Positions 1 through 64,000 of a stretch of 64,000 nt of DNA are shown here, one piece after another (positions within the stretch are counted from its first letter, which is position 1; every line of letters starts with the position of its first letter). The stretch covers positions 23,958 through 87,957 of the forward strand of contig NZ_LNYA01000033.1 in assembly GCF_001467615.1 (NCBI RefSeq). The letters are read 5' to 3'. Below the pieces are notes generated by a model. That model had not been told where the DNA came from. It made no database searches and saw nothing but the letters and a program-made list of their open reading frames with translations. The stretch comes from Legionella erythra (lineage in GTDB: Bacteria > Pseudomonadota > Gammaproteobacteria > Legionellales > Legionellaceae). The position numbers and the translations under genes are program-made.

Positions 1-56
1 TTCACTTACTATATGCTAGTTAATTCTTTGTAAAATATGAGTATATTAGTAAGTGA
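1..56. repeat. 10-bp inverted repeat at the window edge
   Basis: TCACTTACTA at 2-11 is repeated in perfect inverted form as TAGTAAGTGA at 47-56, with a 35-nt AT-rich spacer. No gene is visible beside it and no T-run makes it a convincing terminator. Its role is unknown; it could be half of a larger structure cut by the window edge. Confidence 0.35.
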
Positions 57-147
57 CTTCATATTCCAATAATTGATTGGTTCATATCGCATTAAATACT
101 GTTTTTCGAGACTAAAATAGAATAAGGCTGATCAAAGGTATTTAAGT

Positions 148-247
148 ATTAAAAACCCATATCAATTTAAAATATCGCAATTCCTTAAATGCTTTATTTG
201 CAATAATATTACTTGTTTTTTTCTTGACGGAATATTTGAATTTTACA
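148..247 (-). pseudogene. tail of a decayed ORF6N-type gene
   Basis: Read on the minus strand, bases just below 247 encode IVKFKYSVKKK, nearly the same as the C-terminal peptide IVKFKYTVKKK of the frameshifted ORF6N gene at 16329-16873. The following bases down to about 148 also resemble 16262-16330. Similarity stops sharply at 247, so only the 3' end of this copy remains. It is part of the duplicated block that reappears at 15.6-16.9 kb. Confidence 0.45.
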
Positions 248-291
248 ATAGGGGTTTCGGGAAGGAAATTACCATTTTATGCTGTGGCATA

Positions 292-482
292 TTATGTGAA
301 TAATTATTTTATCAATTTTTAGAGAGTTATAATGGTTAAATTTAAGACCTTACAATGAAAAGCTTAAATTCCGCGTATGTGTTATGTGAATAATCAACCC
401 CTGCGTTAACATAGTAGTTTGCTTCACATAATACAGTGAAAAAGGTCATAATTATTCATATATGTCTACTTATGCGAATAAT
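292..482. repeat. TTATGYGAATAAT repeats in non-coding DNA
   Basis: TTATGTGAATAAT occurs at 292-304 and 382-394 and TTATGCGAATAAT at 470-482, so three direct copies start 90 and 88 bp apart. Inverted relatives lie at 423-431 (TTCACATAA) and about 447-460 (TAATTATTCATATA). The surrounding 248-672 region has no plausible gene. Regular spacing and mixed orientation look like binding sites of a recombinase or transposon end, but no such gene is adjacent. Confidence 0.4.
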
Positions 483-672
483 TTTCAGGGCAAAAACAGG
501 CGTTTTTAGGTGGAAATCTGATTTTTAGGGTTAGATAAAAGATCTGTTAATTCATTGGGTTAGAGCAAGACAGCATAAAATGGTAAATTGCTTACCTAAA
601 CCACCTATATGGTTTTTACGAACTATTTAATATTAAGAGAAGCATTAGTGACGATTAGGCAAATCGAGGACA

Positions 673-845
673 TTATTTCAACTTCTTTTGCCTGCCTTTT
701 TGTCCTTTACCTACTTTAAACATAATATTTGCACTTTCAGGTAATGTTCCAAACCACTTGTTTGTATAGCGCTGAAATGAACAAAATAATCTTCACTACT
801 GCTTTCATTAAACCATTTTAATTTTCCACGAATTTTATCTGTCAT
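673..845 (-). pseudogene. broken cold-shock protein gene
   Basis: From an ATG at 845 the minus strand reads a cold-shock start (KLKWFNE), then loses about 24 bp covering the RNP1 motif, continues with the RNP2 region DYFVHFSAI, and then shifts frame. The shifted frame still reads [20 protein letters not shown], matching the tail of the intact homologue at 15598-15807. Loss of RNP1 and the frameshift make this a clear pseudogene. Its order next to the membrane-protein gene below is the same as in the right-hand copy. Confidence 0.85.
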
Positions 846-922
846 TTGGGTTCCTAGTCATTTAATGAATCTAATTTAGTTTTATGCGGGATGTTACATG
901 ATGTCAATAGAGATAACCTCTG

Positions 923-1702
923 TTAACTTTTCATCTCTCGCAGAAGAAAAAGACTCACATCATCCATGGTTTCATGTCCCTCTCTAAATGGTTTCTCTAA
1001 TACTCTGATGAGTCGTCCAATATAGAGAAAAAAATAGGCAATGAAGCCAAAGAGTATAAATGATTCTGGAGAGCCTTCAGTCGTTAAGAACAGAAGAAAC
1101 AAGGTGAGAAAACCTATGAGTGATTCAGCCAAAATATGGACGGAGGGAATGAATTGAGTCCTTTGGATTTGATATATTCGTAATACTATTTTTCGTAATA
1201 CACCTTGTTCTATTTTTAAGCGAACAAGAAAATTAGGCGCCATACCTAATTGTTCCATCTCTGAGAAGGATGATGCCAATTGGTTGATTGCATTGAGACA
1301 AGGATCTAAATCGTGGTGATCTCCTTCATGATCTATTCCTTTAAAAAAGAGGTGAACTATTTTATTAATAGTGATAAGAATTTTTTTTAAATCAAATTCC
1401 TTATTTTTCTGATGAAAAAGGGTTGCTTCTTCTAATATATTTTCAAGAGTGGCTCGGATTTCTGCTGGAAATTTTTCGGCTTCTTTAAAGTCTGCTAAAA
1501 TCCCAGCAAGTAAAATACTGATGATGAAAATGGCTCCGGCCATTGTGCTTGTAAAAAGAGGGCTTACGGCTACAAATTCTAAATTGAAGCGATGAATAAA
1601 AAATTTGGTGACAACTAATAAAATCATAAGAGGTACAACCCACAAACAGATATGAAATTTTTTGATACCGTTGCTGTTCTTTTGATGTTTATGGCTCTTC
1701 AT
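923..1702 (-). CDS. membrane protein of unknown function
   Basis: A 259-residue protein with two hydrophobic helices near the N-terminus (about residues 20-37 and 48-70), a hydrophilic, mostly helical middle, and a hydrophobic pair around 190-235. Residues about 160-259 match a broken copy at 15894-16182 closely. I do not recognise the family; the architecture resembles bestrophin-like or DUF4239-type proteins only loosely. It lies just upstream (in + coordinates) of a decayed cold-shock gene, as does its broken copy, so the pair moved as a unit. Confidence 0.7.
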   Translation of the reverse strand: MKSHKHQKNSNGIKKFHICLWVVPLMILLVVTKFFIHRFNLEFVAVSPLFTSTMAGAIFIISILLAGILADFKEAEKFPAEIRATLENILEEATLFHQKNKEFDLKKILITINKIVHLFFKGIDHEGDHHDLDPCLNAINQLASSFSEMEQLGMAPNFLVRLKIEQGVLRKIVLRIYQIQRTQFIPSVHILAESLIGFLTLFLLFLTTEGSPESFILFGFIAYFFLYIGRLIRVLEKPFREGHETMDDVSLFLLREMKS

Positions 1703-1855
1703 TACCGCTCATCCCTTACTGATTTTTGATAGATTGAATGGGTATCACTATCCCTAAACTCAACTATACATTGATTTAATGAGGATTCAATTTATTAATT
1801 GATTGCATGCACACGACTCAAAGAGGTGTTTAGCCTTTAAGGTTTTACACGGAAA

Positions 1856-2047
1856 TTAAGTGTTCATTGAAAGCACATCAAGAAAGTATGAGAGAGTAAA
1901 GGCAATTAAAGCAAAACCAGAAAGAATAAACCCCATACGCCTCATTGTTTTTCCAAATTGTCCATTGGCGAGAATTAACAATATAATTCCTATGGCGAAA
2001 ATAACACCGCTTATAGCAAGAATACTATGATTAAACACGATGTCCAT
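1856..2047 (-). CDS. small two-helix membrane protein
   Basis: A 63-residue protein made almost entirely of two hydrophobic segments (about 8-28 and 38-56) joined by a basic loop (KTMRRMG), which predicts an inner-membrane hairpin with the loop in the cytoplasm. It is in the same direction as the next two genes and just before the metal-efflux region. Function unknown; small membrane proteins of this kind are common accessory genes in metal islands. Confidence 0.55.
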   Translation of the reverse strand: MDIVFNHSILAISGVIFAIGIILLILANGQFGKTMRRMGFILSGFALIAFTLSYFLDVLSMNT

Positions 2048-2130
2048 TATCTCTTTTTTATCAAAGGAGTTGATACAAGTATAGATGGAATTAGAATTAA
2101 TAATGGAAAATCCATTAAAGAGATTGTTAA

Positions 2131-2586
2131 TTATTGGGTGTGTTTTTTAATGGAGTAATAGGTATGGAGTTCATCTATAAGACTTTGTAATTTTTTATAT
2201 TGGTCTTGAGTTTCATCGTAGTCATTTGCATCGCTGCTTGCATCCATTTGAGTGGCCAGTTTTTTAATAGATGCAATATGGTTTTGAAGTATCTTTAATT
2301 GTGTTGGTGATAGATGTTGGCTTAATTTAGGTAGGGCCTTTACCAATTCAAGAACAGCAAAAACATGATAGTGCACTTCACTTAACTGGTTCATCTCAAG
2401 CATTTTATCAAGAGCGGCATTGTATTCGTCTATTTCTTGAAAAACTTCTGGGATGGTTTTAGGAATAATCACCTTTGACACGGGATGCTCACTGGCGAAG
2501 GCTAAGGATATAGAGAATATAAAAAGAAAAATAATTTTAGCGCTTGGTGTCATTCGCGTGTTTTGTATTAAACTTCTCATATTCAT
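2131..2586 (-). CDS. exported helical protein of a metal-resistance island
   Basis: A 151-residue protein with an N-terminal hydrophobic segment (about 18-31) ending in a likely signal-peptidase site near LAFA-SEH. The mature part is predicted helical. Residues around 66-105 (NQLSEVHYHVFAVLELVKAL) are clearly related to a fragment encoded at 14366-14518 beside RND-pump remnants, which ties this family to metal efflux operons. Likely periplasmic; role unproven. MNMRS and a later Met at about residue 12 are both possible starts. Confidence 0.65.
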   Translation of the reverse strand: MNMRSLIQNTRMTPSAKIIFLFIFSISLAFASEHPVSKVIIPKTIPEVFQEIDEYNAALDKMLEMNQLSEVHYHVFAVLELVKALPKLSQHLSPTQLKILQNHIASIKKLATQMDASSDANDYDETQDQYKKLQSLIDELHTYYSIKKHTQ

Positions 2587-2625
2587 CAGTGCCTCATCTA
2601 AAAAGTAACTACATCTCGTTTACTA

Positions 2626-2778
2626 TTAATGCCGTCCTGGGTGTCCCGATGGGCGATACCCCCCTCCTGGGTTCTTCTTATGCGTGTGTGTATCTCCAGT
2701 TGTTGAAGTACAAGAGGATAGAACCATTAAAATTAAAATTAGGATACTTATTTTATTTAAGAGCTTAAAAAATCGCAT
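2626..2778 (-). CDS. small lipoprotein
   Basis: A 50-codon gene on the minus strand. The product begins MRFFKLLNKI, has a hydrophobic stretch, and carries a lipobox-like LSSC at residues 20-23, so it is probably lipidated at Cys23. The mature part is short, with His (THTHKK) and a Gly/Pro/His-rich end (GGGYRPSGHPGRH), which may bind metal. It resembles the lipoprotein at 12913-13077 in design (lipobox, then a Gly/His-rich tail). It lies between the exported protein and the solute-binding protein, all leftward. Confidence 0.55.
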   Translation of the reverse strand: MRFFKLLNKISILILILMVLSSCTSTTGDTHTHKKNPGGGYRPSGHPGRH

Positions 2779-2816
2779 GGGGCTGTCCTTAGTCATTTAA
2801 TAATTCCTTTCAAAGA

Positions 2817-3551
2817 TCAGTGTGTTGGAATGATATGAAAATATTTCTTATATAAAGTAATATAAATGTCATTATTGGTTAATTTTTTAAGCGCTTTATT
2901 CACTCTTTTAATGAGTGGCACAGAACCATTTTTAGCCATAATTCCATAGCCTGTCCCTATGAGTAATGGTTCGCCAATTCCTGTAAAAGAGTGCTGATTA
3001 TTAATAATCCAATAGTCTGCGGAAAAATCATCCATTAAAATACCATCAACTTCATTGCTGTTTAATGCACTAATTAATTGCTCTGTTGTAGGATATTGTG
3101 TAATGGATATTCCAGGCAATTTAAGAGTGATCCATTGTTTAAAAATACTTCCTCGTATGACGCCCACATTTTTTTTATTGAAATCGTCTATCGACGTGAT
3201 TGAGTTCTTTGATGTTGTAATAAAACGTGCGTTACTTACTAAATAGGGAAGACTAAAACTAAATTGTTTTTGTCGCTCATCGGTTATGATAATTGCAGCA
3301 ATGGCTAAATCGATTGTTCCTTTATTTAATTGTGTAAAGAGTTGATTAAAGGACATGGGTTTAAACTGGCACTGGGTTTTCATTTCAGTACATAGGCTGC
3401 TCATAAGCTCTATATCAAAACCAAAATAATGGTCTTTATCCGCACGAACAGTAAAGGGAGGATCATAAGATACAATGCCTACTGTCAATGGCTTAGCTGC
3501 TATGGTAGACGTATGTATCAAAAGAATTAAGCCTATAAAACGAATCAACAT
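2817..3551 (-). CDS. periplasmic solute-binding protein, amino-acid type
   Basis: A 244-residue protein with a signal peptide (cleavage near AA-KPLTVG) and the two-lobed family 3 solute-binding fold: LTVGIVSYDPPFT at the mature N-terminus, GFDIELMSSLC, DLAIAAIIITDERQKQFSFSLPY, and GVIRGSIFKQW. Known members bind polar amino acids for an ABC importer or act as sensor domains. No permease or ATPase gene is next to it, so it either works with a transporter encoded elsewhere or is a stand-alone sensor. It is divergent from the efflux operon. Confidence 0.8.
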   Translation of the reverse strand: MLIRFIGLILLIHTSTIAAKPLTVGIVSYDPPFTVRADKDHYFGFDIELMSSLCTEMKTQCQFKPMSFNQLFTQLNKGTIDLAIAAIIITDERQKQFSFSLPYLVSNARFITTSKNSITSIDDFNKKNVGVIRGSIFKQWITLKLPGISITQYPTTEQLISALNSNEVDGILMDDFSADYWIINNQHSFTGIGEPLLIGTGYGIMAKNGSVPLIKRVNKALKKLTNNDIYITLYKKYFHIIPTH

Positions 3552-3632
3552 AGCAGAGTCACTTATAATAAAGCATTAATTTGATGATCAATATCTTTGT
3601 TTTAACATGTATCCTTAAGTTTTTAAATGATT

Positions 3633-3661
3633 TTAAAGAATAAATCGCAGGGGTGTATAAT
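3633..3661 (+). promoter_or_regulatory. candidate promoter of the czcCBA operon
   Basis: A perfect -10 box TATAAT is at 3656-3661; 17 bp upstream is a weak -35 candidate TTAAAG (3633-3638). Just downstream at about 3672-3681 is the palindrome GAGTAAACTC, which could be an operator. The ATG of czcC follows at 3725 behind AAGGTAAGGA. Confidence 0.35.
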
Positions 3662-3724
3662 TAATCTATTTAAGAGTAAACTCAAAAGAAGATTGTTTTT
3701 ACAGACATTTATTGAAGGTAAGGA

Positions 3725-4972
3725 ATGCTTTATTTCATAAGAGGGATACTTACGGTTTTATTCATCTTTGTTTTAAACGAAGTAATGGCTGCTAACCCCC
3801 TTACATTTAAAGATGCATTGAATCAGGCCTATCAAAGCAATCCAGAATTGCAGGCTGAAATGGACAAAGCACAGGCCATGCGTGGTTACTTCATTCAAAG
3901 CGGGCTTTATCCTAACCCTCAAGTCACACTGACCGCGGAAAACTTTGGTGGCTCAGGTGCCTACAGCAGTTATGAATCTGCAGAAACGACACTTTCTGTA
4001 ACGCAACCCATCCCTTTAGGTCATCGATTACAGTACCTCAAAAAAGCAACTTATGCGGATTATCTCGCTTCTCTGGCCAGTATTAATGTGCAAAAAACAG
4101 TGCTGTATGTCGCTGTAGGTGTGGCTTACGTAGATGCATTGTATGCGTCTCAATGGCATCTCGTCACCAAGAAGTTAATAAAATTAAACCAAGACATAGT
4201 CTCTGCTATAGAACGGCGTGTAACAGCTGGAGCTGGAGCTGAATTAGACTTACGATTAGCCCAGGTACGATTGGGTGAAGCAAAGATTCAGGAGAGTAAA
4301 GCGGGACGCGAGGCCTTATTACAGCGGGCAAAATTGGCGCGGTTATTAGGAACTAACTTCCGTGTGGATAATGTATTGGTAGATAAAGGACTGCCAGGCA
4401 CGTTATGGAGCTGGCCGCAATTATTAAAGAAAATTGCAGGGAGTCCGCAATTGCTTCAAATGAAACTTCTGTTGCAAGCCAAACGCGCTACCATTACTGC
4501 AGTAAAAAAATCAGTATGGCCTGACTTGAACATTCAATTGGGTGGCCGTCATTTTTCAGATGATGGCAGTAATGCTGCAGTTGCCTCAGCTTTTGCTCAA
4601 GTTCCTGTGTATGATCGAAATCAAGGAAGAATCCTCACCGCAGAAGCTCAATACACTCAAACTGCCCATGAATATCGAGGAACCCAATTGGCAGTGCGCC
4701 AAAATCTCTACGCATCCTTTTTACAAGCGCAGCAAAATAATTACGAAGCACAACTGGTGACCAAGTCGTTGTTACCCTTGGCTCGTAAATCCATAAAACT
4801 TGCTCAAGAAGGGTATCAAATGGGACGTTATACCTACATTGAATTATCTGTGGCTTTAAATGCTTTGTATGAGGAAGAACGACATTATCAACAAGCCCAT
4901 GCCGATTATCATAAATCCTTAATTCAGATTACAGGACTTTTGGGGCTGGATAATCCCAAGGAGAGCAAATGA
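3725..4972 (+). CDS. czcC: outer-membrane efflux protein, CzcC/HelC type
   Basis: A 415-residue TolC-family outer-membrane channel subunit of a tripartite heavy-metal pump. It has a signal peptide (cleavage near MA-ANPLTF), the opening motif LTFKDALNQAYQSNPELQAE of the outer-membrane efflux repeat, and a second repeat in the C-terminal half. The length is normal for CzcC. Its stop overlaps the czcB start (ATGA at 4969-4972), so the two are translationally coupled. The L. pneumophila homologue set is known as helCBA. Confidence 0.9.
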   Translation: MLYFIRGILTVLFIFVLNEVMAANPLTFKDALNQAYQSNPELQAEMDKAQAMRGYFIQSGLYPNPQVTLTAENFGGSGAYSSYESAETTLSVTQPIPLGHRLQYLKKATYADYLASLASINVQKTVLYVAVGVAYVDALYASQWHLVTKKLIKLNQDIVSAIERRVTAGAGAELDLRLAQVRLGEAKIQESKAGREALLQRAKLARLLGTNFRVDNVLVDKGLPGTLWSWPQLLKKIAGSPQLLQMKLLLQAKRATITAVKKSVWPDLNIQLGGRHFSDDGSNAAVASAFAQVPVYDRNQGRILTAEAQYTQTAHEYRGTQLAVRQNLYASFLQAQQNNYEAQLVTKSLLPLARKSIKLAQEGYQMGRYTYIELSVALNALYEEERHYQQAHADYHKSLIQITGLLGLDNPKESK

Positions 4973-6207
4973 AATTTTTAAAACCATTCATTATTATACT
5001 CACTATTATGTGTGCATTTCATGTTTGGGCAGAGGATGCGTCAACCGCCGGAGAAGAAAAGGAACATGAAGAAACCATAGAAAAAGGACCACAGGGCGGT
5101 CGGTTGTTTAAAAAAGATTCACTAGCTATGGAGCTTTTAATTTTTGAACGGGGTATGCCTCCTCATTTCCGTGCCTACCTTTATGATAATGGAGAAGTAA
5201 TCTCACCTGATAAAGCGCGATTAACTGTTGCGTTAACCCGCTTTTCTGGAAAAAAAGAAACCATTAATTTCACGCCTGTTGAGACTTTTTTACAAAGTAA
5301 TGAAGTGATTCGTGAACCCCATTCCTTTGAAGTAGGGATTAACTTAAATATCAAGGGGCAAAACATCACCTGGCATTATGAGACTGCTGAAGGACGCGTT
5401 AAAATTCCCCAGACCGTTTTAAAAGCCGCAGACATCCAAACTGAAGTCGCGCGAAGCCAAACGATTAAAACTCAACTCAAAGTAGTAGGAAAAATTGTTC
5501 CCAATCGCGATACCCTGACCCCTATTTATGCCCGTTATTCAGGAATTATCAAAGCAATCAATAAGAATTTGGGTGACGAGGTAATCAAAGGAGAGGTTTT
5601 AGTCACGATTGAAAGTAACGAGAGCTTACAAAATTACACCATTACCGCACCGATGACAGGGACTATTGTACAAAAGTATGCGACCAATGGTGAGTTGGCA
5701 CAAAGTACAAAGCCCATTTTTGAAGTGGCTAATCTTGCTAATGTGTGGGCAGATTTCACCTTATATCGCAAAGAAGCGCCTTTGATAAAGTCAGGTATGG
5801 AAGTCACCGTGACGGGGGATGAAGGTAAGCCCCAATCCACGAGCACCATTTCTTACATTGCTCCTTTAGGGATTGAAGACAGTCAGACTACTTTAGCTCG
5901 CGCGGTTATCCCTAATGAAGTTCGTGCGTGGTTGCCCGGTATGTATGTGAATGCAGCAATCACCATTAAGGAAAAAAATGTGCCTGTTGCGGTTCTTCTA
6001 TCTGCCATTCAACGCCTTGAAGAACGCGAGGTGGTTTTTGTTCAACAAGGCGATTACTTTGAGGCGACTCCTGTAACCATAGGGCAAAAAGATGAAGAGT
6101 GGGCAGAGGTAGTGTCAGGTCTTGATGCAGGCCAACGCTATGTGAGTAAAAACAGTTTCTTTATGAAAGCTGAATTAGGTAAAGATGGCGCAAGCCATGA
6201 GCACTAA
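4969..6207 (+). CDS. czcB: membrane-fusion protein, CzcB/HelB type
   Basis: A 412-residue periplasmic adaptor linking the RND pump to the outer-membrane channel. It has a signal peptide ending near VWA-EDAST, the CzcB-type N-terminal domain (GPQGGRLFKKDSLAMELLIFE), a split lipoyl/barrel-sandwich region (VGKIVPNRDTLTPIYARYSG ... ITAPMTGTIVQKYATNGE) and a beta-barrel. The His-rich stretch of some CzcB proteins is absent apart from the C-terminal SHEH. It is followed by czcA after 9 bp. Confidence 0.9.
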   Translation: MKFLKPFIIILTIMCAFHVWAEDASTAGEEKEHEETIEKGPQGGRLFKKDSLAMELLIFERGMPPHFRAYLYDNGEVISPDKARLTVALTRFSGKKETINFTPVETFLQSNEVIREPHSFEVGINLNIKGQNITWHYETAEGRVKIPQTVLKAADIQTEVARSQTIKTQLKVVGKIVPNRDTLTPIYARYSGIIKAINKNLGDEVIKGEVLVTIESNESLQNYTITAPMTGTIVQKYATNGELAQSTKPIFEVANLANVWADFTLYRKEAPLIKSGMEVTVTGDEGKPQSTSTISYIAPLGIEDSQTTLARAVIPNEVRAWLPGMYVNAAITIKEKNVPVAVLLSAIQRLEEREVVFVQQGDYFEATPVTIGQKDEEWAEVVSGLDAGQRYVSKNSFFMKAELGKDGASHEH

Positions 6208-9366
<3,159 letters not shown>

Positions 9367-9368
9367 AT

Positions 9369-9396
9369 TTGACAAAACACAGTGTTTAGCTATAGT
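9369..9396 (+). promoter_or_regulatory. promoter of the ArsR-family gene
   Basis: A consensus -35 box TTGACA at 9369-9374 is followed after 16 bp by TATAGT (9391-9396). The candidate operator immediately downstream (9400-9419) would let the repressor block its own transcription. Confidence 0.5.
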
Positions 9397-9399
9397 AAT

Positions 9400-9419
9400 A
9401 GTTAAATACTTGTTTAACT
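9400..9419. promoter_or_regulatory. candidate operator of the zinc repressor
   Basis: AGTTAAA (9400-9406) and TTTAACT (9413-9419) form a perfect 7-bp inverted repeat with a 6-bp spacer, lying between the -10 box and the ATG at 9432. Size, symmetry and position fit an ArsR/SmtB-type operator. Confidence 0.45.
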
Positions 9420-9431
9420 GTTTAGGTCATT

Positions 9432-9728
9432 ATGCTAACACACGATCAAATGATAACTCTGAGCGATATTTTACATTTAATGGGTGAGCCTAATCGCTTG
9501 AGACTTTTGGTGACTTGTTTAGAGGGTGCTAAGTCTGTTTCTGAACTGGCACAACAATTACAGTTATCAGTACCACTAACCAGCCATCATTTGAGTTTAC
9601 TTCGTTCGGCTCGGCTGCTCGTTGCCAACCGAGAAGGGAAACATATTTATTACAGTATTTATGATGCTCATGTTCGCTGTATTTTAGATGACATGCTGAA
9701 GCATTTTACCGAAGAGACGGATAATTAA
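9432..9728 (+). CDS. zinc-responsive ArsR/SmtB-family repressor
   Basis: A 98-residue winged-helix metal sensor. The recognition-helix region reads SVPLTSHHLSLLRSARLL and the wing REGKHIYYSI. The C-terminal helix holds D78-x-H80 and H91-x-x-E94, with the exact spacing of the alpha-5 zinc site of SmtB and CzrA (DxH-x10-HxxE). The Cys pair of the alpha-3N cadmium/lead site is absent. So Zn (or Co) sensing is expected, with release from DNA on metal binding. Likely targets are its own promoter and the P-type ATPase 85 bp downstream. Confidence 0.9.
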   Translation: MLTHDQMITLSDILHLMGEPNRLRLLVTCLEGAKSVSELAQQLQLSVPLTSHHLSLLRSARLLVANREGKHIYYSIYDAHVRCILDDMLKHFTEETDN

Positions 9729-9764
9729 GAGGGTGTTCCAAATGGAGCATCTCTTTGAAGAACA

Positions 9765-9785
9765 ATTAACTAGAGTCTAGTTAAT
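9765..9785. promoter_or_regulatory. 21-bp perfect palindrome before the metal ATPase
   Basis: Arms ATTAACTAGA (9765-9774) and TCTAGTTAAT (9776-9785) are perfectly inverted around one base. The site ends 28 bp before the ATPase ATG. It is most simply a repressor operator, probably for the SmtB-like protein just upstream; the arms share TTAA with the site at 9400-9419. Confidence 0.55.
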
Positions 9786-9813
9786 GCAGTGAGTATTATT
9801 TAGGAGTGTTACT

Positions 9814-11964
9814 ATGACCACGCCTCTAACTCTAACGACCTTTTTTGTTGCAGGGCTTGATTGTCCTTCTGAGGAAAAATTAATCCGAAAGCAATTAGAA
9901 ACCATACCTGAAATAAAACAATTAGAGTTTAACTTCATCGCAGAAGAAGTAACAGTACACCATTATTTACCCACTATTGAGCCCATTCAGCAAAAAATTG
10001 AAAGTCTGGGCATGAGCGTTCGTTCTAAAAATAGCAGCGTAACAGAGCATGGGGGTAAGCGTTTTGGTATTGATGCGTCTTGGGGTGCCATTGGACTTGC
10101 GGGATTATTTGCCCTTTGTTCAGAATTATCTGCGTATTATCTTGCAACAGAACAATCCATTTGGGTTATTGTTCCTGCCTTATTAGCCATCGCGTTAAGC
10201 GGTCCTGCAACCATTAAAAAGGGATGGATTGCTTTACGGACCAAAGCGATGAACATTAACAGCTTAATGTTAATTGCCATAACGGGTGCTGCTTTTATTG
10301 GTGCATGGCCAGAGGCTGCAATGGTGACCGTTTTATTTGCGCTTGCTGAACGTATTGAGCGTTATTCTTTAGATAAGGCACGCCAGGCGATTCGAAGTTT
10401 AATGGAAATTGCCCCAGAGGTAGCTCAAGTTAAAATGCAAAATGGTCAATGGCAAACACTTCTCGTTACTGAAGTGGGACCTGGTGCCGTATTTAGAGTG
10501 AAACCCGGTGAGCGTATTCCTCTCGATGGTCTTTTGATTTCAGGTCAAAGTACGGTGAACCAAGCGCCTATTACTGGAGAGTCAATGCCGGTGAGTAAGC
10601 GGATAGGGGATAGTGTTTTTGCCGGAACACTCAATGAACATGGCTCGTTTGAAGTTAAAGTGAGTAACGCTGCAGGAGATACCCTACTCGCAAAAATTGG
10701 TAAAGCGATTGAACACGCGCAAAGTGAGAGTGCTCCAACTCAGCGATTTGTCGATCAATTTGCGATGTACTATACCCCAATAATGGTACTTATTGCAGTT
10801 CTAGTCGCCCTCATCCCTCCCTTGGTATTTGGTTATCCTTTGTATGATTGGATTTATAAGGCATTAACTTTACTGGTTATTGCGTGTCCTTGTGCCTTAG
10901 TTATCTCCACCCCTGTTACAGTAGTAAGTGGTTTAGCCGCTGCAGCTAAGAGCGGAATACTTATAAAAGGGGGAAGTTATTTAGAGAACGGCTATCGTTT
11001 AAAATTAATTGCCCTGGATAAAACAGGCACATTAACTGAAGGTAAACCGGTAGTTACTGATTTTATTGCTTATGATAAAAACCATACAAAGAAAGAGTTA
11101 TTATTATGGGCAGCAAGCCTGGATTCTCACTCCGAACACCCCGTAGCAAACGCATTGGTAGCCTATTGGCATAAAGAGCAACCGGATGAAGAGATGCTCT
11201 CTGTCGATCAATTTACCGCTTTGCCTGGTCGAGGTGTTCAAGGCTTAATTGGCCAAGAACTCTATTATGTTGGTAATCACCAATTAGCGGAAGACAACGA
11301 AGTATGTAGTTTAGGAGTTGAACTAGAGCTTGAACGATTGGAAGAAGAAGGCAAAACAACAGTAATCTTAAGCAATAAGATCCAGGTATTAGCAATTTTT
11401 GCTGTAGCGGATACGCTTCGCTCCACAAGCCAAGAGGCTATTGAAGCCTTGCATCAACAAGGCATAAAAACCGCGATGCTCACTGGAGATAATGCCACTA
11501 CCGCTCGTGCTATTGCAAAACTTGTAGGAATTGATGAAGTACAAGCCAATGTGTTACCTACGGAGAAAATGAAGGCGATTAGTCTTCTTCTTAAGGAATA
11601 TAAAGCGGTAGGGATGGTCGGTGATGGAATTAATGATGCCCCAGCCCTGGCTGCAGCTACTATAAGTTTTGCTATGGGAAAAGGCACTGATACTGCCTTA
11701 GAAACAGCCGATGTTGCTTTAATGAATGATAATTTGGCGATGCTGCCTTTATACATTCACTTAAGTCGTAAAACGTCTCGTATTCTACGGCAAAACATCA
11801 GCTTATCTCTGATTATTAAATTGGTATTCTTTATTTTAGCTCTTAGTGGATTAGCTACCTTGTGGATGGCTGTATTTGCAGACATGGGTGCCAGTCTCAT
11901 TGTGGTGGCAAATGGTTTGCGGTTGCTTAACGCCCATAAAAGCTATATGGAAAAGAGTCATTGA
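9814..11964 (+). CDS. cadA: Zn/Cd/Pb-translocating P1B-type ATPase
   Basis: A 716-residue metal-exporting ATPase. The N-terminal metal-binding domain has AGLDCPSEEKLIRKQLE, a degenerate version of GMxCxxC with only one cysteine. It then has TGES (actuator), the CPC transport motif in VIACPCALVIS (about 357-367), the phosphorylation site DKTGT (about 402), HP in SEHPVANAL, and GDGINDAP (about 603). CPC plus these domains fits the ZntA/CadA class. It follows the SmtB-like gene and a perfect palindrome; RBS TAGGAG. Confidence 0.9.
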   Translation: MTTPLTLTTFFVAGLDCPSEEKLIRKQLETIPEIKQLEFNFIAEEVTVHHYLPTIEPIQQKIESLGMSVRSKNSSVTEHGGKRFGIDASWGAIGLAGLFALCSELSAYYLATEQSIWVIVPALLAIALSGPATIKKGWIALRTKAMNINSLMLIAITGAAFIGAWPEAAMVTVLFALAERIERYSLDKARQAIRSLMEIAPEVAQVKMQNGQWQTLLVTEVGPGAVFRVKPGERIPLDGLLISGQSTVNQAPITGESMPVSKRIGDSVFAGTLNEHGSFEVKVSNAAGDTLLAKIGKAIEHAQSESAPTQRFVDQFAMYYTPIMVLIAVLVALIPPLVFGYPLYDWIYKALTLLVIACPCALVISTPVTVVSGLAAAAKSGILIKGGSYLENGYRLKLIALDKTGTLTEGKPVVTDFIAYDKNHTKKELLLWAASLDSHSEHPVANALVAYWHKEQPDEEMLSVDQFTALPGRGVQGLIGQELYYVGNHQLAEDNEVCSLGVELELERLEEEGKTTVILSNKIQVLAIFAVADTLRSTSQEAIEALHQQGIKTAMLTGDNATTARAIAKLVGIDEVQANVLPTEKMKAISLLLKEYKAVGMVGDGINDAPALAAATISFAMGKGTDTALETADVALMNDNLAMLPLYIHLSRKTSRILRQNISLSLIIKLVFFILALSGLATLWMAVFADMGASLIVVANGLRLLNAHKSYMEKSH

Positions 11965-12045
11965 GTCAAAAGCGACACGTATCCTTTAATTAAGTGATTA
12001 AAAGGGCGCGAATAAGACGCTTGTTACATGAGCTAGGAGGTCGTT

Positions 12046-12375
12046 ATGTTGCAGTATAAAGGCTACATAGGTCATGTGGAATTTGACGATCTCAATGAAC
12101 TATTTTTTGGTGAAATTATAAATACCAAGGCAGTTATTACCTTCCAGGCGACCATGGCACATGATTTAAAACAGGCTTTTATTGTGGCCATTGAGAATTA
12201 TTTAAAACGGTGTGATGAACAGTTCAAAATCCCTGACGTACCCTTTTTAGGGCAATTGAACCTGACTATTTCCCCCGAGCTTTATCGGGATGTATACATC
12301 GCTGCAAAACATTCAGGAGTGAGTTTAGATTTATGGATTTGTAGTGCCTTAAGGCACGCAGTATATCGATATTAA
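12046..12375 (+). CDS. HicB-family protein without a HicA partner
   Basis: A 109-residue protein with the N-terminal HicB-like domain (YKGYIGHVEFDDLNELFFGEI) and a C-terminal ribbon-helix-helix-type segment (LNLTISPELYRDVYIAAKHSGVSLD is the region; note SGVSLDLWICSAL). HicB antitoxins normally follow a small HicA toxin gene, but none is found on either side. It is therefore an orphan, perhaps a DNA-binding regulator kept after loss of the toxin. RBS AGGAGG precedes the ATG. Confidence 0.75.
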   Translation: MLQYKGYIGHVEFDDLNELFFGEIINTKAVITFQATMAHDLKQAFIVAIENYLKRCDEQFKIPDVPFLGQLNLTISPELYRDVYIAAKHSGVSLDLWICSALRHAVYRY

Positions 12376-12433
12376 AAAATAAGAAAGACACATGGGCAGG
12401 TTAACGAAAGAAGCCTTGTATTGAGAGGTATGT

Positions 12434-12808
12434 ATGAATGGTTTATTGCACTTCTTAGTCACAGAATCCTCGCTTGGTGCACGTATTGTGATACGTTCTC
12501 AATTAATGCAATTGGGGCATTCTGTCGATATGGCTCTTGATGGGGAATCCACTTTAGTTTTGGTGGAACTAAAAACGTATCATTTGATCTTGCTGGATGC
12601 AGAACTTAATAAAGGATTTGATTGTTACGAGCTGGGTGACATGATCCACCAATCAACCTTTAACAGACGGACACCTATTATATTGCTCAGTGCATCCCCC
12701 CACAAAACTTTAAAAAAGAGCCTTTATCCATGCTTTGCAAAACCTATGAACGTCAATGATGTCAATAAGATAATTGATTATTTGGAGGAATATAATAAAA
12801 ACAGATGA
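12434..12808 (+). CDS. stand-alone response-regulator receiver domain
   Basis: A 124-residue CheY-like protein with no output domain. The predicted phospho-acceptor is D55 in LILLDAELNKG, and the conserved lysine is K103 in CFAKPM; S86 lies in LLSASPH. The usual pair of acidic residues at the end of the first strand is reduced to E11 (LVTESS), so magnesium binding and phosphorylation may be weak. No kinase gene is adjacent. Similar single receivers occur in other Legionella metal or ICE regions as I recall, but the partner is unknown. Confidence 0.7.
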   Translation: MNGLLHFLVTESSLGARIVIRSQLMQLGHSVDMALDGESTLVLVELKTYHLILLDAELNKGFDCYELGDMIHQSTFNRRTPIILLSASPHKTLKKSLYPCFAKPMNVNDVNKIIDYLEEYNKNR

Positions 12809-12912
12809 TGTGTTTAGGAGATGAGGACATAAAATTCTAATATATTATAATGCAATACATTCTATTATTCAGTATGTTATGCTCATTAAGCACCAATTTA
12901 AAAGGAACTAAA

Positions 12913-13077
12913 ATGAATATGGGCTTTAAAAAAATTATGGTTTTGATAGGGGCATTTTTACTAGGTTGCAGTTTAATATCATGTGCAAAAAATACTCCTG
13001 CTCCAACTCATCCTGAAGAAAGATATCAAGGAGGGTTTGGTGGTGATGGTGGACATGTACATGAACCAAAAGAATAG
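12913..13077 (+). CDS. small lipoprotein with Gly/His-rich tail
   Basis: A 54-residue product. I chose the ATG at 12913 because AAAGGAAC lies just upstream; an in-frame start further 5' (12850) has no good ribosome-binding site. A hydrophobic signal ends in a lipobox (LISC, Cys24). The mature part is short: Pro-rich, then GGFGGDGGHVHEPKE, which could bind metal. It resembles the lipoprotein at 2626-2778 in design. Function unknown. Confidence 0.6.
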   Translation: MNMGFKKIMVLIGAFLLGCSLISCAKNTPAPTHPEERYQGGFGGDGGHVHEPKE

Positions 13078-13104
13078 TCAGGGCGTTAATCAGACAAGGA
13101 AAAG

Positions 13105-13281
13105 ATGATGGACATTAATCCATGGTTTTTAGTCGTTGTGTCTGCAGCAGTCATTGTATTGTGCGGACTTTTTCTTTTCTTTTTTAAAAAAAGGAAAAGT
13201 CGGCATTTCATTATTGTTCTCTTTATTTTTTTAATATTCGCGGCCATTTTTTTACATGGTATTTCATTTAGAATGTTATAG
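13105..13281 (+). CDS. small two-helix membrane protein
   Basis: A 58-residue gene beginning ATGATG after AAGGAAAAG. The product has two hydrophobic helices (about 7-27 and 35-51) separated by a very basic loop (KKRKSRH), giving a hairpin with the loop in the cytoplasm. It lies between the lipoprotein gene and czcD, all rightward. Function unknown; it mirrors the small hairpin protein at 1856-2047. Confidence 0.5.
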   Translation: MMDINPWFLVVVSAAVIVLCGLFLFFFKKRKSRHFIIVLFIFLIFAAIFLHGISFRML

Positions 13282-13301
13282 AAGGTTTGATTGAAATGCG
13301 C

Positions 13302-13317
13302 ATCTAAGTCGTTAGAT
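13302..13317. promoter_or_regulatory. palindrome upstream of czcD
   Basis: ATCTAA (13302-13307) and TTAGAT (13312-13317) form an inverted repeat with a 4-bp spacer about 40 bp before the czcD ATG. It could be an operator; it does not match the 9765-9785 site closely. Confidence 0.25.
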
Positions 13318-13357
13318 ACTCAGGATAGTTTTGAAACATCTTTGTTAGGAAGACTTC

Positions 13358-14263
13358 ATGAACAAAAAAGTTAAGCCCAGTAATCAAGGCGTTTCGAGAG
13401 AAAAATCACTTTGGTGGGCTCTTTCATTAACGGGTGGTTTTCTGATTGCTGAGGTAATCGGCGGTGTTCTGACCGGTAGTCTTGCATTAATCTCTGATGC
13501 AGCGCATATGTTAACCGATGTTACTGCGTTAATTATTGCATTAATTGCTATTCGTGTAAGTAAACGACCTGCTGATGCACGCCGTACCTTTGGTTACTAT
13601 CGATTTGAAATTCTAGCCGCCGCATTTAATGCCGCTCTTCTATTTGTAGTAGCACTTTATATTATATATGAGGCATATCAGCGGTTTAAGCAACCTCCAG
13701 AAATTTATTCCACGGGTATGTTAATTATTGCCAGTCTCGGTCTGCTTATCAATTTAGCATCGATGTATTTATTATCCCGTGACAAAGATAAAAATTTAAA
13801 TTTAAAAAGTGCTTATTTTGAGGTCTGGAGTGATATGTTAGGTTCTGTAGGGGTGATCATTGCAGCGCTTTTAATTCGCTTTACTGGGTGGAGTTGGGTG
13901 GACTCAGCTCTCGCTGTTTTAATTGGCTTGTGGGTATTGCCCCGCACGTGGGTACTTCTCAAAGAGACTATCAATATTCTTTTAGAAGGGGTGCCAGCAG
14001 GAATTGATTTTAATAAAATTAAGGCTGGAATAAAGTCCATAAAGGGTATTTCAGACGTACATGATTTACATATCTGGGCTATTACCAGCGATAAAATCAG
14101 CTTAACAGCTCATATTGTCATTGACTCTCGTTTTAAAGAGGAGTTGGTAAGGGAGGAAGTTCAGACTTTATTACTGAGTCAATTTGAAATCTCCCATACG
14201 ACCCTACAAACAGAATGCAGAAAGACTCTTTATCTGTGTAGTAGGATTAATAATAATGAATAG
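13358..14263 (+). CDS. czcD: CzcD-type cation diffusion facilitator
   Basis: A 301-residue Zn/Cd/Co proton antiporter of the inner membrane with six predicted helices and a C-terminal cytoplasmic domain. Helix 2 carries DAAHMLTD (H50 and D54) and helix 5 EVWSD (E155 and D159), the paired metal-site residues. The glutamate in place of the second histidine is how I recall CzcD proteins. RBS TAGGAAG precedes the ATG. It completes the set RND pump, P-type ATPase and CDF. Confidence 0.9.
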   Translation: MNKKVKPSNQGVSREKSLWWALSLTGGFLIAEVIGGVLTGSLALISDAAHMLTDVTALIIALIAIRVSKRPADARRTFGYYRFEILAAAFNAALLFVVALYIIYEAYQRFKQPPEIYSTGMLIIASLGLLINLASMYLLSRDKDKNLNLKSAYFEVWSDMLGSVGVIIAALLIRFTGWSWVDSALAVLIGLWVLPRTWVLLKETINILLEGVPAGIDFNKIKAGIKSIKGISDVHDLHIWAITSDKISLTAHIVIDSRFKEELVREEVQTLLLSQFEISHTTLQTECRKTLYLCSRINNNE

Positions 14264-14365
14264 AGGACTGTTCCAATGGGGAAATTGTTATCGTAATAGG
14301 GGGTTAAGTAAGCGAAGTACTAGAAGTACTATTTTAGACGGATTAAATTTACCATTATAAATTAG

Positions 14366-14518
14366 GCATTAAAAGAAAACCAATTAGCTTCCATTCATGA
14401 GCATGCGTTTGCTATTCGCGATTTAGTCAATGCATTATCCGCTAAAAGCCTGGATTTATCGGATGAACAGAAAAAGACTTTGCAGAATAAGGCAAAAGAA
14501 GATGTACTGGCACATTAA
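14366..14518 (+). pseudogene. fragment of an efflux-associated exported protein
   Basis: Fifty open codons ending at a TAA encode ALKENQLASIHEHAFAIRDL and onwards, clearly related to the middle of the exported protein at 2131-2586 (NQLSEVHYHVFAVLELVKAL). No start codon or signal peptide remains in frame upstream. It is the 3' relic of a paralogue, followed directly by an RND-pump relic. Confidence 0.65.
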
Positions 14519-14521
14519 CAG

Positions 14522-14680
14522 AGGTGGTTTTCGCCGATTATGTTATTTGGTGGCACGGGCTCAGAAGTCATGCGCCGTATTGCAGCACCTATGGTCGGAG
14601 GGAGGGTGAGTGCGACCATGCTCACGCTTATTGTCATTCCAGCAGTCGATCTTTTATGGAAAAAACAGAGCTGTAGATAA
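14522..14680 (+). pseudogene. C-terminal relic of a CusA-type RND pump
   Basis: About 52 codons encode GTGSEVMRRIAAPMVGGRVS and a final hydrophobic helix ending LLWKKQSCR, the typical C-terminus of a heavy-metal RND pump. The residues resemble CusA (GTGSEVM, IAAPM) more than the intact CzcA here ([14 protein letters not shown]). The rest of the roughly 1000-codon gene is gone, so this marks a second, lost metal-efflux operon. Confidence 0.8.
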
Positions 14681-14752
14681 TATGAGATTATTTGGATTTT
14701 TTAGGTCAAGATGATTTTTTCTTAATAAGCGCGCATGAACAAGCTCATTTGC

Positions 14753-15496
14753 TTACATATATTGGCCACCATTAATATCAAAGTTTGCACCTGTAATAAA
14801 ACCACTTTGTTCGTCAGCAAGAAAAGTAACTAACCGAGCAACTTCTTGAGGATAGCCTAAGCGTCCTACTGGAATTTGAGCAATGATGGTATTTAAAATG
14901 TCTTCCTTTATTGATGCCAGCATCTCAGTTTTAATGTAACCGGGTGAAATCGTATTCACGGTAATCTCTTTCTTGGCTACTTCTTGTGCTAGGCTTTTAG
15001 TAAATCCATAAAGTGCTGATTTACTTGCTGAATAATTGCACTGCCCAAACTGCCCCTTACGTCCATTGATGGAAGAAATAGTGATAATGCGGCCATAATT
15101 GTTATCCAACATGGTAGATAATACAGTTTTAGTCATATTAAAAACGCTATTTAAATTCGCATTGATCACTTCCTGCCATTGTTCTTGCGACATTTTTCTT
15201 AAAGTTGCATCACGGGTAACTCCTGCATTGTTAACAAGCACATCGATTTTGCCGTATTTTTCTATAACTAAATCGGTCAAGTGTTCACACTCTTTGAATG
15301 ATGTAATATCAGCATAGGCAATATCAATAGCAAAGCCCTGCGTCGCTTGTTTTGTCTGCCACACTCTTGCCAAATCATGATTGCCATTTTTGAAATAACA
15401 GGAAACCACTTGATAACCCAATTGGTGCAGCTCTTGGCAGATGGCCGTTCCAATACCTCCTGTTCCACCCGTGACCAATGCAACCCGTTTATTCAT
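14753..15496 (-). CDS. phbB: acetoacetyl-CoA reductase, PhaB/PhbB type
   Basis: A 247-residue short-chain dehydrogenase that should reduce acetoacetyl-CoA to (R)-3-hydroxybutyryl-CoA with NADPH for polyhydroxybutyrate synthesis. It has the nucleotide motif TGGTGGIG (9-16), NNAG (89-92), and the triad S142, Y155, K159. The peptide NGRKGQFGQCNYSASK matches the PhaB hallmark rather than fatty-acid FabG. No thiolase or synthase gene is beside it, so it supplements a pathway encoded elsewhere. FabG-like activity cannot be excluded. Confidence 0.85.
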   Translation of the reverse strand: MNKRVALVTGGTGGIGTAICQELHQLGYQVVSCYFKNGNHDLARVWQTKQATQGFAIDIAYADITSFKECEHLTDLVIEKYGKIDVLVNNAGVTRDATLRKMSQEQWQEVINANLNSVFNMTKTVLSTMLDNNYGRIITISSINGRKGQFGQCNYSASKSALYGFTKSLAQEVAKKEITVNTISPGYIKTEMLASIKEDILNTIIAQIPVGRLGYPQEVARLVTFLADEQSGFITGANFDINGGQYM

Positions 15497-15597
15497 CTTT
15501 ATTCATCCTTGAATTTGGTTCCATAGGGAAAACAAATTGATTTATTTCTGTGGTTAACTGCGTCTTATTTATAGAGATAAATGGCATACTCATTATT

Positions 15598-15807
15598 TTA
15601 TTTAATGAGTTCTACTTCTTCTGCCTGCAGTCCTTTTTGTCCTTTACCCGCTTTAAACAGAACGTTTGCACCTTCGGGCAAAGTTTTAAACCCATTACTT
15701 TGTATCGCACTGAAATGGACAAAATAATCTTTACCACCGCTTTCAATAAATCCAAAGCCCTTGCCTTCATTAAACCATTTTACTTTGCCGCGAAGTTGGT
15801 CTGCCAT
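15598..15807 (-). CDS. cold-shock domain protein
   Basis: A 69-residue single-stranded nucleic-acid-binding protein of the CspA family. RNP1 is KGFGFIE and RNP2 is YFVHFSAI; the start [10 protein letters not shown] is canonical. It may act as an RNA chaperone at low temperature or as a growth-phase regulator. A decayed homologue lies at 673-845 with the same neighbour, so this is the surviving member of a duplicated block. Confidence 0.92.
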
Positions 15808-15893
15808 TTTGGTTCCCTTCTGATAATTTTAATAAAGCCGTACTAGTTTTATGCGGAATGGCTCATGGTGTCAATAGCAGTCTATGGAGCATG

Positions 15894-16182
15894 TTATTTT
15901 TTGATCTCTCTAAGGAGAAAAAGACTTACATCCTCCATGGGTTCATGACCTTCTCTAAAAGGTTTTTCTAATACTCTAATGAGGCGTCCAATATAAAGAA
16001 AAATATAAGCAATAACAAAAAGAATAAATGATTCTGGAGAACCCTCTGATTTTAAGAAAAGAAGAAAACAAGGTAAGGAAGCCTATTAATGATTCATCTA
16101 AAATTTGTACGGAAGGAATAAATTGAGTCTTTTGGATTTGAAAAATTCGCAAGACTATTTTTCTAAGTGTGCCTTGCTTCAT
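15894..16182 (-). pseudogene. broken copy of the 923-1702 membrane protein
   Basis: The minus strand encodes the last hundred or so residues of the 259-residue membrane protein: LRKIVLRIFQIQKTQFIPSV at the 5' end, then after a frameshift near 16070 GRLIRVLEKPFREGHE to a stop at 15894. The N-terminal 160 residues are missing. The order cold-shock gene then membrane gene and the sequence between them both match the left copy. Confidence 0.85.
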
Positions 16183-16328
16183 CTTAAGAATACTACTTTC
16201 AATAAACGACAGTTAGTTGGGTTATAAAATAGGGTGGTGAGTGTTTTTCAAGAAACTTATTTATATGAAAACCACATCGAACTTTAAATATCGCTAACTT
16301 ATTTAGTTTCCCCTATTTAATAAAGAAT

Positions 16329-16873
16329 TCATTTATTTTTTTTCTTTACGGTATATTTGAATTTCACAATTGCAAGATTAACTTCAATGCTTGCCTCGGT
16401 TTCAGAAGTATCTAAATTTTCTGGAACAACTAAATCAGAAATTAAGTCCCCTGTTTTTTGCATGAGCTCCTGGTATTTTGGTGAATTTTGTGGGTTTGTG
16501 GTAGTGCCTTAATCGTGCGTGATATTTCTCTAACTTTTGTAAAAGTATCTATAATGGCTAAAGTGGTTTCTGTTGCTTTCTGGCTTTTTAATATAGTGGC
16601 CAGCATATATAAGCCTTTTTCAGTAAAGGCTGTAGGTAGTTTTGTCTTACCCCCTTTTATTGAGGTCGCAAATTGCGACTTCAATGGCTCCCACTCTTCT
16701 TGAGTTAGTTCAATGAGATATCCAGTTGGGAATTTTTCAGGGTTTCGACCTACCGCTTCATTTATTCTTTTAGTTTCTACATTATATAATTCAGCAACAT
16801 CACTATCGATAATGACATGCTTGTTGCGAATCTCAATGATTTTTTCTTCTACAACAAACTCATTTATATTCAC
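16329..16873 (-). pseudogene. ORF6N-domain gene with a frameshift
   Basis: The first 130 or so codons encode an ORF6N domain (IIEIRNKHVIIDSDVAELY, then ETKRINEAVGRNPEKFPTGY), a DNA-binding module of phage and mobile-element regulators. The open frame stops at 16442, but from about 16490 the next frame continues naturally as PKYQELMQKTGDLISDLVV to IVKFKYTVKKK and a stop at 16329. A small indel therefore truncates the C-terminus. The N-terminal domain alone could still be made as a 143-residue protein. Confidence 0.75.
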
Positions 16874-16990
16874 ACTTAATCCGCAGTTGTTAACTAATAC
16901 GACATTATATGATTAGTAAAATTTTATTCCCAGAGGAATTGCCAGGAGCGGTGAATTAAATATTTTACATCTTCTGGTGATGTGATATTA

Positions 16991-17024
16991 TTTGGGGTAG
17001 ATAACGTACCTTATCTACCCCAAA
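16991..17024. repeat. 14-bp inverted repeat upstream of the integrase
   Basis: TTTGGGGTAGATAA (16991-17004) and TTATCTACCCCAAA (17011-17024) are perfect inverted copies with a 6-bp spacer, 24 bp before the integrase ATG. The right copy extended to 17 bases on the minus strand, TTTGGGGTAGATAAGGT, recurs exactly at 17099-17115 inside the gene. It may be an operator, a recombinase arm site or a transcript hairpin. Confidence 0.7.
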
Positions 17025-17047
17025 CATGATATTATTAAAAAAAACTC

Positions 17048-18082
17048 ATGGAGAAAGCCTTGAATTTACTGGATGGTCAAAATGACAAAAATCAAAAGTT
17101 TGGGGTAGATAAGGTTTTCCATCCTTTGGATGTTCATTTTGATACCAATTCTTTGTCGGCCTGGTTGTCATTTTATTTTCAGGTTCATGTTAAAGGTGCG
17201 CCTGAAAAAACAGTCCAGGCGAAACAAAAAGATTTATCTAAGTTTTTAAAATTTTTTCAGATGGAAGTAGGACATGACCAGGTGGATAATTGGACTCCTG
17301 CAGTAAGCAAACAATTTCAACGCTCATTGTCTAAAACTATTTCTGAGAAAACCGGAAAAGCATACAAAGCGACTTCTATTAATCGAACAATGGCTACCAT
17401 TCGTCATGCAGGACGATGGCTTTACCAACAAAGACCATTGATTGCAGGTGATCCCTTATCAGGGGTTAAAGATTTACAGACTGAGGCTCCAGTTTGGAAT
17501 GGCCTGAATTCAAAACAACTCATGCGTTTAAAGGCAGCTTGTGAACAACGTGCTAAAATATGCACCCGGAAAAATCAAAATGCATTATTGGAAACGGCTG
17601 TCTTTTATGTGTTGTTGGGAACGGGTTTGCGGGAATCCGAACTGGTCTCATTAAATGTTCACCAGTATCATTCAAAAGGCCTTCATTCTGTAGTGCGACA
17701 TAAGAGCAAAAGGGTGACTATTAAAATTCCTTTACCGCAAGAAGCCAGAGAGCATTTGGATAATTATTTAAAGAATCGCACTACAGAACCAGATGAGCCT
17801 TTGTTTATTAATAGAGCAGGGAATCGTATTAATACTCGGAATATATTTCGAATATGTCAGCGAGTTTTAAAACAAGTGCTTGCACTTTTGCCTGAGAATG
17901 AGCGATTTGAATTTACACCCCATAAACTTCGACATACTTTTTTGAAAAAAGTAACAGATAAGCATGGAGTGCATTTTGCTCAGGAACTTAGTGGAAATGT
18001 TTCAATAAAAGAAATTTTTCGTTATGCGAAGCCCAGTCAGGACGAAATGCAGGAAACAATAGAACAATTATTTGAAAGTTAG
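17048..18082 (+). CDS. tyrosine recombinase / integrase
   Basis: A 344-residue XerC/D-like site-specific recombinase. There is an N-terminal SAM-like core-binding domain (about 33-130) and a catalytic domain with R195 (GTGLRESEL), Lys near 219-221, H292-x-x-R295 (PHKLRH) and nucleophile Y326 (IFRYAKPS). The usual second His/Trp is N317 (SGNVS). No tRNA or obvious att duplication adjoins it, so it may act on the element or be cargo. Residues 18-22 (FGVDK) are encoded by the third copy of the 17-mer repeat. Confidence 0.85.
   Translation: MEKALNLLDGQNDKNQKFGVDKVFHPLDVHFDTNSLSAWLSFYFQVHVKGAPEKTVQAKQKDLSKFLKFFQMEVGHDQVDNWTPAVSKQFQRSLSKTISEKTGKAYKATSINRTMATIRHAGRWLYQQRPLIAGDPLSGVKDLQTEAPVWNGLNSKQLMRLKAACEQRAKICTRKNQNALLETAVFYVLLGTGLRESELVSLNVHQYHSKGLHSVVRHKSKRVTIKIPLPQEAREHLDNYLKNRTTEPDEPLFINRAGNRINTRNIFRICQRVLKQVLALLPENERFEFTPHKLRHTFLKKVTDKHGVHFAQELSGNVSIKEIFRYAKPSQDEMQETIEQLFES
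17099..17115 (+). repeat. third copy of the integrase-linked 17-mer
   Basis: TTTGGGGTAGATAAGGT, identical to the minus strand of 17008-17024, lies 51 bp inside the integrase reading frame. Being conserved within coding DNA as well as upstream argues for a protein-binding site. Confidence 0.6.
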
Positions 18083-18197
18083 GGATCTAGGATAGTCTAT
18101 CAATAGGTTTTTGACTATGTGAATGGGTTCTATCAAATTAAACAATTGGTATCTTTTGATAGCTAAAAGTTATAGAGGATCCAAGATCAAGACAGGC

Positions 18198-18225
18198 ATC
18201 ACAAGAGTGTACTCTAGTGATAGCC
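18198..18225. repeat. near-palindrome shared by both toxin-antitoxin modules, copy 1
   Basis: ATCACAAGAGT, GT, ACTCTAGTGAT (one mismatch between the arms) followed by AGCC. The second copy at 19096-19123 keeps the AGTGTACT centre and the TGATAGCC end. It lies about 14 bp before the parD operator. Size and symmetry resemble a tyrosine-recombinase core site. Confidence 0.5.
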
Positions 18226-18238
18226 ATGATTAATTTGA

Positions 18239-18287
18239 AATGTAAGCAAATGTCTTATATACTAAATGTAAGACATTTACTTACATT
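18239..18287. promoter_or_regulatory. operator of the ParDE module
   Basis: Two 19-base arms, 18239-18257 and 18269-18287, are inverted copies with one mismatch; each contains AATGTAAG and AAATGTCTTA. The 11-bp centre includes TATACT. Position just before the antitoxin ATG (18300) and the long dyad fit autoregulation by the ParD-ParE complex. Confidence 0.65.
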
Positions 18288-18299
18288 GATGAGGTATTT

Positions 18300-18554
18300 A
18301 TGGCTCGCACAATGACTGTTGATTTGGGTAGTGAACTTCGTGATTATGTTCAGTTTCTTGTGGATTCAGGAGATTATAGAAGTAACAGCGAAGTATTGAG
18401 AGAATCGCTGCGCCTGCTTCGTGAAAAACAAGCGGCTTCAAAACTTGAACAGTTGCGTCATCTTATCGATGAAGGGGAGGGGAGCGGCGATCCATTAATG
18501 TGGAACGCGGAAGAGTTTCTTGAGCGAATGAAGAAAGTCCCTCATGCCAAATAA
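18300..18554 (+). CDS. parD: ParD-family antitoxin
   Basis: An 84-residue ribbon-helix-helix antitoxin. The N-terminus MTVDLGSELRDYVQFLVDSG is the DNA-binding strand and first helix, followed by YRSNSEVLRESLRLLREKQA, typical of ParD/CopG. The acidic C-terminal tail should wrap the toxin. It overlaps parE by 11 bp and lies behind a long dyad operator. Confidence 0.9.
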   Translation: MARTMTVDLGSELRDYVQFLVDSGDYRSNSEVLRESLRLLREKQAASKLEQLRHLIDEGEGSGDPLMWNAEEFLERMKKVPHAK

Positions 18555-18840
18555 AACATATCGTCTTTATCCAAAGGCTATAGAGGATCTTCAGTCAATC
18601 TATTTATATAGTATTGGCGAATTCGGCACTCAAAAGACAGATGATTATATTTTAGCAATTGAAGCCGGTTTCCAGTATCTAGCGGATGATCCTCTGATTT
18701 CTCGCAAATGTGATTACATTCGTCAGGATTTGAGAGCATTTAATGTTGGTTCTCATGTTATTTTTTTCAAAATGACTCATTATGGTATTGCAGTTATTCG
18801 CGTGTTGCATCAATCCATGGACTTTAGCAGACACCTTTAA
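18544..18840 (+). CDS. parE: ParE-family toxin
   Basis: A 98-residue RelE/ParE-fold toxin; characterised ParE proteins poison DNA gyrase. Recognisable parts are YRLYPKAIEDLQSIYLYS at the N-terminus, FQYLADDPLISRKCD, and the C-terminal IAVIRVLHQSMDFSRHL, all typical of the family. It is complete and probably functional, adding to the stability of the mobile element. Confidence 0.9.
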   Translation: MPNKTYRLYPKAIEDLQSIYLYSIGEFGTQKTDDYILAIEAGFQYLADDPLISRKCDYIRQDLRAFNVGSHVIFFKMTHYGIAVIRVLHQSMDFSRHL

Positions 18841-18853
18841 CTACTCTTCTAAC

Positions 18854-18896
18854 CATCCTGATTTATAATGGATTCTATTAAATTAGGATGTTATTT
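18854..18896 (+). terminator. likely terminator after parDE
   Basis: CATCCTGATTTA (18854-18865) pairs with TAAATTAGGATG (18879-18890) with one mismatch, then TTATTT. It lies 14 bp after the parE stop. The rest of 18841-19184 is non-coding: a hairpin TTCCAGA-AGC-TCTGGAA at 19017-19033 and the elements listed separately. Confidence 0.5.
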
Positions 18897-19095
18897 CAAT
18901 CATAGCACTTAATAATTCTTGCTAGCGCTGAGCACGCCCTCTTTTGAATATAAGAGGATGTCTTTAATGTTGATTCAAATTTGAAGCCGAATGTGCAGTT
19001 TGTTTTTATCAATTAATTCCAGAAGCTCTGGAAGTCATTTATCAAAAATAGAAATTTAAATCATATGATAGGTATAACCATCTTGATTTCTGATT

Positions 19096-19123
19096 ATCGC
19101 TAAAGTGTACTTTATTGATAGCC
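19096..19123. repeat. near-palindrome shared by both toxin-antitoxin modules, copy 2
   Basis: ATCGCTAAAGT, GT, ACTTTATTGAT followed by AGCC; most positions are identical to copy 1 at 18198-18225, including AGTGTACT and TGATAGCC. It lies 104 bp before the antitoxin start of the second module. Confidence 0.5.
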
Positions 19124-19140
19124 CATATAAAATAGAAAAA

Positions 19141-19169
19141 TTGAAAATGTAATGCATTTGTTATACAAT
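19141..19169 (+). promoter_or_regulatory. promoter of the RelB/YafQ module
   Basis: TTGAAA (19141-19146), a 17-bp spacer and TACAAT (19164-19169). The spacer contains ATGCAT, a small palindrome that may be part of the operator. Confidence 0.5.
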
Positions 19170-19199
19170 TAAAATATCAGTATTTTGGGAGTTACTAAG

Positions 19200-19460
19200 A
19201 TGAATAAGGCGGCAACAATTAATGCTCGTATTGAGCCTGCTCTTAAAATGCAGGCAGAAGCGATTTTGCATAAGGTAGGTTTATCTACAGCCGAGGCGAT
19301 TCGACTGTTCTATAGCCAGGTCTGTCTCCAAAATGGCCTGCCTTTTGAGGTAAAAATACCGAACAAAGAGACAAGAGAGGCCATGGCAGAGCTGGAATCA
19401 GGAAAAGGCGAGCGATTTAAAACAATGAAGGATGTATGGGATTCTGTAGATAATGCTTGA
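19200..19460 (+). CDS. RelB/DinJ-family antitoxin
   Basis: An 86-residue antitoxin. I start it at the ATG 19200 because GGGAG lies 8 bp upstream; an in-frame TTG at 19185 is less likely. The N-terminus NKAATINARIEPALKMQAEA and GLSTAEAIRLFYSQVCLQNG are characteristic of DinJ-type ribbon-helix-helix antitoxins. The stop overlaps the toxin start by 8 bp. Confidence 0.9.
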   Translation: MNKAATINARIEPALKMQAEAILHKVGLSTAEAIRLFYSQVCLQNGLPFEVKIPNKETREAMAELESGKGERFKTMKDVWDSVDNA

Positions 19461-19734
19461 ATTAGAGTTGGCGACACAGTTTAAGCGTGATTTGAAAAAG
19501 ATTACGAAGCAAGGGAAAAGAAGGACGCTCTTAGACTCTATTGTGGAGCAATTGCAAAAGGAAGAACCCCTGGATCCAAAGCATAAGGATCACAATCTTT
19601 CCGGAAATTGGGATGGTTATCGTGAATGTCACATTACCCCCGATTGGTTATTAATTTATAAGACCATTAAAGATGATCGCATACAATTGTTGCGATTATC
19701 ACGAACAGGATCACATAGTGATTTGTTTGGGTGA
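19453..19734 (+). CDS. YafQ-family mRNA interferase toxin
   Basis: A 93-residue RelE-fold ribonuclease toxin. The YafQ-specific segments are present: PKHKDHNLSGNWDGYRECH, ITPDWLLIYK and the C-terminal RTGSHSDLFG, which hold the histidines, aspartate and phenylalanine used in catalysis in E. coli YafQ. It should cleave mRNA at the ribosome when the antitoxin is lost. Confidence 0.9.
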   Translation: MLELELATQFKRDLKKITKQGKRRTLLDSIVEQLQKEEPLDPKHKDHNLSGNWDGYRECHITPDWLLIYKTIKDDRIQLLRLSRTGSHSDLFG

Positions 19735-19913
19735 GTTCTAAAGGTGTTACTCTCTGTCGCAATACCGATCACTATGGAATACGAATTAATCGAGATGATC
19801 TTTATTTTGAGATAAGCCGATACTTGTTCAACCAATTCAAAGGTTAGTAAAATAATCCCAACAAGTATTCTATCGAAATGCTGATTTTTATCTTTTTTCC
19901 TAGTATGTAGTGC

Positions 19914-22412
19914 TCAGGTTTTTTTTGTTTTAAAAGCAGTTGCATAGTTGGCGATAATATCATTAGCCTCTAACTTGTATTGTGCCAGATGTTGTTTGAC
20001 AGCTTGACTGTCTTCAAACTTATTTTCAGTGGCTATAGATCGTATAAATTTACGGGCGTTATTAACTAGCTTTTCTAATAAGCTCTTATTTATTATTTTT
20101 ATATTGTTACTTGGAGGACACGCATACTCAAAACAAGTAGATAAATGAATCATAATAGGTACACATTTAGCACCATTGCCATAATTATTATTAAACCAAA
20201 TTTCAGAACCATTCAGCTGATTACAATCGTGTTTGCAAATAAAATCGGTGGTTGCACCATTTTTACATTCAATAACTAAAAATTTTAAATCATCCAACAG
20301 CCAGAGATTATCTGGTCCTTTTCCATAATCATTTTCGGGGCGTTGGCCTATAAAGCCAAGAAGGTATGCTAACTCGTTAAAAGCATCCTCAAATATATTT
20401 GCAGTACCTTCACTAAATATAAGTTTTGAAAATACTCCCTCTGTATAGATAATAAGTTTGTTTCCATCTTTAAATTTGTCTTTTAAATAGGTAGAACATC
20501 GTATTGCTTGTGATCCTGTATGGGTTTTTAATGGTTTATAACTGATGCCTTCGATTGGTTTAAGAACTCTCAAATTATCAGAAATAGCGGATAGTTGGGT
20601 TTTTTGCGATTCCACCTTATCGTACTTGTTTATATACTCCGACATGTATTGTTTTAATACGCCTTTTAATAAAAGATCATCGGTTGAGTTATTGATTTCA
20701 TGCAAAATTCTGTTTGCTGCTTCTTGTGGTTTCCCTGAGCGATCTAAATCGTAAGCTTCTCTTAAAGCGATTTTTATTGAGTCAGATGTATTTTTATTGG
20801 AGTAATTTAGGTTAGCCATAATACCTCTACTTAACTCAACCCATTGAGGGTCTCTTTTTAGACAGTAGTTTATTACGGATCTAATTTCCTCAACTCCTTT
20901 ATCTTTTATTTGATCTGCTACCCTTTCTGACAATTCTAGTTGAGCCTTTGTCGCCGGTGAAAATAGTTCTAAAGTTTCGCCCGTATAAAGCTGAGAAGTA
21001 AGATCTTTTCCCATAAGAAAAATGACGCAATAATCATCATTAGATCTAACACCTCTCCCCATCCCCTGTTCTACTTTATGAACGATTTGATTTACTTTGT
21101 TCGAACTACCCGCAAGCTCGCTCTGGCGAATTTTATCAATATTATTTCTAGCGGCTGGTAATCCATCTATAACTAACAATCGACAAGCATTTTCGGGCAA
21201 ATCAATCCCATCATATTTGTTAACTAAAATTGTTAAGCCAATATGAGTTGTTTTAAGTTGTTCAACTCCTTGAAGGATAGTGTCTTTTTTTAAAATGAGA
21301 TCAGCTGCATCCTCCCAAAACTCCAATCGTTTGTTAGATGGGACAATAACTACCACGTTATATTCTTTGGATAATTTCAAACATAATTCTTTAACATCAC
21401 TATCGAACATATTTGTGTTGAGAGCTTGTGGTAATAGGATTAATCGATCACCTACATCTCCCGCTGAATCTGGAGTGATAGGGTTATTAAGATATTGAGA
21501 GCTAACACCAAAATGGGTCGTTAAGACGCTATCGTCTGATAATGTCGCGGTCATAAATATTTTTCTTGATGCATTACTAATAGAAGGAATCACATCAATT
21601 GGAATACAATTACTAGTAATTTCAATGGAATGCTTACTAATAACGCAACTGCATCGCTCTAAATTTTCTTTTATTAATGGCCATTTAAATTTTATGTCTT
21701 CATGATTTTTGTTTTCAATTAAAACCTGCATTACCTTACTTAGATTTTCTTGCCAGTTCCAATATGGGATCAGAATGTAAGCAAAGGGGTCTCCCGCTTC
21801 AATCTCCAAATATTTTGCTTCCGACTGCCTTTTCATTGCTTCTTCAAAAAGACTAAATAATTTTTTATATGCTGGATTAGATGATGATACGTTCAAAGTG
21901 AATTGTTCTTCGACTGTGTTTACGCACGCATGAGCATCATCAATAAGGAGTGTCTTAATGGGTATTTTTGCTCCCTCATCGCCAACACCAAATACTGATT
22001 TCCCGTTAATTAATTTATATATATTAGTTACTAGAATTGCTTTTCCTTTTAAAAAACTCTCATTTTCAGGGTTATCAACGGCATTTAATCCAAGATCTTT
22101 GGCTTCGGATAACACTTGTTCTACTAAAAAATTATCTGGAACTATATAAACTACAGGCCCTTTCTTCTCATTCAAGCAACTTTTTAAAATTAAAAGGCCA
22201 ACCACTGTTTTACCGCCACCAGTATTCATTTTTATAACCAGGTTGCGTTCTTCTTTGCGGTCAAACCATTTGCTCCATACTTGAGATTGCACATCGCGGG
22301 GGTAATGGAATTTGTTTGGTTTTTTATTTGGTAAGGCGCTAAAAATTTCTCTTGGCTTTAAGACTGTATCAACAGTTTGTCCTGTACTCAGTTTGGAAAA
22401 ATCTAATGCCAT
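19914..22412 (-). CDS. DEAD/DEAH-type helicase fused to a PD-(D/E)xK nuclease
   Basis: An 832-residue protein. The N-terminal half is a superfamily 2 helicase like the R subunits of restriction enzymes: Walker A MNTGGGKT (62-69), DDAH (158-161) in place of DEAH, MTAT (287-290), and QGMGRGVR (449-456). Near the C-terminus GPD (699-701), a strand, ECK (715-717) and Q732 form a PD-(D/E)xK nuclease pattern. No methyltransferase is adjacent, so it is not a classic type III system. It follows HigBA after 48 bp in the same direction. A defence role is likely but unproven. Confidence 0.75.
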   Translation of the reverse strand: MALDFSKLSTGQTVDTVLKPREIFSALPNKKPNKFHYPRDVQSQVWSKWFDRKEERNLVIKMNTGGGKTVVGLLILKSCLNEKKGPVVYIVPDNFLVEQVLSEAKDLGLNAVDNPENESFLKGKAILVTNIYKLINGKSVFGVGDEGAKIPIKTLLIDDAHACVNTVEEQFTLNVSSSNPAYKKLFSLFEEAMKRQSEAKYLEIEAGDPFAYILIPYWNWQENLSKVMQVLIENKNHEDIKFKWPLIKENLERCSCVISKHSIEITSNCIPIDVIPSISNASRKIFMTATLSDDSVLTTHFGVSSQYLNNPITPDSAGDVGDRLILLPQALNTNMFDSDVKELCLKLSKEYNVVVIVPSNKRLEFWEDAADLILKKDTILQGVEQLKTTHIGLTILVNKYDGIDLPENACRLLVIDGLPAARNNIDKIRQSELAGSSNKVNQIVHKVEQGMGRGVRSNDDYCVIFLMGKDLTSQLYTGETLELFSPATKAQLELSERVADQIKDKGVEEIRSVINYCLKRDPQWVELSRGIMANLNYSNKNTSDSIKIALREAYDLDRSGKPQEAANRILHEINNSTDDLLLKGVLKQYMSEYINKYDKVESQKTQLSAISDNLRVLKPIEGISYKPLKTHTGSQAIRCSTYLKDKFKDGNKLIIYTEGVFSKLIFSEGTANIFEDAFNELAYLLGFIGQRPENDYGKGPDNLWLLDDLKFLVIECKNGATTDFICKHDCNQLNGSEIWFNNNYGNGAKCVPIMIHLSTCFEYACPPSNNIKIINKSLLEKLVNNARKFIRSIATENKFEDSQAVKQHLAQYKLEANDIIANYATAFKTKKT

Positions 22413-22460
22413 TTTATATCCTTTAAAAAGTACTGTTATTTGATGTTGGCCAAATGTTTA

Positions 22461-22751
22461 TTAGGCTTGTAATTGCAATTTTAAGTGCATGTTGAGCGCA
22501 TCAGCGACCTTTACCAACGTTTCTAATGAGGGAATAAAGGAGCTATTGCCGCTTTCAAGACGAGAAATAACCGATTGCTTGGTTCCAATTTTATTGGCCA
22601 ACTCGGATTGAGTCATATGCCGCTTTTTACGGGCATTCACAATCATGACGGCAATGTTATTAATGATTTGCTCACGCTCATAGTGCTTGGCAAATTCTTC
22701 GTCCTTATTGATTTTGTCGTCAATAAACTCATTTAAGGTAAGTGCTTTCAT
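22461..22751 (-). CDS. higA: HigA-type antitoxin
   Basis: A 96-residue Xre-family regulator. The helix-turn-helix reads KRHMTQSELANKIGTKQSVI, followed by SRLESGNSSFIPSLETLVKVADAL. In this module the toxin gene comes first, as in HigBA systems; the antitoxin start overlaps the toxin end by 23 bp. It should neutralise the toxin and repress the operon, which may include the helicase-nuclease downstream. Confidence 0.88.
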   Translation of the reverse strand: MKALTLNEFIDDKINKDEEFAKHYEREQIINNIAVMIVNARKKRHMTQSELANKIGTKQSVISRLESGNSSFIPSLETLVKVADALNMHLKLQLQA

Positions 22752-23082
22752 GGTCGTATACCTCCATCATTCGTTTTTCAGCCAGTTCAATTTCTTGCTT
22801 TGGCGCTTTTTGTGACTGCTTTTTGTAAGCGTGTAAAAGAACAATGACTTCCTTTTGAATACACACATAAAAAAAACGATAACCACTGCGTGATGTTTTA
22901 ATCTTAATTTCCCAAAGCGAGCCTTTTATTTGCCTGAATTGTACCCTTGGGCTATCAAAACCAAGCTCTTCAACATTCTTTAAACAACCGGCAAGTCGCG
23001 CGATTTCATCGGATGGCAAATCATTTAGGAATTCCGCCACAGGGTTTTTGCCTGATTGTTTTTGGTAAAATTTTATTCTCAT
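22729..23082 (-). CDS. higB: HigB-type (Gp49-like) toxin
   Basis: A 117-residue RelE-fold toxin of the phage Gp49/HigB family: FYQKQSGKNPVAEFLNDLP, an LWEIKIKTSRSGYRFFYVC core with the conserved Arg, and LLHAYKKQSQKAPKQEIELA near the end. It is probably a ribosome-dependent mRNase. First gene of a likely three-gene unit with higA and the helicase-nuclease. Confidence 0.88.
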   Translation of the reverse strand: MRIKFYQKQSGKNPVAEFLNDLPSDEIARLAGCLKNVEELGFDSPRVQFRQIKGSLWEIKIKTSRSGYRFFYVCIQKEVIVLLHAYKKQSQKAPKQEIELAEKRMMEVYDHESTYLK

Positions 23083-23120
23083 AGTAATTTATAGCATAAA
23101 TGTGATAATTTGGAAAGTAT

Positions 23121-23939
23121 TTAACTAAAATTAATCATGGAGTTTAGTTTATTGCTTAACGTTTCCGAGTTATTCAAAGATTCTAATTTATCGAGCATTT
23201 CCTTGATTGGTCTATGATTTTTTAGTAAAGGATTAGCCCACAAAAACAAGATATCGTCATCAGCTAACACTTTTTGCACCATATCTGGTTTTTCTTCCAG
23301 TAAAATCTCTACAGCACAAGCCACTAACCATTTAGAGGTTGATAGCTCACCTTTTGCGATTTCCTCAATAGTTTTTGGCGCAATACTTTTATCTTTACTA
23401 AAAAGCATCCTGGCTTTTTGGTGCAGTTTTTCTGATTTGTTATGAATGGATAATAATTCAGAGAATACCGCCTGTATTTTCAAGGAAACATCTGTTTTTA
23501 CATTTTCTGATAATCCTAGTTGATTAAGCAGTGTCAGCGCGTGCTGTTTTTTGTCATCAGGAAGGCTTGCTGTCTTTATTTTAAGTTGCCCAATAGCGGC
23601 ACTAATCATGGCATCATAAACATTTAAGTTGATGTGTTCCTCAAAGCATAGATTACATATTCCATCTACAGCATCGATAAAACTGCCAGGTAATCTGATC
23701 CTAAAATCTTTTTGTTCGGATAGCGCCTTTGTAGAAAAGTAATGCTCAATAGCCGACATATTGTTCATGTAATGCTTTAATTCAATGGTTTCTTCTGGGC
23801 TTAATTTATCCCAGCCATCAAATTCATCGCAGTTATTTGCTTGAAATGAGCCATAAGTTGTTTTTTTATCTGCTGATTGCACATGAACTCTAGGTGGTTT
23901 ATTCATGTTTGCCTTAACGGCAAATGATAATTTTTTCAT
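23121..23939 (-). CDS. unknown protein, 272 residues
   Basis: I do not recognise this protein. It is soluble and mostly helical. There is a basic N-terminal 15 residues, a CxxC in DGICNLCFEEH (around residue 95), and Leu-rich helices toward the C-terminus. No signal peptide or membrane segment is visible. It lies between HigBA and a small plasmid-type gene in the same direction, so it may belong to the same accessory set. Confidence 0.6.
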   Translation of the reverse strand: MKKLSFAVKANMNKPPRVHVQSADKKTTYGSFQANNCDEFDGWDKLSPEETIELKHYMNNMSAIEHYFSTKALSEQKDFRIRLPGSFIDAVDGICNLCFEEHINLNVYDAMISAAIGQLKIKTASLPDDKKQHALTLLNQLGLSENVKTDVSLKIQAVFSELLSIHNKSEKLHQKARMLFSKDKSIAPKTIEEIAKGELSTSKWLVACAVEILLEEKPDMVQKVLADDDILFLWANPLLKNHRPIKEMLDKLESLNNSETLSNKLNSMINFS

Positions 23940-23990
23940 GAAGCGACTCCTGTTGATAGCCTACTCCCATCATTGGGAGTAGGGCGCTAG

Positions 23991-24314
23991 TCAATATTTA
24001 TAATCGGGTATTTTTTCTATTCTATTATCAATGAATTCAACCAGTTGATCGCAATAAACACCTTTCATCGGTTTATAGGGTATTACTGGCCACACCTGCA
24101 TGTCTTGAAAATCTTTATTCAGGTAAAAGGATATAGTGTATAAGTCTTGCGCTTCATCCAACTCGATACAGACAAAACCACCTAAGTAACGCGCATGAAC
24201 TCTTATTGAGAGGGCTTTATCTGATAAAGCATACCATTTAGACACGCCCCACGACCAGACGATCGCTTTATTAGTGTGCAGCAATTGGTGTTGGATAATT
24301 TCTGGAATAGTCAT
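23991..24314 (-). CDS. small unknown protein divergent from the DUF932 gene
   Basis: A 107-residue soluble protein rich in aromatic residues (VWSWGVSKWYALSD, MQVWPVIPYKPMKG). I do not recognise a family. Its leader, immediately before the ATG, is the same 20 bases found before the divergent DUF932 gene, including the AGGAG ribosome-binding site, so the two are likely regulated together. Confidence 0.6.
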   Translation of the reverse strand: MTIPEIIQHQLLHTNKAIVWSWGVSKWYALSDKALSIRVHARYLGGFVCIELDEAQDLYTISFYLNKDFQDMQVWPVIPYKPMKGVYCDQLVEFIDNRIEKIPDYKY

Positions 24315-24320
24315 GTGGCT

Positions 24321-24340
24321 CTCCTATGTTTTTACTATTG
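24321..24340. repeat. 20-bp leader shared by two divergent genes, left copy
   Basis: CTCCTATGTTTTTACTATTG on the plus strand; its reverse complement, which includes AGGAG, is the ribosome-binding leader of the 107-residue gene. The perfect inverted copy is at 24478-24497. Confidence 0.75.
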
Positions 24341-24430
24341 GTCATTAAGACAAGAACAGTATAACAAGAGCATCTTAAGATATCAATATTTATAATAAAT
24401 TAATTTTATAAACAATATTTATAAAATGAG

Positions 24431-24459
24431 TTGACATCAGATCGTTTTTTTGCGATACT
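24431..24459 (+). promoter_or_regulatory. promoter of the DUF932 gene
   Basis: TTGACA at 24431-24436, a 17-bp spacer with a T-run, and GATACT at 24454-24459. The start site would fall just before the shared 20-bp leader. Confidence 0.5.
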
Positions 24460-24477
24460 GTATTTGTTCCTTGAGAA

Positions 24478-24497
24478 CAATAGTAAAAACATAGGAG
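24478..24497. repeat. 20-bp leader shared by two divergent genes, right copy
   Basis: CAATAGTAAAAACATAGGAG directly precedes the DUF932 start region; it is the exact inverted copy of 24321-24340. The repeat ends at the ribosome-binding site and does not continue into either gene. Confidence 0.75.
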
Positions 24498-24503
24498 AAC
24501 AAC

Positions 24504-25307
24504 ATGTTACCAATATTATCAAAAGATAAATTATTCAAATTAGCGCCATCCATATTTACACAAGCCAGGTCTTATAAAACGAGTACCAAGTACTCACCCA
24601 TTTCAACCGAGCAAATCATTGACAAATTAATGTCGGAAGGGTTTTTCCCTACTTGGGCAGCTCAGACCAAAAGCCAGAACCAAGAAGCGAAAGTATTTGC
24701 AAAACACATGCTCCGTTTTCAACGCCATGATGTCCTGCAAAATAATCAGGGGCTTTATCCCGAATTGGTTCTTATTAACTCTCATGATGGTTTGTCTTCT
24801 TATCGCTTAATGGCGGGTCTTTTTCGGGTTGTGTGCAGTAATGGAATGATCGCTGGACAAGCGTATAACGAAATTAGAATTAAACATCAGGGGGATGTTC
24901 TTGGGAATGTCATCGAAGGCACCTACAAGGTGATTGAGACAGCAAATAACATGCTTGATGTATCAGATGATATGGCTTCAATTCATTTGAATGACGATGA
25001 AAAAATGATTTTTGCAGAGGCTGCTCATTCACTTAAATTTTCTGATGCTGAGGGAGGTATTATCGTTAATCCTAAGAGTTTATTGCAACCAAGGCGTTAT
25101 GTGGATCAAAAAGATAATGATCTGTTTACCGTGTTTAATGTTCTTCAAGAAAATTTAATTAAAGGCGGTATCCGTGGTCATCGTTTAAATAAATACGGTT
25201 ATACCACTCGAACCAAAACCAGAGAAGTAAAAGCTATTGATCAAAATGTGAAATTAAATCGTGCGTTATGGACTCTTACTGAAAAAATGATGGAAATAAA
25301 AAGATAA
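24504..25307 (+). CDS. DUF932 phage/plasmid-like protein
   Basis: A 267-residue protein of the DUF932 family found on plasmids, phages and ICEs. Typical stretches are FFPTWAAQTKSQN, AKHMLRFQRHD, PELVLINSHDGLSSYRLMAG and LFRVVCSNGMIAGQ. The biochemical function of the family is not established to my knowledge. It has a good promoter and the shared 20-bp leader. Confidence 0.85.
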   Translation: MLPILSKDKLFKLAPSIFTQARSYKTSTKYSPISTEQIIDKLMSEGFFPTWAAQTKSQNQEAKVFAKHMLRFQRHDVLQNNQGLYPELVLINSHDGLSSYRLMAGLFRVVCSNGMIAGQAYNEIRIKHQGDVLGNVIEGTYKVIETANNMLDVSDDMASIHLNDDEKMIFAEAAHSLKFSDAEGGIIVNPKSLLQPRRYVDQKDNDLFTVFNVLQENLIKGGIRGHRLNKYGYTTRTKTREVKAIDQNVKLNRALWTLTEKMMEIKR

Positions 25308-25390
25308 TCAGACATGGATGAGCAAAGGGATATTCCTTTGTTCATCATTCCACGGATGACAAGCAAATCAATCAATTTTAAAGGACAATT

Positions 25391-25654
25391 ATGAAATTAA
25401 GATTATATCATGGACGCAATACCCCAGAACAAGAAATGGATGATTGGGGATTTGAAGGCGCAACCCTTAATGATGTTGATGGAATTATATGGACTTATGG
25501 AGTACCAAGGATCTTTTTTGTTACTGAGAGTGCATTGAAGGAGGCCATGGATTTAACGGGGTGGGATGAATTAGGGGATGGTTTAGAAATGTGCGTTTAT
25601 GAGGATTTAATTAAAACCAAAGAGGGATACTTTGGAGATTGGGAATTACTTTGA
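25391..25654 (+). CDS. small acidic protein of unknown function
   Basis: An 87-residue acidic protein (YHGRNTPEQEMDDWGFEG, then VPRIFFVTESALKEA). RBS AAAGGAC lies before the ATG. I believe similar small proteins occur beside DUF932 genes on plasmids and ICEs, but I cannot name a family. It may bind a basic partner. Confidence 0.6.
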   Translation: MKLRLYHGRNTPEQEMDDWGFEGATLNDVDGIIWTYGVPRIFFVTESALKEAMDLTGWDELGDGLEMCVYEDLIKTKEGYFGDWELL

Positions 25655-25674
25655 ATTGCAAGAGGTGTTTTTTG

Positions 25675-25956
25675 CTAGTCTTTATGCCTCATCTTGTTAG
25701 TTTTATAGCTTGAATATGCTTTGATAATTAATAGAATGTTGATTGATAAGATCACCAAATAATAAAAAATTTGGTGATCTAAAATTAGAACATCCAATTT
25801 GTTAATGATTACAGTGAAAAAGCTCTTCATGTAAGAAAAAATAGCTTTACTATTTATCAGGAAAATAATGAATAAAAGTAACGCCACCTTCCGTTTAATT
25901 AAAGAAAAACATAAGACTATAGAATGTGCTTTTATTTGAAGAGATCGAATATTCAT
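25675..25956 (-). CDS. small membrane protein
   Basis: A 93-residue very hydrophobic protein with segments at about 12-40 and 60-80 and a basic C-terminus (YKTNKMRHKD). The start is 3 bp beyond the stop of the preceding gene, suggesting translational coupling. A Met at residue 43 is an alternative start. Function unknown. Confidence 0.45.
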   Translation of the reverse strand: MNIRSLQIKAHSIVLCFSLIKRKVALLLFIIFLINSKAIFSYMKSFFTVIINKLDVLILDHQIFYYLVILSINILLIIKAYSSYKTNKMRHKD

Positions 25957-25958
25957 TT

Positions 25959-26594
25959 TTAGGATAATACCCTACCTGACACAAGCGCGACTGCTTCTAA
26001 AGGTATGGTTTTCGACTCATCAGCACACTTTATCTCGCTAATTTTTGCGACTATTTTCCCTGATTTATAATCAGTTTTTAAAATGGAATCAGAGATTGCG
26101 GTGCACGAAATGGAGTTGATATTTATTTTAAACTGTAATTGATTAGGACTATCAGAATCATGAAAGGGAGCGATGACAAATGCACTAAAAATTTTGCCCA
26201 TAGGTATGGATTTTGATTCCTTAATCTCCGGTGTTGAAAATTTAAATTTTTTGATGACTACAACTTCCCCCATCTTGCTTGATGGCACATAAATTTTTTT
26301 TGATTCTGAGGTGATTTCTTTTTTATGTTCAGACAGTAATTTGAGAGACTCATTCTTATTAATAAAAGCGACAGGGATGAACCAATCCATAATAGCAATT
26401 ACTGCCTTATCCAAAAAAGTTGGCTCAACACCTCGAGTTTTCGCGGCAAGTTCGGATAACTCTTTTATAGTAATATAGGTTTGTTTTTCTTTCTGCTCTA
26501 GTTTTGATTGCACTGAATAAGTGTGAAAAATAAATATGCTAATAATAGCTATTGGTACTATGTATTTATACATATTTTTAATACTGTTTTTCAC
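25959..26594 (-). CDS. inner-membrane-anchored protein, possibly TraB/VirB10-like
   Basis: I start it at GTG 26594, which has AAGGAT upstream; the frame is open to an ATG at 26660, but that overlaps the previous gene. The product (211 residues) has one N-terminal membrane helix, a linker and a beta-rich C-terminal domain. The pattern IPMGKIFSAFVIAP ... KSGKIVAKISEIKCAD ... IPLEAVALVSG recalls the barrel domain of TraB (compare GTFVEGVLLTG ... ETLSCAG at 50119-51585). The similarity is by eye only; it may be a diverged transfer-channel accessory protein. Confidence 0.45.
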   Translation of the reverse strand: MKNSIKNMYKYIVPIAIISIFIFHTYSVQSKLEQKEKQTYITIKELSELAAKTRGVEPTFLDKAVIAIMDWFIPVAFINKNESLKLLSEHKKEITSESKKIYVPSSKMGEVVVIKKFKFSTPEIKESKSIPMGKIFSAFVIAPFHDSDSPNQLQFKININSISCTAISDSILKTDYKSGKIVAKISEIKCADESKTIPLEAVALVSGRVLS

Positions 26595-26617
26595 TCGAAT
26601 ATCCTTTTTAAAATTAA

Positions 26618-26827
26618 TTATGCAAAAGTTAATTTTTTCTCTTTTCTGTGTTGTTTCCACTCTTTGTCTTTAGAGAAAATCATCATGGATGATTCTTCAA
26701 AAAAATGGCTAATGTTATCGATACCAGCCCATAAGCAGTATTCTTTTATCTCTGAGTAAATATCTTTGCTGATTTCGATCTTGAGTTTTTCAGTTTCAGG
26801 TGCTTTTCTTGCGCTGATTAAAGCCAT
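26618..26827 (-). CDS. small ribbon-helix-helix-like protein
   Basis: A 69-residue basic protein. KLKIEISKDIYSEIKEYC followed by GIDNISHFFEESS has the strand-helix-helix outline of CopG-like DNA-binding proteins. It could be a relaxosome or regulatory protein of the element. First gene of a leftward set of three. Confidence 0.5.
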   Translation of the reverse strand: MALISARKAPETEKLKIEISKDIYSEIKEYCLWAGIDNISHFFEESSMMIFSKDKEWKQHRKEKKLTFA

Positions 26828-26862
26828 AATAAATCCTCAATTTAATATCAAAATTAGTATTG

Positions 26863-27165
26863 TTAATAGCGATTGTTAAATGGATCATAACTGCTGCTAT
26901 TATACGTTGAATAACGATGATAATCATTATTCCAATAATTGTCTCTATCGGATGCACTGGAACCAAAAGAATTTCCCATGCTGTCTAAAGCTCCAATCAT
27001 TGGTAATCCTGTAGCAGGATTAATTTCTGTATTATTTGATTTGGAGCAAGAACGAAAAGAATTCTGTTTAGCATACTTTGCTTTTTCATTTTCAGTCCAT
27101 TCGCTATATGGTCGAAAATGAATGATTTTAGCAATTTTTTTCAGAATTGTTTTTAATATGCCCAT
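26863..27165 (-). CDS. small plasmid/ICE protein with an NPATGLPM motif
   Basis: About 100 residues from ATG 27165; the frame is open to 27222. A basic amphipathic N-terminus (GILKTILKKIAKIIHF) is followed by a low-complexity tail with NPATGLPMIGALDSMGNSFG and many Ser, Tyr and Asn. The NPATGLPM-type motif is one I associate with short uncharacterised plasmid proteins. No function can be assigned. Confidence 0.5.
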   Translation of the reverse strand: MGILKTILKKIAKIIHFRPYSEWTENEKAKYAKQNSFRSCSKSNNTEINPATGLPMIGALDSMGNSFGSSASDRDNYWNNDYHRYSTYNSSSYDPFNNRY

Positions 27166-27222
27166 GATATAAATATCCCTGTTCAGTGACACGATTATAG
27201 ATAAGAGAATCCAACGAATCAC

Positions 27223-27625
27223 AAGTACGCAATTATTATTGCGCTTTCCAAAATATTAATTTAAATAAACTATACTAAAATGGCCAGTGAAACACACAAA
27301 AAAAGCAAAACCAAATAAAAAAGAACACACCCCTCGCAATGGTCATTGCCTAAAACATTTTCTTTATTATTCATATAGTTAACCATGATTTGGCATTTTT
27401 AATTTGATTAGCACCTCAATTGCTCATGGGTGTTGATACACTCTTATATATTAATCAATAAGTTAAAATAAATCAACACCCAATCCACACCTATTTCTTG
27501 ATATAAATAAGTCTTTAAATAGCCAATAGACACCTATTCCACACCCACTATTAAATGATACAATTCTATAAAACCATTGAAAACCGATGTGCGGAATGTT
27601 CATTATCAGTTAAATAGAGGAATTT
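27223..27625. other. candidate origin of transfer (oriT)
   Basis: This 403-bp non-coding AT-rich stretch lies directly before a ribbon-helix-helix relaxosome-type gene and near the relaxase. GGGTGTTGAT (27428-27437) and ATCAACACCC (27472-27481) are perfect 10-bp inverted copies. ACACCTATT recurs at 27487-27495 and 27530-27538, within a run of ACACC(C/T)A motifs spaced about 43 bp. Such iterons beside a nic site are typical of oriT. The nick position cannot be read from sequence alone. Confidence 0.5.
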
Positions 27626-27994
27626 ATGCCAAAGGCTTATTGTTATCTAAATCAAAAAACAATCGACCAGCTCGAATCAATAAAAAAAGATGAAGGACAT
27701 GATTCATCATCTCAAACCATGAAAGAAATAATTGAATTAGGGATTAAGGTTTATCTCCATAACAAAGAGAATCTAGCGGTGAGTGAGGATGAAAAAAGAC
27801 GCTTGGAAAAAGAAGAGGAATTGAATCGGCAACACACAACTCATCTGTTAAGATTGCTTGCAGTCAGTGCGGATATTTTTCGTTGCGTTTACGATAAAAA
27901 CAAACTTCCAGAAGGATCAATCAATGCAGATGATCATATCGCGTCACTTAAGAAGAAAGTAGATAATTTTGTTGATGGCTATATTAATAACTAA
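27626..27994 (+). CDS. relaxosome-type DNA-binding protein
   Basis: A 122-residue protein. The N-terminus PKAYCYLNQKTIDQLESIKK with SSSQTMKEIIELGIKVYLHN fits a ribbon-helix-helix domain. The rest is a charged coiled-coil-like helix (EDEKRRLEKEEELNRQHTTH) that would allow tetramer formation, as in TraM-like accessory proteins. It faces the repeat-rich non-coding region, its likely binding site. Confidence 0.65.
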   Translation: MPKAYCYLNQKTIDQLESIKKDEGHDSSSQTMKEIIELGIKVYLHNKENLAVSEDEKRRLEKEEELNRQHTTHLLRLLAVSADIFRCVYDKNKLPEGSINADDHIASLKKKVDNFVDGYINN

Positions 27995-28044
27995 GTTATT
28001 ATAATGATTCTGCGAGTTAATATAATAGCAACTGAACTGTTTAA

Positions 28045-28070
28045 TAAGGGTTTCCATAGTGAAACCCTTA
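28045..28070. terminator. strong hairpin between convergent genes
   Basis: TAAGGGTTTC (28045-28054), loop CATAGT, GAAACCCTTA (28061-28070). A second outer pairing, AACTGAACTG with CAGTTTAGTT (about 28088-28097), runs into a T-tract. It lies between the convergent ends at 27994 and 28092 and probably ends transcription in both directions. Confidence 0.6.
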
Positions 28071-28091
28071 AGTGTTGTGTCACACATCAGT

Positions 28092-28862
28092 TTAGTTTTT
28101 TAACTGCCTCCTTTTTATTTGAAAACCTACAATAAAAACTAAATGAAGAAATAATAATATGATTGGTAGTGCATAAATAATTTCAATTTCAGCACTATTT
28201 AAAAGCCCAATTTTTCTTGGAAAAAAGCTTAGTAAGCTGTAAATTAACATAATTGCTGATGCAAAAAATAAAGTGTATTTTGTATGGTTTTCATTGAGAA
28301 AAAGACCTAACAAAGCGTAAATCAATGAAAATACAAATCCATATATGCTGATAAACAAGATTAAAAATGGCCAAAAAGCTCTAAGATCACTATTATTTAA
28401 ATCCATCATTAAAGATAAAAATCCTGCCAATAAAAATGATGTGGATATCAGGAATAAATCAGTTTTAAAAGCCTCTTTTTTCGTCATTACAGAACTATTC
28501 AATAAGAAGATTTTATTGTTTTTATATGACCAATAAATGAATGCCATCACCAAAGGAAACGTCATAAATACCCCTTCTAAAGTCACACTAAACTTATAGG
28601 TCTGATATTCCATGGTTAAGGTTCCTGATAAGTAACAGACAATAATTAGCCATGTGTATCTGTTTATTTCCTTTAAGCCTTTTATAATTTTTTTAGAAAA
28701 AAGCAACATAATAAAGAGAGCAAGCATAATGATAACAGGTACATCAATGGGCGCCGTCATTAAGAGCCGATTAAATGACCAATTCATCATAAAAAATGTA
28801 CCGATTAAAGCGAAAATAAATGCAATAAAAACATGAACTGTATCGCGCATAATAAACCTCAT
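28092..28862 (-). CDS. multi-pass membrane protein of unknown function
   Basis: A 256-residue protein with about seven or eight hydrophobic helices and short charged loops (KRRQLKN at the end). No catalytic motif is seen. It lies in the ICE between the oriT region and TraI in the leftward direction; immunity or surface-modification roles are possible but nothing in the sequence shows them. A Met at residue 5 is an alternative start. Confidence 0.55.
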   Translation of the reverse strand: MRFIMRDTVHVFIAFIFALIGTFFMMNWSFNRLLMTAPIDVPVIIMLALFIMLLFSKKIIKGLKEINRYTWLIIVCYLSGTLTMEYQTYKFSVTLEGVFMTFPLVMAFIYWSYKNNKIFLLNSSVMTKKEAFKTDLFLISTSFLLAGFLSLMMDLNNSDLRAFWPFLILFISIYGFVFSLIYALLGLFLNENHTKYTLFFASAIMLIYSLLSFFPRKIGLLNSAEIEIIYALPIILLFLHLVFIVGFQIKRRQLKN

Positions 28863-28955
28863 TTGATGTCAATTTTGGATTAGTTGCATGATGAACTCTA
28901 TGGCAATAGCTATTATTAATAGACCAAGAACAACATCAATCAACTCCATCTAAGA

Positions 28956-31900
28956 CTAATAAATTTCCATTTCCTCTCGTTGTAACGTTCTTATTTTTTC
29001 AATGGATTGATTTTTGTTTTCAGGTATTTCTATTTTTAATTGTCGTGAAATGTTCTCAAGACACTTCTTGATTTGGTCTTCATTCACATCGATTTTATTA
29101 GTGGCTCCAAGTATTTTATCAATACTTACCGCTTTGTTTAATGTATCAACAACCCCTTGTACTCCACTGGATTTATTCACATCATTAAAGTCTTTTTCCC
29201 GTATTGGTATGGAAATTTCCACGGTCTTTCCATTCTGCTTTAATCGTTCAATAGTGAGAATTATTGCTTTGTCATCTTTAATAGGTTTACCATCATTATC
29301 AAGACAAAGAACCACTTTATTCGTAAGTAACGCCATATCAATGTTAGGGAAGTTTTCCTTGCCAAGGGTGGCTATAACCCGTTCATTATGCACTGCATCT
29401 CGAACACTTAATCCTGTTACAACCCCTTCTGCAAGGTAGGTGACACTTTCTTTTCCATGGCCTTCGCTTAGGATAACCCCAGATCCTGCTTTTGAACCAT
29501 AAGATTTCTTATCCTTCATGTTCATTATTGGTTTATTCGCTGTTTCTTTATCCAGGTATATTGCCTCTACAGCGACTACGTTATTGTCTTTGTCCCGCGC
29601 AATATTTAATAAAGCTGGCCTGTATTTTACTTCCTCCGTACTCTTGGTATATACCCGATGATGAAAACGAATATTCTCACCGGAAATATTGTGAATTCCT
29701 CTTATTTCTTTCAAATATTTTTCTGCAATCGTACCTATTATAGGTTTTGATTCACGCGCTAATTGCAGACCATAATCTTCGGTCTTACTCTTTTTATTAT
29801 CTATTTTTTCTTTAAATTCACTAGGTTTTTTACTCATCACTTTAATGCTTCCTTTTAAATCATCGCCTGTTACTTTTGCCGCATATTCAAGACTTTCTTT
29901 AAAATTAAGATTCAATGTTTTTTGAATTAAATGAAGCATATTTCCTTTATCAAGGGTTTCAAAGTTATACCATGTTCCTCGTTTTTCCCCACTTAAACAA
30001 AAGCTTAAACTACCGTTTGTTCCGTAACGATATTCATTTTTTGAAGAAAGTGCTCTATTCGGTTCCCCGAGCAACGATACGATGACCAATTCAGCATGAT
30101 GCGATAAATTTTGGGCGATTACCTTTGCGTCATACTGGACTGTTTTTTCCTTTATTATGGGATTGGTAGGTGCAGTCTTTGGTATAACTAGGGGGCTTGT
30201 GACTGTCTTTGTTTTGATGTCTTTATTAAGGCGATTTAAAGCTTCCAAGGCTGAGGTTTTTTCCGGGGTAACACGCAGTTGTTTTTGCAATTTCTTATAG
30301 TTATCCGTGTAAATCATGGCATGCATCGAGCCACGTGTTGCCATGATGTAGAACGAACGCAAATGATTTACCTTAGCATTTCTTGTTTCGGCAACTCCTA
30401 TGACAAAAGGAGATGAGGCACCCTGAATCGAATAACTGGTGGCCGTATAACTATAGTCCCAATGAGAATCCTTCATCTCCTTTTTGTGTAACACATGAGT
30501 TGCTCCACTGCTGTCTTTTACTGTAAAAGACTCATCCTGTACATCAGTCACTTGCGCCCGTTCATTAGCAAAACGTCCTAAAGATTTATCGGATTTTTTA
30601 AAATGAATTTTTTCACCGACAGAGATTTTTCCTGGCTTTGATTGAAATAATTCGATTTTCCAATCCTTATTTTCTTTTTCAGGTACAAATACTGATTTAT
30701 TTCCTTTGGTATCATTTAAAACGACTACCTTGGCCGATTCATCCACAGAAACCACTTTGAAATATTGATCCCCCTTTTTTAAAAAATACTCCCCATCTTT
30801 TTTTAAACAGTCACGATAAGTTTCACAATAATAAAGCTCTGCGGTGGTATAGTTCGTACTTAATAATCGAGGGAATGATTTATTATCAGAGCCTAGAGAG
30901 GATTCTTCCATCAGAGCATCCCGTATAAGAGTGTTTGCAATCTCTCTTTTTTTATTTTCATGAATAATAACAATGGTCTTATCACGACATGCAGGGGTAC
31001 GGGATAAATAGTCCCCTACTGCCATTTCAATGGGGCTATTGTGTTTTAATTGCTCTAAAGGAGTTTCATTAGCCTCTTGTTTTGAAGGTTCGTGTTGGTG
31101 CCTATCATCCTTTTTACCTGTTTCCATAACGGAGCATTTAATTTCATGATAAGGACTGTCTTCTCTATTTCGTTCAATGGAAACTAAGGGTAGGGCTGCT
31201 AATTGAGCTAAAGCCTTGTCTGTATCCCCGCCAATCAAGGTTTCAATGGCTTTTTTATAACCTACTACTTGCTGCCTTACCAGCTCGTCCATAATGGCCA
31301 CCCTAATGCTGCCCTCCTGCATCAATATCTTGCTTGGTTTTCCGCTCTCAATACTCTGATGTTGACTGATATCGCCCAGTAAAGCGCAACGAGCACCTGA
31401 ATCTTTAATTTTTTGGACTAAGCTTGCGCAGTCTCGATTGGATACCATCGATGATTCATCGAGAAGTAGCAGTGAATTATTGGTTAATGTAGGCTCTTGT
31501 TCTTGCTCAATAAGAAAACTTTTTAGGGTTTGTGCCTGAATACCTAATGCTTTCATTTCCTTCACCGCCTGATGCGTTGGTGCTACTGCAACGATATCAA
31601 AGCCACCGGGTACCATTGATTTTGCATGTTCAATGGTATCAATGGCCGTTCGATTCATGGTTGTTTTACCCGTTCCTGCATAGCCCTGAATCATAATGAA
31701 TTGATCCGCTGTAGTGGTGATTAACTCACAGGCTTCTTTTTGTCCTTTTGTAAGATTTGCCTGTTCTAATTGGCTGCGCGCCTCATCACTACTCATCAAC
31801 GGTTTAAGCGTGTTAATTCCTGCCTTAACTGTATTAATAATCGATTCTTCAAAAACCACCGCTTCTTTGGTAGTCAATAAATTCTGCCTTCCAGAAATTA

Positions 31901-34787
31901 AATCACCGCTTTTTATTACCTTATCTAACACACTATCCAATTCGTTAAAGCCTGACTTCCCAATAGCCTTGTGAAGTGCCACCTTAAGTACTTCTGCCCT
32001 TTCAAATGCTGCCTCTCGCTCCGAAAGATGGGCAATAGCAAATTGCAGTGCTTTTTCTGCATCACTTTTCATTGGTTTTTCGCCGGACAAAAGGTCTAAG
32101 GCTTTCTCAAGTGTTGTCAGCAGCTCATTTGTTGTGGCGTTATCAATGATGTGCGCGCCATGATTTGTTTTGGCAGCCTCTAAAGTTAAGGATATTGCCG
32201 AAGCTTGAGAGGTGGTTTTCAGCGCGTATCGATTGGCCTTATCCACATCATCAGTAATAATCTGTAACTCTTCTTTACTTGATTCAGACAACAAGGACAG
32301 CGTGTTTTGACGAAGAGCATAGGCAGGCAGAGTAACGATGGTTCGTTCAACGGGCTTAAAATCATTGGCATGCAGGGTCTTGGCATAAGCATGATTCAAC
32401 GGGAGATGCTTTTCGGTGCTCGTGAGTAGGTGAATGGTGTTTTTTCCATTTTTTATCTTAATTCCATGGCGAGTGAACGCAGATACTTCATACTGCGTAC
32501 CCATTTTTACTCCCTCAAAAGAAAGGCTTCCTGTGGCTACTAATTTATCACCTATCCCAACAGATAATGGTGTTTGTTCGTAAACCTGAATGGATTGTGT
32601 GATGTTTTTAGCAGGCAGTTGGGATATTAGTCCATGGTGATTACGCACCACCAGCTGATTGTCCTTCTCATTGACACTAATCACGGTGAATTTTTTAGAT
32701 TCATTGCGCGTATTCTGAATTAATACCCAATCGTTCTGATAATTTTTAGCCAATTTTTTCTCACTGTCGGTCAGAAAGAGTCGAGTCAAGGTATTAATGG
32801 TTTTTTCACCCGATGAAATCTCACCTTGCTCTTTTAGCTGTTTGCGAACCGCATCATTGACTTCTTTTGCTTCCAGCTTCGATGCGGTCAATACCTGGGT
32901 ATTACGTCTCTGGTTCAACGGTATGGAGCTATACAGTTGCGCCGTTTTTAAAATACGCGAATCTTTTTCTAGTACCTCAATGAGATTGATGTTGGTAGTA
33001 CGTAGCGGCTTATCCGCTACATTAAATGTTTTTATCTGGGCTTTATCCAGAAGGCCTGGGATGTCTGATTTAAAGCCGGACAAGGATTGTGATTTTTCCA
33101 GAAGAATTACTTTGGCTGCACGTCTATCGGCGATGGATAATAAGGTATTCATCTCGTCAGGGGAAAGGCGCTGCGACTCATCCACAATGATTAATTCTCG
33201 CTCTTTTTTACTTTTAAAAAAAGGCAGTTTATGGTCTGACTCATGACGGTAATTAAAGCCCGCAACCGTTTCGCACAAATCCTGCTTCCCAATAGACAAA
33301 ATCCATTGCCACAAGGAGGGTGCTGATTTGGTCATGTCCTGATTAATACTTAGTGCAGAAAGGGCTGAGGGGCTAAGTACGCGAATTTTTTTTGACGTTT
33401 GGGCATAATCGATTAAAGTGCTTAGGAGCTCTCGTGATATAGCACTTTCTTGTTTGATTCGAACAACCCCCTCTTTATGAAATAAGGCCTGGGTCACACC
33501 CTTTTGAATGGACTCATTATCAGTTAATTCCTTTACTTTATTCGTATCGCGTACTATGGCATTTTTTTGTGGTGTAAAGTTTGAGATTTTTTTAATAAGC
33601 GTTTGCTCTTTATTAATTAATTTATGCGTCGTAAAACATGTATCTTCCGTATCAAGAGCAATGAGCTGTTGTGTGCCAAGTGCGGTATCAATCTGTTGAA
33701 TTAGTGAATCAAAACCCTGTTCACCTAATGAGAAATGGAGGCTTGTCTGTAATAGTTCTTGATAAGTAAACTTAAGTTTTTTTTCTTCTAAGTGAGCAAT
33801 GGCATCAAACACACCCATGCCAAACTCTTGACTCTTAGACTGATTATCCTTTATCGCGTGTGCGGCATGAGTTTGTTCTTTCAAAGTAGCTAAATAAGTC
33901 GATGGATTAACGCCCAGAGCCTCGCTTTCTTTGTTCCAACGTTCACGCAATACCTCGGGGTCGATTACTTCTTTTGCCTTGCGGGAATCCAGAGTTGCCC
34001 TGTCATACGCTTTTAAGGAATCAGAGTGCATGCCCTTTATTTGTTCCTCAACCTGCGCGCGGCGTTTGGACAATTGCGTCAGGAGTTCCTTATCAAAATG
34101 TTTGATTTCAAATAAACCATGAGCATCACCAGTCTGCTCTATTTCCAACCCCATGTTTTTTAAACCAAGAGCAATTTCAGATCGGTACACAAGGCCTAAA
34201 AATATTTGGTTGTTCATAATCCATTCCATAGTGCCGTGATTGCGACTGATATCAGAGGCTAAAGCCCGCCACTTGCCATCGAGACGCTCAGTAAAATTCA
34301 TCAACAGCGCATGCACATGAAGCTGGGGATCTTGCTCTCGCGAGGTATCATGAAGAATGGTTGCAAAGCACAGATTACCAGTCTTTTCATACTCCATGCC
34401 CTCTTTCCCTGACTTGCGTGCTTCGGCAGCTTCCCTCTCAATGAGTTTCAATACGGTTTTCACCGCATTTAAGTGCAAATCAACAAATTCTTTATGCCCA
34501 CAGACCAGGGCAAGATACGACACAGATTTAGGTGCGGAGAAGGTCAAATCATAACCGCCACGATGCTTGATTTCACCGCTAAGAGATTTCAGGCCAATGA
34601 CATCACCGCTTGGTAATGTACCGCCGACAACGGCTTCGAGATCGAGTACGTTAATCTCTCCAGAAAGGTTTTGACGTACCGCACTTAACCCAACCCATTC
34701 GGTGGTTAATTGATTCGAAAAGTAATAATTTTCTTTATCAAAATAATACTTGGGATTATTAATAGGTTTTACTTGCATACTTAACAT
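28956..34787 (-). CDS. traI: TraI conjugative relaxase-helicase with C-terminal Toprim domain
   Basis: A 1943-residue protein that nicks oriT, stays bound to the strand and unwinds it. The N-terminal relaxase has paired tyrosines in YYFDKENYYF (14-23), as in F TraI, and the metal-binding histidines of QDPQLHVHALLMN (about 157-165). A degenerate helicase-like region follows, then an active RecD-like helicase (Walker A GYAGTGKT near 1035, DESS). The last 350 residues contain a primase-type Toprim domain (AEGVVTGLS near 1785, LCLDNDG near 1828). F TraI has no Toprim. RBS AGAGGA. Confidence 0.9.
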   Translation of the reverse strand: MLSMQVKPINNPKYYFDKENYYFSNQLTTEWVGLSAVRQNLSGEINVLDLEAVVGGTLPSGDVIGLKSLSGEIKHRGGYDLTFSAPKSVSYLALVCGHKEFVDLHLNAVKTVLKLIEREAAEARKSGKEGMEYEKTGNLCFATILHDTSREQDPQLHVHALLMNFTERLDGKWRALASDISRNHGTMEWIMNNQIFLGLVYRSEIALGLKNMGLEIEQTGDAHGLFEIKHFDKELLTQLSKRRAQVEEQIKGMHSDSLKAYDRATLDSRKAKEVIDPEVLRERWNKESEALGVNPSTYLATLKEQTHAAHAIKDNQSKSQEFGMGVFDAIAHLEEKKLKFTYQELLQTSLHFSLGEQGFDSLIQQIDTALGTQQLIALDTEDTCFTTHKLINKEQTLIKKISNFTPQKNAIVRDTNKVKELTDNESIQKGVTQALFHKEGVVRIKQESAISRELLSTLIDYAQTSKKIRVLSPSALSALSINQDMTKSAPSLWQWILSIGKQDLCETVAGFNYRHESDHKLPFFKSKKERELIIVDESQRLSPDEMNTLLSIADRRAAKVILLEKSQSLSGFKSDIPGLLDKAQIKTFNVADKPLRTTNINLIEVLEKDSRILKTAQLYSSIPLNQRRNTQVLTASKLEAKEVNDAVRKQLKEQGEISSGEKTINTLTRLFLTDSEKKLAKNYQNDWVLIQNTRNESKKFTVISVNEKDNQLVVRNHHGLISQLPAKNITQSIQVYEQTPLSVGIGDKLVATGSLSFEGVKMGTQYEVSAFTRHGIKIKNGKNTIHLLTSTEKHLPLNHAYAKTLHANDFKPVERTIVTLPAYALRQNTLSLLSESSKEELQIITDDVDKANRYALKTTSQASAISLTLEAAKTNHGAHIIDNATTNELLTTLEKALDLLSGEKPMKSDAEKALQFAIAHLSEREAAFERAEVLKVALHKAIGKSGFNELDSVLDKVIKSGDLISGRQNLLTTKEAVVFEESIINTVKAGINTLKPLMSSDEARSQLEQANLTKGQKEACELITTTADQFIMIQGYAGTGKTTMNRTAIDTIEHAKSMVPGGFDIVAVAPTHQAVKEMKALGIQAQTLKSFLIEQEQEPTLTNNSLLLLDESSMVSNRDCASLVQKIKDSGARCALLGDISQHQSIESGKPSKILMQEGSIRVAIMDELVRQQVVGYKKAIETLIGGDTDKALAQLAALPLVSIERNREDSPYHEIKCSVMETGKKDDRHQHEPSKQEANETPLEQLKHNSPIEMAVGDYLSRTPACRDKTIVIIHENKKREIANTLIRDALMEESSLGSDNKSFPRLLSTNYTTAELYYCETYRDCLKKDGEYFLKKGDQYFKVVSVDESAKVVVLNDTKGNKSVFVPEKENKDWKIELFQSKPGKISVGEKIHFKKSDKSLGRFANERAQVTDVQDESFTVKDSSGATHVLHKKEMKDSHWDYSYTATSYSIQGASSPFVIGVAETRNAKVNHLRSFYIMATRGSMHAMIYTDNYKKLQKQLRVTPEKTSALEALNRLNKDIKTKTVTSPLVIPKTAPTNPIIKEKTVQYDAKVIAQNLSHHAELVIVSLLGEPNRALSSKNEYRYGTNGSLSFCLSGEKRGTWYNFETLDKGNMLHLIQKTLNLNFKESLEYAAKVTGDDLKGSIKVMSKKPSEFKEKIDNKKSKTEDYGLQLARESKPIIGTIAEKYLKEIRGIHNISGENIRFHHRVYTKSTEEVKYRPALLNIARDKDNNVVAVEAIYLDKETANKPIMNMKDKKSYGSKAGSGVILSEGHGKESVTYLAEGVVTGLSVRDAVHNERVIATLGKENFPNIDMALLTNKVVLCLDNDGKPIKDDKAIILTIERLKQNGKTVEISIPIREKDFNDVNKSSGVQGVVDTLNKAVSIDKILGATNKIDVNEDQIKKCLENISRQLKIEIPENKNQSIEKIRTLQREEMEIY

Positions 34788-34801
34788 GATTTATTCCTCT
34801 G

Positions 34802-36655
34802 TCAAAAAATGGATTCCATATCGCACTCACGTTCGACACGCTTTTTATTAATTGGTGCTTGAACCTCAAAACGGTTGTCTGCTGTATCATTAACAACAGC
34901 ATTATTTTTAAGAGTTGCATTACACGCAGAAAGAGGCGGTAGAGTACGAGGTAAAAAACCGGAGGCCTTTGCACTTCGCTTTTGATAGAGAAGTTCCAAT
35001 TTAGTAATAGGATATTGACCTGGCAAACGCAGGTAACAGGTAAGCGGATCAAGCCCCATAATTTCAGGATAAGTCACTAAAGGTCGAGTAATACGATTTT
35101 TCCCTAGCGAAATACCGTCACGAATGGAGTTGGCTCCATAGGAATAATTTTCTCGGGTGTCATCAATCTCCTCATCCCCAAGCTCCTTACTCACGAGCTG
35201 CGCCATTTCATGGCTTGGGCTTGCGAAAAAGGCACGGGTATTGAGTAAGTCAAAAATTTCAGCAGCACCACTACGCCCATAGACCTTTTCTAACTGGCTA
35301 AAACTTTGCATTCCCAGCAAGAAACAGCCGCCAAATTTCCTGACTTCGGCAATGGTTTCACCCAAAAGAGGTAATTTATGCAAGCTGGGCAGCTCATCAC
35401 AAATAAACCAAATCCGTCTGTTCGCATCTTCTGGCAAGCTCAAAAGTGTCAGGGATGCCATGGCAATCCACATCGAAATCAATGGTTTTAAAGATTTATG
35501 CTGTTCCCCATTGCTTGATATAAAAAGCCAGCCCTCCAAATCTTTATTTAACAGATAATCACGAATGGAAAAGGAAGGCTTACCAGATTCATCAAGCCCA
35601 CTTAACGACTGCATTGATTTAAGGTAGGTTGTGATGACGGAGCGAATGGAGATGGCTGTTTTTTCTATTTTATTACTGACCAAAGTCGCTGCAGCCGTGC
35701 CGTTGAGATAAGGTTCCAACTCACTAAACTCGCCCGTTACCAGTAACCCTAACAGCTTGGATAGGGAACGTTCCTTATCCTCACGCATTTGACTTGCAAG
35801 ACAGGCAAACACGGTGCGTGCTGCATTAACCCAAAATGGATCGTTTTCTCCATGCATGGGGATGAGGCTTTCTGCCATGTTTTCCAGTAATTCATCTTTT
35901 GGGGCTTCCAGCCATAAATCCCAATTAGCACAGCGTGCATCAAAAGGATTAAGTAAAACATCATGATCTTCCTGAAAATAAGCCTGAGTAAACGTGCATC
36001 CCTTGTCATAGACAATGACTCGGTCGCCTCGTGCACGTAAACAATCCATCAATTTCATAATGAACTGACTTTTACCCATCCCAACCGTGCCATGAACCAA
36101 TAAATGCTGCACTTCTGCACCTTGCAACAGGGGAAATCCATCAAGATGTAAATCAGATGCTTTTCTTTGCTTTATTATCTGTTTTTTAAGTGTTTCTGAT
36201 GGGACTAAACTCGCCCCGCGTATAAATTGGTTTTGTGTTTGTACCTTTCCTCGATAAATGAAATATCGGCTCACCAAAAGTGCCACAATCAACGATAGGG
36301 GAAAACTCCATAGAGTTGACTGTAACAGGAGTGTCAGTAAACGATCGGAGGTAGCAGAAAAATAGTGATTGTGGAGAAGCTGTTCGACAGTCTGTGATGC
36401 ATACCCCCCTTTAACAGGGATAGAAAATACATGTGGCACCCCTGCCAGGTGATAAAAATGAGCCGCGTGATAGGACACAGTCTGTCTTATCATTCCATGT
36501 GGAGCAAAGATACAGGTTAATACAATGCTTAACCCTGCCCAAATGAATAAGTAAACATGAAAGAGCGCTTTGTTAATCTGAAACCACATCCGCAGATTAT
36601 GGAATGAGATCTGACCGCCCCGGGTATAATGTTTGTAATTGGATTCATGGCTCAT
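34802..36655 (-). CDS. traD: TraD type IV coupling protein
   Basis: A 617-residue VirD4/TraD-family ATPase of the inner membrane that delivers the relaxase-DNA complex to the transfer channel. Two N-terminal membrane segments (about 30-50 and 105-128) are followed by Walker A HGTVGMGKSQ (near 190) and Walker B WFICDELPSL (near 418). The C-terminus is shorter than in F TraD. RBS GGAGG. It ends 14 bp before traI. Confidence 0.9.
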   Translation of the reverse strand: MSHESNYKHYTRGGQISFHNLRMWFQINKALFHVYLFIWAGLSIVLTCIFAPHGMIRQTVSYHAAHFYHLAGVPHVFSIPVKGGYASQTVEQLLHNHYFSATSDRLLTLLLQSTLWSFPLSLIVALLVSRYFIYRGKVQTQNQFIRGASLVPSETLKKQIIKQRKASDLHLDGFPLLQGAEVQHLLVHGTVGMGKSQFIMKLMDCLRARGDRVIVYDKGCTFTQAYFQEDHDVLLNPFDARCANWDLWLEAPKDELLENMAESLIPMHGENDPFWVNAARTVFACLASQMREDKERSLSKLLGLLVTGEFSELEPYLNGTAAATLVSNKIEKTAISIRSVITTYLKSMQSLSGLDESGKPSFSIRDYLLNKDLEGWLFISSNGEQHKSLKPLISMWIAMASLTLLSLPEDANRRIWFICDELPSLHKLPLLGETIAEVRKFGGCFLLGMQSFSQLEKVYGRSGAAEIFDLLNTRAFFASPSHEMAQLVSKELGDEEIDDTRENYSYGANSIRDGISLGKNRITRPLVTYPEIMGLDPLTCYLRLPGQYPITKLELLYQKRSAKASGFLPRTLPPLSACNATLKNNAVVNDTADNRFEVQAPINKKRVERECDMESIF

Positions 36656-36743
36656 TTTATCTTCCTCCAGCTTGTTTTGGGCAAAGCAGCGGCTTCCACT
36701 ACTTGTATTTGTGGTTACAATTTATTCTTTTTGATGTGTTTTT

Positions 36744-37367
36744 TTATTTTAAGGGTATTGCCGCACTGGCATTTTTGTCCTTATCAAAATAATTCTTTAT
36801 GAGAGTAAACAGCACGCTGATGCCTATTCTATTGAGCTCCATTTCAACAAGGATGTTCGTTAAAATCCCGCTGATGAAAAACGCGCCAAAGGATATGAAG
36901 AAGGCAGCACTGGGAAACAAGAACAGTGAAGGAATCAAAACAATCCCCGCAAATATTCGATAGGCTATAGTTCCAGCCCGCCTTATTTGTTTTACAATCA
37001 ATGAGCCTGTTCTTAGTTTGTGTTTCAATTGATAGTCAATCAAAATGTATTGATTTAATGAGCTGTAAATGAATAGAAAAACAAAAAGGCATAGTCCTAG
37101 AGCCATTAATGGCAGCCAGAAAAACATGTAGATGAGCTCGTGCGTTGAAATCTCCACCATCAACACCTTCCAATAAAAAGGGAGTGGAAGTAAAAATCCT
37201 AGAAGTATTGTTCCATATAGTTTAAAAAAAACATGCAAAAACAAACTTCTGTTCGCCTGGTAATACTCCTTGGCCGGCATAATATCCACGTCCAATGTTT
37301 TTAATGTTTCTATATCCAAGGCGATGGCCTCTTTTAATTCTTGTGAATTCATTTCTTCATTATTCAT
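36744..37367 (-). CDS. membrane protein at the TraS position
   Basis: I start it at ATG 37367, which has AAGGAG upstream and overlaps the end of traG. The 207-residue product has an acidic N-terminal segment (NNEEMNSQELKEAI) and four or so membrane helices. In the F plasmid the gene between traG and traD at this place is traS, which blocks entry of the same plasmid by recognising TraG in the partner cell. Position and topology suggest the same role; no sequence signature confirms it. Confidence 0.5.
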   Translation of the reverse strand: MNNEEMNSQELKEAIALDIETLKTLDVDIMPAKEYYQANRSLFLHVFFKLYGTILLGFLLPLPFYWKVLMVEISTHELIYMFFWLPLMALGLCLFVFLFIYSSLNQYILIDYQLKHKLRTGSLIVKQIRRAGTIAYRIFAGIVLIPSLFLFPSAAFFISFGAFFISGILTNILVEMELNRIGISVLFTLIKNYFDKDKNASAAIPLK

Positions 37368-40251
37368 GGATAAGCTCCTTCTTTGGGGCTGATTTATCAT
37401 GATGATCAACCCATTTAGTAAAATAGGCGGGTATAACCGCGTTGACGTTACTTTGCCCCAGTTTTTTCCCCTCACCTACATCGTTGTTCGTTGTTTCAAC
37501 CGCTTGCTGGTATTGACTCTTTAAACGCCCTCCTCCACTGCTTGTTTTATTTACCGCAGCATCGACCTGATTATTAATTTTTTGCTGCATGCCTTCGGCT
37601 CTTGATGCATCCATGCCAACTCCCAGAGTCCTTCCAGAATCCTCCAACGCGTTACTGTTCTTGTGGTAGTCAGCTCCCATTTGTGACTCTTTGGTTCTTA
37701 ATGGATTTGCTGCATCCTGGTAAAAGGAGTCAATCCGATCATTTTTAGAAGCATTGCCGTATCGTGCGATTAAACCTTCTCGTTGTTCACTGATAAACTC
37801 ATTAGCTAGCATTTGTAATTGTTTTAATGAGGCAATATCTGAAGGATTGGAATACAACTCATCTCGTGCCTTTTCTCCAATGCGGTGTGCCACAAAGCCA
37901 GGAAATGCCTGATTAAGATCGGTGGTAATCTGATCGGAGTTGGATTCCACATAACTCCTGGCCGTGCTGATGCGAGCGGCTTTAGACATCGAGGCATCGT
38001 AGTTTTGACTTGCCGTTTGCGCATTCCTTAAATCGGTACCCATTTGATTCGAAAGGCTTGCCCCTTCCGAATGGCTGTTATCAAAATGATGGTTTTGTGC
38101 AAACTGGCTCACATAATTTAGCGCCTGATTAAAGTCTTCTGCTTCCTTCGCTGACATGCTGCTGTCCGTGCCTTCATGGTAACGATCACTACTCGTTGAT
38201 GACCTATCGAATTTGGCATGACTATCAGCACCTCCTGTTGCTCCAAAAGCAAACCGCCCAATACTTCCCAGCATACTTTTTTCACTTGCGACTCCGGCGT
38301 GGGCATTTAATCCAGCTGAGGTCATATGAGCCAGCGCATCCTCTTGGCTTATCCCTTCGCGTTTAGCTACATCCGAGGCAATATGCGTCATGGTCGATAA
38401 GGCCTGGCTGTATTGACCGGATTCGCTTTCAGATACTCCATCGCCTAAACGCATATCATGTCCCTGCATTTTCGATAATTGTACTGCACTGTGCGCAAAA
38501 CTGGATAAGGACGTTTGATAATGCTGACTTTCATTGGCTGCAGCCTGCCTGGATTCCTCAAAAGCTTGATTTAAAGAGCCACTTAAGGCCTTTGTATCTG
38601 AAATGTGTATGGGTCCTCGTGACATCCCAGGACTTACATCAAAAACAGCATCCCCATGGCCTGTGGTCGTCTTAAGCACTCCACTTCCCAATTGTTCCGT
38701 GTGCATCCCATGCATGTTCGTCCAATTGGTATCGTGCTTGTTAGCCGAAACATTATTGGCGCTGGTATTTTCATAGTTCATATTCCAACCGCTGTAACTT
38801 GCCATTGAGATGTTACCTGCAGCTGCAGATTGCGCTTCACTCACTGACAAGGATTGCGCCATACCACCAAAATGCTGGGAGGAGGTACTCAAAATCTGTC
38901 CCAATCCCTTCGTGATGTACAGGGCAATAACAGGAACACTTGCTGCCAATGCACCTGCCGTATAGGCAAAATTACTGTGCATGCTGGCTAATGAATCGAT
39001 ATTAGAGAAGGTCACCCCTCCTGTTTTTTGACCAAATAAAGTAATGGTGGTACTTGAGGCCATGGAAACAAACCAATGAAAAATAATAAACATCGGAGGC
39101 CATGACCAAAGGTAGATTTGAGATTGTACCCACAGGAAATAAGCGTTACTCAGGGTCGGAAAAAATGAAATTAAAACGACTAATGGAAAGATACACAGCG
39201 TCAACATCCACATCACAGTCATATAGTAAGGCAGGCGAAATCCTGCAAGCCAAAAGCTATTGGCTTCAGCGATGTGCATTTTTTGAGTGCTGTCCGTATT
39301 GGTGTAATTCATGAGTGCCGCATCAGCTCCTGAAAAAGCAAAAGCATCGGCAGCAGCATCGCGGGTCGCATTAATTAAGATATTCTGCGTGAGTGTTTCA
39401 GCCGCATCTTCGGTAATGTTCATGTAATATTTGTGAGCAGCTTGCAGCCTGTCACCAAAAGTCTTTTCGCCTGGTAAAGAACTGCTGTCCGTGTTGCGTG
39501 ACCCTAAAGCACCTGTGGTTACCAGATGATTAAGACGCTCCAACTCTAATTTGGCTGCAACGGGCAATCGAGTTTTTAAATTGGCTGCGGCATCTCCACA
39601 ACTTAAATTGACTCCATTGTGCAGAATCACCCGATAAATGGGTGATGGCTCCTCAAAATAGGTTTTAGAAAGATGAGCACTTTGGGTAAGCTCTTGAGGG
39701 CTTAATTGATGGCTTGCCAAAAGTTTTGCCGTAAACACGCATTGGCGGATATAGGACGATAGGTCTTGTGCCAAATCAGGCGACATGGAGAGCCTTGTCT
39801 GAGTTGCCGCAAGCCAGGTTCTTGCACCAAAAATCATTCCTGTTTTGTTATACTCCAGACTATCTGGCATGCGAAATACATCACTAAAGGCAGTCGTAAT
39901 TCCATAGCCCATGCCACTAATCAATGAGGCAGGTAAAGCAACGCCTAGAGGCACATGATCCACTGTTAAGGCCTCTCCTGCTCCTTCGGCTGTCTGCATG
40001 TCAATTATAGCCACAGGCACTTTAATGCCTAGCACGCAATACATGACTAAAAAGGTGGTCAGCACAAAGCGAGCCAGTGATTCCAGCTTTTTACCCATTA
40101 CGTACTGATAACCGACCATACCAACGGATAGAATCATGATAATGTCACACGCCGTACTAAAGGTAGATTCAGTAAGCAAAGCGGCCATACCATCAAGCAA
40201 CTCTTTTAAATAAATCCCATTTTGTGGGGTGTAGATTAATAATGGGCTCAT
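37360..40251 (-). CDS. traG: TraG mating-pair stabilisation and pilus assembly protein
   Basis: A 963-residue inner-membrane protein. The N-terminal half has several membrane helices (for instance VGMVGYQYVMGKKLESLARF and LAGFRLPYYMTVMWMLTLCI nearby), as in the TraG_N domain needed for pilus assembly. The C-terminal half is a long hydrophilic helical periplasmic part rich in Ser, Ala and Gln, which in F contacts the recipient. Overlaps traH by 4 bp; RBS GGAGGGG. Confidence 0.88.
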   Translation of the reverse strand: MSPLLIYTPQNGIYLKELLDGMAALLTESTFSTACDIIMILSVGMVGYQYVMGKKLESLARFVLTTFLVMYCVLGIKVPVAIIDMQTAEGAGEALTVDHVPLGVALPASLISGMGYGITTAFSDVFRMPDSLEYNKTGMIFGARTWLAATQTRLSMSPDLAQDLSSYIRQCVFTAKLLASHQLSPQELTQSAHLSKTYFEEPSPIYRVILHNGVNLSCGDAAANLKTRLPVAAKLELERLNHLVTTGALGSRNTDSSSLPGEKTFGDRLQAAHKYYMNITEDAAETLTQNILINATRDAAADAFAFSGADAALMNYTNTDSTQKMHIAEANSFWLAGFRLPYYMTVMWMLTLCIFPLVVLISFFPTLSNAYFLWVQSQIYLWSWPPMFIIFHWFVSMASSTTITLFGQKTGGVTFSNIDSLASMHSNFAYTAGALAASVPVIALYITKGLGQILSTSSQHFGGMAQSLSVSEAQSAAAGNISMASYSGWNMNYENTSANNVSANKHDTNWTNMHGMHTEQLGSGVLKTTTGHGDAVFDVSPGMSRGPIHISDTKALSGSLNQAFEESRQAAANESQHYQTSLSSFAHSAVQLSKMQGHDMRLGDGVSESESGQYSQALSTMTHIASDVAKREGISQEDALAHMTSAGLNAHAGVASEKSMLGSIGRFAFGATGGADSHAKFDRSSTSSDRYHEGTDSSMSAKEAEDFNQALNYVSQFAQNHHFDNSHSEGASLSNQMGTDLRNAQTASQNYDASMSKAARISTARSYVESNSDQITTDLNQAFPGFVAHRIGEKARDELYSNPSDIASLKQLQMLANEFISEQREGLIARYGNASKNDRIDSFYQDAANPLRTKESQMGADYHKNSNALEDSGRTLGVGMDASRAEGMQQKINNQVDAAVNKTSSGGGRLKSQYQQAVETTNNDVGEGKKLGQSNVNAVIPAYFTKWVDHHDKSAPKKELIHE

Positions 40252-41630
40252 TGTGCCCCTCCGGTATATGATTTTCTTAAGATGGGATTAAGGGCATTAA
40301 GCGCCTGCTTCACGTTGTTTTGAACTAATTGATTGGTTGTCAGTGCTGCATTAAAACGTGCTCGTGATTCGCTATTAAAATTATCTACAAATTGTTGTGC
40401 CACCTGCAGGTTTTTAAATAATTTCTCTTCATGGGAACCTCCTAAATCACGCCCTGCAAGGGATGCTCGAATCACTTCAAGTGAATTTGCAAGATACTGG
40501 GCAAGCAAATCCGTTGCTACACTCTGAGCAAGTTCATAACTGCTTTGTATGCCGATATTCTGTTGTGCACTTGCTGAAATAAGTTGAAATACAGACGGCT
40601 GGGTTAGTTCAATTAACCCTTTTTGTTGTGGCGTTAAGGCCGCCCCTGATTTGATATTCTCATAAACGCCCTGCAGGATGGCTTGTACTTGAGAAACAAG
40701 GGCATCTTTGCTGCTAATCTCTTGGCTTCCTTTCACATTGATGTCAAGACATTTTAAGGGCTTGTTCGAATCAGTACACGTATAACTGGGTAATTTTCCT
40801 CCATAAAGCAACGCCTTAACAAAATTCTGGTTGGTCGCTAAAGAGGGATACGTTTGCATTCCCCCTTTGGCATCAAATACCAGCGTTCCTGAAATCGACA
40901 TATAGACCTCTGAAATCCCTGTATCGGATTTGATGAACTCATTCAGTTGCAGTGCATCCCAAACCACATTGGTATTTACAAGCACTCGGTCTTTATATTC
41001 AGAATCATTCTTCGCTTGTTCCAGTCGCTTTTCAATCTCCCCTCCTGTAGAACATTTATGCCTTGCTTCTGCCCAATCGGTATATACATTTCGATTGCGC
41101 CCGATGTCTTCACACAAACGCTGATGTGCGGCTCGATTTTTAGGGTAAACTGCTGCAGTCAGATTTTCGCCCATCTCGCACGAATTAAAATTTGTCCCAT
41201 TAATGTCATTTGCCAGCTTTTGCATGTATTGCATGGCATGAGCAATTTCAGGCAGCTCGGTCTCCAGTGCAAGGTTCATTGCATAGCCTGCCCCGTTACT
41301 TAAAATATTCTGCATGAAGGAAACAATCTGCTCTGATTTAATAAAGGAAAAACCACCTGCAAAAATATCAATTCCGCCACATCCTGAGCGAAACCCAGGT
41401 ACATCAACGTGAGCTATCTGAATGGAGCGCACCTGATTTCTGGCATAGACAGAGCCTAATGATGCAAATCCTGCTGCCTGTGATTCATAGGAATGGCTAC
41501 CCGTGACATTCGCAGAATAACCAAGATTATTAAAAAAATGATTTAAATCGGCACTGGCTGATGCATGAGCGTCATTTCCTGTCACGCAAGTAAAAGACGC
41601 AACAACGGTTAGCACAAGAGCTCTAATCAT
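40248..41630 (-). CDS. traH: TraH pilus assembly protein
   Basis: About 460 residues from ATG 41630, which has GAGGAG 7 bp upstream and overlaps the trbB stop; an upstream in-frame ATG at 41645 is less likely. It has a signal peptide, then the TraH start DLNHFFNNLGYSANVTGSHSY, and GFRSGCGGIDIFAGGFSFI, a family hallmark. It acts in the periplasm and outer membrane with TraF, TraU, TraW and TrbI. Confidence 0.92.
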   Translation of the reverse strand: MIRALVLTVVASFTCVTGNDAHASASADLNHFFNNLGYSANVTGSHSYESQAAGFASLGSVYARNQVRSIQIAHVDVPGFRSGCGGIDIFAGGFSFIKSEQIVSFMQNILSNGAGYAMNLALETELPEIAHAMQYMQKLANDINGTNFNSCEMGENLTAAVYPKNRAAHQRLCEDIGRNRNVYTDWAEARHKCSTGGEIEKRLEQAKNDSEYKDRVLVNTNVVWDALQLNEFIKSDTGISEVYMSISGTLVFDAKGGMQTYPSLATNQNFVKALLYGGKLPSYTCTDSNKPLKCLDINVKGSQEISSKDALVSQVQAILQGVYENIKSGAALTPQQKGLIELTQPSVFQLISASAQQNIGIQSSYELAQSVATDLLAQYLANSLEVIRASLAGRDLGGSHEEKLFKNLQVAQQFVDNFNSESRARFNAALTTNQLVQNNVKQALNALNPILRKSYTGGAQ

Positions 41631-42117
41631 TAAATTTCTCCTCAATGTGTTGCTTTAATTCATGTACTCTTTGTGCCAGCTGATAAGGAGTTGCTTCTCC
41701 AAACAAGACAGCGTAGGCCTCCAGGGTATGTCGATTGACTAAAAACAAGGCGGGAACCGTAGGCTTATACCCTCCTGATACATAGAATGTTTGAAAAAGC
41801 TCAGGTGTTAATGGTGTGGTATCGAGTCCATCCAGGGACTCTCCATCCAGGCTAAAAGCACGAACCTTAATATGGAATGTTTCTGAAAAATCCTTTAAAA
41901 CAGGGGAGAATTTTTTACAATGTGGGCAGGTGCTTCGATAAATAAATGCAAAATAATAATTTTTGGATAAATCTTTAGCTTCAGCTGATTCCTTCTGTGC
42001 AAAAGCTTTAGGGGCTTGCTTTTTCAATAACAGTGCATTGAGTTCTTCAACTGCCACATTGGCGTGCAATGGATTAATTACAGAACAAAGCAGTAAAATA
42101 ATGATGCGGACAATCAT
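41623..42117 (-). CDS. trbB: TrbB periplasmic thioredoxin-like protein
   Basis: A 164-residue exported thioredoxin-fold protein with an active-site CPHC (C64, C67) in IYRSTCPHCKKF. In F, TrbB is a disulfide isomerase that helps fold Cys-rich transfer proteins such as TraN, TraU and TraH. Signal peptide cleavage near LHA-NVAVEE. The start overlaps the traF stop by 4 bp. Confidence 0.9.
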   Translation of the reverse strand: MIVRIIILLLCSVINPLHANVAVEELNALLLKKQAPKAFAQKESAEAKDLSKNYYFAFIYRSTCPHCKKFSPVLKDFSETFHIKVRAFSLDGESLDGLDTTPLTPELFQTFYVSGGYKPTVPALFLVNRHTLEAYAVLFGEATPYQLAQRVHELKQHIEEKFND

Positions 42118-42896
42118 GCTTCAAACCCCTCATAGCTGTATCGTTTGTAATGAGTCGCCACATCCAGCAGGCGTTCCTTTAACTCGGTTGTGGAGACAAA
42201 ACCGTAGGACAAGGGCGACATTTTTTGTGTTTTTAAATCAACAAGAAACAGTGCGGGCATGTAGCGTGACTGTAAATTCATTGTTTTTTGTATTTCATGA
42301 AGAGGTATGTTTTTAGGATTAGGAAGACCTTCAATCGGTTGACCATCTGTTGTGACCGAAATCATTGAAAAGTGGGTCTGATTGACGAATGGCACAAGAT
42401 GAGTGATGAATTTTTGCGAAATGGAACTGTTCCCTTTGTAAAAAAGGATTAATCCATAACGTTTAGCCCCTTCTCGGACTACCCTCTCCATTAAAAGATT
42501 CATTGAATCATTGCGAATGGCCACAGCCGTATTGTCAGTTGGAAAATTTAAGGAATGATCCAGCTCAGGATGAGACAACAACACCTGTTGCCAGTACTGG
42601 ACAAATTTCTGATTGTTTTTGGCATACACCTGCTGGGCTTTCATGTACTCATAGGTTGCATCAAATGATGGGGCAATTAATGCCGTTGCGAGCTTATTCA
42701 TGGTGGCTTTGCGGACTTCCATGAGCTGCTCATAAGGAGTCAGCGAAGGCTTTGACACCTTTGGAATTTGAACAGGTTTCATCTGAGGCTCTTTGTTTTC
42801 TGTACTGTACCAATGAAACCCATGAGCGGGTGGACTTACTAAATCAGCCATGACCGGCATGGAAAGTAACATTAAAATAATAGTGAATAATCTCAT
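42114..42896 (-). CDS. traF: TraF pilus assembly protein
   Basis: A 260-residue periplasmic protein with a signal peptide (MRLFTIILMLLSMPVMA). The C-terminal half is a thioredoxin fold (GLILFYKGNSSISQKFITHL, then PALFLVDLKTQ) but without a CxxC, as in F TraF. The Trp/Tyr-rich start HGFHWYSTENKEPQ is also typical. It overlaps traN by 4 bp. Confidence 0.9.
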   Translation of the reverse strand: MRLFTIILMLLSMPVMADLVSPPAHGFHWYSTENKEPQMKPVQIPKVSKPSLTPYEQLMEVRKATMNKLATALIAPSFDATYEYMKAQQVYAKNNQKFVQYWQQVLLSHPELDHSLNFPTDNTAVAIRNDSMNLLMERVVREGAKRYGLILFYKGNSSISQKFITHLVPFVNQTHFSMISVTTDGQPIEGLPNPKNIPLHEIQKTMNLQSRYMPALFLVDLKTQKMSPLSYGFVSTTELKERLLDVATHYKRYSYEGFEA

Positions 42897-44704
42897 TTTT
42901 GTTCCGCCTTTTTCTGGACTCGCCGTTTGATTTCATCCATTGCTTTTGAAGCGTCGGGGCTATTTAAAACGACATCGCCTACAATTCCTGCTTCTTTTGT
43001 TGGCTGTCCTTGGGGAAATGGATAGACGGGGTTTAAAAAATCGATGCGCCCCATGTCAAGGCTTTGTAATTCATTCACACTGAGCCCCGCGCAGCGTGTA
43101 TGCTCCGCATCTCCTAAAGCATTGGGATTTAATTGTCTTAAACGTCCTTCGGCCTGGATAATGCGTGCCATTTTGCTGTCAAAGACACAATAGGTGCGTT
43201 TGTGCTCCAGACAGGTGCCAAAAATGGGATCTTTCTGACTGCAGAATTCGCCTACGTAATGAGCCAGATAATTGAGTTTGGCTTTGCCTAAAGCCTTATC
43301 TTCTTCGCGACACAAATCGATATGGAGCTTGTCAGCCCAGCCTTCATTCGAACAACAATCAATAATGTCCCAAACCCAGATTTTGCACTGCACGGGATGG
43401 CCTGAAAATAAGGTGGCCTGCGTTTTACCAAACTCAGCGCCAGCAGCTCCTGCAACGGCCATAGGTGCCATCGCCTCCCCAAAACCATCATTCTGAGTTG
43501 CAGTATGTTCCGTACAGTCTCCATCAGCACAAAAGAGATCACGCACACAAGCCACAGGCTGTGGGCAGACTGTCTCATCGCAACGATATACCTGCTCATA
43601 GAGTGAGCAGGCATTATTGTTCATTAATGTACAGCGCGAGCTTGCCTGTAAGCATCCTTTTTCACGTTGCGTTTTACATTCATCAGCTGCAGCGGATGCG
43701 CATTGATATCGTGCATTAAGCTCCCAGCAATCGCGGGTGACGGGCAGGCCATTAATGACACGGGTTGGATTGGAATCAGTACACTGCTCTTGTGTTTTTT
43801 GACATAAGTTGTTTGTCTCAAGACTGGCGCATTCATTATCCCAGTGCTCTTCTTCCACATAGGATTTGGAATGAGCATTAATCGTCAATGCCACTTGAAT
43901 TGGGTAATAGCGACTGAACTTATCTGAAATATACAGGGTGATTACTCCTCCATTTTGGCAGGTTGGCAGTCCCACAACACGCACCCAATGAGCAGAACCC
44001 CCATTATTTAAAATGGAGTGAACTGTGGCTTTCATTTCTTCGCAGGGATGATTTAATTTAATCGGATTAGTTAAGTGACCTCCTGCGCTATTGGTCATGG
44101 CACCCGTTATAAGATTAACCGCTATGAGTCCAGTCCATTTTTTATGAACCCATACCTCAAAATCAGCTCTTTGACTCCATCGCTCTGTGTTCACGGTTAC
44201 TTTGCGTTTTTTTAAACACTGTTGTTCTGGTAATTGCCTTGATGTATGACAGATTTCCTCATGCGATTTAATCTCGCAAGCCGGTGGCTTTTCATCGCAT
44301 TTAATCCGCTCATTAGATTGTCCATGGGTAATCGCATAACTTTCTTCTTCAATTAATTTGGCGTTTTTAATCGCTTCATTTTTAGTATTGATTTCAAACT
44401 GGCGCTGACCAAAATGCTCGGTCACAGTATGTCCACCGGCATCATTTTTTAAGGCATTCGCAGCCAAGGTACTTAAATCCGTTTTTTCAGTTTCAACCCC
44501 CTGATAATGAAGCGATTGCGAGGGATTTTCCGTATAGTCTTTGAAGGTATTCTGGGGCTTAAATTCATTCATGGCGCTCAGTGGCTGATTCCCCAAAGAT
44601 TTTGCGTATTCTTTTAATTTCTGAAAGTCCTGCGCTGTTGTATTGGCAGCTGAGAACGTGCCAAATCCAAAAATACAGACGATGGCCAACATGCATCTAA
44701 ACAT
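42893..44704 (-). CDS. traN: TraN outer-membrane mating-pair protein
   Basis: A 603-residue exported protein with more than twenty cysteines, several in Cys-rich clusters (CEKPPACEIKSHEEIC region, CDETVCPQPVACVRDLFC). In F, TraN sits in the outer membrane and binds a recipient porin to stabilise mating pairs. Its disulfides probably depend on the neighbouring TrbB. It overlaps trbC by 8 bp. Confidence 0.9.
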   Translation of the reverse strand: MFRCMLAIVCIFGFGTFSAANTTAQDFQKLKEYAKSLGNQPLSAMNEFKPQNTFKDYTENPSQSLHYQGVETEKTDLSTLAANALKNDAGGHTVTEHFGQRQFEINTKNEAIKNAKLIEEESYAITHGQSNERIKCDEKPPACEIKSHEEICHTSRQLPEQQCLKKRKVTVNTERWSQRADFEVWVHKKWTGLIAVNLITGAMTNSAGGHLTNPIKLNHPCEEMKATVHSILNNGGSAHWVRVVGLPTCQNGGVITLYISDKFSRYYPIQVALTINAHSKSYVEEEHWDNECASLETNNLCQKTQEQCTDSNPTRVINGLPVTRDCWELNARYQCASAAADECKTQREKGCLQASSRCTLMNNNACSLYEQVYRCDETVCPQPVACVRDLFCADGDCTEHTATQNDGFGEAMAPMAVAGAAGAEFGKTQATLFSGHPVQCKIWVWDIIDCCSNEGWADKLHIDLCREEDKALGKAKLNYLAHYVGEFCSQKDPIFGTCLEHKRTYCVFDSKMARIIQAEGRLRQLNPNALGDAEHTRCAGLSVNELQSLDMGRIDFLNPVYPFPQGQPTKEAGIVGDVVLNSPDASKAMDEIKRRVQKKAEQK

Positions 44705-45362
44705 GGCCTTTCTCCAATATGGTGGCCGCTAATGTGGCTCCTGCATCTCCTTTCTGGGCGATGAGCTCCAGTCCTTTTTTTATGCTTGCATTGCCATAGA
44801 CTACATCAAAGGGTTGATTGGCACAGGACTGCCCTGAACCGCAAGACTTGGAGGGTTCTGTGACTACAAGCGCTGGAACCGTTGTAATGTGGAATTGACT
44901 AAACCAGACCGGATCAATAGAAATTCCCTTAAAGTTTAAATGCTGCTTTTGAGCTTCGCTATTAAGGCGTTTAAATGTTTCTATGGTTTGTTTAAAATCA
45001 CCATCCACTAAGCCATTAATGACCACGGGAATATGAAAACGTGCTGCTTCATCGCTCAATGCAAATAATAGTGAGTCGGGCATGGAAAAGGATACAAATA
45101 AAATGGCACCTTCAGCTCCCTGCGGTTTTTGATTGCTTTGTAAGCCGTCTGCGCTGTGTTGCATGAGTGTATCAATCAATGATTGGTGCTCTGATTGATT
45201 CCGTGAGGACGTACGATTTAGCATTTCGATTGTCTTACTCGGAATGGTTGATACCTGGTGAGCCCCCTCCTCCTGATAATGACTTAATTCATCATTAGTG
45301 TTTGCAAAACATCCGCCAATCCCGGTCAGAAACAGGATAATGATTTTAATGTAGTGCGCCAT
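44697..45362 (-). CDS. trbC: TrbC pilus assembly protein
   Basis: A 221-residue periplasmic protein. I choose ATG 45362 because AAGGAGG lies just upstream; the frame is open further but overlaps traU. The signal peptide ends near CFA-NTNDEL. The family core is AILFVSFSMPDSLL ... IPVVINGLVDGDFKQTI ... GISIDPVWFSQFHITTVPAL, which has a thioredoxin-like outline. Confidence 0.9.
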   Translation of the reverse strand: MAHYIKIIILFLTGIGGCFANTNDELSHYQEEGAHQVSTIPSKTIEMLNRTSSRNQSEHQSLIDTLMQHSADGLQSNQKPQGAEGAILFVSFSMPDSLLFALSDEAARFHIPVVINGLVDGDFKQTIETFKRLNSEAQKQHLNFKGISIDPVWFSQFHITTVPALVVTEPSKSCGSGQSCANQPFDVVYGNASIKKGLELIAQKGDAGATLAATILEKGHV

Positions 45363-45373
45363 TAAAGGCCTCC

Positions 45374-46354
45374 TTATAAAAAACAACAATTTCTCTTGCG
45401 CCAAATCAGATACCCAAAATTATCCCCATCTCCAGGGTAGGTATGTCCGGCCTCCCAGGTAATGACTGAACGGCCAAAGGGCTGGCAGCGTTTCGCATCA
45501 GGTAATGTATTGACTAACTGGTACCGATACCGGCTTTTAGGCAAAATGGAAGAGTGATAGGTGCGACAAAGTGCAGGCCAATCTTTACCAACAGAATCTT
45601 TAATTGCTCCAAGGCGATGAAGCTTAAAGTCGGTGCGTTCTGCCAGGAGTGTTGCAGCACTAATGGGACTTGCCTGATTCGCCACAAAACCATTGAGCGG
45701 GTAGGTAGATCCTTGAGCGCCCTGGCACCAGAATAGAGAATCCATGGCCGTTCCTGCCAATGCTTTGGTTGCATCTGCTGCACAAGACGCCCGTACTGGC
45801 GATGTGGTAAATAAGGTGGCCTCAGGATTAAGAACAAAAGCAAACTCCGAGTCATTCCATGTGGGATCCAGTTCACTCAAATACATCACATCAAAATCTT
45901 CTGTCTCCATACAGCCGATGGATGTAAGGACCTGCAGCCAATACATCAGAGGGTATTTGTACCAATGCACGTAATAAAATGCGCCTCGCCCATCCGTATC
46001 GGGCATTTGTGAACCACCAAGCCCCTGGTCTTTAATATGCAGTTGCACCCCAAGATTCACCATGCAATATGGCTTTCGTGTCACATCGACTAACGCAAAG
46101 GGTTCCCAATAACCGATAGTAACTCCTAAAAGTTGTAATTTGTTTGGGCAGGAACAGATAGGGTTCCCAGGATTTTTAGTATCAGGATACTGGCTTTTTA
46201 CTACTTCGGAGGAGCCAATGGTTAATGGGAACAAACAATCCCAGCAAATGTCCGTTATAGGATTGACAAAATGCCCTTTACATTGTGACGCGTGCAATGA
46301 ACAGATGAAGAATAAGCCTGCAGCAATTGAACAGAAGAGTCGTTTATTCATCAT
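45374..46354 (-). CDS. traU: TraU DNA-transfer protein
   Basis: A 326-residue exported protein with a signal peptide and many cysteines. It starts CKGHFVNPITDICWDCLFPL, the hallmark of TraU, and contains the family motifs MPDTDGRGAFYYVHWYKYPL and YWEPFALVDVTRKPYC. It is needed for DNA transfer more than for pilus growth in F. It begins ATGATG after GGAG, overlapping the traW end. Confidence 0.93.
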   Translation of the reverse strand: MMNKRLFCSIAAGLFFICSLHASQCKGHFVNPITDICWDCLFPLTIGSSEVVKSQYPDTKNPGNPICSCPNKLQLLGVTIGYWEPFALVDVTRKPYCMVNLGVQLHIKDQGLGGSQMPDTDGRGAFYYVHWYKYPLMYWLQVLTSIGCMETEDFDVMYLSELDPTWNDSEFAFVLNPEATLFTTSPVRASCAADATKALAGTAMDSLFWCQGAQGSTYPLNGFVANQASPISAATLLAERTDFKLHRLGAIKDSVGKDWPALCRTYHSSILPKSRYRYQLVNTLPDAKRCQPFGRSVITWEAGHTYPGDGDNFGYLIWRKRNCCFL

Positions 46355-46979
46355 TCACTCCAATTTCTTTAATTTGCCAATCAAGACCTACCTGACTGAC
46401 TATGCTTGGAACGTGTTGAAGCTGCAGCCGAGATGAAATGATGCCGTTCACATCAAAATAAATTCGACCAAAAAGCTCTGCGGCAACTCGAACATCACCA
46501 CCGGTTAAAATGAACTTAACGTGCTTAAAATCGGTGTAATGTTTCTTAACCCAGGTAACCTGTCTTGCATCATCCGCATTAAAGAAAATCAGGGTTTTGA
46601 GGAAGTGAACGCGCTCAAATGGGTTTATCCGCGTTCCTGCTTTTGCAATTAAATACCCATCAGGTGTCCAGATATCATGAGATACAGTCACTGCCGGCGA
46701 GATGCGAAACGTCTTAGGCGTGCGAGTCGTGCTCAATGCCAAAGGGTGTGGTCTCATCGCTTGACGCGCTGCTTTCTGCTCTAAATCACGCTGAACATGC
46801 TCTAAATCACCACTTTGCTGTAATGCATTGAGTTTGTTCATAATGACTTTTCTTATATCCTCTTCTATAACAGGGAATGTCTGGCCATATTGACCAATAT
46901 TTTTTGCATGACTTACAGGCTCTAATAAGAAGGCCAGACCAAGAATCAAGGAAAAAAATCGTTTGTTAGTGCGCTTCAT
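46344..46979 (-). CDS. traW: TraW pilus assembly protein
   Basis: A 211-residue exported protein: signal peptide (cleavage near SHA-KNIG), then GQYGQTFPVIEEDIRKVIMN, and later SHDIWTPDGYLIAKAGTRINP and LIFFNADDARQVTWVKKHY, all typical of TraW. It acts in the periplasm with TrbC and TraU. RBS AAGGAT; overlaps trbI by 14 bp. Confidence 0.93.
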   Translation of the reverse strand: MKRTNKRFFSLILGLAFLLEPVSHAKNIGQYGQTFPVIEEDIRKVIMNKLNALQQSGDLEHVQRDLEQKAARQAMRPHPLALSTTRTPKTFRISPAVTVSHDIWTPDGYLIAKAGTRINPFERVHFLKTLIFFNADDARQVTWVKKHYTDFKHVKFILTGGDVRVAAELFGRIYFDVNGIISSRLQLQHVPSIVSQVGLDWQIKEIGVNDE

Positions 46980-47331
46980 GCTTTATCCTTGCTATGGTCA
47001 AAGCAATGAGCTCGTCCGTCACATCCACTTGGGAAGGTTTGTAACCAGTCAATACGGGCGCACTGACTAAGGTTACCCGGTGAGACCTTCCATAGTCCTT
47101 GATGACTTCTGGAAGGGCTCGTGAAAAGCGATCCATAATGTTTAATTGTTCATCATGAGTCAGTTTAGAACGGGCAAGCAGCACTGAAGGCGCCTCTATG
47201 GCACGATTCATATCAACCACCAAAAGAGGTAACGGCTTAGGCCACATCATCAACATACCCGCCAGGACTCCAATGAACCCACCAACTCCTGCAATGACCC
47301 AATATGTGGTGTTTAAGCGATTAAATGGCAT
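46966..47331 (-). CDS. trbI: TrbI inner-membrane protein
   Basis: A 121-residue protein from ATG 47331, which has GGGAGG before it and overlaps the traC stop by 11 bp; the frame continues upstream inside traC but is not expected to be used. One N-terminal membrane helix (YWVIAGVGGFIGVLAGMLMM) is followed by a periplasmic domain with LLVVDMNRAIEAPSVLLAR. Length fits F TrbI (128), which affects pilus retraction. Confidence 0.8.
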   Translation of the reverse strand: MPFNRLNTTYWVIAGVGGFIGVLAGMLMMWPKPLPLLVVDMNRAIEAPSVLLARSKLTHDEQLNIMDRFSRALPEVIKDYGRSHRVTLVSAPVLTGYKPSQVDVTDELIALTIARIKHEAH

Positions 47332-49870
47332 AACCCCTCCCATAATGCAGTTCTGCGACATGCGATACCGCATCAAGAAATGCAAATCCTTGTGCCACAT
47401 AATTAATGACCGCCTGATAGTCATCACCATCAGAAGATAAAAGCACGCGAGTAAACGGATCAACGAACAAGCGATGAAAGGAGGAAATACCGTTGGCGCG
47501 CAACAAGACTTGCGAAAAACCAGCTTCTTTCGCTATTGGGAATGATTTCAGAATAGTCATCTCGTAGTCCGAAAAAGTCTCATGCTTTTTTTGATGCTCT
47601 AAAAGCGGTGATTCTTCTTGTAAAAAAACAAGCTTTAAAGCGGAGTTTTCCCATGCGGCACGAGCTTCTGAAAACTCAAAATAATCCTCAATCCCCTGAG
47701 TAATCGTGACAAATGATGCTTTATGCCGCCGACCAGTACGAAAGCCTTTGGTAATAAAGTTCACTGCAATTGAATCTCCTGTAAAAAAAGACCAGGCTTC
47801 ATCAATGATGCACATCTTTTGTTTGTTTCTGTCCGAGTTGAACATACGCCTTTGAAACTGAGAAATAACGGACAGGAGAACCGGTGCGCGAATGCTTTGA
47901 TTGTCTTCAATTTCCTTCAAATCAACTACAATTATGCGGGCATCAGGCGATAACTGGGATGGTTCATTAAACGCCTTTCCATGCTCTGACGCAGAACAGT
48001 AACGCTGAAGGTTTTTAGACAAAATGCGCGCTGTAGGATAGGTTTCGCGGTCGTGCTCGTACAACGACAATAAGACTCCTGCCACCTCATCAATGCGCGT
48101 TTGATTCTGAGTTGTTCCAAAAGCGGTTAAAATGGCTTCTCTTAAAGTGCCTCTGTCGTCATCTGTAGCACCGCTGGTCGGGCAGGTTAATAATTCAAAC
48201 AGGGCAATAATGTCATCAATCTCTCGTAAAATGTCCGTAACATGGGTAAAGGGATTCATCGCCAAATTGCTGTATTCAAGATAAGTCCCACCGAGCGCCT
48301 CACACAGTTTTCTGTAGCTCCCGCCTACATCAATAATAAAAATATCCCCGCCATTAAATAAAATATTGAGCATCAGCATCTGAATGAAAAAACTTTTTCC
48401 ACCGCCCGATGTGCCGGTTACGGCCATATTGTAATTGCTGCCAAATGCACCCGAGAAAGGATCGATGCAGGCAAACTGATCGCGCATGGTGGGCAACAAA
48501 ATACCCTTGCCCACCCCGCGCCAGTCAGAAAGAATTGGCATGTATTGGGTTGCATTCCATGAAGAAATTGGCCACATCATGGTTGGAAGAGAAAAATCCT
48601 TAGCCAGATTTCCTGTGAAAAAAAACGGCATCGAGACTAAAAAATACGGACATTGCATCCGTTTACACAATGCCAGTTTAATGTCATTGAACGCAAATAC
48701 CGTGCGAGCAGCCTCCACATCACGCTCTTTTTCATGAGGTCTTGAAAAAAGAACCACGTTATAAAGCATCTTTACAGAACGAGTCTTCTGTGAGGATAAA
48801 TCATCTCGAAAAGTACGCCATACTCTTGCCTGCTCCTCAGTTCCCGCTACATTCAAGGCATAATCACTTTTAGATTTTTTATCCAAATCACGGGTCTTAC
48901 GGTTCGCCCTACCCTGAGCACGTCCCTGCTCTTCAACCAGATAGATGACCGAGATGATGTGATTACAGGATATTCTTTTATCAGGATGAAAAATGTTGCT
49001 GGTATTATTGATGTTCTCCCATAAACAATACTGACGAGGCAGGCGATCAATGGTCAGAACAGATACAGCTGTTTCATAAGCATGTCCAGCTTCATTAGCC
49101 CCTTGAATTACTACTTCATTGTTTTTAATTTCAATATCAAAGTCATGAGACAGCGCCTGCTCTTTAAGTAATTTGGTTTTGTCGTATATAACAGGGCGTG
49201 GGGTAATTGCATCAGGGCAATTATCCAGATAAAACTGAAGCAAATGCAAAAAATCAGTCGCATCTGCTTGCTTAAATCCAATTTTTGCAGCACCTAAGGA
49301 TGCTTCAAATGAAACGCGAAACTGGCCAAAACAGGCTTTTAAATCACTCTCGGATTCTTTTTTGATTTTATCAATGACGATATAGCAATCCGTATGCGTT
49401 AATCGAGGTGCAAGCATCGTGTTGGTTTTAAAACCGTGTATGGCGGCTTTTTGATAAAATGCCTTAAGGTTCTCTCCTAACAGGCTTAAATTTTCAAATT
49501 CGCTTTTTGTGAACTGCGAAGTAAATGCCTCAATATCTTTCCCTACCTGATTGTGTTTGACGCAAATCAACTGCAAGGTGAACTCATGAGACACTTTAGA
49601 TTGAAGCAGCGCATCCAGCTGCTCTGCTATGTGTTCATTCGCACCCGTTAAAGGGACAATGCGATAAATTAAACCCGCATTGTGTTCATTAAAAAACAGC
49701 TTCGATTCCTCATCAAAATATTGATAAGGTAATAGCTCCTCAGTAAAAGAAGGATATTGATGCGCATTGAGGTCAAAAGCGGCTCCGTTATCGGCTAGCC
49801 CTTTGTCATTCCAGGTCTCCTTTAGCAACTGATAAGTATCTTGAACCCATTCTATAGCGTTTGTAAGCAT
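47321..49870 (-). CDS. traC: TraC/VirB4-type transfer ATPase
   Basis: An 849-residue ATPase that powers pilus assembly at the inner membrane. I choose ATG 49870 with GGAG 8 bp upstream; the frame is open to 49954. Walker A is GTSGGGKSFF (near 485) and Walker B MCIIDEAWSFF (near 692). The N-terminal TraC domain includes LPYQYFDEESKLFFNEHN. The preceding lipoprotein gene ends 29 bp upstream. Confidence 0.93.
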   Translation of the reverse strand: MLTNAIEWVQDTYQLLKETWNDKGLADNGAAFDLNAHQYPSFTEELLPYQYFDEESKLFFNEHNAGLIYRIVPLTGANEHIAEQLDALLQSKVSHEFTLQLICVKHNQVGKDIEAFTSQFTKSEFENLSLLGENLKAFYQKAAIHGFKTNTMLAPRLTHTDCYIVIDKIKKESESDLKACFGQFRVSFEASLGAAKIGFKQADATDFLHLLQFYLDNCPDAITPRPVIYDKTKLLKEQALSHDFDIEIKNNEVVIQGANEAGHAYETAVSVLTIDRLPRQYCLWENINNTSNIFHPDKRISCNHIISVIYLVEEQGRAQGRANRKTRDLDKKSKSDYALNVAGTEEQARVWRTFRDDLSSQKTRSVKMLYNVVLFSRPHEKERDVEAARTVFAFNDIKLALCKRMQCPYFLVSMPFFFTGNLAKDFSLPTMMWPISSWNATQYMPILSDWRGVGKGILLPTMRDQFACIDPFSGAFGSNYNMAVTGTSGGGKSFFIQMLMLNILFNGGDIFIIDVGGSYRKLCEALGGTYLEYSNLAMNPFTHVTDILREIDDIIALFELLTCPTSGATDDDRGTLREAILTAFGTTQNQTRIDEVAGVLLSLYEHDRETYPTARILSKNLQRYCSASEHGKAFNEPSQLSPDARIIVVDLKEIEDNQSIRAPVLLSVISQFQRRMFNSDRNKQKMCIIDEAWSFFTGDSIAVNFITKGFRTGRRHKASFVTITQGIEDYFEFSEARAAWENSALKLVFLQEESPLLEHQKKHETFSDYEMTILKSFPIAKEAGFSQVLLRANGISSFHRLFVDPFTRVLLSSDGDDYQAVINYVAQGFAFLDAVSHVAELHYGRGYAI

Positions 49871-49898
49871 TGCTTCTCTCCTGTATTCGTGCCAGCGC

Positions 49899-50126
49899 CT
49901 ATTTATAATCTGAATACAGATCTTGAATTCTTGCCTGCTGCACGAATTGACCATCGGGTGTATAGCGTTTTTCCTGCACCATACGATTCACCATTTCCAT
50001 ACTTTGACAACCACCCCTGTCAGCAAAGGGACATCTTGCATCCTGATTGTCGAGGATGGATTTCGAGCAGGCACATAACTGCGACACTAAGAAAAGGGTA
50101 CTCAATAAAAATAGAGGTTTAGTCAT
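49899..50126 (-). CDS. traV: TraV-like lipoprotein
   Basis: A 75-residue lipoprotein from ATG 50126 (GGAG upstream). The lipobox is QLCAC or LCAC near residue 19; after it come CPFADRGGCQSM, the short Cys-motif region characteristic of TraV, and a hydrophilic tail. It is much shorter than F TraV (171), as in several other F-type systems. It anchors the TraB-TraK core complex in the outer membrane. Overlaps the end of traB by 8 bp. Confidence 0.75.
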   Translation of the reverse strand: MTKPLFLLSTLFLVSQLCACSKSILDNQDARCPFADRGGCQSMEMVNRMVQEKRYTPDGQFVQQARIQDLYSDYK

Positions 50127-51585
50127 GAAGTGGCTCCTCATTTTGTACGGTTGAAAATAATGGGGTAGAGGGTTGTCCTGGTTGATTTAAGAGGGGATTC
50201 TCAACAGGATTAACGGTTTGAACCATGGGCTCTGGATTATTGGACTGCATCAATGAAGCGCCATTCACAGGGTGTGTATTTAATTCATAGGCACGGCTTA
50301 CAGTGGTTGTAACCCCAGACTCGTTTTGGGCATGTCCTTCATTGATAGCGCGTCCTGACTCGTACACCTGATGTTCTTTGTCTATCCAAAAGCCTTTAGT
50401 AAATAAAACGGACACACGACGACCAGCACGTGCCACAACCAGTGGATGATAAATATCAGCAATGCGCATTACATAGTCTGAAATACGATTGGCAGGATTA
50501 CTAAGTGCACCACCAGCAGCCGATTGAGCCAGGGTTGATGCCTGCCCGTAGGTCGTAATGGTGCCAGCCCCCGGATTGATTGTTTGAGCGGTATTTAAAT
50601 TCTTTAAGCCATCACCAAATCCTGCCAGCATGCCTGCCGCTGCCGAATAGGTTAAGAGCGGCTTTGTTTTTAGAATGGATGTTCCGCGTAAATCCTGCAT
50701 GGCATCCAAATCAAATACAGAGCCGTAGGCCTTTTGTTCAAAATTGATGTTGTTTCCTGCGCAAGACAGTGTTTCTAAATGCATCACCACGGAACTTCCT
50801 GATAAATCACCATAAGTGGATACCAGGGCGACACAGTCTTCTAGATGAGAACGCTGGTTGTTGGGCATTATTCCTCCGCTGGTAAGGCGGATTAAAGCAG
50901 TTCCCATGTTTTTTGAGCCGTTTATTCCTGCATCACCTAAAACACCAGTCAGCAACACCCCTTCAACAAAGGTTCCCGCCCAAACGTAATTTTTAGAGGT
51001 TCGTACTTCCTTGTTTTTTTTCTTTCGGTTGTTAAATTGCACTGTTTCCAGTCCTGATTTTGCGAGCAGTTCGCGCTCTGCCTGATGCTTTTTCTTTTGC
51101 TGTGCTTCCATTTCTTCACGAGTTGGAGGCCTAACGGTGACCAGGCTTGCCTGACGGGTAGAAACTAGTGCAACCTGTAATTGTTCGTTCATTTTTTTAT
51201 TTTCTTCTTCAAGGTGTGAAAGCTGTTCTTTCATGGCCTGGATCAAAGCTTTTGTTTCCGAATTTTCTGTTTTCACAGGTGCTGCTTCCTGCTGTTTTTT
51301 ATGATGTTCTGCCACTAACTCTTTTAAAGAATCAATTTGTTGCTGCTGTTGCAGAAGGAGTGCCTCGTCACTGCCCTGATTAAAAGTACTTTCAAAAATA
51401 CTCTCGAAGGGAGCTTCTTCCTGGTGGACTGGTTTTTTTTTCTCAGCTGATGAGTAGCAATAAAATCCATAGGATGCCCCACCCACCAGTAATAAAATGG
51501 CTGCGTGCTTCAATTGTTCCTTTTTGGCCAGTTTATTGGCATTTTGAGGTTTTAGCGTCAACCATCGTTTTATTTTTTTAAACAT
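50119..51585 (-). CDS. traB: TraB/VirB10-type core-complex protein
   Basis: A 488-residue protein that spans the envelope. There is one membrane helix near 28-44 (HAAILLLVGGASYGFYCYSS), a coiled coil (about 75-140) and the VirB10-type barrel domain: WAGTFVEGVLLTGVLGDAG, LEDCVALVSTYGDLSGSS, ETLSCAGNNINFEQKAYG. A Gly/Ala/Ser stretch (GGALSNPANRISDY nearby) precedes the C-terminal part. Acts with TraK and TraV. Confidence 0.92.
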   Translation of the reverse strand: MFKKIKRWLTLKPQNANKLAKKEQLKHAAILLLVGGASYGFYCYSSAEKKKPVHQEEAPFESIFESTFNQGSDEALLLQQQQQIDSLKELVAEHHKKQQEAAPVKTENSETKALIQAMKEQLSHLEEENKKMNEQLQVALVSTRQASLVTVRPPTREEMEAQQKKKHQAERELLAKSGLETVQFNNRKKKNKEVRTSKNYVWAGTFVEGVLLTGVLGDAGINGSKNMGTALIRLTSGGIMPNNQRSHLEDCVALVSTYGDLSGSSVVMHLETLSCAGNNINFEQKAYGSVFDLDAMQDLRGTSILKTKPLLTYSAAAGMLAGFGDGLKNLNTAQTINPGAGTITTYGQASTLAQSAAGGALSNPANRISDYVMRIADIYHPLVVARAGRRVSVLFTKGFWIDKEHQVYESGRAINEGHAQNESGVTTTVSRAYELNTHPVNGASLMQSNNPEPMVQTVNPVENPLLNQPGQPSTPLFSTVQNEEPLHD

Positions 51586-51625
51586 TACCTACTCTCCTTC
51601 CAACTCATTTTAAGCAGCTCCTGGT

Positions 51626-52360
51626 TTATCCCTGATTGCTGTATAACCCGTATAAATAAGCGATTTTTTTAGGTGGAAGCGCCTCATCACTTAATGACAG
51701 GGATTCTGCGTCCTTATGGGCAAATAAGGCGGTTGTAAGCGCCAGCTCATGATTTGATGTATTTTCTAACCGATAGATAAAGCCGGTGAAACGCTTCCCC
51801 TGATATTGTTTTTCAAGAGTTACCTTAATGTTTTTTTTAATGTAAAAAGAACGTGGAGTAATTCGCTTCTCATTAAATTCTTTGGGGGTCTCCCCTGCTT
51901 TCATGGCAGCGATTGCCTCATCTACTTCACTAGCATCAGGGGTATCCAGTTTCACAAATTTCAATTTTGTTTGAGCGCGAGGCACAAGCCTTAAGGTTTT
52001 TCCAACCGATTCATCAGGTGTCAGGGTAAGTGATACGTGATGTCCTTTATCTGTAGTTAGGAACAGGGTAATGGGAACTTGAAAATTGGGCTTTATATAC
52101 ACCGAAGAATCCGTGCTTTCAGGGTTATCCATCTCACTTTTATCGACTGTAATAGCATGCTCTGGGTAACTTAATTTAGTGATCGATTCTCCTTCAATAA
52201 ACACACGATTAAAGTTAATACTCGATAAGGTCAGATTAAACTGCTCTCCTTCTTCAAAAGCGATGACCGAAGGAGGAGTGCTTGCACAAACAATTCCTGA
52301 GCACAAACAACTAATAAGAAGAATGGTTTTTTTAGCTTTTTCATAAATTGAGTTAGTCAT
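51626..52360 (-). CDS. traK: TraK secretin-like core-complex protein
   Basis: A 244-residue exported protein from ATG 52360 (GGAG 7 bp upstream). The signal peptide ends near VCA-STPPSV. It has the TraK N-terminal pattern FEEGEQFNLTLSSINFNRVF, then ITKLSYPE, and a C-terminal FTGFIYRLENTSNHELAL. It forms the outer ring with TraB and TraV. Overlaps traE by 8 bp. Confidence 0.92.
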   Translation of the reverse strand: MTNSIYEKAKKTILLISCLCSGIVCASTPPSVIAFEEGEQFNLTLSSINFNRVFIEGESITKLSYPEHAITVDKSEMDNPESTDSSVYIKPNFQVPITLFLTTDKGHHVSLTLTPDESVGKTLRLVPRAQTKLKFVKLDTPDASEVDEAIAAMKAGETPKEFNEKRITPRSFYIKKNIKVTLEKQYQGKRFTGFIYRLENTSNHELALTTALFAHKDAESLSLSDEALPPKKIAYLYGLYSNQG

Positions 52361-52913
52361 GGTGTATCTCCTGAATGGACACAAGATTTAAAAGGCCTGA
52401 TTGATGTGAAAACTGCACTCGATACATTTTGTGTTGTGGCTTTAATTGCAGTCCATGGCTTGTACGATGCAACTGCCCTTCGATTTGACCTTGATTTTTA
52501 GTGACATCCACGGATACTTTTTCGGCGTAAAACACTGAGCTTACATTTTTGTCATGTACTGTTTTGCGCTCGGCATCCAGTAGTTTGGAAAACGATTCCT
52601 GGTATTTCGCTGGAATCAGATGAGACAGCATGGTGTAGCGTGCATCAATGGTTTCAGGGTTGTAGGTCAGACGTAAGTCAGCTACTTTCTGCGTCATTTC
52701 TTTCAGGTATTCGGGTGAATAGCCTTTATCACCAATGCTAAACTCTAGACCAGTACACACAGGAAGCCAGTGAACCTGCTTATGCAGTAAGGTATAAAAA
52801 TTTAAGGCGCAAAGAACAATAACTGCAAACGTACTCGATAGCGCCCAAATCAGTGTCAGCTTGAATAACAGTCTGTTTTTTGCAATCGCATTATCACGAA
52901 ATGAAGTATCCAT
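52353..52913 (-). CDS. traE: TraE pilus assembly protein
   Basis: A 186-residue VirB8-like inner-membrane protein: a short cytoplasmic end, one membrane helix (FKLTLIWALSSTFAVIVLCA), then a periplasmic domain with YLKEMTQKVADLRLTYNPET and HLIPAKYQESFSKLLDAER, both typical of TraE. Starts 4 bp after traL. Confidence 0.93.
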   Translation of the reverse strand: MDTSFRDNAIAKNRLLFKLTLIWALSSTFAVIVLCALNFYTLLHKQVHWLPVCTGLEFSIGDKGYSPEYLKEMTQKVADLRLTYNPETIDARYTMLSHLIPAKYQESFSKLLDAERKTVHDKNVSSVFYAEKVSVDVTKNQGQIEGQLHRTSHGLQLKPQHKMYRVQFSHQSGLLNLVSIQEIHHD

Positions 52914-52917
52914 TAAA

Positions 52918-53208
52918 TCACCTGATATAAATTCGGTTGGCAGAATCGGGCAAAGCTCGAAATAACAGAGACGTTAACCTGTGAGGCAGCGACCAATACA
53001 CGATGGCAAACAGACTCCGCAGAGGTAGTCCGCCATACTTGATATGCATCGCAACGCTTAGGGCTGCGCCTATCATAAAAAGCTGATAGGCAAGTCCTGT
53101 TAAAAGCCCAATTCCCGTGAGTAAAAAAATGGGCAGGCCTGTGGTAACAGGAATACCCGCAATTTTAGGCTCATCAGAGAGCATGAATGTTTGGTAGTTA
53201 CGAGCCAT
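52918..53208 (-). CDS. traL: TraL pilus assembly protein
   Basis: A 96-residue inner-membrane protein of the VirB3 class. The motif FMLSDEPKIAGIPVTTGLPI near the N-terminus is followed by two membrane helices and a basic C-terminal region. It helps assemble F-type pili. It starts at the traA stop (TAATG). Confidence 0.92.
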   Translation of the reverse strand: MARNYQTFMLSDEPKIAGIPVTTGLPIFLLTGIGLLTGLAYQLFMIGAALSVAMHIKYGGLPLRSLFAIVYWSLPHRLTSLLFRALPDSANRIYIR

Positions 53209-53519
53209 TATTTCAATGCCCAGTGAGTGAACACCATCAATACAGGAACACCTGCAAGGACTGCGATATTTTTGGTTTTGATGTAGGCATAAGCCCCTGC
53301 AAGCCCTTCTGCTAACAAAAGAAAATAAGGGAGATCTGAATCCGCTCCAAAGGTTGCCTTTACTTCCTCTTTTAATCCAGAAAGCCGATTCTCAGCAGCA
53401 AAACAGGAGTCTGGCATCAGGCACAGCAGCGCCAAACCAATCATTAAAAACGGGAGCAGTTGCCTGGCATAGAGATATCCTTTAAGGCTCAAATCGTTCA
53501 TTGCTGTTCTGTATTTCAT
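53208..53519 (-). CDS. traA: TraA-type F-pilin precursor
   Basis: A 103-residue prepilin from ATG 53519 (GGAG 8 bp upstream). A long leader ends near SCFA-AENRL, leaving a mature pilin of about 62 residues (F pilin has 70). The mature part EEVKATFGADSDLPYFLLLA and YIKTKNIAVLAGVPV follow the F-pilin pattern closely. Two membrane helices allow storage in the inner membrane. It is the monomer of the conjugative pilus. Confidence 0.88.
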   Translation of the reverse strand: MKYRTAMNDLSLKGYLYARQLLPFLMIGLALLCLMPDSCFAAENRLSGLKEEVKATFGADSDLPYFLLLAEGLAGAYAYIKTKNIAVLAGVPVLMVFTHWALK

Positions 53520-53625
53520 CACATTCTCCTTTTTTGGTTAAAAAAATCCCCTGAGCCCTAATTTGTGCTCATTTTTTATTCTTTTTATTTAATGAATCGT
53601 GTTTTTGTGGTTTTAAAAAGAGCGT

Positions 53626-53997
53626 TTATCCATTCATGGTTACTCCTTTATCAAGCATGCTTTGACTTAACAGGTGGTTGTTTTTTTTAAGTTCAACTAA
53701 AATTTGCGTCAGTAGGTGATTTGCAGAATCTAGTTTTTTGAACAAAGCCACATACTCAACTGCTTTGGCTACATCAGGAACCTCCTTATCCATTGCTAGC
53801 AAAAGCGTAAAAAGCGTTCCACCTGAAAGAATGTGTTTAAAATATTCGACATCCTGTTCATCATTTTCAGTTGAAACGGCAGTCAGATTCTGATTAATCT
53901 TAAAGTTGTTTTCAGGCAGTGTTGTGGGCTCTGCATGAATAACTCCACTCACAACGATAAGGGTCATCGACAGCATGAGTGTTTTAATTGGGTTCAT
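53626..53997 (-). CDS. exported protein of the transfer region
   Basis: A 123-residue protein with a signal peptide (cleavage near IHA-EPTTL) and a helical mature part (FKHILSGGTLFTLLLAMDKE, LFKKLDSANHLLTQILVELK). I do not recognise a family. It lies just before traA in the same leftward unit with RBS AAGGAG, so it probably helps pilus or envelope assembly. Confidence 0.6.
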   Translation of the reverse strand: MNPIKTLMLSMTLIVVSGVIHAEPTTLPENNFKINQNLTAVSTENDEQDVEYFKHILSGGTLFTLLLAMDKEVPDVAKAVEYVALFKKLDSANHLLTQILVELKKNNHLLSQSMLDKGVTMNG

Positions 53998-54040
53998 TGA
54001 GCGCTCCTTTTATTTTTGTTATGAACTTAAGCTTTTAAAA

Positions 54041-54442
54041 TTAGTCCGATGTTTGGTCTGTTTCTGGTATGTTGATGTTCTCAAGTTCACTTTTCATCAC
54101 AATAACTCGTGCAAGATAGGGTTTTACCTTCGGTGATAAATGTGTACAGTAGCTTCTTACATTGCTGATTTCTTTTAATTCATTGTATCCATAAGCCATA
54201 GAAACAACTGCACTGTCTTTTTTATGATGCTGCAATTGGGCTCCTGCTGACTCCAGGTAGGCTGCAGCAATTGCGACATCTCCAGAACATAAATCGGAGT
54301 TGTTTTCTTTGGCAATCTGGTTTAGTTGATAAGACGTATCAAAAATTCGTCTTTCTAAATCGTAGTGATTCGAACTGGTTGCAACAGCACAGGGTGAACC
54401 CAGTGCGGTGATGATAAGTCCTACTATTACATTGATTCTCAT
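54041..54442 (-). CDS. exported protein of the transfer region
   Basis: A 133-residue protein with a signal peptide (cleavage near CAVA-TSSNH) and a helical mature part holding two cysteines (SDLCSGDVAIAAAYLE and RSYCTHLSP). Family unknown. Its leader GAGTTAAAGAGGGAATA resembles the leader of traT next to it. Confidence 0.6.
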   Translation of the reverse strand: MRINVIVGLIITALGSPCAVATSSNHYDLERRIFDTSYQLNQIAKENNSDLCSGDVAIAAAYLESAGAQLQHHKKDSAVVSMAYGYNELKEISNVRSYCTHLSPKVKPYLARVIVMKSELENINIPETDQTSD

Positions 54443-54518
54443 TACTATTCCCTCTTTAACTCATTATTGTTTTTTAAATCCTATGCACTTTTTTTCATGA
54501 AGCTCTAATCAGGCTGCA

Positions 54519-55271
54519 TCAAAAAATGCCCGCTAATGTTTTTACCAGACCTTGTTCCAATGCGGGTCTTGCTTCTGCAAAACTCAGATTGACTTTATCG
54601 GCATTGGATACCACCCGCGTTCTATAGCGTTGGTAATCACTGTGTTTGCTCAATGTCTGGGTGGTTCCAGATGCAGTGCCATTTTGAAGGTTGGAATTAA
54701 ACTGCTCATGAACGGTACCGTTTCCAACACGTTCAGAAATTTGTACATCGGTAATCATCGTGTAATTCACTGCCTTGACTAGAGAATCTGCAGCCAAACC
54801 AATAATTCCTCCACCTATACCTGCACCAATCATGGTGCTTGAATGACCGCTTAATGCACCCAGTGCAGTTCCTGTTGCTGCCCCTGCCAATGCACTGCCA
54901 TACCCACCACCTAGCGCGGATTGGCTTGCAGACACGCTCATTTTTCCAACCTTAAGAATATTGGCCTGCAGCAGGTAATGGGCTTTGGATGGATTTCCAA
55001 CCACTTTATAGCCATGTTCTTCTAATGCCTGCTTTAGTGACTTATCAATGGATAATGACTCTTGAGAAGTATTCTTAACCGTGATGTAAATCGTTTTTTG
55101 ACTTTGAGCTACAGGATCAAGAAAAATCGTTTGGCTGAGTTTTGTATCTGTTTCTAAGTTGCGATGTTCGATCACTGTTGATGTTGCAGCACAGCTCACC
55201 AATAGGGCAAAAGATCCAGTTAAAGCTAAAGTGGTGATTGCCTTTTGTATCTGGTTAATGCATGGTTTCAT
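54519..55271 (-). CDS. traT: TraT surface-exclusion lipoprotein
   Basis: A 250-residue outer-membrane lipoprotein. The lipobox is LVSC near residue 27. The family core is present: TIFLDPVAQSQKTIYITVKN, GYKVVGNPSKAHYLLQANIL, and a Gly/Ala-rich hydrophobic stretch (GAATGTALGALSGHSS) that crosses the membrane. TraT blocks mating between like donors and in some plasmids gives serum resistance. In F it lies after traS; here it heads the cluster. Confidence 0.92.
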   Translation of the reverse strand: MKPCINQIQKAITTLALTGSFALLVSCAATSTVIEHRNLETDTKLSQTIFLDPVAQSQKTIYITVKNTSQESLSIDKSLKQALEEHGYKVVGNPSKAHYLLQANILKVGKMSVSASQSALGGGYGSALAGAATGTALGALSGHSSTMIGAGIGGGIIGLAADSLVKAVNYTMITDVQISERVGNGTVHEQFNSNLQNGTASGTTQTLSKHSDYQRYRTRVVSNADKVNLSFAEARPALEQGLVKTLAGIF

Positions 55272-55309
55272 TTTATTCCCTTAACTCGTTAGTATGGTGA
55301 TTTGGTTGG

Positions 55310-55534
55310 TTAATGAGTCTGTACGCCCCGTGCTTCCTTCCACTGACCAGGCGTATTTAAAAACAGAGATTGTTCTTTTTTAATTTTTTGATGTATTTCC
55401 TGACGATGAATAATTACATCTTGTGGTGCATCGAACCCTAAGCGGACTTGATTACCCTTAACACCGAGCACGGTGATATAAATGTCATCATTGATTAGTA
55501 CGGTTTCGCCTATTCTACGTGTAAGTATTAACAT
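55310..55534 (-). CDS. csrT: CsrA paralogue of the CsrT/LvrC type
   Basis: A 74-residue RNA-binding regulator. [28 protein letters not shown] and the [11 protein letters not shown] end match CsrA, with the RNA-contact residues L4 and the basic C-terminal arginine region (R44 area) kept. Such paralogues sit in Legionella ICEs beside lvr genes; CsrT of one ICE is reported to repress conjugation genes. RBS AAAGGAAC. Last gene of the leftward regulatory operon. Confidence 0.88.
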
Positions 55535-55553
55535 GCTGTGTTCCTTTTATTGG

Positions 55554-55757
55554 TTAGTGAATTGAATATTCTTTTTTTTGTGAATCAATCTCGAATCGAA
55601 GCGCTTCGCATGCCAATCGTGCCTCCATTGCAATGTGCCAGAAATCGCATTCAGGGATTTCCTGGTAGGCCAGAGCCAAAGACTCAGAGCAAGCGTTTAA
55701 AAGACAGTACAGTTCTTCCTTTGTAAACAGTTTTAAACATGGAATTTGTTTCATCAT
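55554..55757 (-). CDS. small Lvr-type protein before csrT
   Basis: A 67-residue helical protein. I start it at the ATGATG of 55757, which overlaps the stop of the preceding gene and has GGGAG upstream; the frame continues upstream inside that gene. There are four cysteines (CLKLF, YCLLNAC, PECDFW). It lies where Legionella elements carry lvrB or a similar gene; I cannot be sure of the name. Confidence 0.6.
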   Translation of the reverse strand: MMKQIPCLKLFTKEELYCLLNACSESLALAYQEIPECDFWHIAMEARLACEALRFEIDSQKKEYSIH

Positions 55758-56428
55758 GCAACTCCCAATAACTGGCGAATTTTCGCAAGGTGTGTTGTTG
55801 CAATGTCTTTTGATTGAGGCAAAGCGCACAGCACCTTCTCTTTAATTTCCGGGATCTGGTGTCCTTGTCTCATTAAATGACATACCTGTTCATATGCCTC
55901 TTTAAATACTGCAAAAGAATGGCCTTCATTATCAATTTCCAGAAATTTAAGCCCCAGTCTTTTGGCAGTAAATTTAACCACTGCATGACTCCAGTTTGGG
56001 TTCGTTGAATAAGCGCTGTTTAAAACCTCCCTATGCGCCTCGGCAGCAGAAGGCAGGCGCAAATCACTATAAAAGCCAAGACACAAAGCTCGAAACTGCA
56101 GGCAATTGGGTGGAAATTCACAAAACTTGTCGCCTTTACTCAATGTCATTAATCGCTCCACACCACTGTCTAATGCTTTTGGAGTTAAATCTTTAAGTGC
56201 AGCAAACCAAACTCCTGTATCTTTCACTCCATGCTTACTGATAAAAAGTTGCCCGTATATTGCAGTCAGCTTCATCCAGAGGCTGGACAAGTGTTCCTTC
56301 GATAAATGAACCGGAGTTGAGTTCACTGCCTGAGGTGTCCCAGAGTGAGTCGATTGAAATGCCATGATGTTCGCTGACTCGCTCAAGTGCTGTTTGGTTA
56401 AGAGTGCTTTGATTTGTACCACGCTCAT
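55754..56428 (-). CDS. replication-protein-P-like Lvr-region protein
   Basis: A 224-residue protein. LSSLWMKLTAIYGQLFISKH, then FAALKDLTPKALDSGVERLM and FPPNCLQFRALC, resemble phage replication protein P (a helicase loader). I keep the start at 56428 because AAGGAG lies 8 bp upstream, although this makes a 194-bp overlap with the previous gene in another frame. It precedes the small gene and csrT in one operon. Confidence 0.65.
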   Translation of the reverse strand: MSVVQIKALLTKQHLSESANIMAFQSTHSGTPQAVNSTPVHLSKEHLSSLWMKLTAIYGQLFISKHGVKDTGVWFAALKDLTPKALDSGVERLMTLSKGDKFCEFPPNCLQFRALCLGFYSDLRLPSAAEAHREVLNSAYSTNPNWSHAVVKFTAKRLGLKFLEIDNEGHSFAVFKEAYEQVCHLMRQGHQIPEIKEKVLCALPQSKDIATTHLAKIRQLLGVA

Positions 56429-57233
56429 TGTGATGACTCCTTAATTGTCCTTGTGCCTTTTGTAGTTGTTTTTGCATGTATTGGGCATCTCGCTCAAGCC
56501 AGTTAATGAATACTGGATTAAAGTCAGCCCATAGAGTGTTTTGTTTCTTGTTGTGCTTGATAAACGCCTGAATTTCTTCTTTGTCAGTGACTTTGGTTAG
56601 TCCCATGGAAAATGCCATTTCGATGGTTTTTGTGTTTGGGTAAAAGTCATCGCTAATTTGCTTTTTGCTGCAAGAAAAATCATTGCCCGCAGTTTGAGTT
56701 TGTTTGTTTGAGTTAGTTATATTAAATATATTAATATTCTTTACTGCAGTATCAGCTGTGTATTGATCTGTGTACAGTTCGGTGTATTCCTGTGTGTTAT
56801 CAAGCGATTTTAATTCATCATTTTTCTTAGCATTTTCAATGGTTTTAGATATGGATTGTTCATCCCTGCATTCTGTGTACACTTCTGATTGCTCAAGAAA
56901 ATCGGCATAAATCTTTGGTAATTTTGGGAACTGAAATTGTAGTTTTTGGCCTTCACTAATAACTTTAAAATCTTCCGGACATTGTTTTTCAATGGATCGC
57001 AAATAACTTCGAATGGTTTCTTTTTGAGGAGCTCCTGACCCAGTTCTTCCAGGAGCTTTGCTGATAGTTAATAAATCGGCAATGTCTCGGTAAGTAATTC
57101 CAGTAACTATTCCTGTTAGCGGATTTGCTAGCGTTATAAGAGACTTTATTAAAGTTGTGTGTGCGTGTAATAACCCTTTAAATCTATTCTCAATATTTAT
57201 TCGTGCTTGTTTATATGGTTCAAAATAATTCAC
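56235..57233 (-). CDS. LvrA-like DNA-binding protein
   Basis: A 332-residue protein from a GTG at 57233 with AAGGGAA upstream. Near the N-terminus GIVTGITYRDIADLLTISKA and GAPQKETIRSYLRSIEKQCP form a likely winged helix-turn-helix, like phage replication or regulatory proteins. The C-terminal part has an arginine/lysine-rich helix (FINWLERDAQYMQKQLQKAQ). By position it corresponds to lvrA of Legionella elements; the assignment is from memory and not certain. Confidence 0.65.
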   Translation of the reverse strand: MNYFEPYKQARINIENRFKGLLHAHTTLIKSLITLANPLTGIVTGITYRDIADLLTISKAPGRTGSGAPQKETIRSYLRSIEKQCPEDFKVISEGQKLQFQFPKLPKIYADFLEQSEVYTECRDEQSISKTIENAKKNDELKSLDNTQEYTELYTDQYTADTAVKNINIFNITNSNKQTQTAGNDFSCSKKQISDDFYPNTKTIEMAFSMGLTKVTDKEEIQAFIKHNKKQNTLWADFNPVFINWLERDAQYMQKQLQKAQGQLRSHHNERGTNQSTLNQTALERVSEHHGISIDSLWDTSGSELNSGSFIEGTLVQPLDEADCNIRATFYQ

Positions 57234-57278
57234 ATCAAATTCCCTTTACCCGTACTATAGAATAAAATTTTATCTATT

Positions 57279-57311
57279 CATGGTTAAAAAGTCAATGAAA
57301 ATTTAACCATG
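57279..57311. promoter_or_regulatory. candidate operator between divergent regulatory operons
   Basis: CATGGTTAAA (57279-57288) and TTTAACCATG (57302-57311) are perfect 10-bp inverted copies with a 13-bp spacer, in the 224-bp gap between the leftward Lvr-type operon and the rightward repressor gene. This is where the C1-like repressor would be expected to bind. Confidence 0.55.
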
Positions 57312-57408
57312 GGGGATTATTTGTTATGATAAAATTATCCATTTATTTGTGAGATATAAAATCGACAATTGTTTTAAGGTAGTTTTAACGATGATTTTTT
57401 AACTCCAT

Positions 57409-57417
57409 TGGTATACT
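57409..57417 (+). promoter_or_regulatory. extended -10 promoter of the repressor operon
   Basis: TGGTATACT fits an extended -10 element (TGnTATAnT). No good -35 box is seen. A second TATAAT abuts the ATG at 57452-57457 but would give a leaderless or internal start. Confidence 0.4.
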
Positions 57418-57457
57418 ATGTTATTTATAAAACAACCAACTTAGTTATTTTTATAAT

Positions 57458-58108
57458 ATGAAAAACTCGTTACTCGATAACCCATCTAGTGCAGAATCAC
57501 GAGGAAAAAGAATAAGATTTGTTCGCGACCATCTTTTATCTCTTACTAGGAATGAATTCTGTCAAGATAGCGATATTACTTCTGCAGCAATCAAAGGATG
57601 GGAATTGGGCTGGGGAGGTGGATTAACTCAGCAGGGGGCTGAAAAAATCGCTAAGCGTGCTAAACAACTCAATGTGTATTGCTCAGATTCATGGCTCATG
57701 CATGGCATTGGGCGAGAGGCTATTCATCTAACAAAAGATTTAGATATACAAGAGATCGATGAAAATCATATCGCTAAGGAATTACTGCTATTTAGCGAAC
57801 TCCATAATTCTGTTAATGCTATTGTTAAAGATGATGGAATGACCCCCCTTTTATACCCAGGTAATTATGTTGCAGGAATAATATACAATAAAATTGAAAA
57901 TGCTATTGGAAAAGAATGCATTGTTATTGATGATAACAATGATATATACATCAGAATTCTGATGCCAGGTAACGACCAAAACTTATTTAATTTAGTTTGT
58001 CTCAATCAAAATCCAAGTCTTGTAAAAAAAGAAATTAAGAATATATCTGTAAGAATTGCAGCCCCTATCATTTGGATACGTAGAGTTTTTTTAGAGAGCG
58101 ACTCTTGA
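57458..58108 (+). CDS. C1/Xre-type repressor with a non-catalytic S24 domain (LvrR-like)
   Basis: A 216-residue regulator. The N-terminal domain (SRGKRIRFVRDHLLSLTRNE ... DITSAAIKGWE) is a phage-type helix-turn-helix. The C-terminal domain has the S24 fold pattern but reads KDDGMTPLLYPGNYV where self-cleaving repressors have GDSMxP: G127 replaces the serine, and the partner lysine also seems absent (IYIRIL). It should not self-cleave, so derepression must come from another signal. It is divergent from the Lvr-type operon; no clear ribosome-binding site. Confidence 0.75.
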   Translation: MKNSLLDNPSSAESRGKRIRFVRDHLLSLTRNEFCQDSDITSAAIKGWELGWGGGLTQQGAEKIAKRAKQLNVYCSDSWLMHGIGREAIHLTKDLDIQEIDENHIAKELLLFSELHNSVNAIVKDDGMTPLLYPGNYVAGIIYNKIENAIGKECIVIDDNNDIYIRILMPGNDQNLFNLVCLNQNPSLVKKEIKNISVRIAAPIIWIRRVFLESDS

Positions 58109-59007
58109 TGGGACGATATGATAAAGACATTTTAAATCATCCAGAATTTTATATAGTTAAATTCACCCAAAATTTAAACAAGCCCTATGTTCTTTTTATC
58201 CATGGGGGCCCTGGGTTTAATTGCGGAACAATAGAATATCTTATTGATAATAATAAATTATTTAGCTCACTAAACTACAATATCATATTGTATGATCAAC
58301 GAAACTGCGGTAAATCTAAGAAAACATCTATGGTCGTTTCGCATCAGGATAATATAGAGGATTTACAAAGAATAATTTTATATATAACAGAATTTTGTGA
58401 AATTGAAACGCAAGCTTTAATTGGACATAGTTATGGTGCAAAATTACTTTTTGATTACTATAAAAAATTCTCATCATTTATCCCAGGTGTTTTTGTCTCT
58501 ACAGCCAATTCTATACTTACTCCCCGACTAAATAACTTGATGCTTGATCTATCCTATTTAAAAAAGAGTAACTTGGTTGAGTATAATAAATTATTCAATG
58601 CAATAAATGATCTTGATCTTAATAAAATATGGGAAATATCAGAACAATTAACACCTCTATTTCAAGAAAACGAAGATAGGCCATACTTCTACTGGGCAAA
58701 TTTAGAGTGTTTCCATATGGTTCAGGAAATTCAAAAGCGCATTCGACTTCCTACAGATACAGAAACGTTCATTAGTGTAAGAAAAGATCTTTATTCAAGT
58801 GAATTAAATTTTCCAGTTGATATTGATACGCTTGGTATCTCTAAATTATGGATAAATGGTTTTCATGATTTCGTTATGAACGGACAAGAAGCAGCGTTGT
58901 CAAAAAATAAAAATATTTTAACTTTCTATAAATCTGCTCACTATCCACACATAGAAGAAAATAATCATTTTAGTGAGATTTTAAATGAATTTATCAAACA
59001 TTCTTAA
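58108..59007 (+). CDS. alpha/beta hydrolase, proline-iminopeptidase-like
   Basis: A 299-residue cytoplasmic hydrolase. The oxyanion motif HGGPG and the nucleophile elbow GHSYG are both present, with YDQRNCGKS between them and a likely catalytic His in SAHYPHIEENNHF. HGGPG plus DQRxxGxS is the proline iminopeptidase signature, so a peptide or small amide/ester substrate is plausible. The ATG at 58108 overlaps the repressor stop (TGATG). Lying in an operon with a sensor system suggests that it makes or destroys a signal. Confidence 0.8.
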   Translation: MGRYDKDILNHPEFYIVKFTQNLNKPYVLFIHGGPGFNCGTIEYLIDNNKLFSSLNYNIILYDQRNCGKSKKTSMVVSHQDNIEDLQRIILYITEFCEIETQALIGHSYGAKLLFDYYKKFSSFIPGVFVSTANSILTPRLNNLMLDLSYLKKSNLVEYNKLFNAINDLDLNKIWEISEQLTPLFQENEDRPYFYWANLECFHMVQEIQKRIRLPTDTETFISVRKDLYSSELNFPVDIDTLGISKLWINGFHDFVMNGQEAALSKNKNILTFYKSAHYPHIEENNHFSEILNEFIKHS

Positions 59008-60076
59008 AGTTATTGTCTTAATATTTTTTTTATCAGTATGCCCTGCTGTCATGGCTAATAATCAAATTAAAATATGCTTAACAGGGAGAGTTGTTGAAAA
59101 CTTAAAATCCTATGGCCAATCATTTGAAAATGCTGCGAATCTTGCTTTAGACCAAGGTGAAAAATTTGGTAAAGTCGAGATTAAAAATTATTTTTACAAT
59201 AATAGGCCTCTAGAGCCAATGCATGCGTATAAAAAAATGGTAAGTGAGGGCTGTTCAGCAATTATTGGATTTGAATATCTTTCCGATCTTTTATTGGCAA
59301 TTAAAGAACAGAAAAACAATAATATACCAATATTTACCTCGTATGCTAGCACTACTGAAGTAGATAAATTGCCTAATAATGTATTTATATTTATGCCAAG
59401 CTATGATTCCCAAGCCAAAGAAATGTTAAATTATTTACGGAGCCGATTTAATAAAATAGATGACGTATTATTAGTTACAGAGATTAATCGTGATGAAATG
59501 TTAAAATATAAAGAGGTATATTCTGATGTCTTAAATAAAGAATATATTAAATATGACACATTCGATTTTTTAGAAAATGATAAAGAAATTTTAAATAAAT
59601 TACATATATTTTTAAAGAAAAAGAAATATAACTATGTTTTTCTATTGTCGGGTGCAATCGCATCAGCAAAGATTGCCGATGCTATGAATAATCAAAATAC
59701 AATATTTATCGGGACAGAGAATTTTGGGTCATCAGTAAGTCCAACTTTTTTTATGCGGCTTAATAATAAATTGATCCAATCGTATTTTATTCGCAATTTA
59801 GATTTCATAAAACCAAGCCCTGCTTTGCAGGCATTTGAAAGTATTTATACTAAAAAATATCATGAACAACCTACAATATTAGCTGCATATACATACGATG
59901 CGATGCGAATTATTTTAAACGCATTTAAGGTGGTTGGTTTCATTGATACACATAGTATATTTAAGATTAATTATAATGGGATCACCGGGGCATATATCAA
60001 TAATGGTAAATTCCATCGTTCGACAAATTATATAATTTTGTCTGTAAATAAAGATGGATATAAATATGAAAAATAA
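58985..60076 (+). CDS. periplasmic ligand-binding protein, LivJ-like
   Basis: A 363-residue exported protein (signal peptide ending near VMA-NNQIK). The fold is that of family 6 periplasmic binding proteins: IKICLTGRVVENLKSYGQSF, a Rossmann-like lobe with GCSAIIGFEYLSDLLLAIKE, IPIFTSYASTTEV, and a hinge region AAYTYDAMRIILNAF. No ABC transporter genes adjoin it, and it overlaps the hydrolase by 23 bp and the kinase gene, so it probably presents a ligand to the kinase as LuxP does to LuxQ. Confidence 0.75.
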   Translation: MNLSNILKVIVLIFFLSVCPAVMANNQIKICLTGRVVENLKSYGQSFENAANLALDQGEKFGKVEIKNYFYNNRPLEPMHAYKKMVSEGCSAIIGFEYLSDLLLAIKEQKNNNIPIFTSYASTTEVDKLPNNVFIFMPSYDSQAKEMLNYLRSRFNKIDDVLLVTEINRDEMLKYKEVYSDVLNKEYIKYDTFDFLENDKEILNKLHIFLKKKKYNYVFLLSGAIASAKIADAMNNQNTIFIGTENFGSSVSPTFFMRLNNKLIQSYFIRNLDFIKPSPALQAFESIYTKKYHEQPTILAAYTYDAMRIILNAFKVVGFIDTHSIFKINYNGITGAYINNGKFHRSTNYIILSVNKDGYKYEK

Positions 60077-62150
60077 AAGCCATTCAATAAAAACTATATT
60101 TATAAAAAAAATGGCATACTCAGCATTTATTCAGTTTTTTGTTTTTGGATTGATTTTACTACTGGCAAAAGAGTATTTTGATAATAGTCAGATAGGATCA
60201 TTATCGAAAAATTTAATAATAAATGACTCATTTACTACGGATGAAATCGGAAGATATCAGTTGCTGAATAATAAACACGCATTAGATTTGGCATTGTACA
60301 ACTTAGAAAATGAACGTAAATTAGACTCAATAAAGTTTGTCTCCGCTCAAAAACCATTGGAGAATCTTGGATCTTGTCAGTCAATTAGTGGCAATATCCA
60401 TACAATTTGCAAAGCGGATAATGGTCAGTTTTCCGGTATAACTGCAATTAAAAAAGATGACCAAATACTTGGATATGTGATATCAAAAAAGCAATATAAC
60501 TCGATTTTTTTAATACCTGCTTCTCATGGTCTTTTATTGATTTTAATAACGGTTATTGGAATATTTCTTTTTAATTTTCTATTTCTATTCTTATCTATGA
60601 GAAAGACCATTGCAAATAGCACAGGATATTTACTTGATTTTATTTCTTCACATCAAAATAATAATGCCTCTGAATTTTCGAAAGTAGATATTGATGAGTA
60701 TAGACAAATAGCAACTAAATTTATTGAGGAACATAGCCAAACATTAAGCTTACAAAAGGAAAAGGCTTACTATGATGCAAGAAAACAGATTGCTGAGCAA
60801 GTTGCTCATGACATCCGGTCACCATTAGCGGCAATTAATACAGCTTTATCTGATGTGACTTCAATTTCAGAAAATAAGCGTATTATGATTAGAAGTGCAG
60901 CTAAGAGAATTAATGATATTGCGAATAATATACTATCACAGTCAAAACATAATTCTTCTGAGTTGGGAAGTAACGATTTAGATAGAAATATATTACCTGA
61001 ATTAATATTTGTTGTTTTAGACAATATCGTTTCTGAAAAACGGTATGAATATCATAACTCAAAAATTGACATCCAATTAAAAGTATCACCATGTTGTTAT
61101 AGTAGTTTTTCTAATATTAATCTAGTTTCTTTTAAACGAGTATTATCAAACCTTATAAATAACAGCATTGAAGCTATTGATTGTAGTGGGTTCGTAATTA
61201 TTTCCCTACGATGTGATAATAACCAGGTTGAAATTACTATTGAAGATAACGGATGTGGGATTCCTTCAGAAATTCTACCCCAAGTAACTGAGCAAGGATT
61301 TAGCTTTAATAAAAAAAATGGTGCTGGTTTTGGTTTATCCTATTCTAAAAAATACATAGGATTGCTTAATGGAAAAATAGAACTTCATTCAGAAGTTGGT
61401 ATAGGTACGAAAGTTACAATTTTTTTACCTCGCTCTAATCCCCCTGTTTGGTTCTGTGAAGCATTATTTATTAAAAATCAATCGGTAATTATTGTATTGG
61501 ATGATGATCCATCAATCCATGAGGCATGGAATGAAAAATTTATAGGTTTTTCTGACATTAGGATAGTACACTTCTATAATGCATCTGATTTGACATTAAA
61601 AAAAATAGAAGAATTAAAACCTGATATATATCTAATTGACTATGAGTTACTTGCGGATAATAAAAACGGATTGGACGTTATTGCTGATCTTGAATTAAAA
61701 ACCAAAGCTTTTCTAGTAACCAGTTGTTTCGAAGACTTGACTGTACGCAATCGATGCAAAAAACTTGATGTTCAAATTATACCAAAACCATATGTTCCTT
61801 ATATTAAGATTAACCTCTGCCATCAGCGTGTAAGTAATGCATCCTTCGTTTTTATTGATGACGATGAAATGATGCGAACCACTTGGGCCTTTGCCGCAAG
61901 TGATGCGGGTACACAAATCGCGCTTTATTCCTCCATGGATGAATTCATGAGTGTAATTAATGATTATACCAGTGATACAATAATTTATATTGATTCAGAT
62001 CTTGATAACAATATCAAAGGGGAAATTGAAGCTAAAAAGCTTTTTGATCTTGGTTTCACGGAAATTCATCTAGCTACAGGACATTCTCCGAAGCGGTTTG
62101 AAAATATGCCTTGGTTAAAGTCTATTATTGGGAAGTCGCCACCTTTTTAA
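60054..62150 (+). CDS. hybrid sensor histidine kinase with two receiver domains
   Basis: A 698-residue membrane kinase. Membrane helices near 22-39 and 158-181 flank a small periplasmic sensor. The H-box is QVAHDIRSPLAAI (H252), with N-box NLINNSIEAI, G1 EDNGCGIP and G2 GAGFGLS. After the ATPase are two receivers: VLDDDP ... YLIDYEL ... PKPY, then FIDDDE ... YIDSDLD ... ATGHS, the second ending with a short GKSPPF. An alternative ATG at 60066 would trim four residues. The ligand is probably brought by the binding protein before it. Confidence 0.88.
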   Translation: MDINMKNKSHSIKTIFIKKMAYSAFIQFFVFGLILLLAKEYFDNSQIGSLSKNLIINDSFTTDEIGRYQLLNNKHALDLALYNLENERKLDSIKFVSAQKPLENLGSCQSISGNIHTICKADNGQFSGITAIKKDDQILGYVISKKQYNSIFLIPASHGLLLILITVIGIFLFNFLFLFLSMRKTIANSTGYLLDFISSHQNNNASEFSKVDIDEYRQIATKFIEEHSQTLSLQKEKAYYDARKQIAEQVAHDIRSPLAAINTALSDVTSISENKRIMIRSAAKRINDIANNILSQSKHNSSELGSNDLDRNILPELIFVVLDNIVSEKRYEYHNSKIDIQLKVSPCCYSSFSNINLVSFKRVLSNLINNSIEAIDCSGFVIISLRCDNNQVEITIEDNGCGIPSEILPQVTEQGFSFNKKNGAGFGLSYSKKYIGLLNGKIELHSEVGIGTKVTIFLPRSNPPVWFCEALFIKNQSVIIVLDDDPSIHEAWNEKFIGFSDIRIVHFYNASDLTLKKIEELKPDIYLIDYELLADNKNGLDVIADLELKTKAFLVTSCFEDLTVRNRCKKLDVQIIPKPYVPYIKINLCHQRVSNASFVFIDDDEMMRTTWAFAASDAGTQIALYSSMDEFMSVINDYTSDTIIYIDSDLDNNIKGEIEAKKLFDLGFTEIHLATGHSPKRFENMPWLKSIIGKSPPF

Positions 62151-62163
62151 AGAAGAAATTCAT

Positions 62164-62388
62164 ATGAATTTAGAAGAAAAAAATAAGCTAATTCACGATG
62201 TTACGAATTCATTCGTAGTTATTAAAAGCATATCAAAATCAGCATCTAATTTTGTTAATAAAATCTTAGAAAATGATAACTCCCTTAGTGTTGCTCAAGC
62301 CGATTTATTTAAAAACGCAATGTTATCCCTTCAAAAAGAGATATCTAAGATTGAAATTATATTTCACGATAATTTTGATAAATGGTAG
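62164..62388 (+). CDS. mini histidine-phosphotransfer-like protein
   Basis: A 74-residue helical protein from ATG 62164 (AAGAAG upstream), 14 bp after the kinase gene. NKLIHDVTNSFVVIKSISKS looks like an H-box of the DHp type (compare AHDIRSPLAAI in the kinase), then a second helix QADLFKNAMLSLQKEISKIE. It has no ATPase domain, so it could relay phosphate between the kinase and the response regulator as a two-helix hairpin. This reading is from pattern only. Confidence 0.5.
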   Translation: MNLEEKNKLIHDVTNSFVVIKSISKSASNFVNKILENDNSLSVAQADLFKNAMLSLQKEISKIEIIFHDNFDKW

Positions 62389-62392
62389 AAGT

Positions 62393-63361
62393 TCATTGAT
62401 ATGAAACCACCTTGTCCCAATCAATTGAGTTGGTTAAATTTCCTACTACGATACTAAAATTGTAGTTATCATCTAATTTTTGGGACTCAAAAATATATTT
62501 TTTCCATTCAACCAGGTCTTCTTTATATTCATTTTCTGAAAACAAGAACAATATATTTTCTTTTTCTTTTATTTTTTTGATAAGTTCATCTGGAAAAGAA
62601 TAATCTTTTAATAAATCAACTTGACTGTTAATTTTATCTTGATCTGATATGAGCAACCACGTTGGTTTACCATCTCTTGTCAAAAATAAAAAACTACCCA
62701 ATCGATCAATAAGATAGTATTCAATTGCGGCATTTTGTTTAATAATTTTATTAAACAAATCTTTGAATGAATCATTATTTAATAAGGATTTTAATGATCC
62801 ACCACCATAATTAAGAGAATCACGTGAAAAATTAATAAAATATTTATTTGTTAACTCATTAATATAGATTTTCAATTGTTCAAATAAATTAGCATGTGTC
62901 TTTAATATAAATTTATCTATAATCCCATCATTAAACGCGTTGATTGCAATATCACTATCAGCTTCGGCTGTTAGTAGTATCTTATATATGTTTCTATCAC
63001 GTAGTTGTTTACAAAATTCAATACCATTAATTTTCGGCATTGAATAATCAACAACTAATACAGCAACATTATTAAAACGTGAAGGTTCATAAATCATATT
63101 AACCATGTTGAATGTTGTTGTTATAGAGTTGCCATTTAGATCTAAGTTATTATTCTCTTTTTCCATTGCTGTGAATTGAAATATGCTTTCGTTACTATTT
63201 TTGCATTGCTCCATCGCGCTATCTGGGTTCGTAAACATGAGTAGATTTTCTTGTTCGTACAACTCTAAAGCAACAGCATCTAGAAAAGCTTGATTATCAT
63301 CAAGAAAAACAACTTTAGTGGGATGATAGAAACTCATTATATTAGTATTTAATACATTCAT
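62393..63361 (-). CDS. response regulator with an unrecognised output domain
   Basis: About 322 residues from ATG 63361; the frame starts further up at a TTG. The receiver is complete: VVFLDDNQAF (acidic pair), VLVVDYSMPKINGIEF (phospho-acceptor Asp), ILLTAEAD (Thr) and FILKTHA (Lys), with an unusually long insert between the first two. The C-terminal 140 residues (RLGSFLFLTRDGKPTWLLIS) match no output domain I know and show no helix-turn-helix. It converges on the kinase operon with a 4-bp gap, so it is the likely partner. Confidence 0.75.
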   Translation of the reverse strand: MNVLNTNIMSFYHPTKVVFLDDNQAFLDAVALELYEQENLLMFTNPDSAMEQCKNSNESIFQFTAMEKENNNLDLNGNSITTTFNMVNMIYEPSRFNNVAVLVVDYSMPKINGIEFCKQLRDRNIYKILLTAEADSDIAINAFNDGIIDKFILKTHANLFEQLKIYINELTNKYFINFSRDSLNYGGGSLKSLLNNDSFKDLFNKIIKQNAAIEYYLIDRLGSFLFLTRDGKPTWLLISDQDKINSQVDLLKDYSFPDELIKKIKEKENILFLFSENEYKEDLVEWKKYIFESQKLDDNYNFSIVVGNLTNSIDWDKVVSYQ

Positions 63362-63532
63362 ATTTTTTCCATTTACATCTAACGTATAAACCAACTGTTA
63401 AGATCTTATTGATAATTCTTCTATAAGAGAAGATAAAATCTATTTTTGATTTCTTTCTTTATATCATGTTCTTTTAAACCGAAATTGCTCCTTATGTTAT
63501 CACAACGCGATAGAACCACAAAAAAACAACAT

Positions 63533-64000
63533 TTATCTAAAAAATTCCTTCTGTTGAATTTCTCTTATGATTTGAGTATTTATTTTATATTTAACCCAGC
63601 CACCCCGCCCAACCTTTTGATCGGCTCGGATAAGTATTCCTGCATTATTTAAACGGAACAAAGTGTTTTTAAGAGATTTTTGATTGACTTGAGTTAATTT
63701 GGATATTGATTCGAGTGTTAACTCATCAGTTGTATCTGATTTGTTTATTTTAATGTTTTTGTATAGTGCAATTATAATTGCCCGCTGGTTGCCAACTAAT
63801 TTTGAAAAGCTAATTTGAGGATTTTTTTCCAATACTGGATCTTGAGCATCAAATGTTTTAGATGCCAAATCATTAACCTTTTCGTGAACCGATTGTGAAC
63901 CGTTATTTGTATTGTTATTAGATACAGGGTTCGCATGAACTGATGTGCTTGCAACAGGCACCGATTGTTGGGTGATGCTATGCTCGTGAACCGATTGTGA
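63533..64000 (-). CDS. 5'-truncated gene with winged-helix-like C-terminus
   Basis: The open frame runs off the right edge, giving at least 156 residues. The C-terminal 85 residues have a winged-helix outline: QRAIIIALYKNIKINKSDTT, LTLESISKLTQVNQKSLKNT, LFRLNNAGILIRADQKVGRG. The N-terminal part is low in complexity with the peptide SQSVHE occurring twice. A DNA-binding or replication/partition role is possible; the missing 5' part prevents a firm call. Confidence 0.65.
   Translation of the reverse strand, partial: SQSVHEHSITQQSVPVASTSVHANPVSNNNTNNGSQSVHEKVNDLASKTFDAQDPVLEKNPQISFSKLVGNQRAIIIALYKNIKINKSDTTDELTLESISKLTQVNQKSLKNTLFRLNNAGILIRADQKVGRGGWVKYKINTQIIREIQQKEFFR
63881..64000. repeat. 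repeated codons for SQSVHE in the last gene
   Basis: CGTGAACCGATTGTGA occurs near 63884-63899 and again at 63985-64000, about 101 bp apart, encoding SQSVHE twice on the minus strand. The second copy touches the window edge, so more copies may follow outside. Confidence 0.65.

What the first reader, a model, noticed from the sequence alone, without database searches (positions are those of the whole stretch)
57458..63394. ICE-borne ligand-sensing circuit with repressor, hydrolase, binding protein, hybrid kinase, phosphotransfer protein and regulator
Seen: five rightward genes overlap or lie within 14 bp, with a convergent response regulator 4 bp beyond. Known: phage-type repressors control ICE transfer, and family 6 binding proteins can present ligands to kinases (LuxPQ). 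Inferred: a cytoplasmic peptidase-like hydrolase makes or removes a signal, the binding protein and kinase sense it outside, and phosphotransfer drives the regulator and ICE transfer. I do not know a described system with this composition.
Basis: partly seen in the sequence, partly recalled or inferred. Interest (0 to 1): 0.78.

Follow-up and report, generated by a model that had tools for sequence, protein, structure and literature searches.

The report
Plasmid quorum circuit with swappable inputs
A likely plasmid of a Legionella relative carries, beside its DNA-transfer genes, six tightly packed genes that likely form a self-contained cell-to-cell signalling relay, and related elements keep the same output genes while carrying different enzyme-and-sensor pairs, so each type would sense a different chemical.

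Summary
In detail: five packed rightward genes and a convergent regulator. (1) The carrier is most likely an ~88-kb circular conjugative plasmid, not an ICE: parts of one parB-like gene lie at the two contig ends, parA follows, and 24 kb of transfer region is 95.9% identical to conjugative plasmids. (2) The regulator is an LqsR-family protein, the output of Legionella quorum sensing. (3) The locus is modular. Repressor, small His protein and LqsR-like protein co-vary; hydrolase, binding protein and kinase co-vary. On the same core, other elements carry GNAT or arylformamidase-like enzymes with another sensor; beside more distant kinases lie dipeptidyl-peptidase plus SBP5, isochorismatase plus SBP8, SDR, MetX-like or nitroreductase cassettes. 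Hydrolase-type loci are not one clade in LqsR or repressor trees. A palindrome at the lvrA promoter, likely the repressor's operator, recurs across input types. Best reading: a plasmid-borne quorum or donor-sensing phosphorelay whose synthase-receptor cassette is exchangeable. The signal, the enzyme's direction, phosphotransfer and the LqsR-to-repressor step are inferred. The repressor lacks the S24 Ser-Lys dyad, so SOS self-cleavage is unlikely.

The parts
57280..57310 (.). Predicted operator: ATGGTTAAA-N13-TTTAACCAT between the divergent repressor and lvrA genes
   Evidence: Only match of the gapped palindrome in the window, 0 of 100 shuffles; same palindrome upstream of 24 of 30 core repressor genes, best spacer 13 in all 24 when 6-23 were allowed; 17 of 23 distinct upstream stretches versus 2 of 2300 shuffles
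57267..57295 (-). Promoter-like TTGACT-N17-TAAAAT for the lvrA-side operon, first hexamer inside the palindrome
   Evidence: Consensus scan, 10 of 12 matches; 4 sites found in the region versus 2.7 (sd 1.7) expected, so weak on its own
57458..58108 (+). PrpA/LvrR-like repressor with an S24-like C-terminal part (weak match), Ser-Lys dyad absent
   Evidence: Ser column G25 A3 S1 C1 and Lys column R29 X1 in 30 core loci (columns placed by motif, from recall of the S24 family)
58105..59007 (+). Alpha/beta hydrolase of the proline-iminopeptidase kind, no signal peptide seen by eye, candidate active-site residues invariant
   Evidence: HGGPG, S108, D254, H278 invariant in 12 of 12 rows
58985..60076 (+). 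Periplasmic-type binding protein, Peripla_BP_6
   Evidence: leader-like N-terminus by eye; 14-row alignment
60054..62150 (+). Hybrid histidine kinase: likely PAS-like periplasmic sensor, HisKA, HATPase_c, receiver, second receiver-like domain
   Evidence: HisKA (0.00077) is below its Pfam cut-off but the H-box is invariant in 10 of 10 rows; sensor model mean pLDDT 73, best PDB match CitA PAS at E 0.024
62164..62388 (+). Small two-helix protein with an invariant histidine, likely the phosphotransfer step
   Evidence: His11 in 19 of 19 rows and in 103 of 104 aligned sequences, the exception being a truncated row; model pLDDT 92
62393..63394 (-). LqsR-family response regulator
   Evidence: PDB 6sy9_A E 3.7e-39 over residues 16-332; receiver Asp116 in 46 of 47 and Lys165 in 47 of 47 aligned LqsR-like rows
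56235..57233 (-). LvrA-like gene, first gene of the divergent transfer-side operon
   Evidence: named by position as in prpA-lvrABC clusters (passage), not by a family match
55754..56428 (-). LvrB-like gene (named by position)
55310..55534 (-). csrT/lvrC, CsrA-family gene
   Evidence: Pfam CsrA 9.1e-24
63533..63961 (-). C-terminal part of a parB-like gene at the contig end; an N-terminal part and parA lie at the other end of the contig

Best explanation
This is a six-gene locus beside the F-type transfer genes of a Legionella-family element, most likely a circular ~88-kb conjugative plasmid, encoding a predicted repressor, a hydrolase, a periplasmic-type binding protein, a hybrid histidine kinase, a small protein with an invariant histidine and an LqsR-family regulator, and it likely works as a self-contained quorum (donor-sensing) relay that would control plasmid transfer. 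Proposed steps: (1) inferred, the cytoplasmic hydrolase makes a small amino-acid- or peptide-like signal that leaves the cell; (2) predicted, the binding protein captures it in the periplasm and sets the kinase; (3) predicted, phosphate moves from kinase His252 to receiver Asp529 to His11 of the small protein to Asp116 of the LqsR-like regulator; (4) predicted, the repressor holds the lvrA-lvrB-csrT-tra promoter off through the palindrome at 57280-57310; (5) inferred, the LqsR-like regulator relieves or tightens that repression, because the repressor lacks the S24 Ser-Lys pair needed for SOS-type self-cleavage. Shown by sequence: hydrolase-type and other input cassettes have changed places between elements while repressor, small protein and LqsR-like regulator stayed together.
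For: Regulator is LqsR-family over its whole length; the own chromosomal homologue matches the same PDB chain at E 6e-173. Two linkage blocks (17 chosen loci): REP-LQSR 0.91 (105 pairs), REP-SML 0.81, LQSR-SML 0.80; kinase core-PBP 0.96 (36 pairs), kinase core-HYD 0.86, HYD-PBP 0.87; across blocks 0.55-0.70. Window versus the GNAT-type L. lytica plasmid (L092): repressor 92%, LqsR-like 67%, no HYD or PBP; versus hydrolase-type L034: 64% and 45%, HYD 70%, PBP 68%. One clade of hydrolase-type rows rejected: AU p 1e-4 (LqsR, 18 rows) and 6e-37 (repressor, 17 rows); fewest changes between hydrolase-containing and multi-TM types 5 and 4. Of 60 kinase loci in fetched Legionella-family stretches 45 have one of ten enzyme labels within 3.5 kb and 37 have a solute-binding protein (21 of the 45 are hydrolase plus PBP6). 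Enzyme and receptor chemistry agree in two cassettes: iminopeptidase-like with an amino-acid-type binder, dipeptidyl-peptidase with SBP_bac_5. Most sampled enzymes lack and binders have leader-like N-termini by eye (the MetX-like one is unclear). Operator. SML His.
Against: No signal, product or export route is known. 15 of 60 kinase loci show no labelled enzyme (several cut by contig ends). L048-L050 hold hydrolase, binder and a shorter kinase without labelled repressor, SML or LqsR, so the input block can serve other outputs. SML matches no Hpt family, aligns to the kinase core with 0.9% probability and its fold matches are not significant. LqsR's C-terminal domain has no known function (PMC3376566 passage) and nothing shows it acting on the repressor. 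The linkage blocks partly follow gene position (outer genes stay, inner ones swap), and the pairs are not independent. AU tests were run after the first tree was seen. Operator copies are weak in L033, L052, L095 and L096 and absent in L093 and L151; L032 and L101 have one arm of each kind, and L033 has the other lineage's arms. In the own-genome control other kinases also have metabolic enzymes nearby (for example HgmA, a GFO_IDH_MocA oxidoreductase, a haem-oxygenase-like protein), so an enzyme next to a kinase is not special in itself; only the recurrence of the same kinds is. Contig ends share no exact overlap, so closure of the plasmid is inferred.
Confidence: 0.55

Rival explanations
1. 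Nutrient or host-state sensor: the binding protein reports an outside metabolite (for example amino acids or peptides inside an amoeba) and the enzyme only processes that metabolite, so transfer is tied to environment rather than to population.
For: Binder resembles branched-chain amino-acid binders; enzymes are mostly hydrolases or transferases of common metabolites; enzyme and receptor chemistry agree in two cassettes.
Against: Enzyme and receptor kinds change together over four receptor kinds, and exchange is tested for the hydrolase versus multi-TM kinds; most enzymes look cytoplasmic and none of the six genes is a transporter; output is a quorum-sensing regulator family.
Confidence: 0.25
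2. Signal clearance: the enzyme destroys a self- or recipient-made signal, so the circuit reports plasmid-free neighbours, as pheromone plasmids do (recalled).
For: Weak hits to hydrolases that degrade signals, such as a quorum-quenching lactonase model at E 0.0045, far below its cut-off; hydrolytic classes are frequent.
Against: GNAT, SDR and MetX-like enzymes in sister loci are not obvious degraders; an inside enzyme with an outside receptor fits making better than clearing (inference).
Confidence: 0.1
3. Host manipulation: the LqsR-like protein feeds into or competes with the host's own Lqs system, and transfer control is secondary.
For: The host has its own LqsR with an LqsS-like kinase; Lqs governs a genomic island and competence in L. 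pneumophila (PMC5289986 passages).
Against: The plasmid protein is 31% identical to the own chromosomal LqsR, forms a clade with other mobile-element copies, keeps its own repressor and likely operator, and lies beside transfer or partition genes in the three named plasmids opened.
Confidence: 0.1

Closest known systems
Legionella Lqs system (LqsA, LqsS/LqsT, LqsR)
   Same: LqsR-family regulator; an enzyme gene and a sensor kinase gene near the regulator
   Different: No lqsA in the locus; sensor is binding protein plus a kinase with one periplasmic domain, not a six-TM LqsS; likely plasmid-borne; carries its own repressor and small His protein
Vibrio LuxS/LuxPQ-LuxU-LuxO
   Same: Binding protein plus hybrid kinase, then a small His protein, then a response regulator
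   Different: No LuxS; small protein is not an Hpt match; regulator is LqsR-like, not a sigma-54 activator; all parts in one mobile locus
prpA-lvrABC regulatory cluster of Legionella mobile elements
   Same: Repressor, LvrA-, LvrB- and CsrA-like genes at the start of the tra region
   Different: The repressor heads an operon with a signalling cassette, and its S24 dyad is missing
Quorum-controlled conjugation (TraR/TraI of Ti plasmids; RapI-PhrI of ICEBs1; recalled, no call)
   Same: Mobile element would count donors or recipients before transfer
   Different: Phosphorelay with LqsR output and exchangeable enzyme-receptor cassettes

Membership tests
LqsR response-regulator family | Full-length similarity to LqsR, including the C-terminal domain | tested here: met
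   6sy9_A E 3.7e-39, residues 16-332; that 6sy9 is LqsR is recalled, supported by the own chromosomal homologue at E 6e-173 beside an LqsS-like kinase
LqsR response-regulator family | Conserved receiver Asp and Lys | tested here: met
   Asp 46 of 47, Lys 47 of 47 aligned LqsR-like rows
Lqs quorum-sensing system | lqsA synthase in the locus | tested here: not met
   The only enzyme of the six genes besides the kinase is an abhydrolase
Lqs quorum-sensing system | Six-TM LqsS/LqsT-type sensor | tested here: not met
   Sensor modelled as two long helices around a mixed domain, pLDDT 73; no TM predictor was run
Lqs quorum-sensing system | Responds to LAI-1 | not testable with these tools
   No assay
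Vibrio LuxPQ-U-O relay | Periplasmic binding protein paired with a hybrid kinase | tested here: met
   co-variation 0.96 over 36 pairs
Vibrio LuxPQ-U-O relay | Hpt phosphotransfer protein (LuxU) | tested here: inconclusive
   Invariant His, but no Hpt match, no match to the kinase core, no significant fold match
Vibrio LuxPQ-U-O relay | LuxO-type sigma-54 regulator | tested here: not met
   No Sigma54_activat domain
prpA-lvrABC module | Repressor beside lvrA, lvrB and a csrA homologue at the tra region | tested here: met
   gene set as in passages of PMC3218107 and PMC3864950; lvrA and lvrB named by position
S24 self-cleaving repressors | Ser-Lys catalytic dyad | tested here: not met
   Window Gly and Arg; Ser kept in 1 of 30 core loci, Lys in none (29 Arg, 1 masked)
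ICE | Integrated in the chromosome between att sites | tested here: inconclusive
   Parts of a parB-like gene at both contig ends and parA beside it speak against; a tyrosine recombinase is present; att sites not searched
Conjugative plasmid | F-type tra genes plus partition genes | tested here: met
   95.9% over 97% of 24.4 kb to four complete plasmid records, typed conjugative (4 of 5, the fifth being the L. lytica plasmid, typed non-mobilizable); parA in the same contig
Conjugative plasmid | Closed circle | tested here: inconclusive
   Inferred from the parB-like gene at the two ends; no exact end overlap

The most novel reading that the evidence does not exclude
Legionella-family plasmids and ICEs share a new quorum-sensing architecture with plug-in dialects: a fixed output (operator, PrpA-like repressor, His-relay protein, LqsR paralogue) into which complete synthase-receptor-kinase cassettes are swapped (hydrolase, GNAT and arylformamidase kinds on the close core, at least seven enzyme chemistries over the wider kinase family), giving each element a private signal for timing transfer, with LqsR acting as anti-repressor of a repressor that can no longer self-cleave.
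Probability: 0.35. Interest if true: 0.86.

Novelty: new variant of a known kind. Interest (0 to 1): 0.72.

Why it matters
If true, plasmid transfer in Legionella is timed by private chemical languages that plasmids trade as cassettes, LqsR turns out to be a general output module rather than a single host regulator, and a ready set of unknown enzyme-ligand pairs (iminopeptidase-like, GNAT, arylformamidase-like, dipeptidyl-peptidase, isochorismatase, MetX-like) could be searched for new signals. It would also give a function to the small His protein, of which the database search found 103 relatives with no Pfam domain assigned.

Tried and rejected
ICE status: set aside. RepB of the L. sainthelensi plasmid was not found in the own genome; a different ParA was found at the start of the same contig.

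SML as an Hpt or HisKA-type protein: not shown (comparisons with unrelated alignments are also negative). It is kept as 'likely phosphotransfer' on the invariant His, the hairpin model and its gene position.

LuxQ-like double-PAS sensor: the model is weak (pLDDT 73); the best match is a CitA PAS domain at E 0.024 and none reaches 0.001, so only 'PAS-like' is said.

Enzyme-next-to-kinase as ordinary: of 78 neighbours of 14 other kinases in 13 own-genome stretches, no cassette family is matched by two or more (25 of 106 families listed, so single members may be hidden). Other enzymes do occur there (HgmA, GSDH, peptidase M13; GFO_IDH_MocA and a haem-oxygenase-like protein among ten looked at singly, none of the ten in a cassette family).

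Distant kinase relatives, mostly Bdellovibrionales, Bacteriovoracaceae and Elusimicrobia (best 80 of 260 kept), mostly carry no other label; a few carry a binder label (for example L230, L232, L237, L238) and L274 a full dipeptidyl-peptidase set. Only labels were looked at.

Row choices: the trees use 28 labelled loci, drop identical and short rows and, for the repressor, the distant L100 (the script also names L144 and L094, which held no row); one search used 17 chosen loci and set aside the distant L100 repressor; one search counts fetched loci only, drops L204 (same stretch as L144) and kinase pieces under 120 aa, and may count one element twice where it is split over contigs (for example L035 and L105, L047 and L104); one hit, G025:C89, was never fetched.
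Full report
Observation. Six ORFs sit exactly as described. Hydrolase, binder, kinase and regulator have Pfam matches above cut-off; the repressor and the small protein have none. The kinase carries HisKA (below cut-off), HATPase_c, a receiver and a second receiver-like domain; the kinase-core alignment keeps the H-box HDIRSPL and the first receiver Asp in ten of ten rows (His252 and Asp529 by counting from it). The six genes stand in this order in 16 of 27 stretches fetched around binding-protein hits, the window's own contig being one.

Carrier. The window is C33:23958-87957 of a 3.24-Mb, 36-contig genome. A parB-like gene runs off the contig end. Part of it (residues 212-366 of the L107 homologue, 90%) is at the window end and another part (residues 1-250, 74%) at the contig start, followed by parA (pieces searched apart; the shared residues 212-250 lie in a repeat-rich stretch, and the ends have no exact overlap). 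The transfer region is 95.9% identical over 97% of 24.4 kb to four plasmid records of L. sainthelensi, L. longbeachae and L. anisa. The two that were opened are circular, and there the circuit lies between the lvr/tra genes and parA-parB-repB. So the carrier is most likely a circular plasmid of about 88 kb. Elsewhere the core sits on contigs of 1.05 Mb (L096) and 3.27 Mb (L095), so integrated forms likely exist too.

Distribution. The binding protein is found in 26 of 143 genomes of the family, LqsR-like proteins in 104 of 143 (includes general receiver hits), repressor relatives in 54 of 143, and the kinase core at E 1e-60 in 46 of 143. Named carriers of the kinase core from GTDB titles include L. 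quateirensis, L. rowbothamii, L. parisiensis, L. bozemanae, L. gratiana and L. drozanskii.

The regulator. It matches PDB 6sy9_A over its whole length at E 3.7e-39; the own chromosomal homologue, beside an LqsS-like kinase, matches the same chain at 6e-173. That 6sy9 is LqsR is recalled. The close mobile clade is at least 42% identical to the window protein, the own chromosomal copy 31%. Passages of two reviews describe LqsR as the prototype of a new regulator family with an output domain of unknown function that clusters with lqsA and lqsS (PMC3376566; PMC5289986).

Exchangeable inputs. The 81 stretches given to the labelling script were labelled from seed proteins, with Pfam and NCBIfam on representatives. 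On the close core (repressor, SML, LqsR-like of the window's kind): hydrolase plus PBP6; hydrolase plus SDR plus PBP6 (L051; L052, where a cyclase is fused to the small protein); GNAT plus a kinase with many hydrophobic stretches by eye (L092, L093, L095, L096); arylformamidase-like cyclase plus such a kinase (L100, L101, the latter with a short GNAT too). With more distant kinases: GNAT (L143, L144); dipeptidyl-peptidase plus SBP_bac_5 (L140-L142, with distant LqsR-like genes); isochorismatase plus SBP_bac_8 (L191, L192, L194, L203, no LqsR labelled); SDR plus PBP6 (L189, L200); MetX-like abhydrolase plus PBP6 (L054, L146); nitroreductase plus PBP6 (L055). Of 60 kinase loci, 45 have a labelled enzyme within 3.5 kb, 37 a binder, and 39 an LqsR, 30 of these 39 with an enzyme. 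Twenty-one of the 45 are hydrolase plus PBP6, 18 of these window-type loci. In the control, 78 neighbours of 14 other kinases of the own genome show no cassette family twice (25 of 106 families listed), though other enzymes are there.

Evidence for swapping. In trees of LqsR-like proteins (41 rows; 18 rows) and repressors (17 rows), hydrolase-type rows fall in separate clades. Holding them as one clade costs 205 and 149 log-likelihood units (AU p 1e-4 and 6e-37); the fewest changes between hydrolase-containing and multi-TM types are 5 and 4. The groups were defined by gene content, but the test was run after the first tree was seen. Pairwise identities fall in two blocks: repressor, SML and LqsR-like (0.80-0.91), and hydrolase, binder and kinase core (0.86-0.96), with 0.55-0.70 across (pairs not independent; gene position alone could keep the outer genes together).

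Operator. ATGGTTAAA-N13-TTTAACCAT at 57280-57310 is unique in the window. A like palindrome lies upstream of 24 of 30 core repressor genes, always with spacer 13 when 6-23 were allowed, in 17 of 23 distinct upstream stretches against 2 of 2300 shuffles. Arms are GGTTAAA in the window, L030, L031 and L092, GGTAAAA in L034-L047, and changed on both sides in L051. It occurs with hydrolase, GNAT (L092) and cyclase (L101) inputs. The match to repressor lineage is not strict: L032 and L101 have one arm of each kind, the weak copy of L033 has GGTTAAA arms, L052, L095 and L096 have weak copies, L093 and L151 none. A promoter-like minus-strand site has its first hexamer inside the palindrome (4 sites found, 2.7 expected). 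Repression of the lvrA-tra side is therefore likely, not tested.

Repressor type. The S24 Ser is Gly in 25, Ala in 3, Cys in 1 and Ser in 1 of 30 core loci; the Lys is Arg in 29 and masked in 1. In ten more distant PrpA relatives the Ser is kept in two and the Lys in one, never both, so loss of the dyad is wider than this circuit. Self-cleavage is unlikely, which leaves room for the relay as the inducer.

Small protein. Its His11 is invariant in 19 of 19 rows and present in 103 of 104 sequences, the exception being a truncated row. AlphaFold gives a confident two-helix hairpin (pLDDT 92). Fold and profile matches to phosphotransfer domains are not significant. The motif resembles Spo0B/HisKA H-boxes; that likeness is recalled.

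Hydrolase and binder. HGGPG and the Ser, Asp and His positions are invariant in 12 of 12 rows; GHSYG is present in 119 and HGGPG in 118 of the 120 database relatives listed (207 found). Closest solved chains are proline iminopeptidases. The binder is closest to branched-chain amino-acid binders. Substrate and ligand are unknown.

Literature. Searches for LqsR with integrative conjugative elements, csrT with ICE, prpA with lvrA, LqsR with conjugation, Legionella with plasmid quorum sensing and related terms gave no paper whose title or abstract start, as listed, describes this circuit; one search listed 15 of 100 papers, 15 of 16 each. Read by passages only: PMC3864950, PMC3218107, PMC4872527, PMC2824747, PMC5289986, PMC3376566 and PMC11828895. 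The last, on the L. lytica genome, does not contain 'LqsR', 'quorum' or 'histidine kinase' in its main text. Most subscription papers are not held.

Verdict. A real, conserved, modular signalling locus on conjugative elements with an LqsR-family output; a quorum or donor-sensing role is the best reading at 0.55.

Noticed in passing
G000:C33:8019-10788 (L298), same contig, outside the window: A cyclodipeptide synthase (Pfam CDPS 1.1e-52) overlaps a PAS-hybrid kinase with its own Hpt domain: a second enzyme-plus-kinase pair on the same contig.
   Followed up: partly
L052:6309-7184 -: One ORF joins the small His protein to the arylformamidase-like cyclase, linking the relay protein with a cassette enzyme.
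   Followed up: partly
L091 (own genome C24:278000-295000): Chromosomal lqsR sits beside an LqsS-like kinase, but no lqsA-like gene was recognised by eye among the ORFs of this 17-kb stretch.
   Followed up: no
NZ_CP020895.2 (L287): A related L. longbeachae plasmid has YcaO, TfuA, ThiF and ATP-grasp genes just upstream of traA, where relatives carry traT, csrA and the lvr genes.
   Followed up: no
window 17048-18082 +: Tyrosine recombinase (Phage_integrase 8e-20) on the same contig.
   Followed up: no
window 3725-9366 and L298 11237-19998: Heavy-metal efflux genes: window side similar to CusA/CzcA-type clusters on other Legionella plasmids; L298 side judged from ORFs only.
   Followed up: no
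L048, L049, L050: Hydrolase, binder and a short kinase without labelled repressor, SML or LqsR: the input block alone.
   Followed up: partly
L274: A gammaproteobacterial MAG holds the dipeptidyl-peptidase/SBP5/kinase set with an LqsR-like gene about 6 kb away.
   Followed up: no
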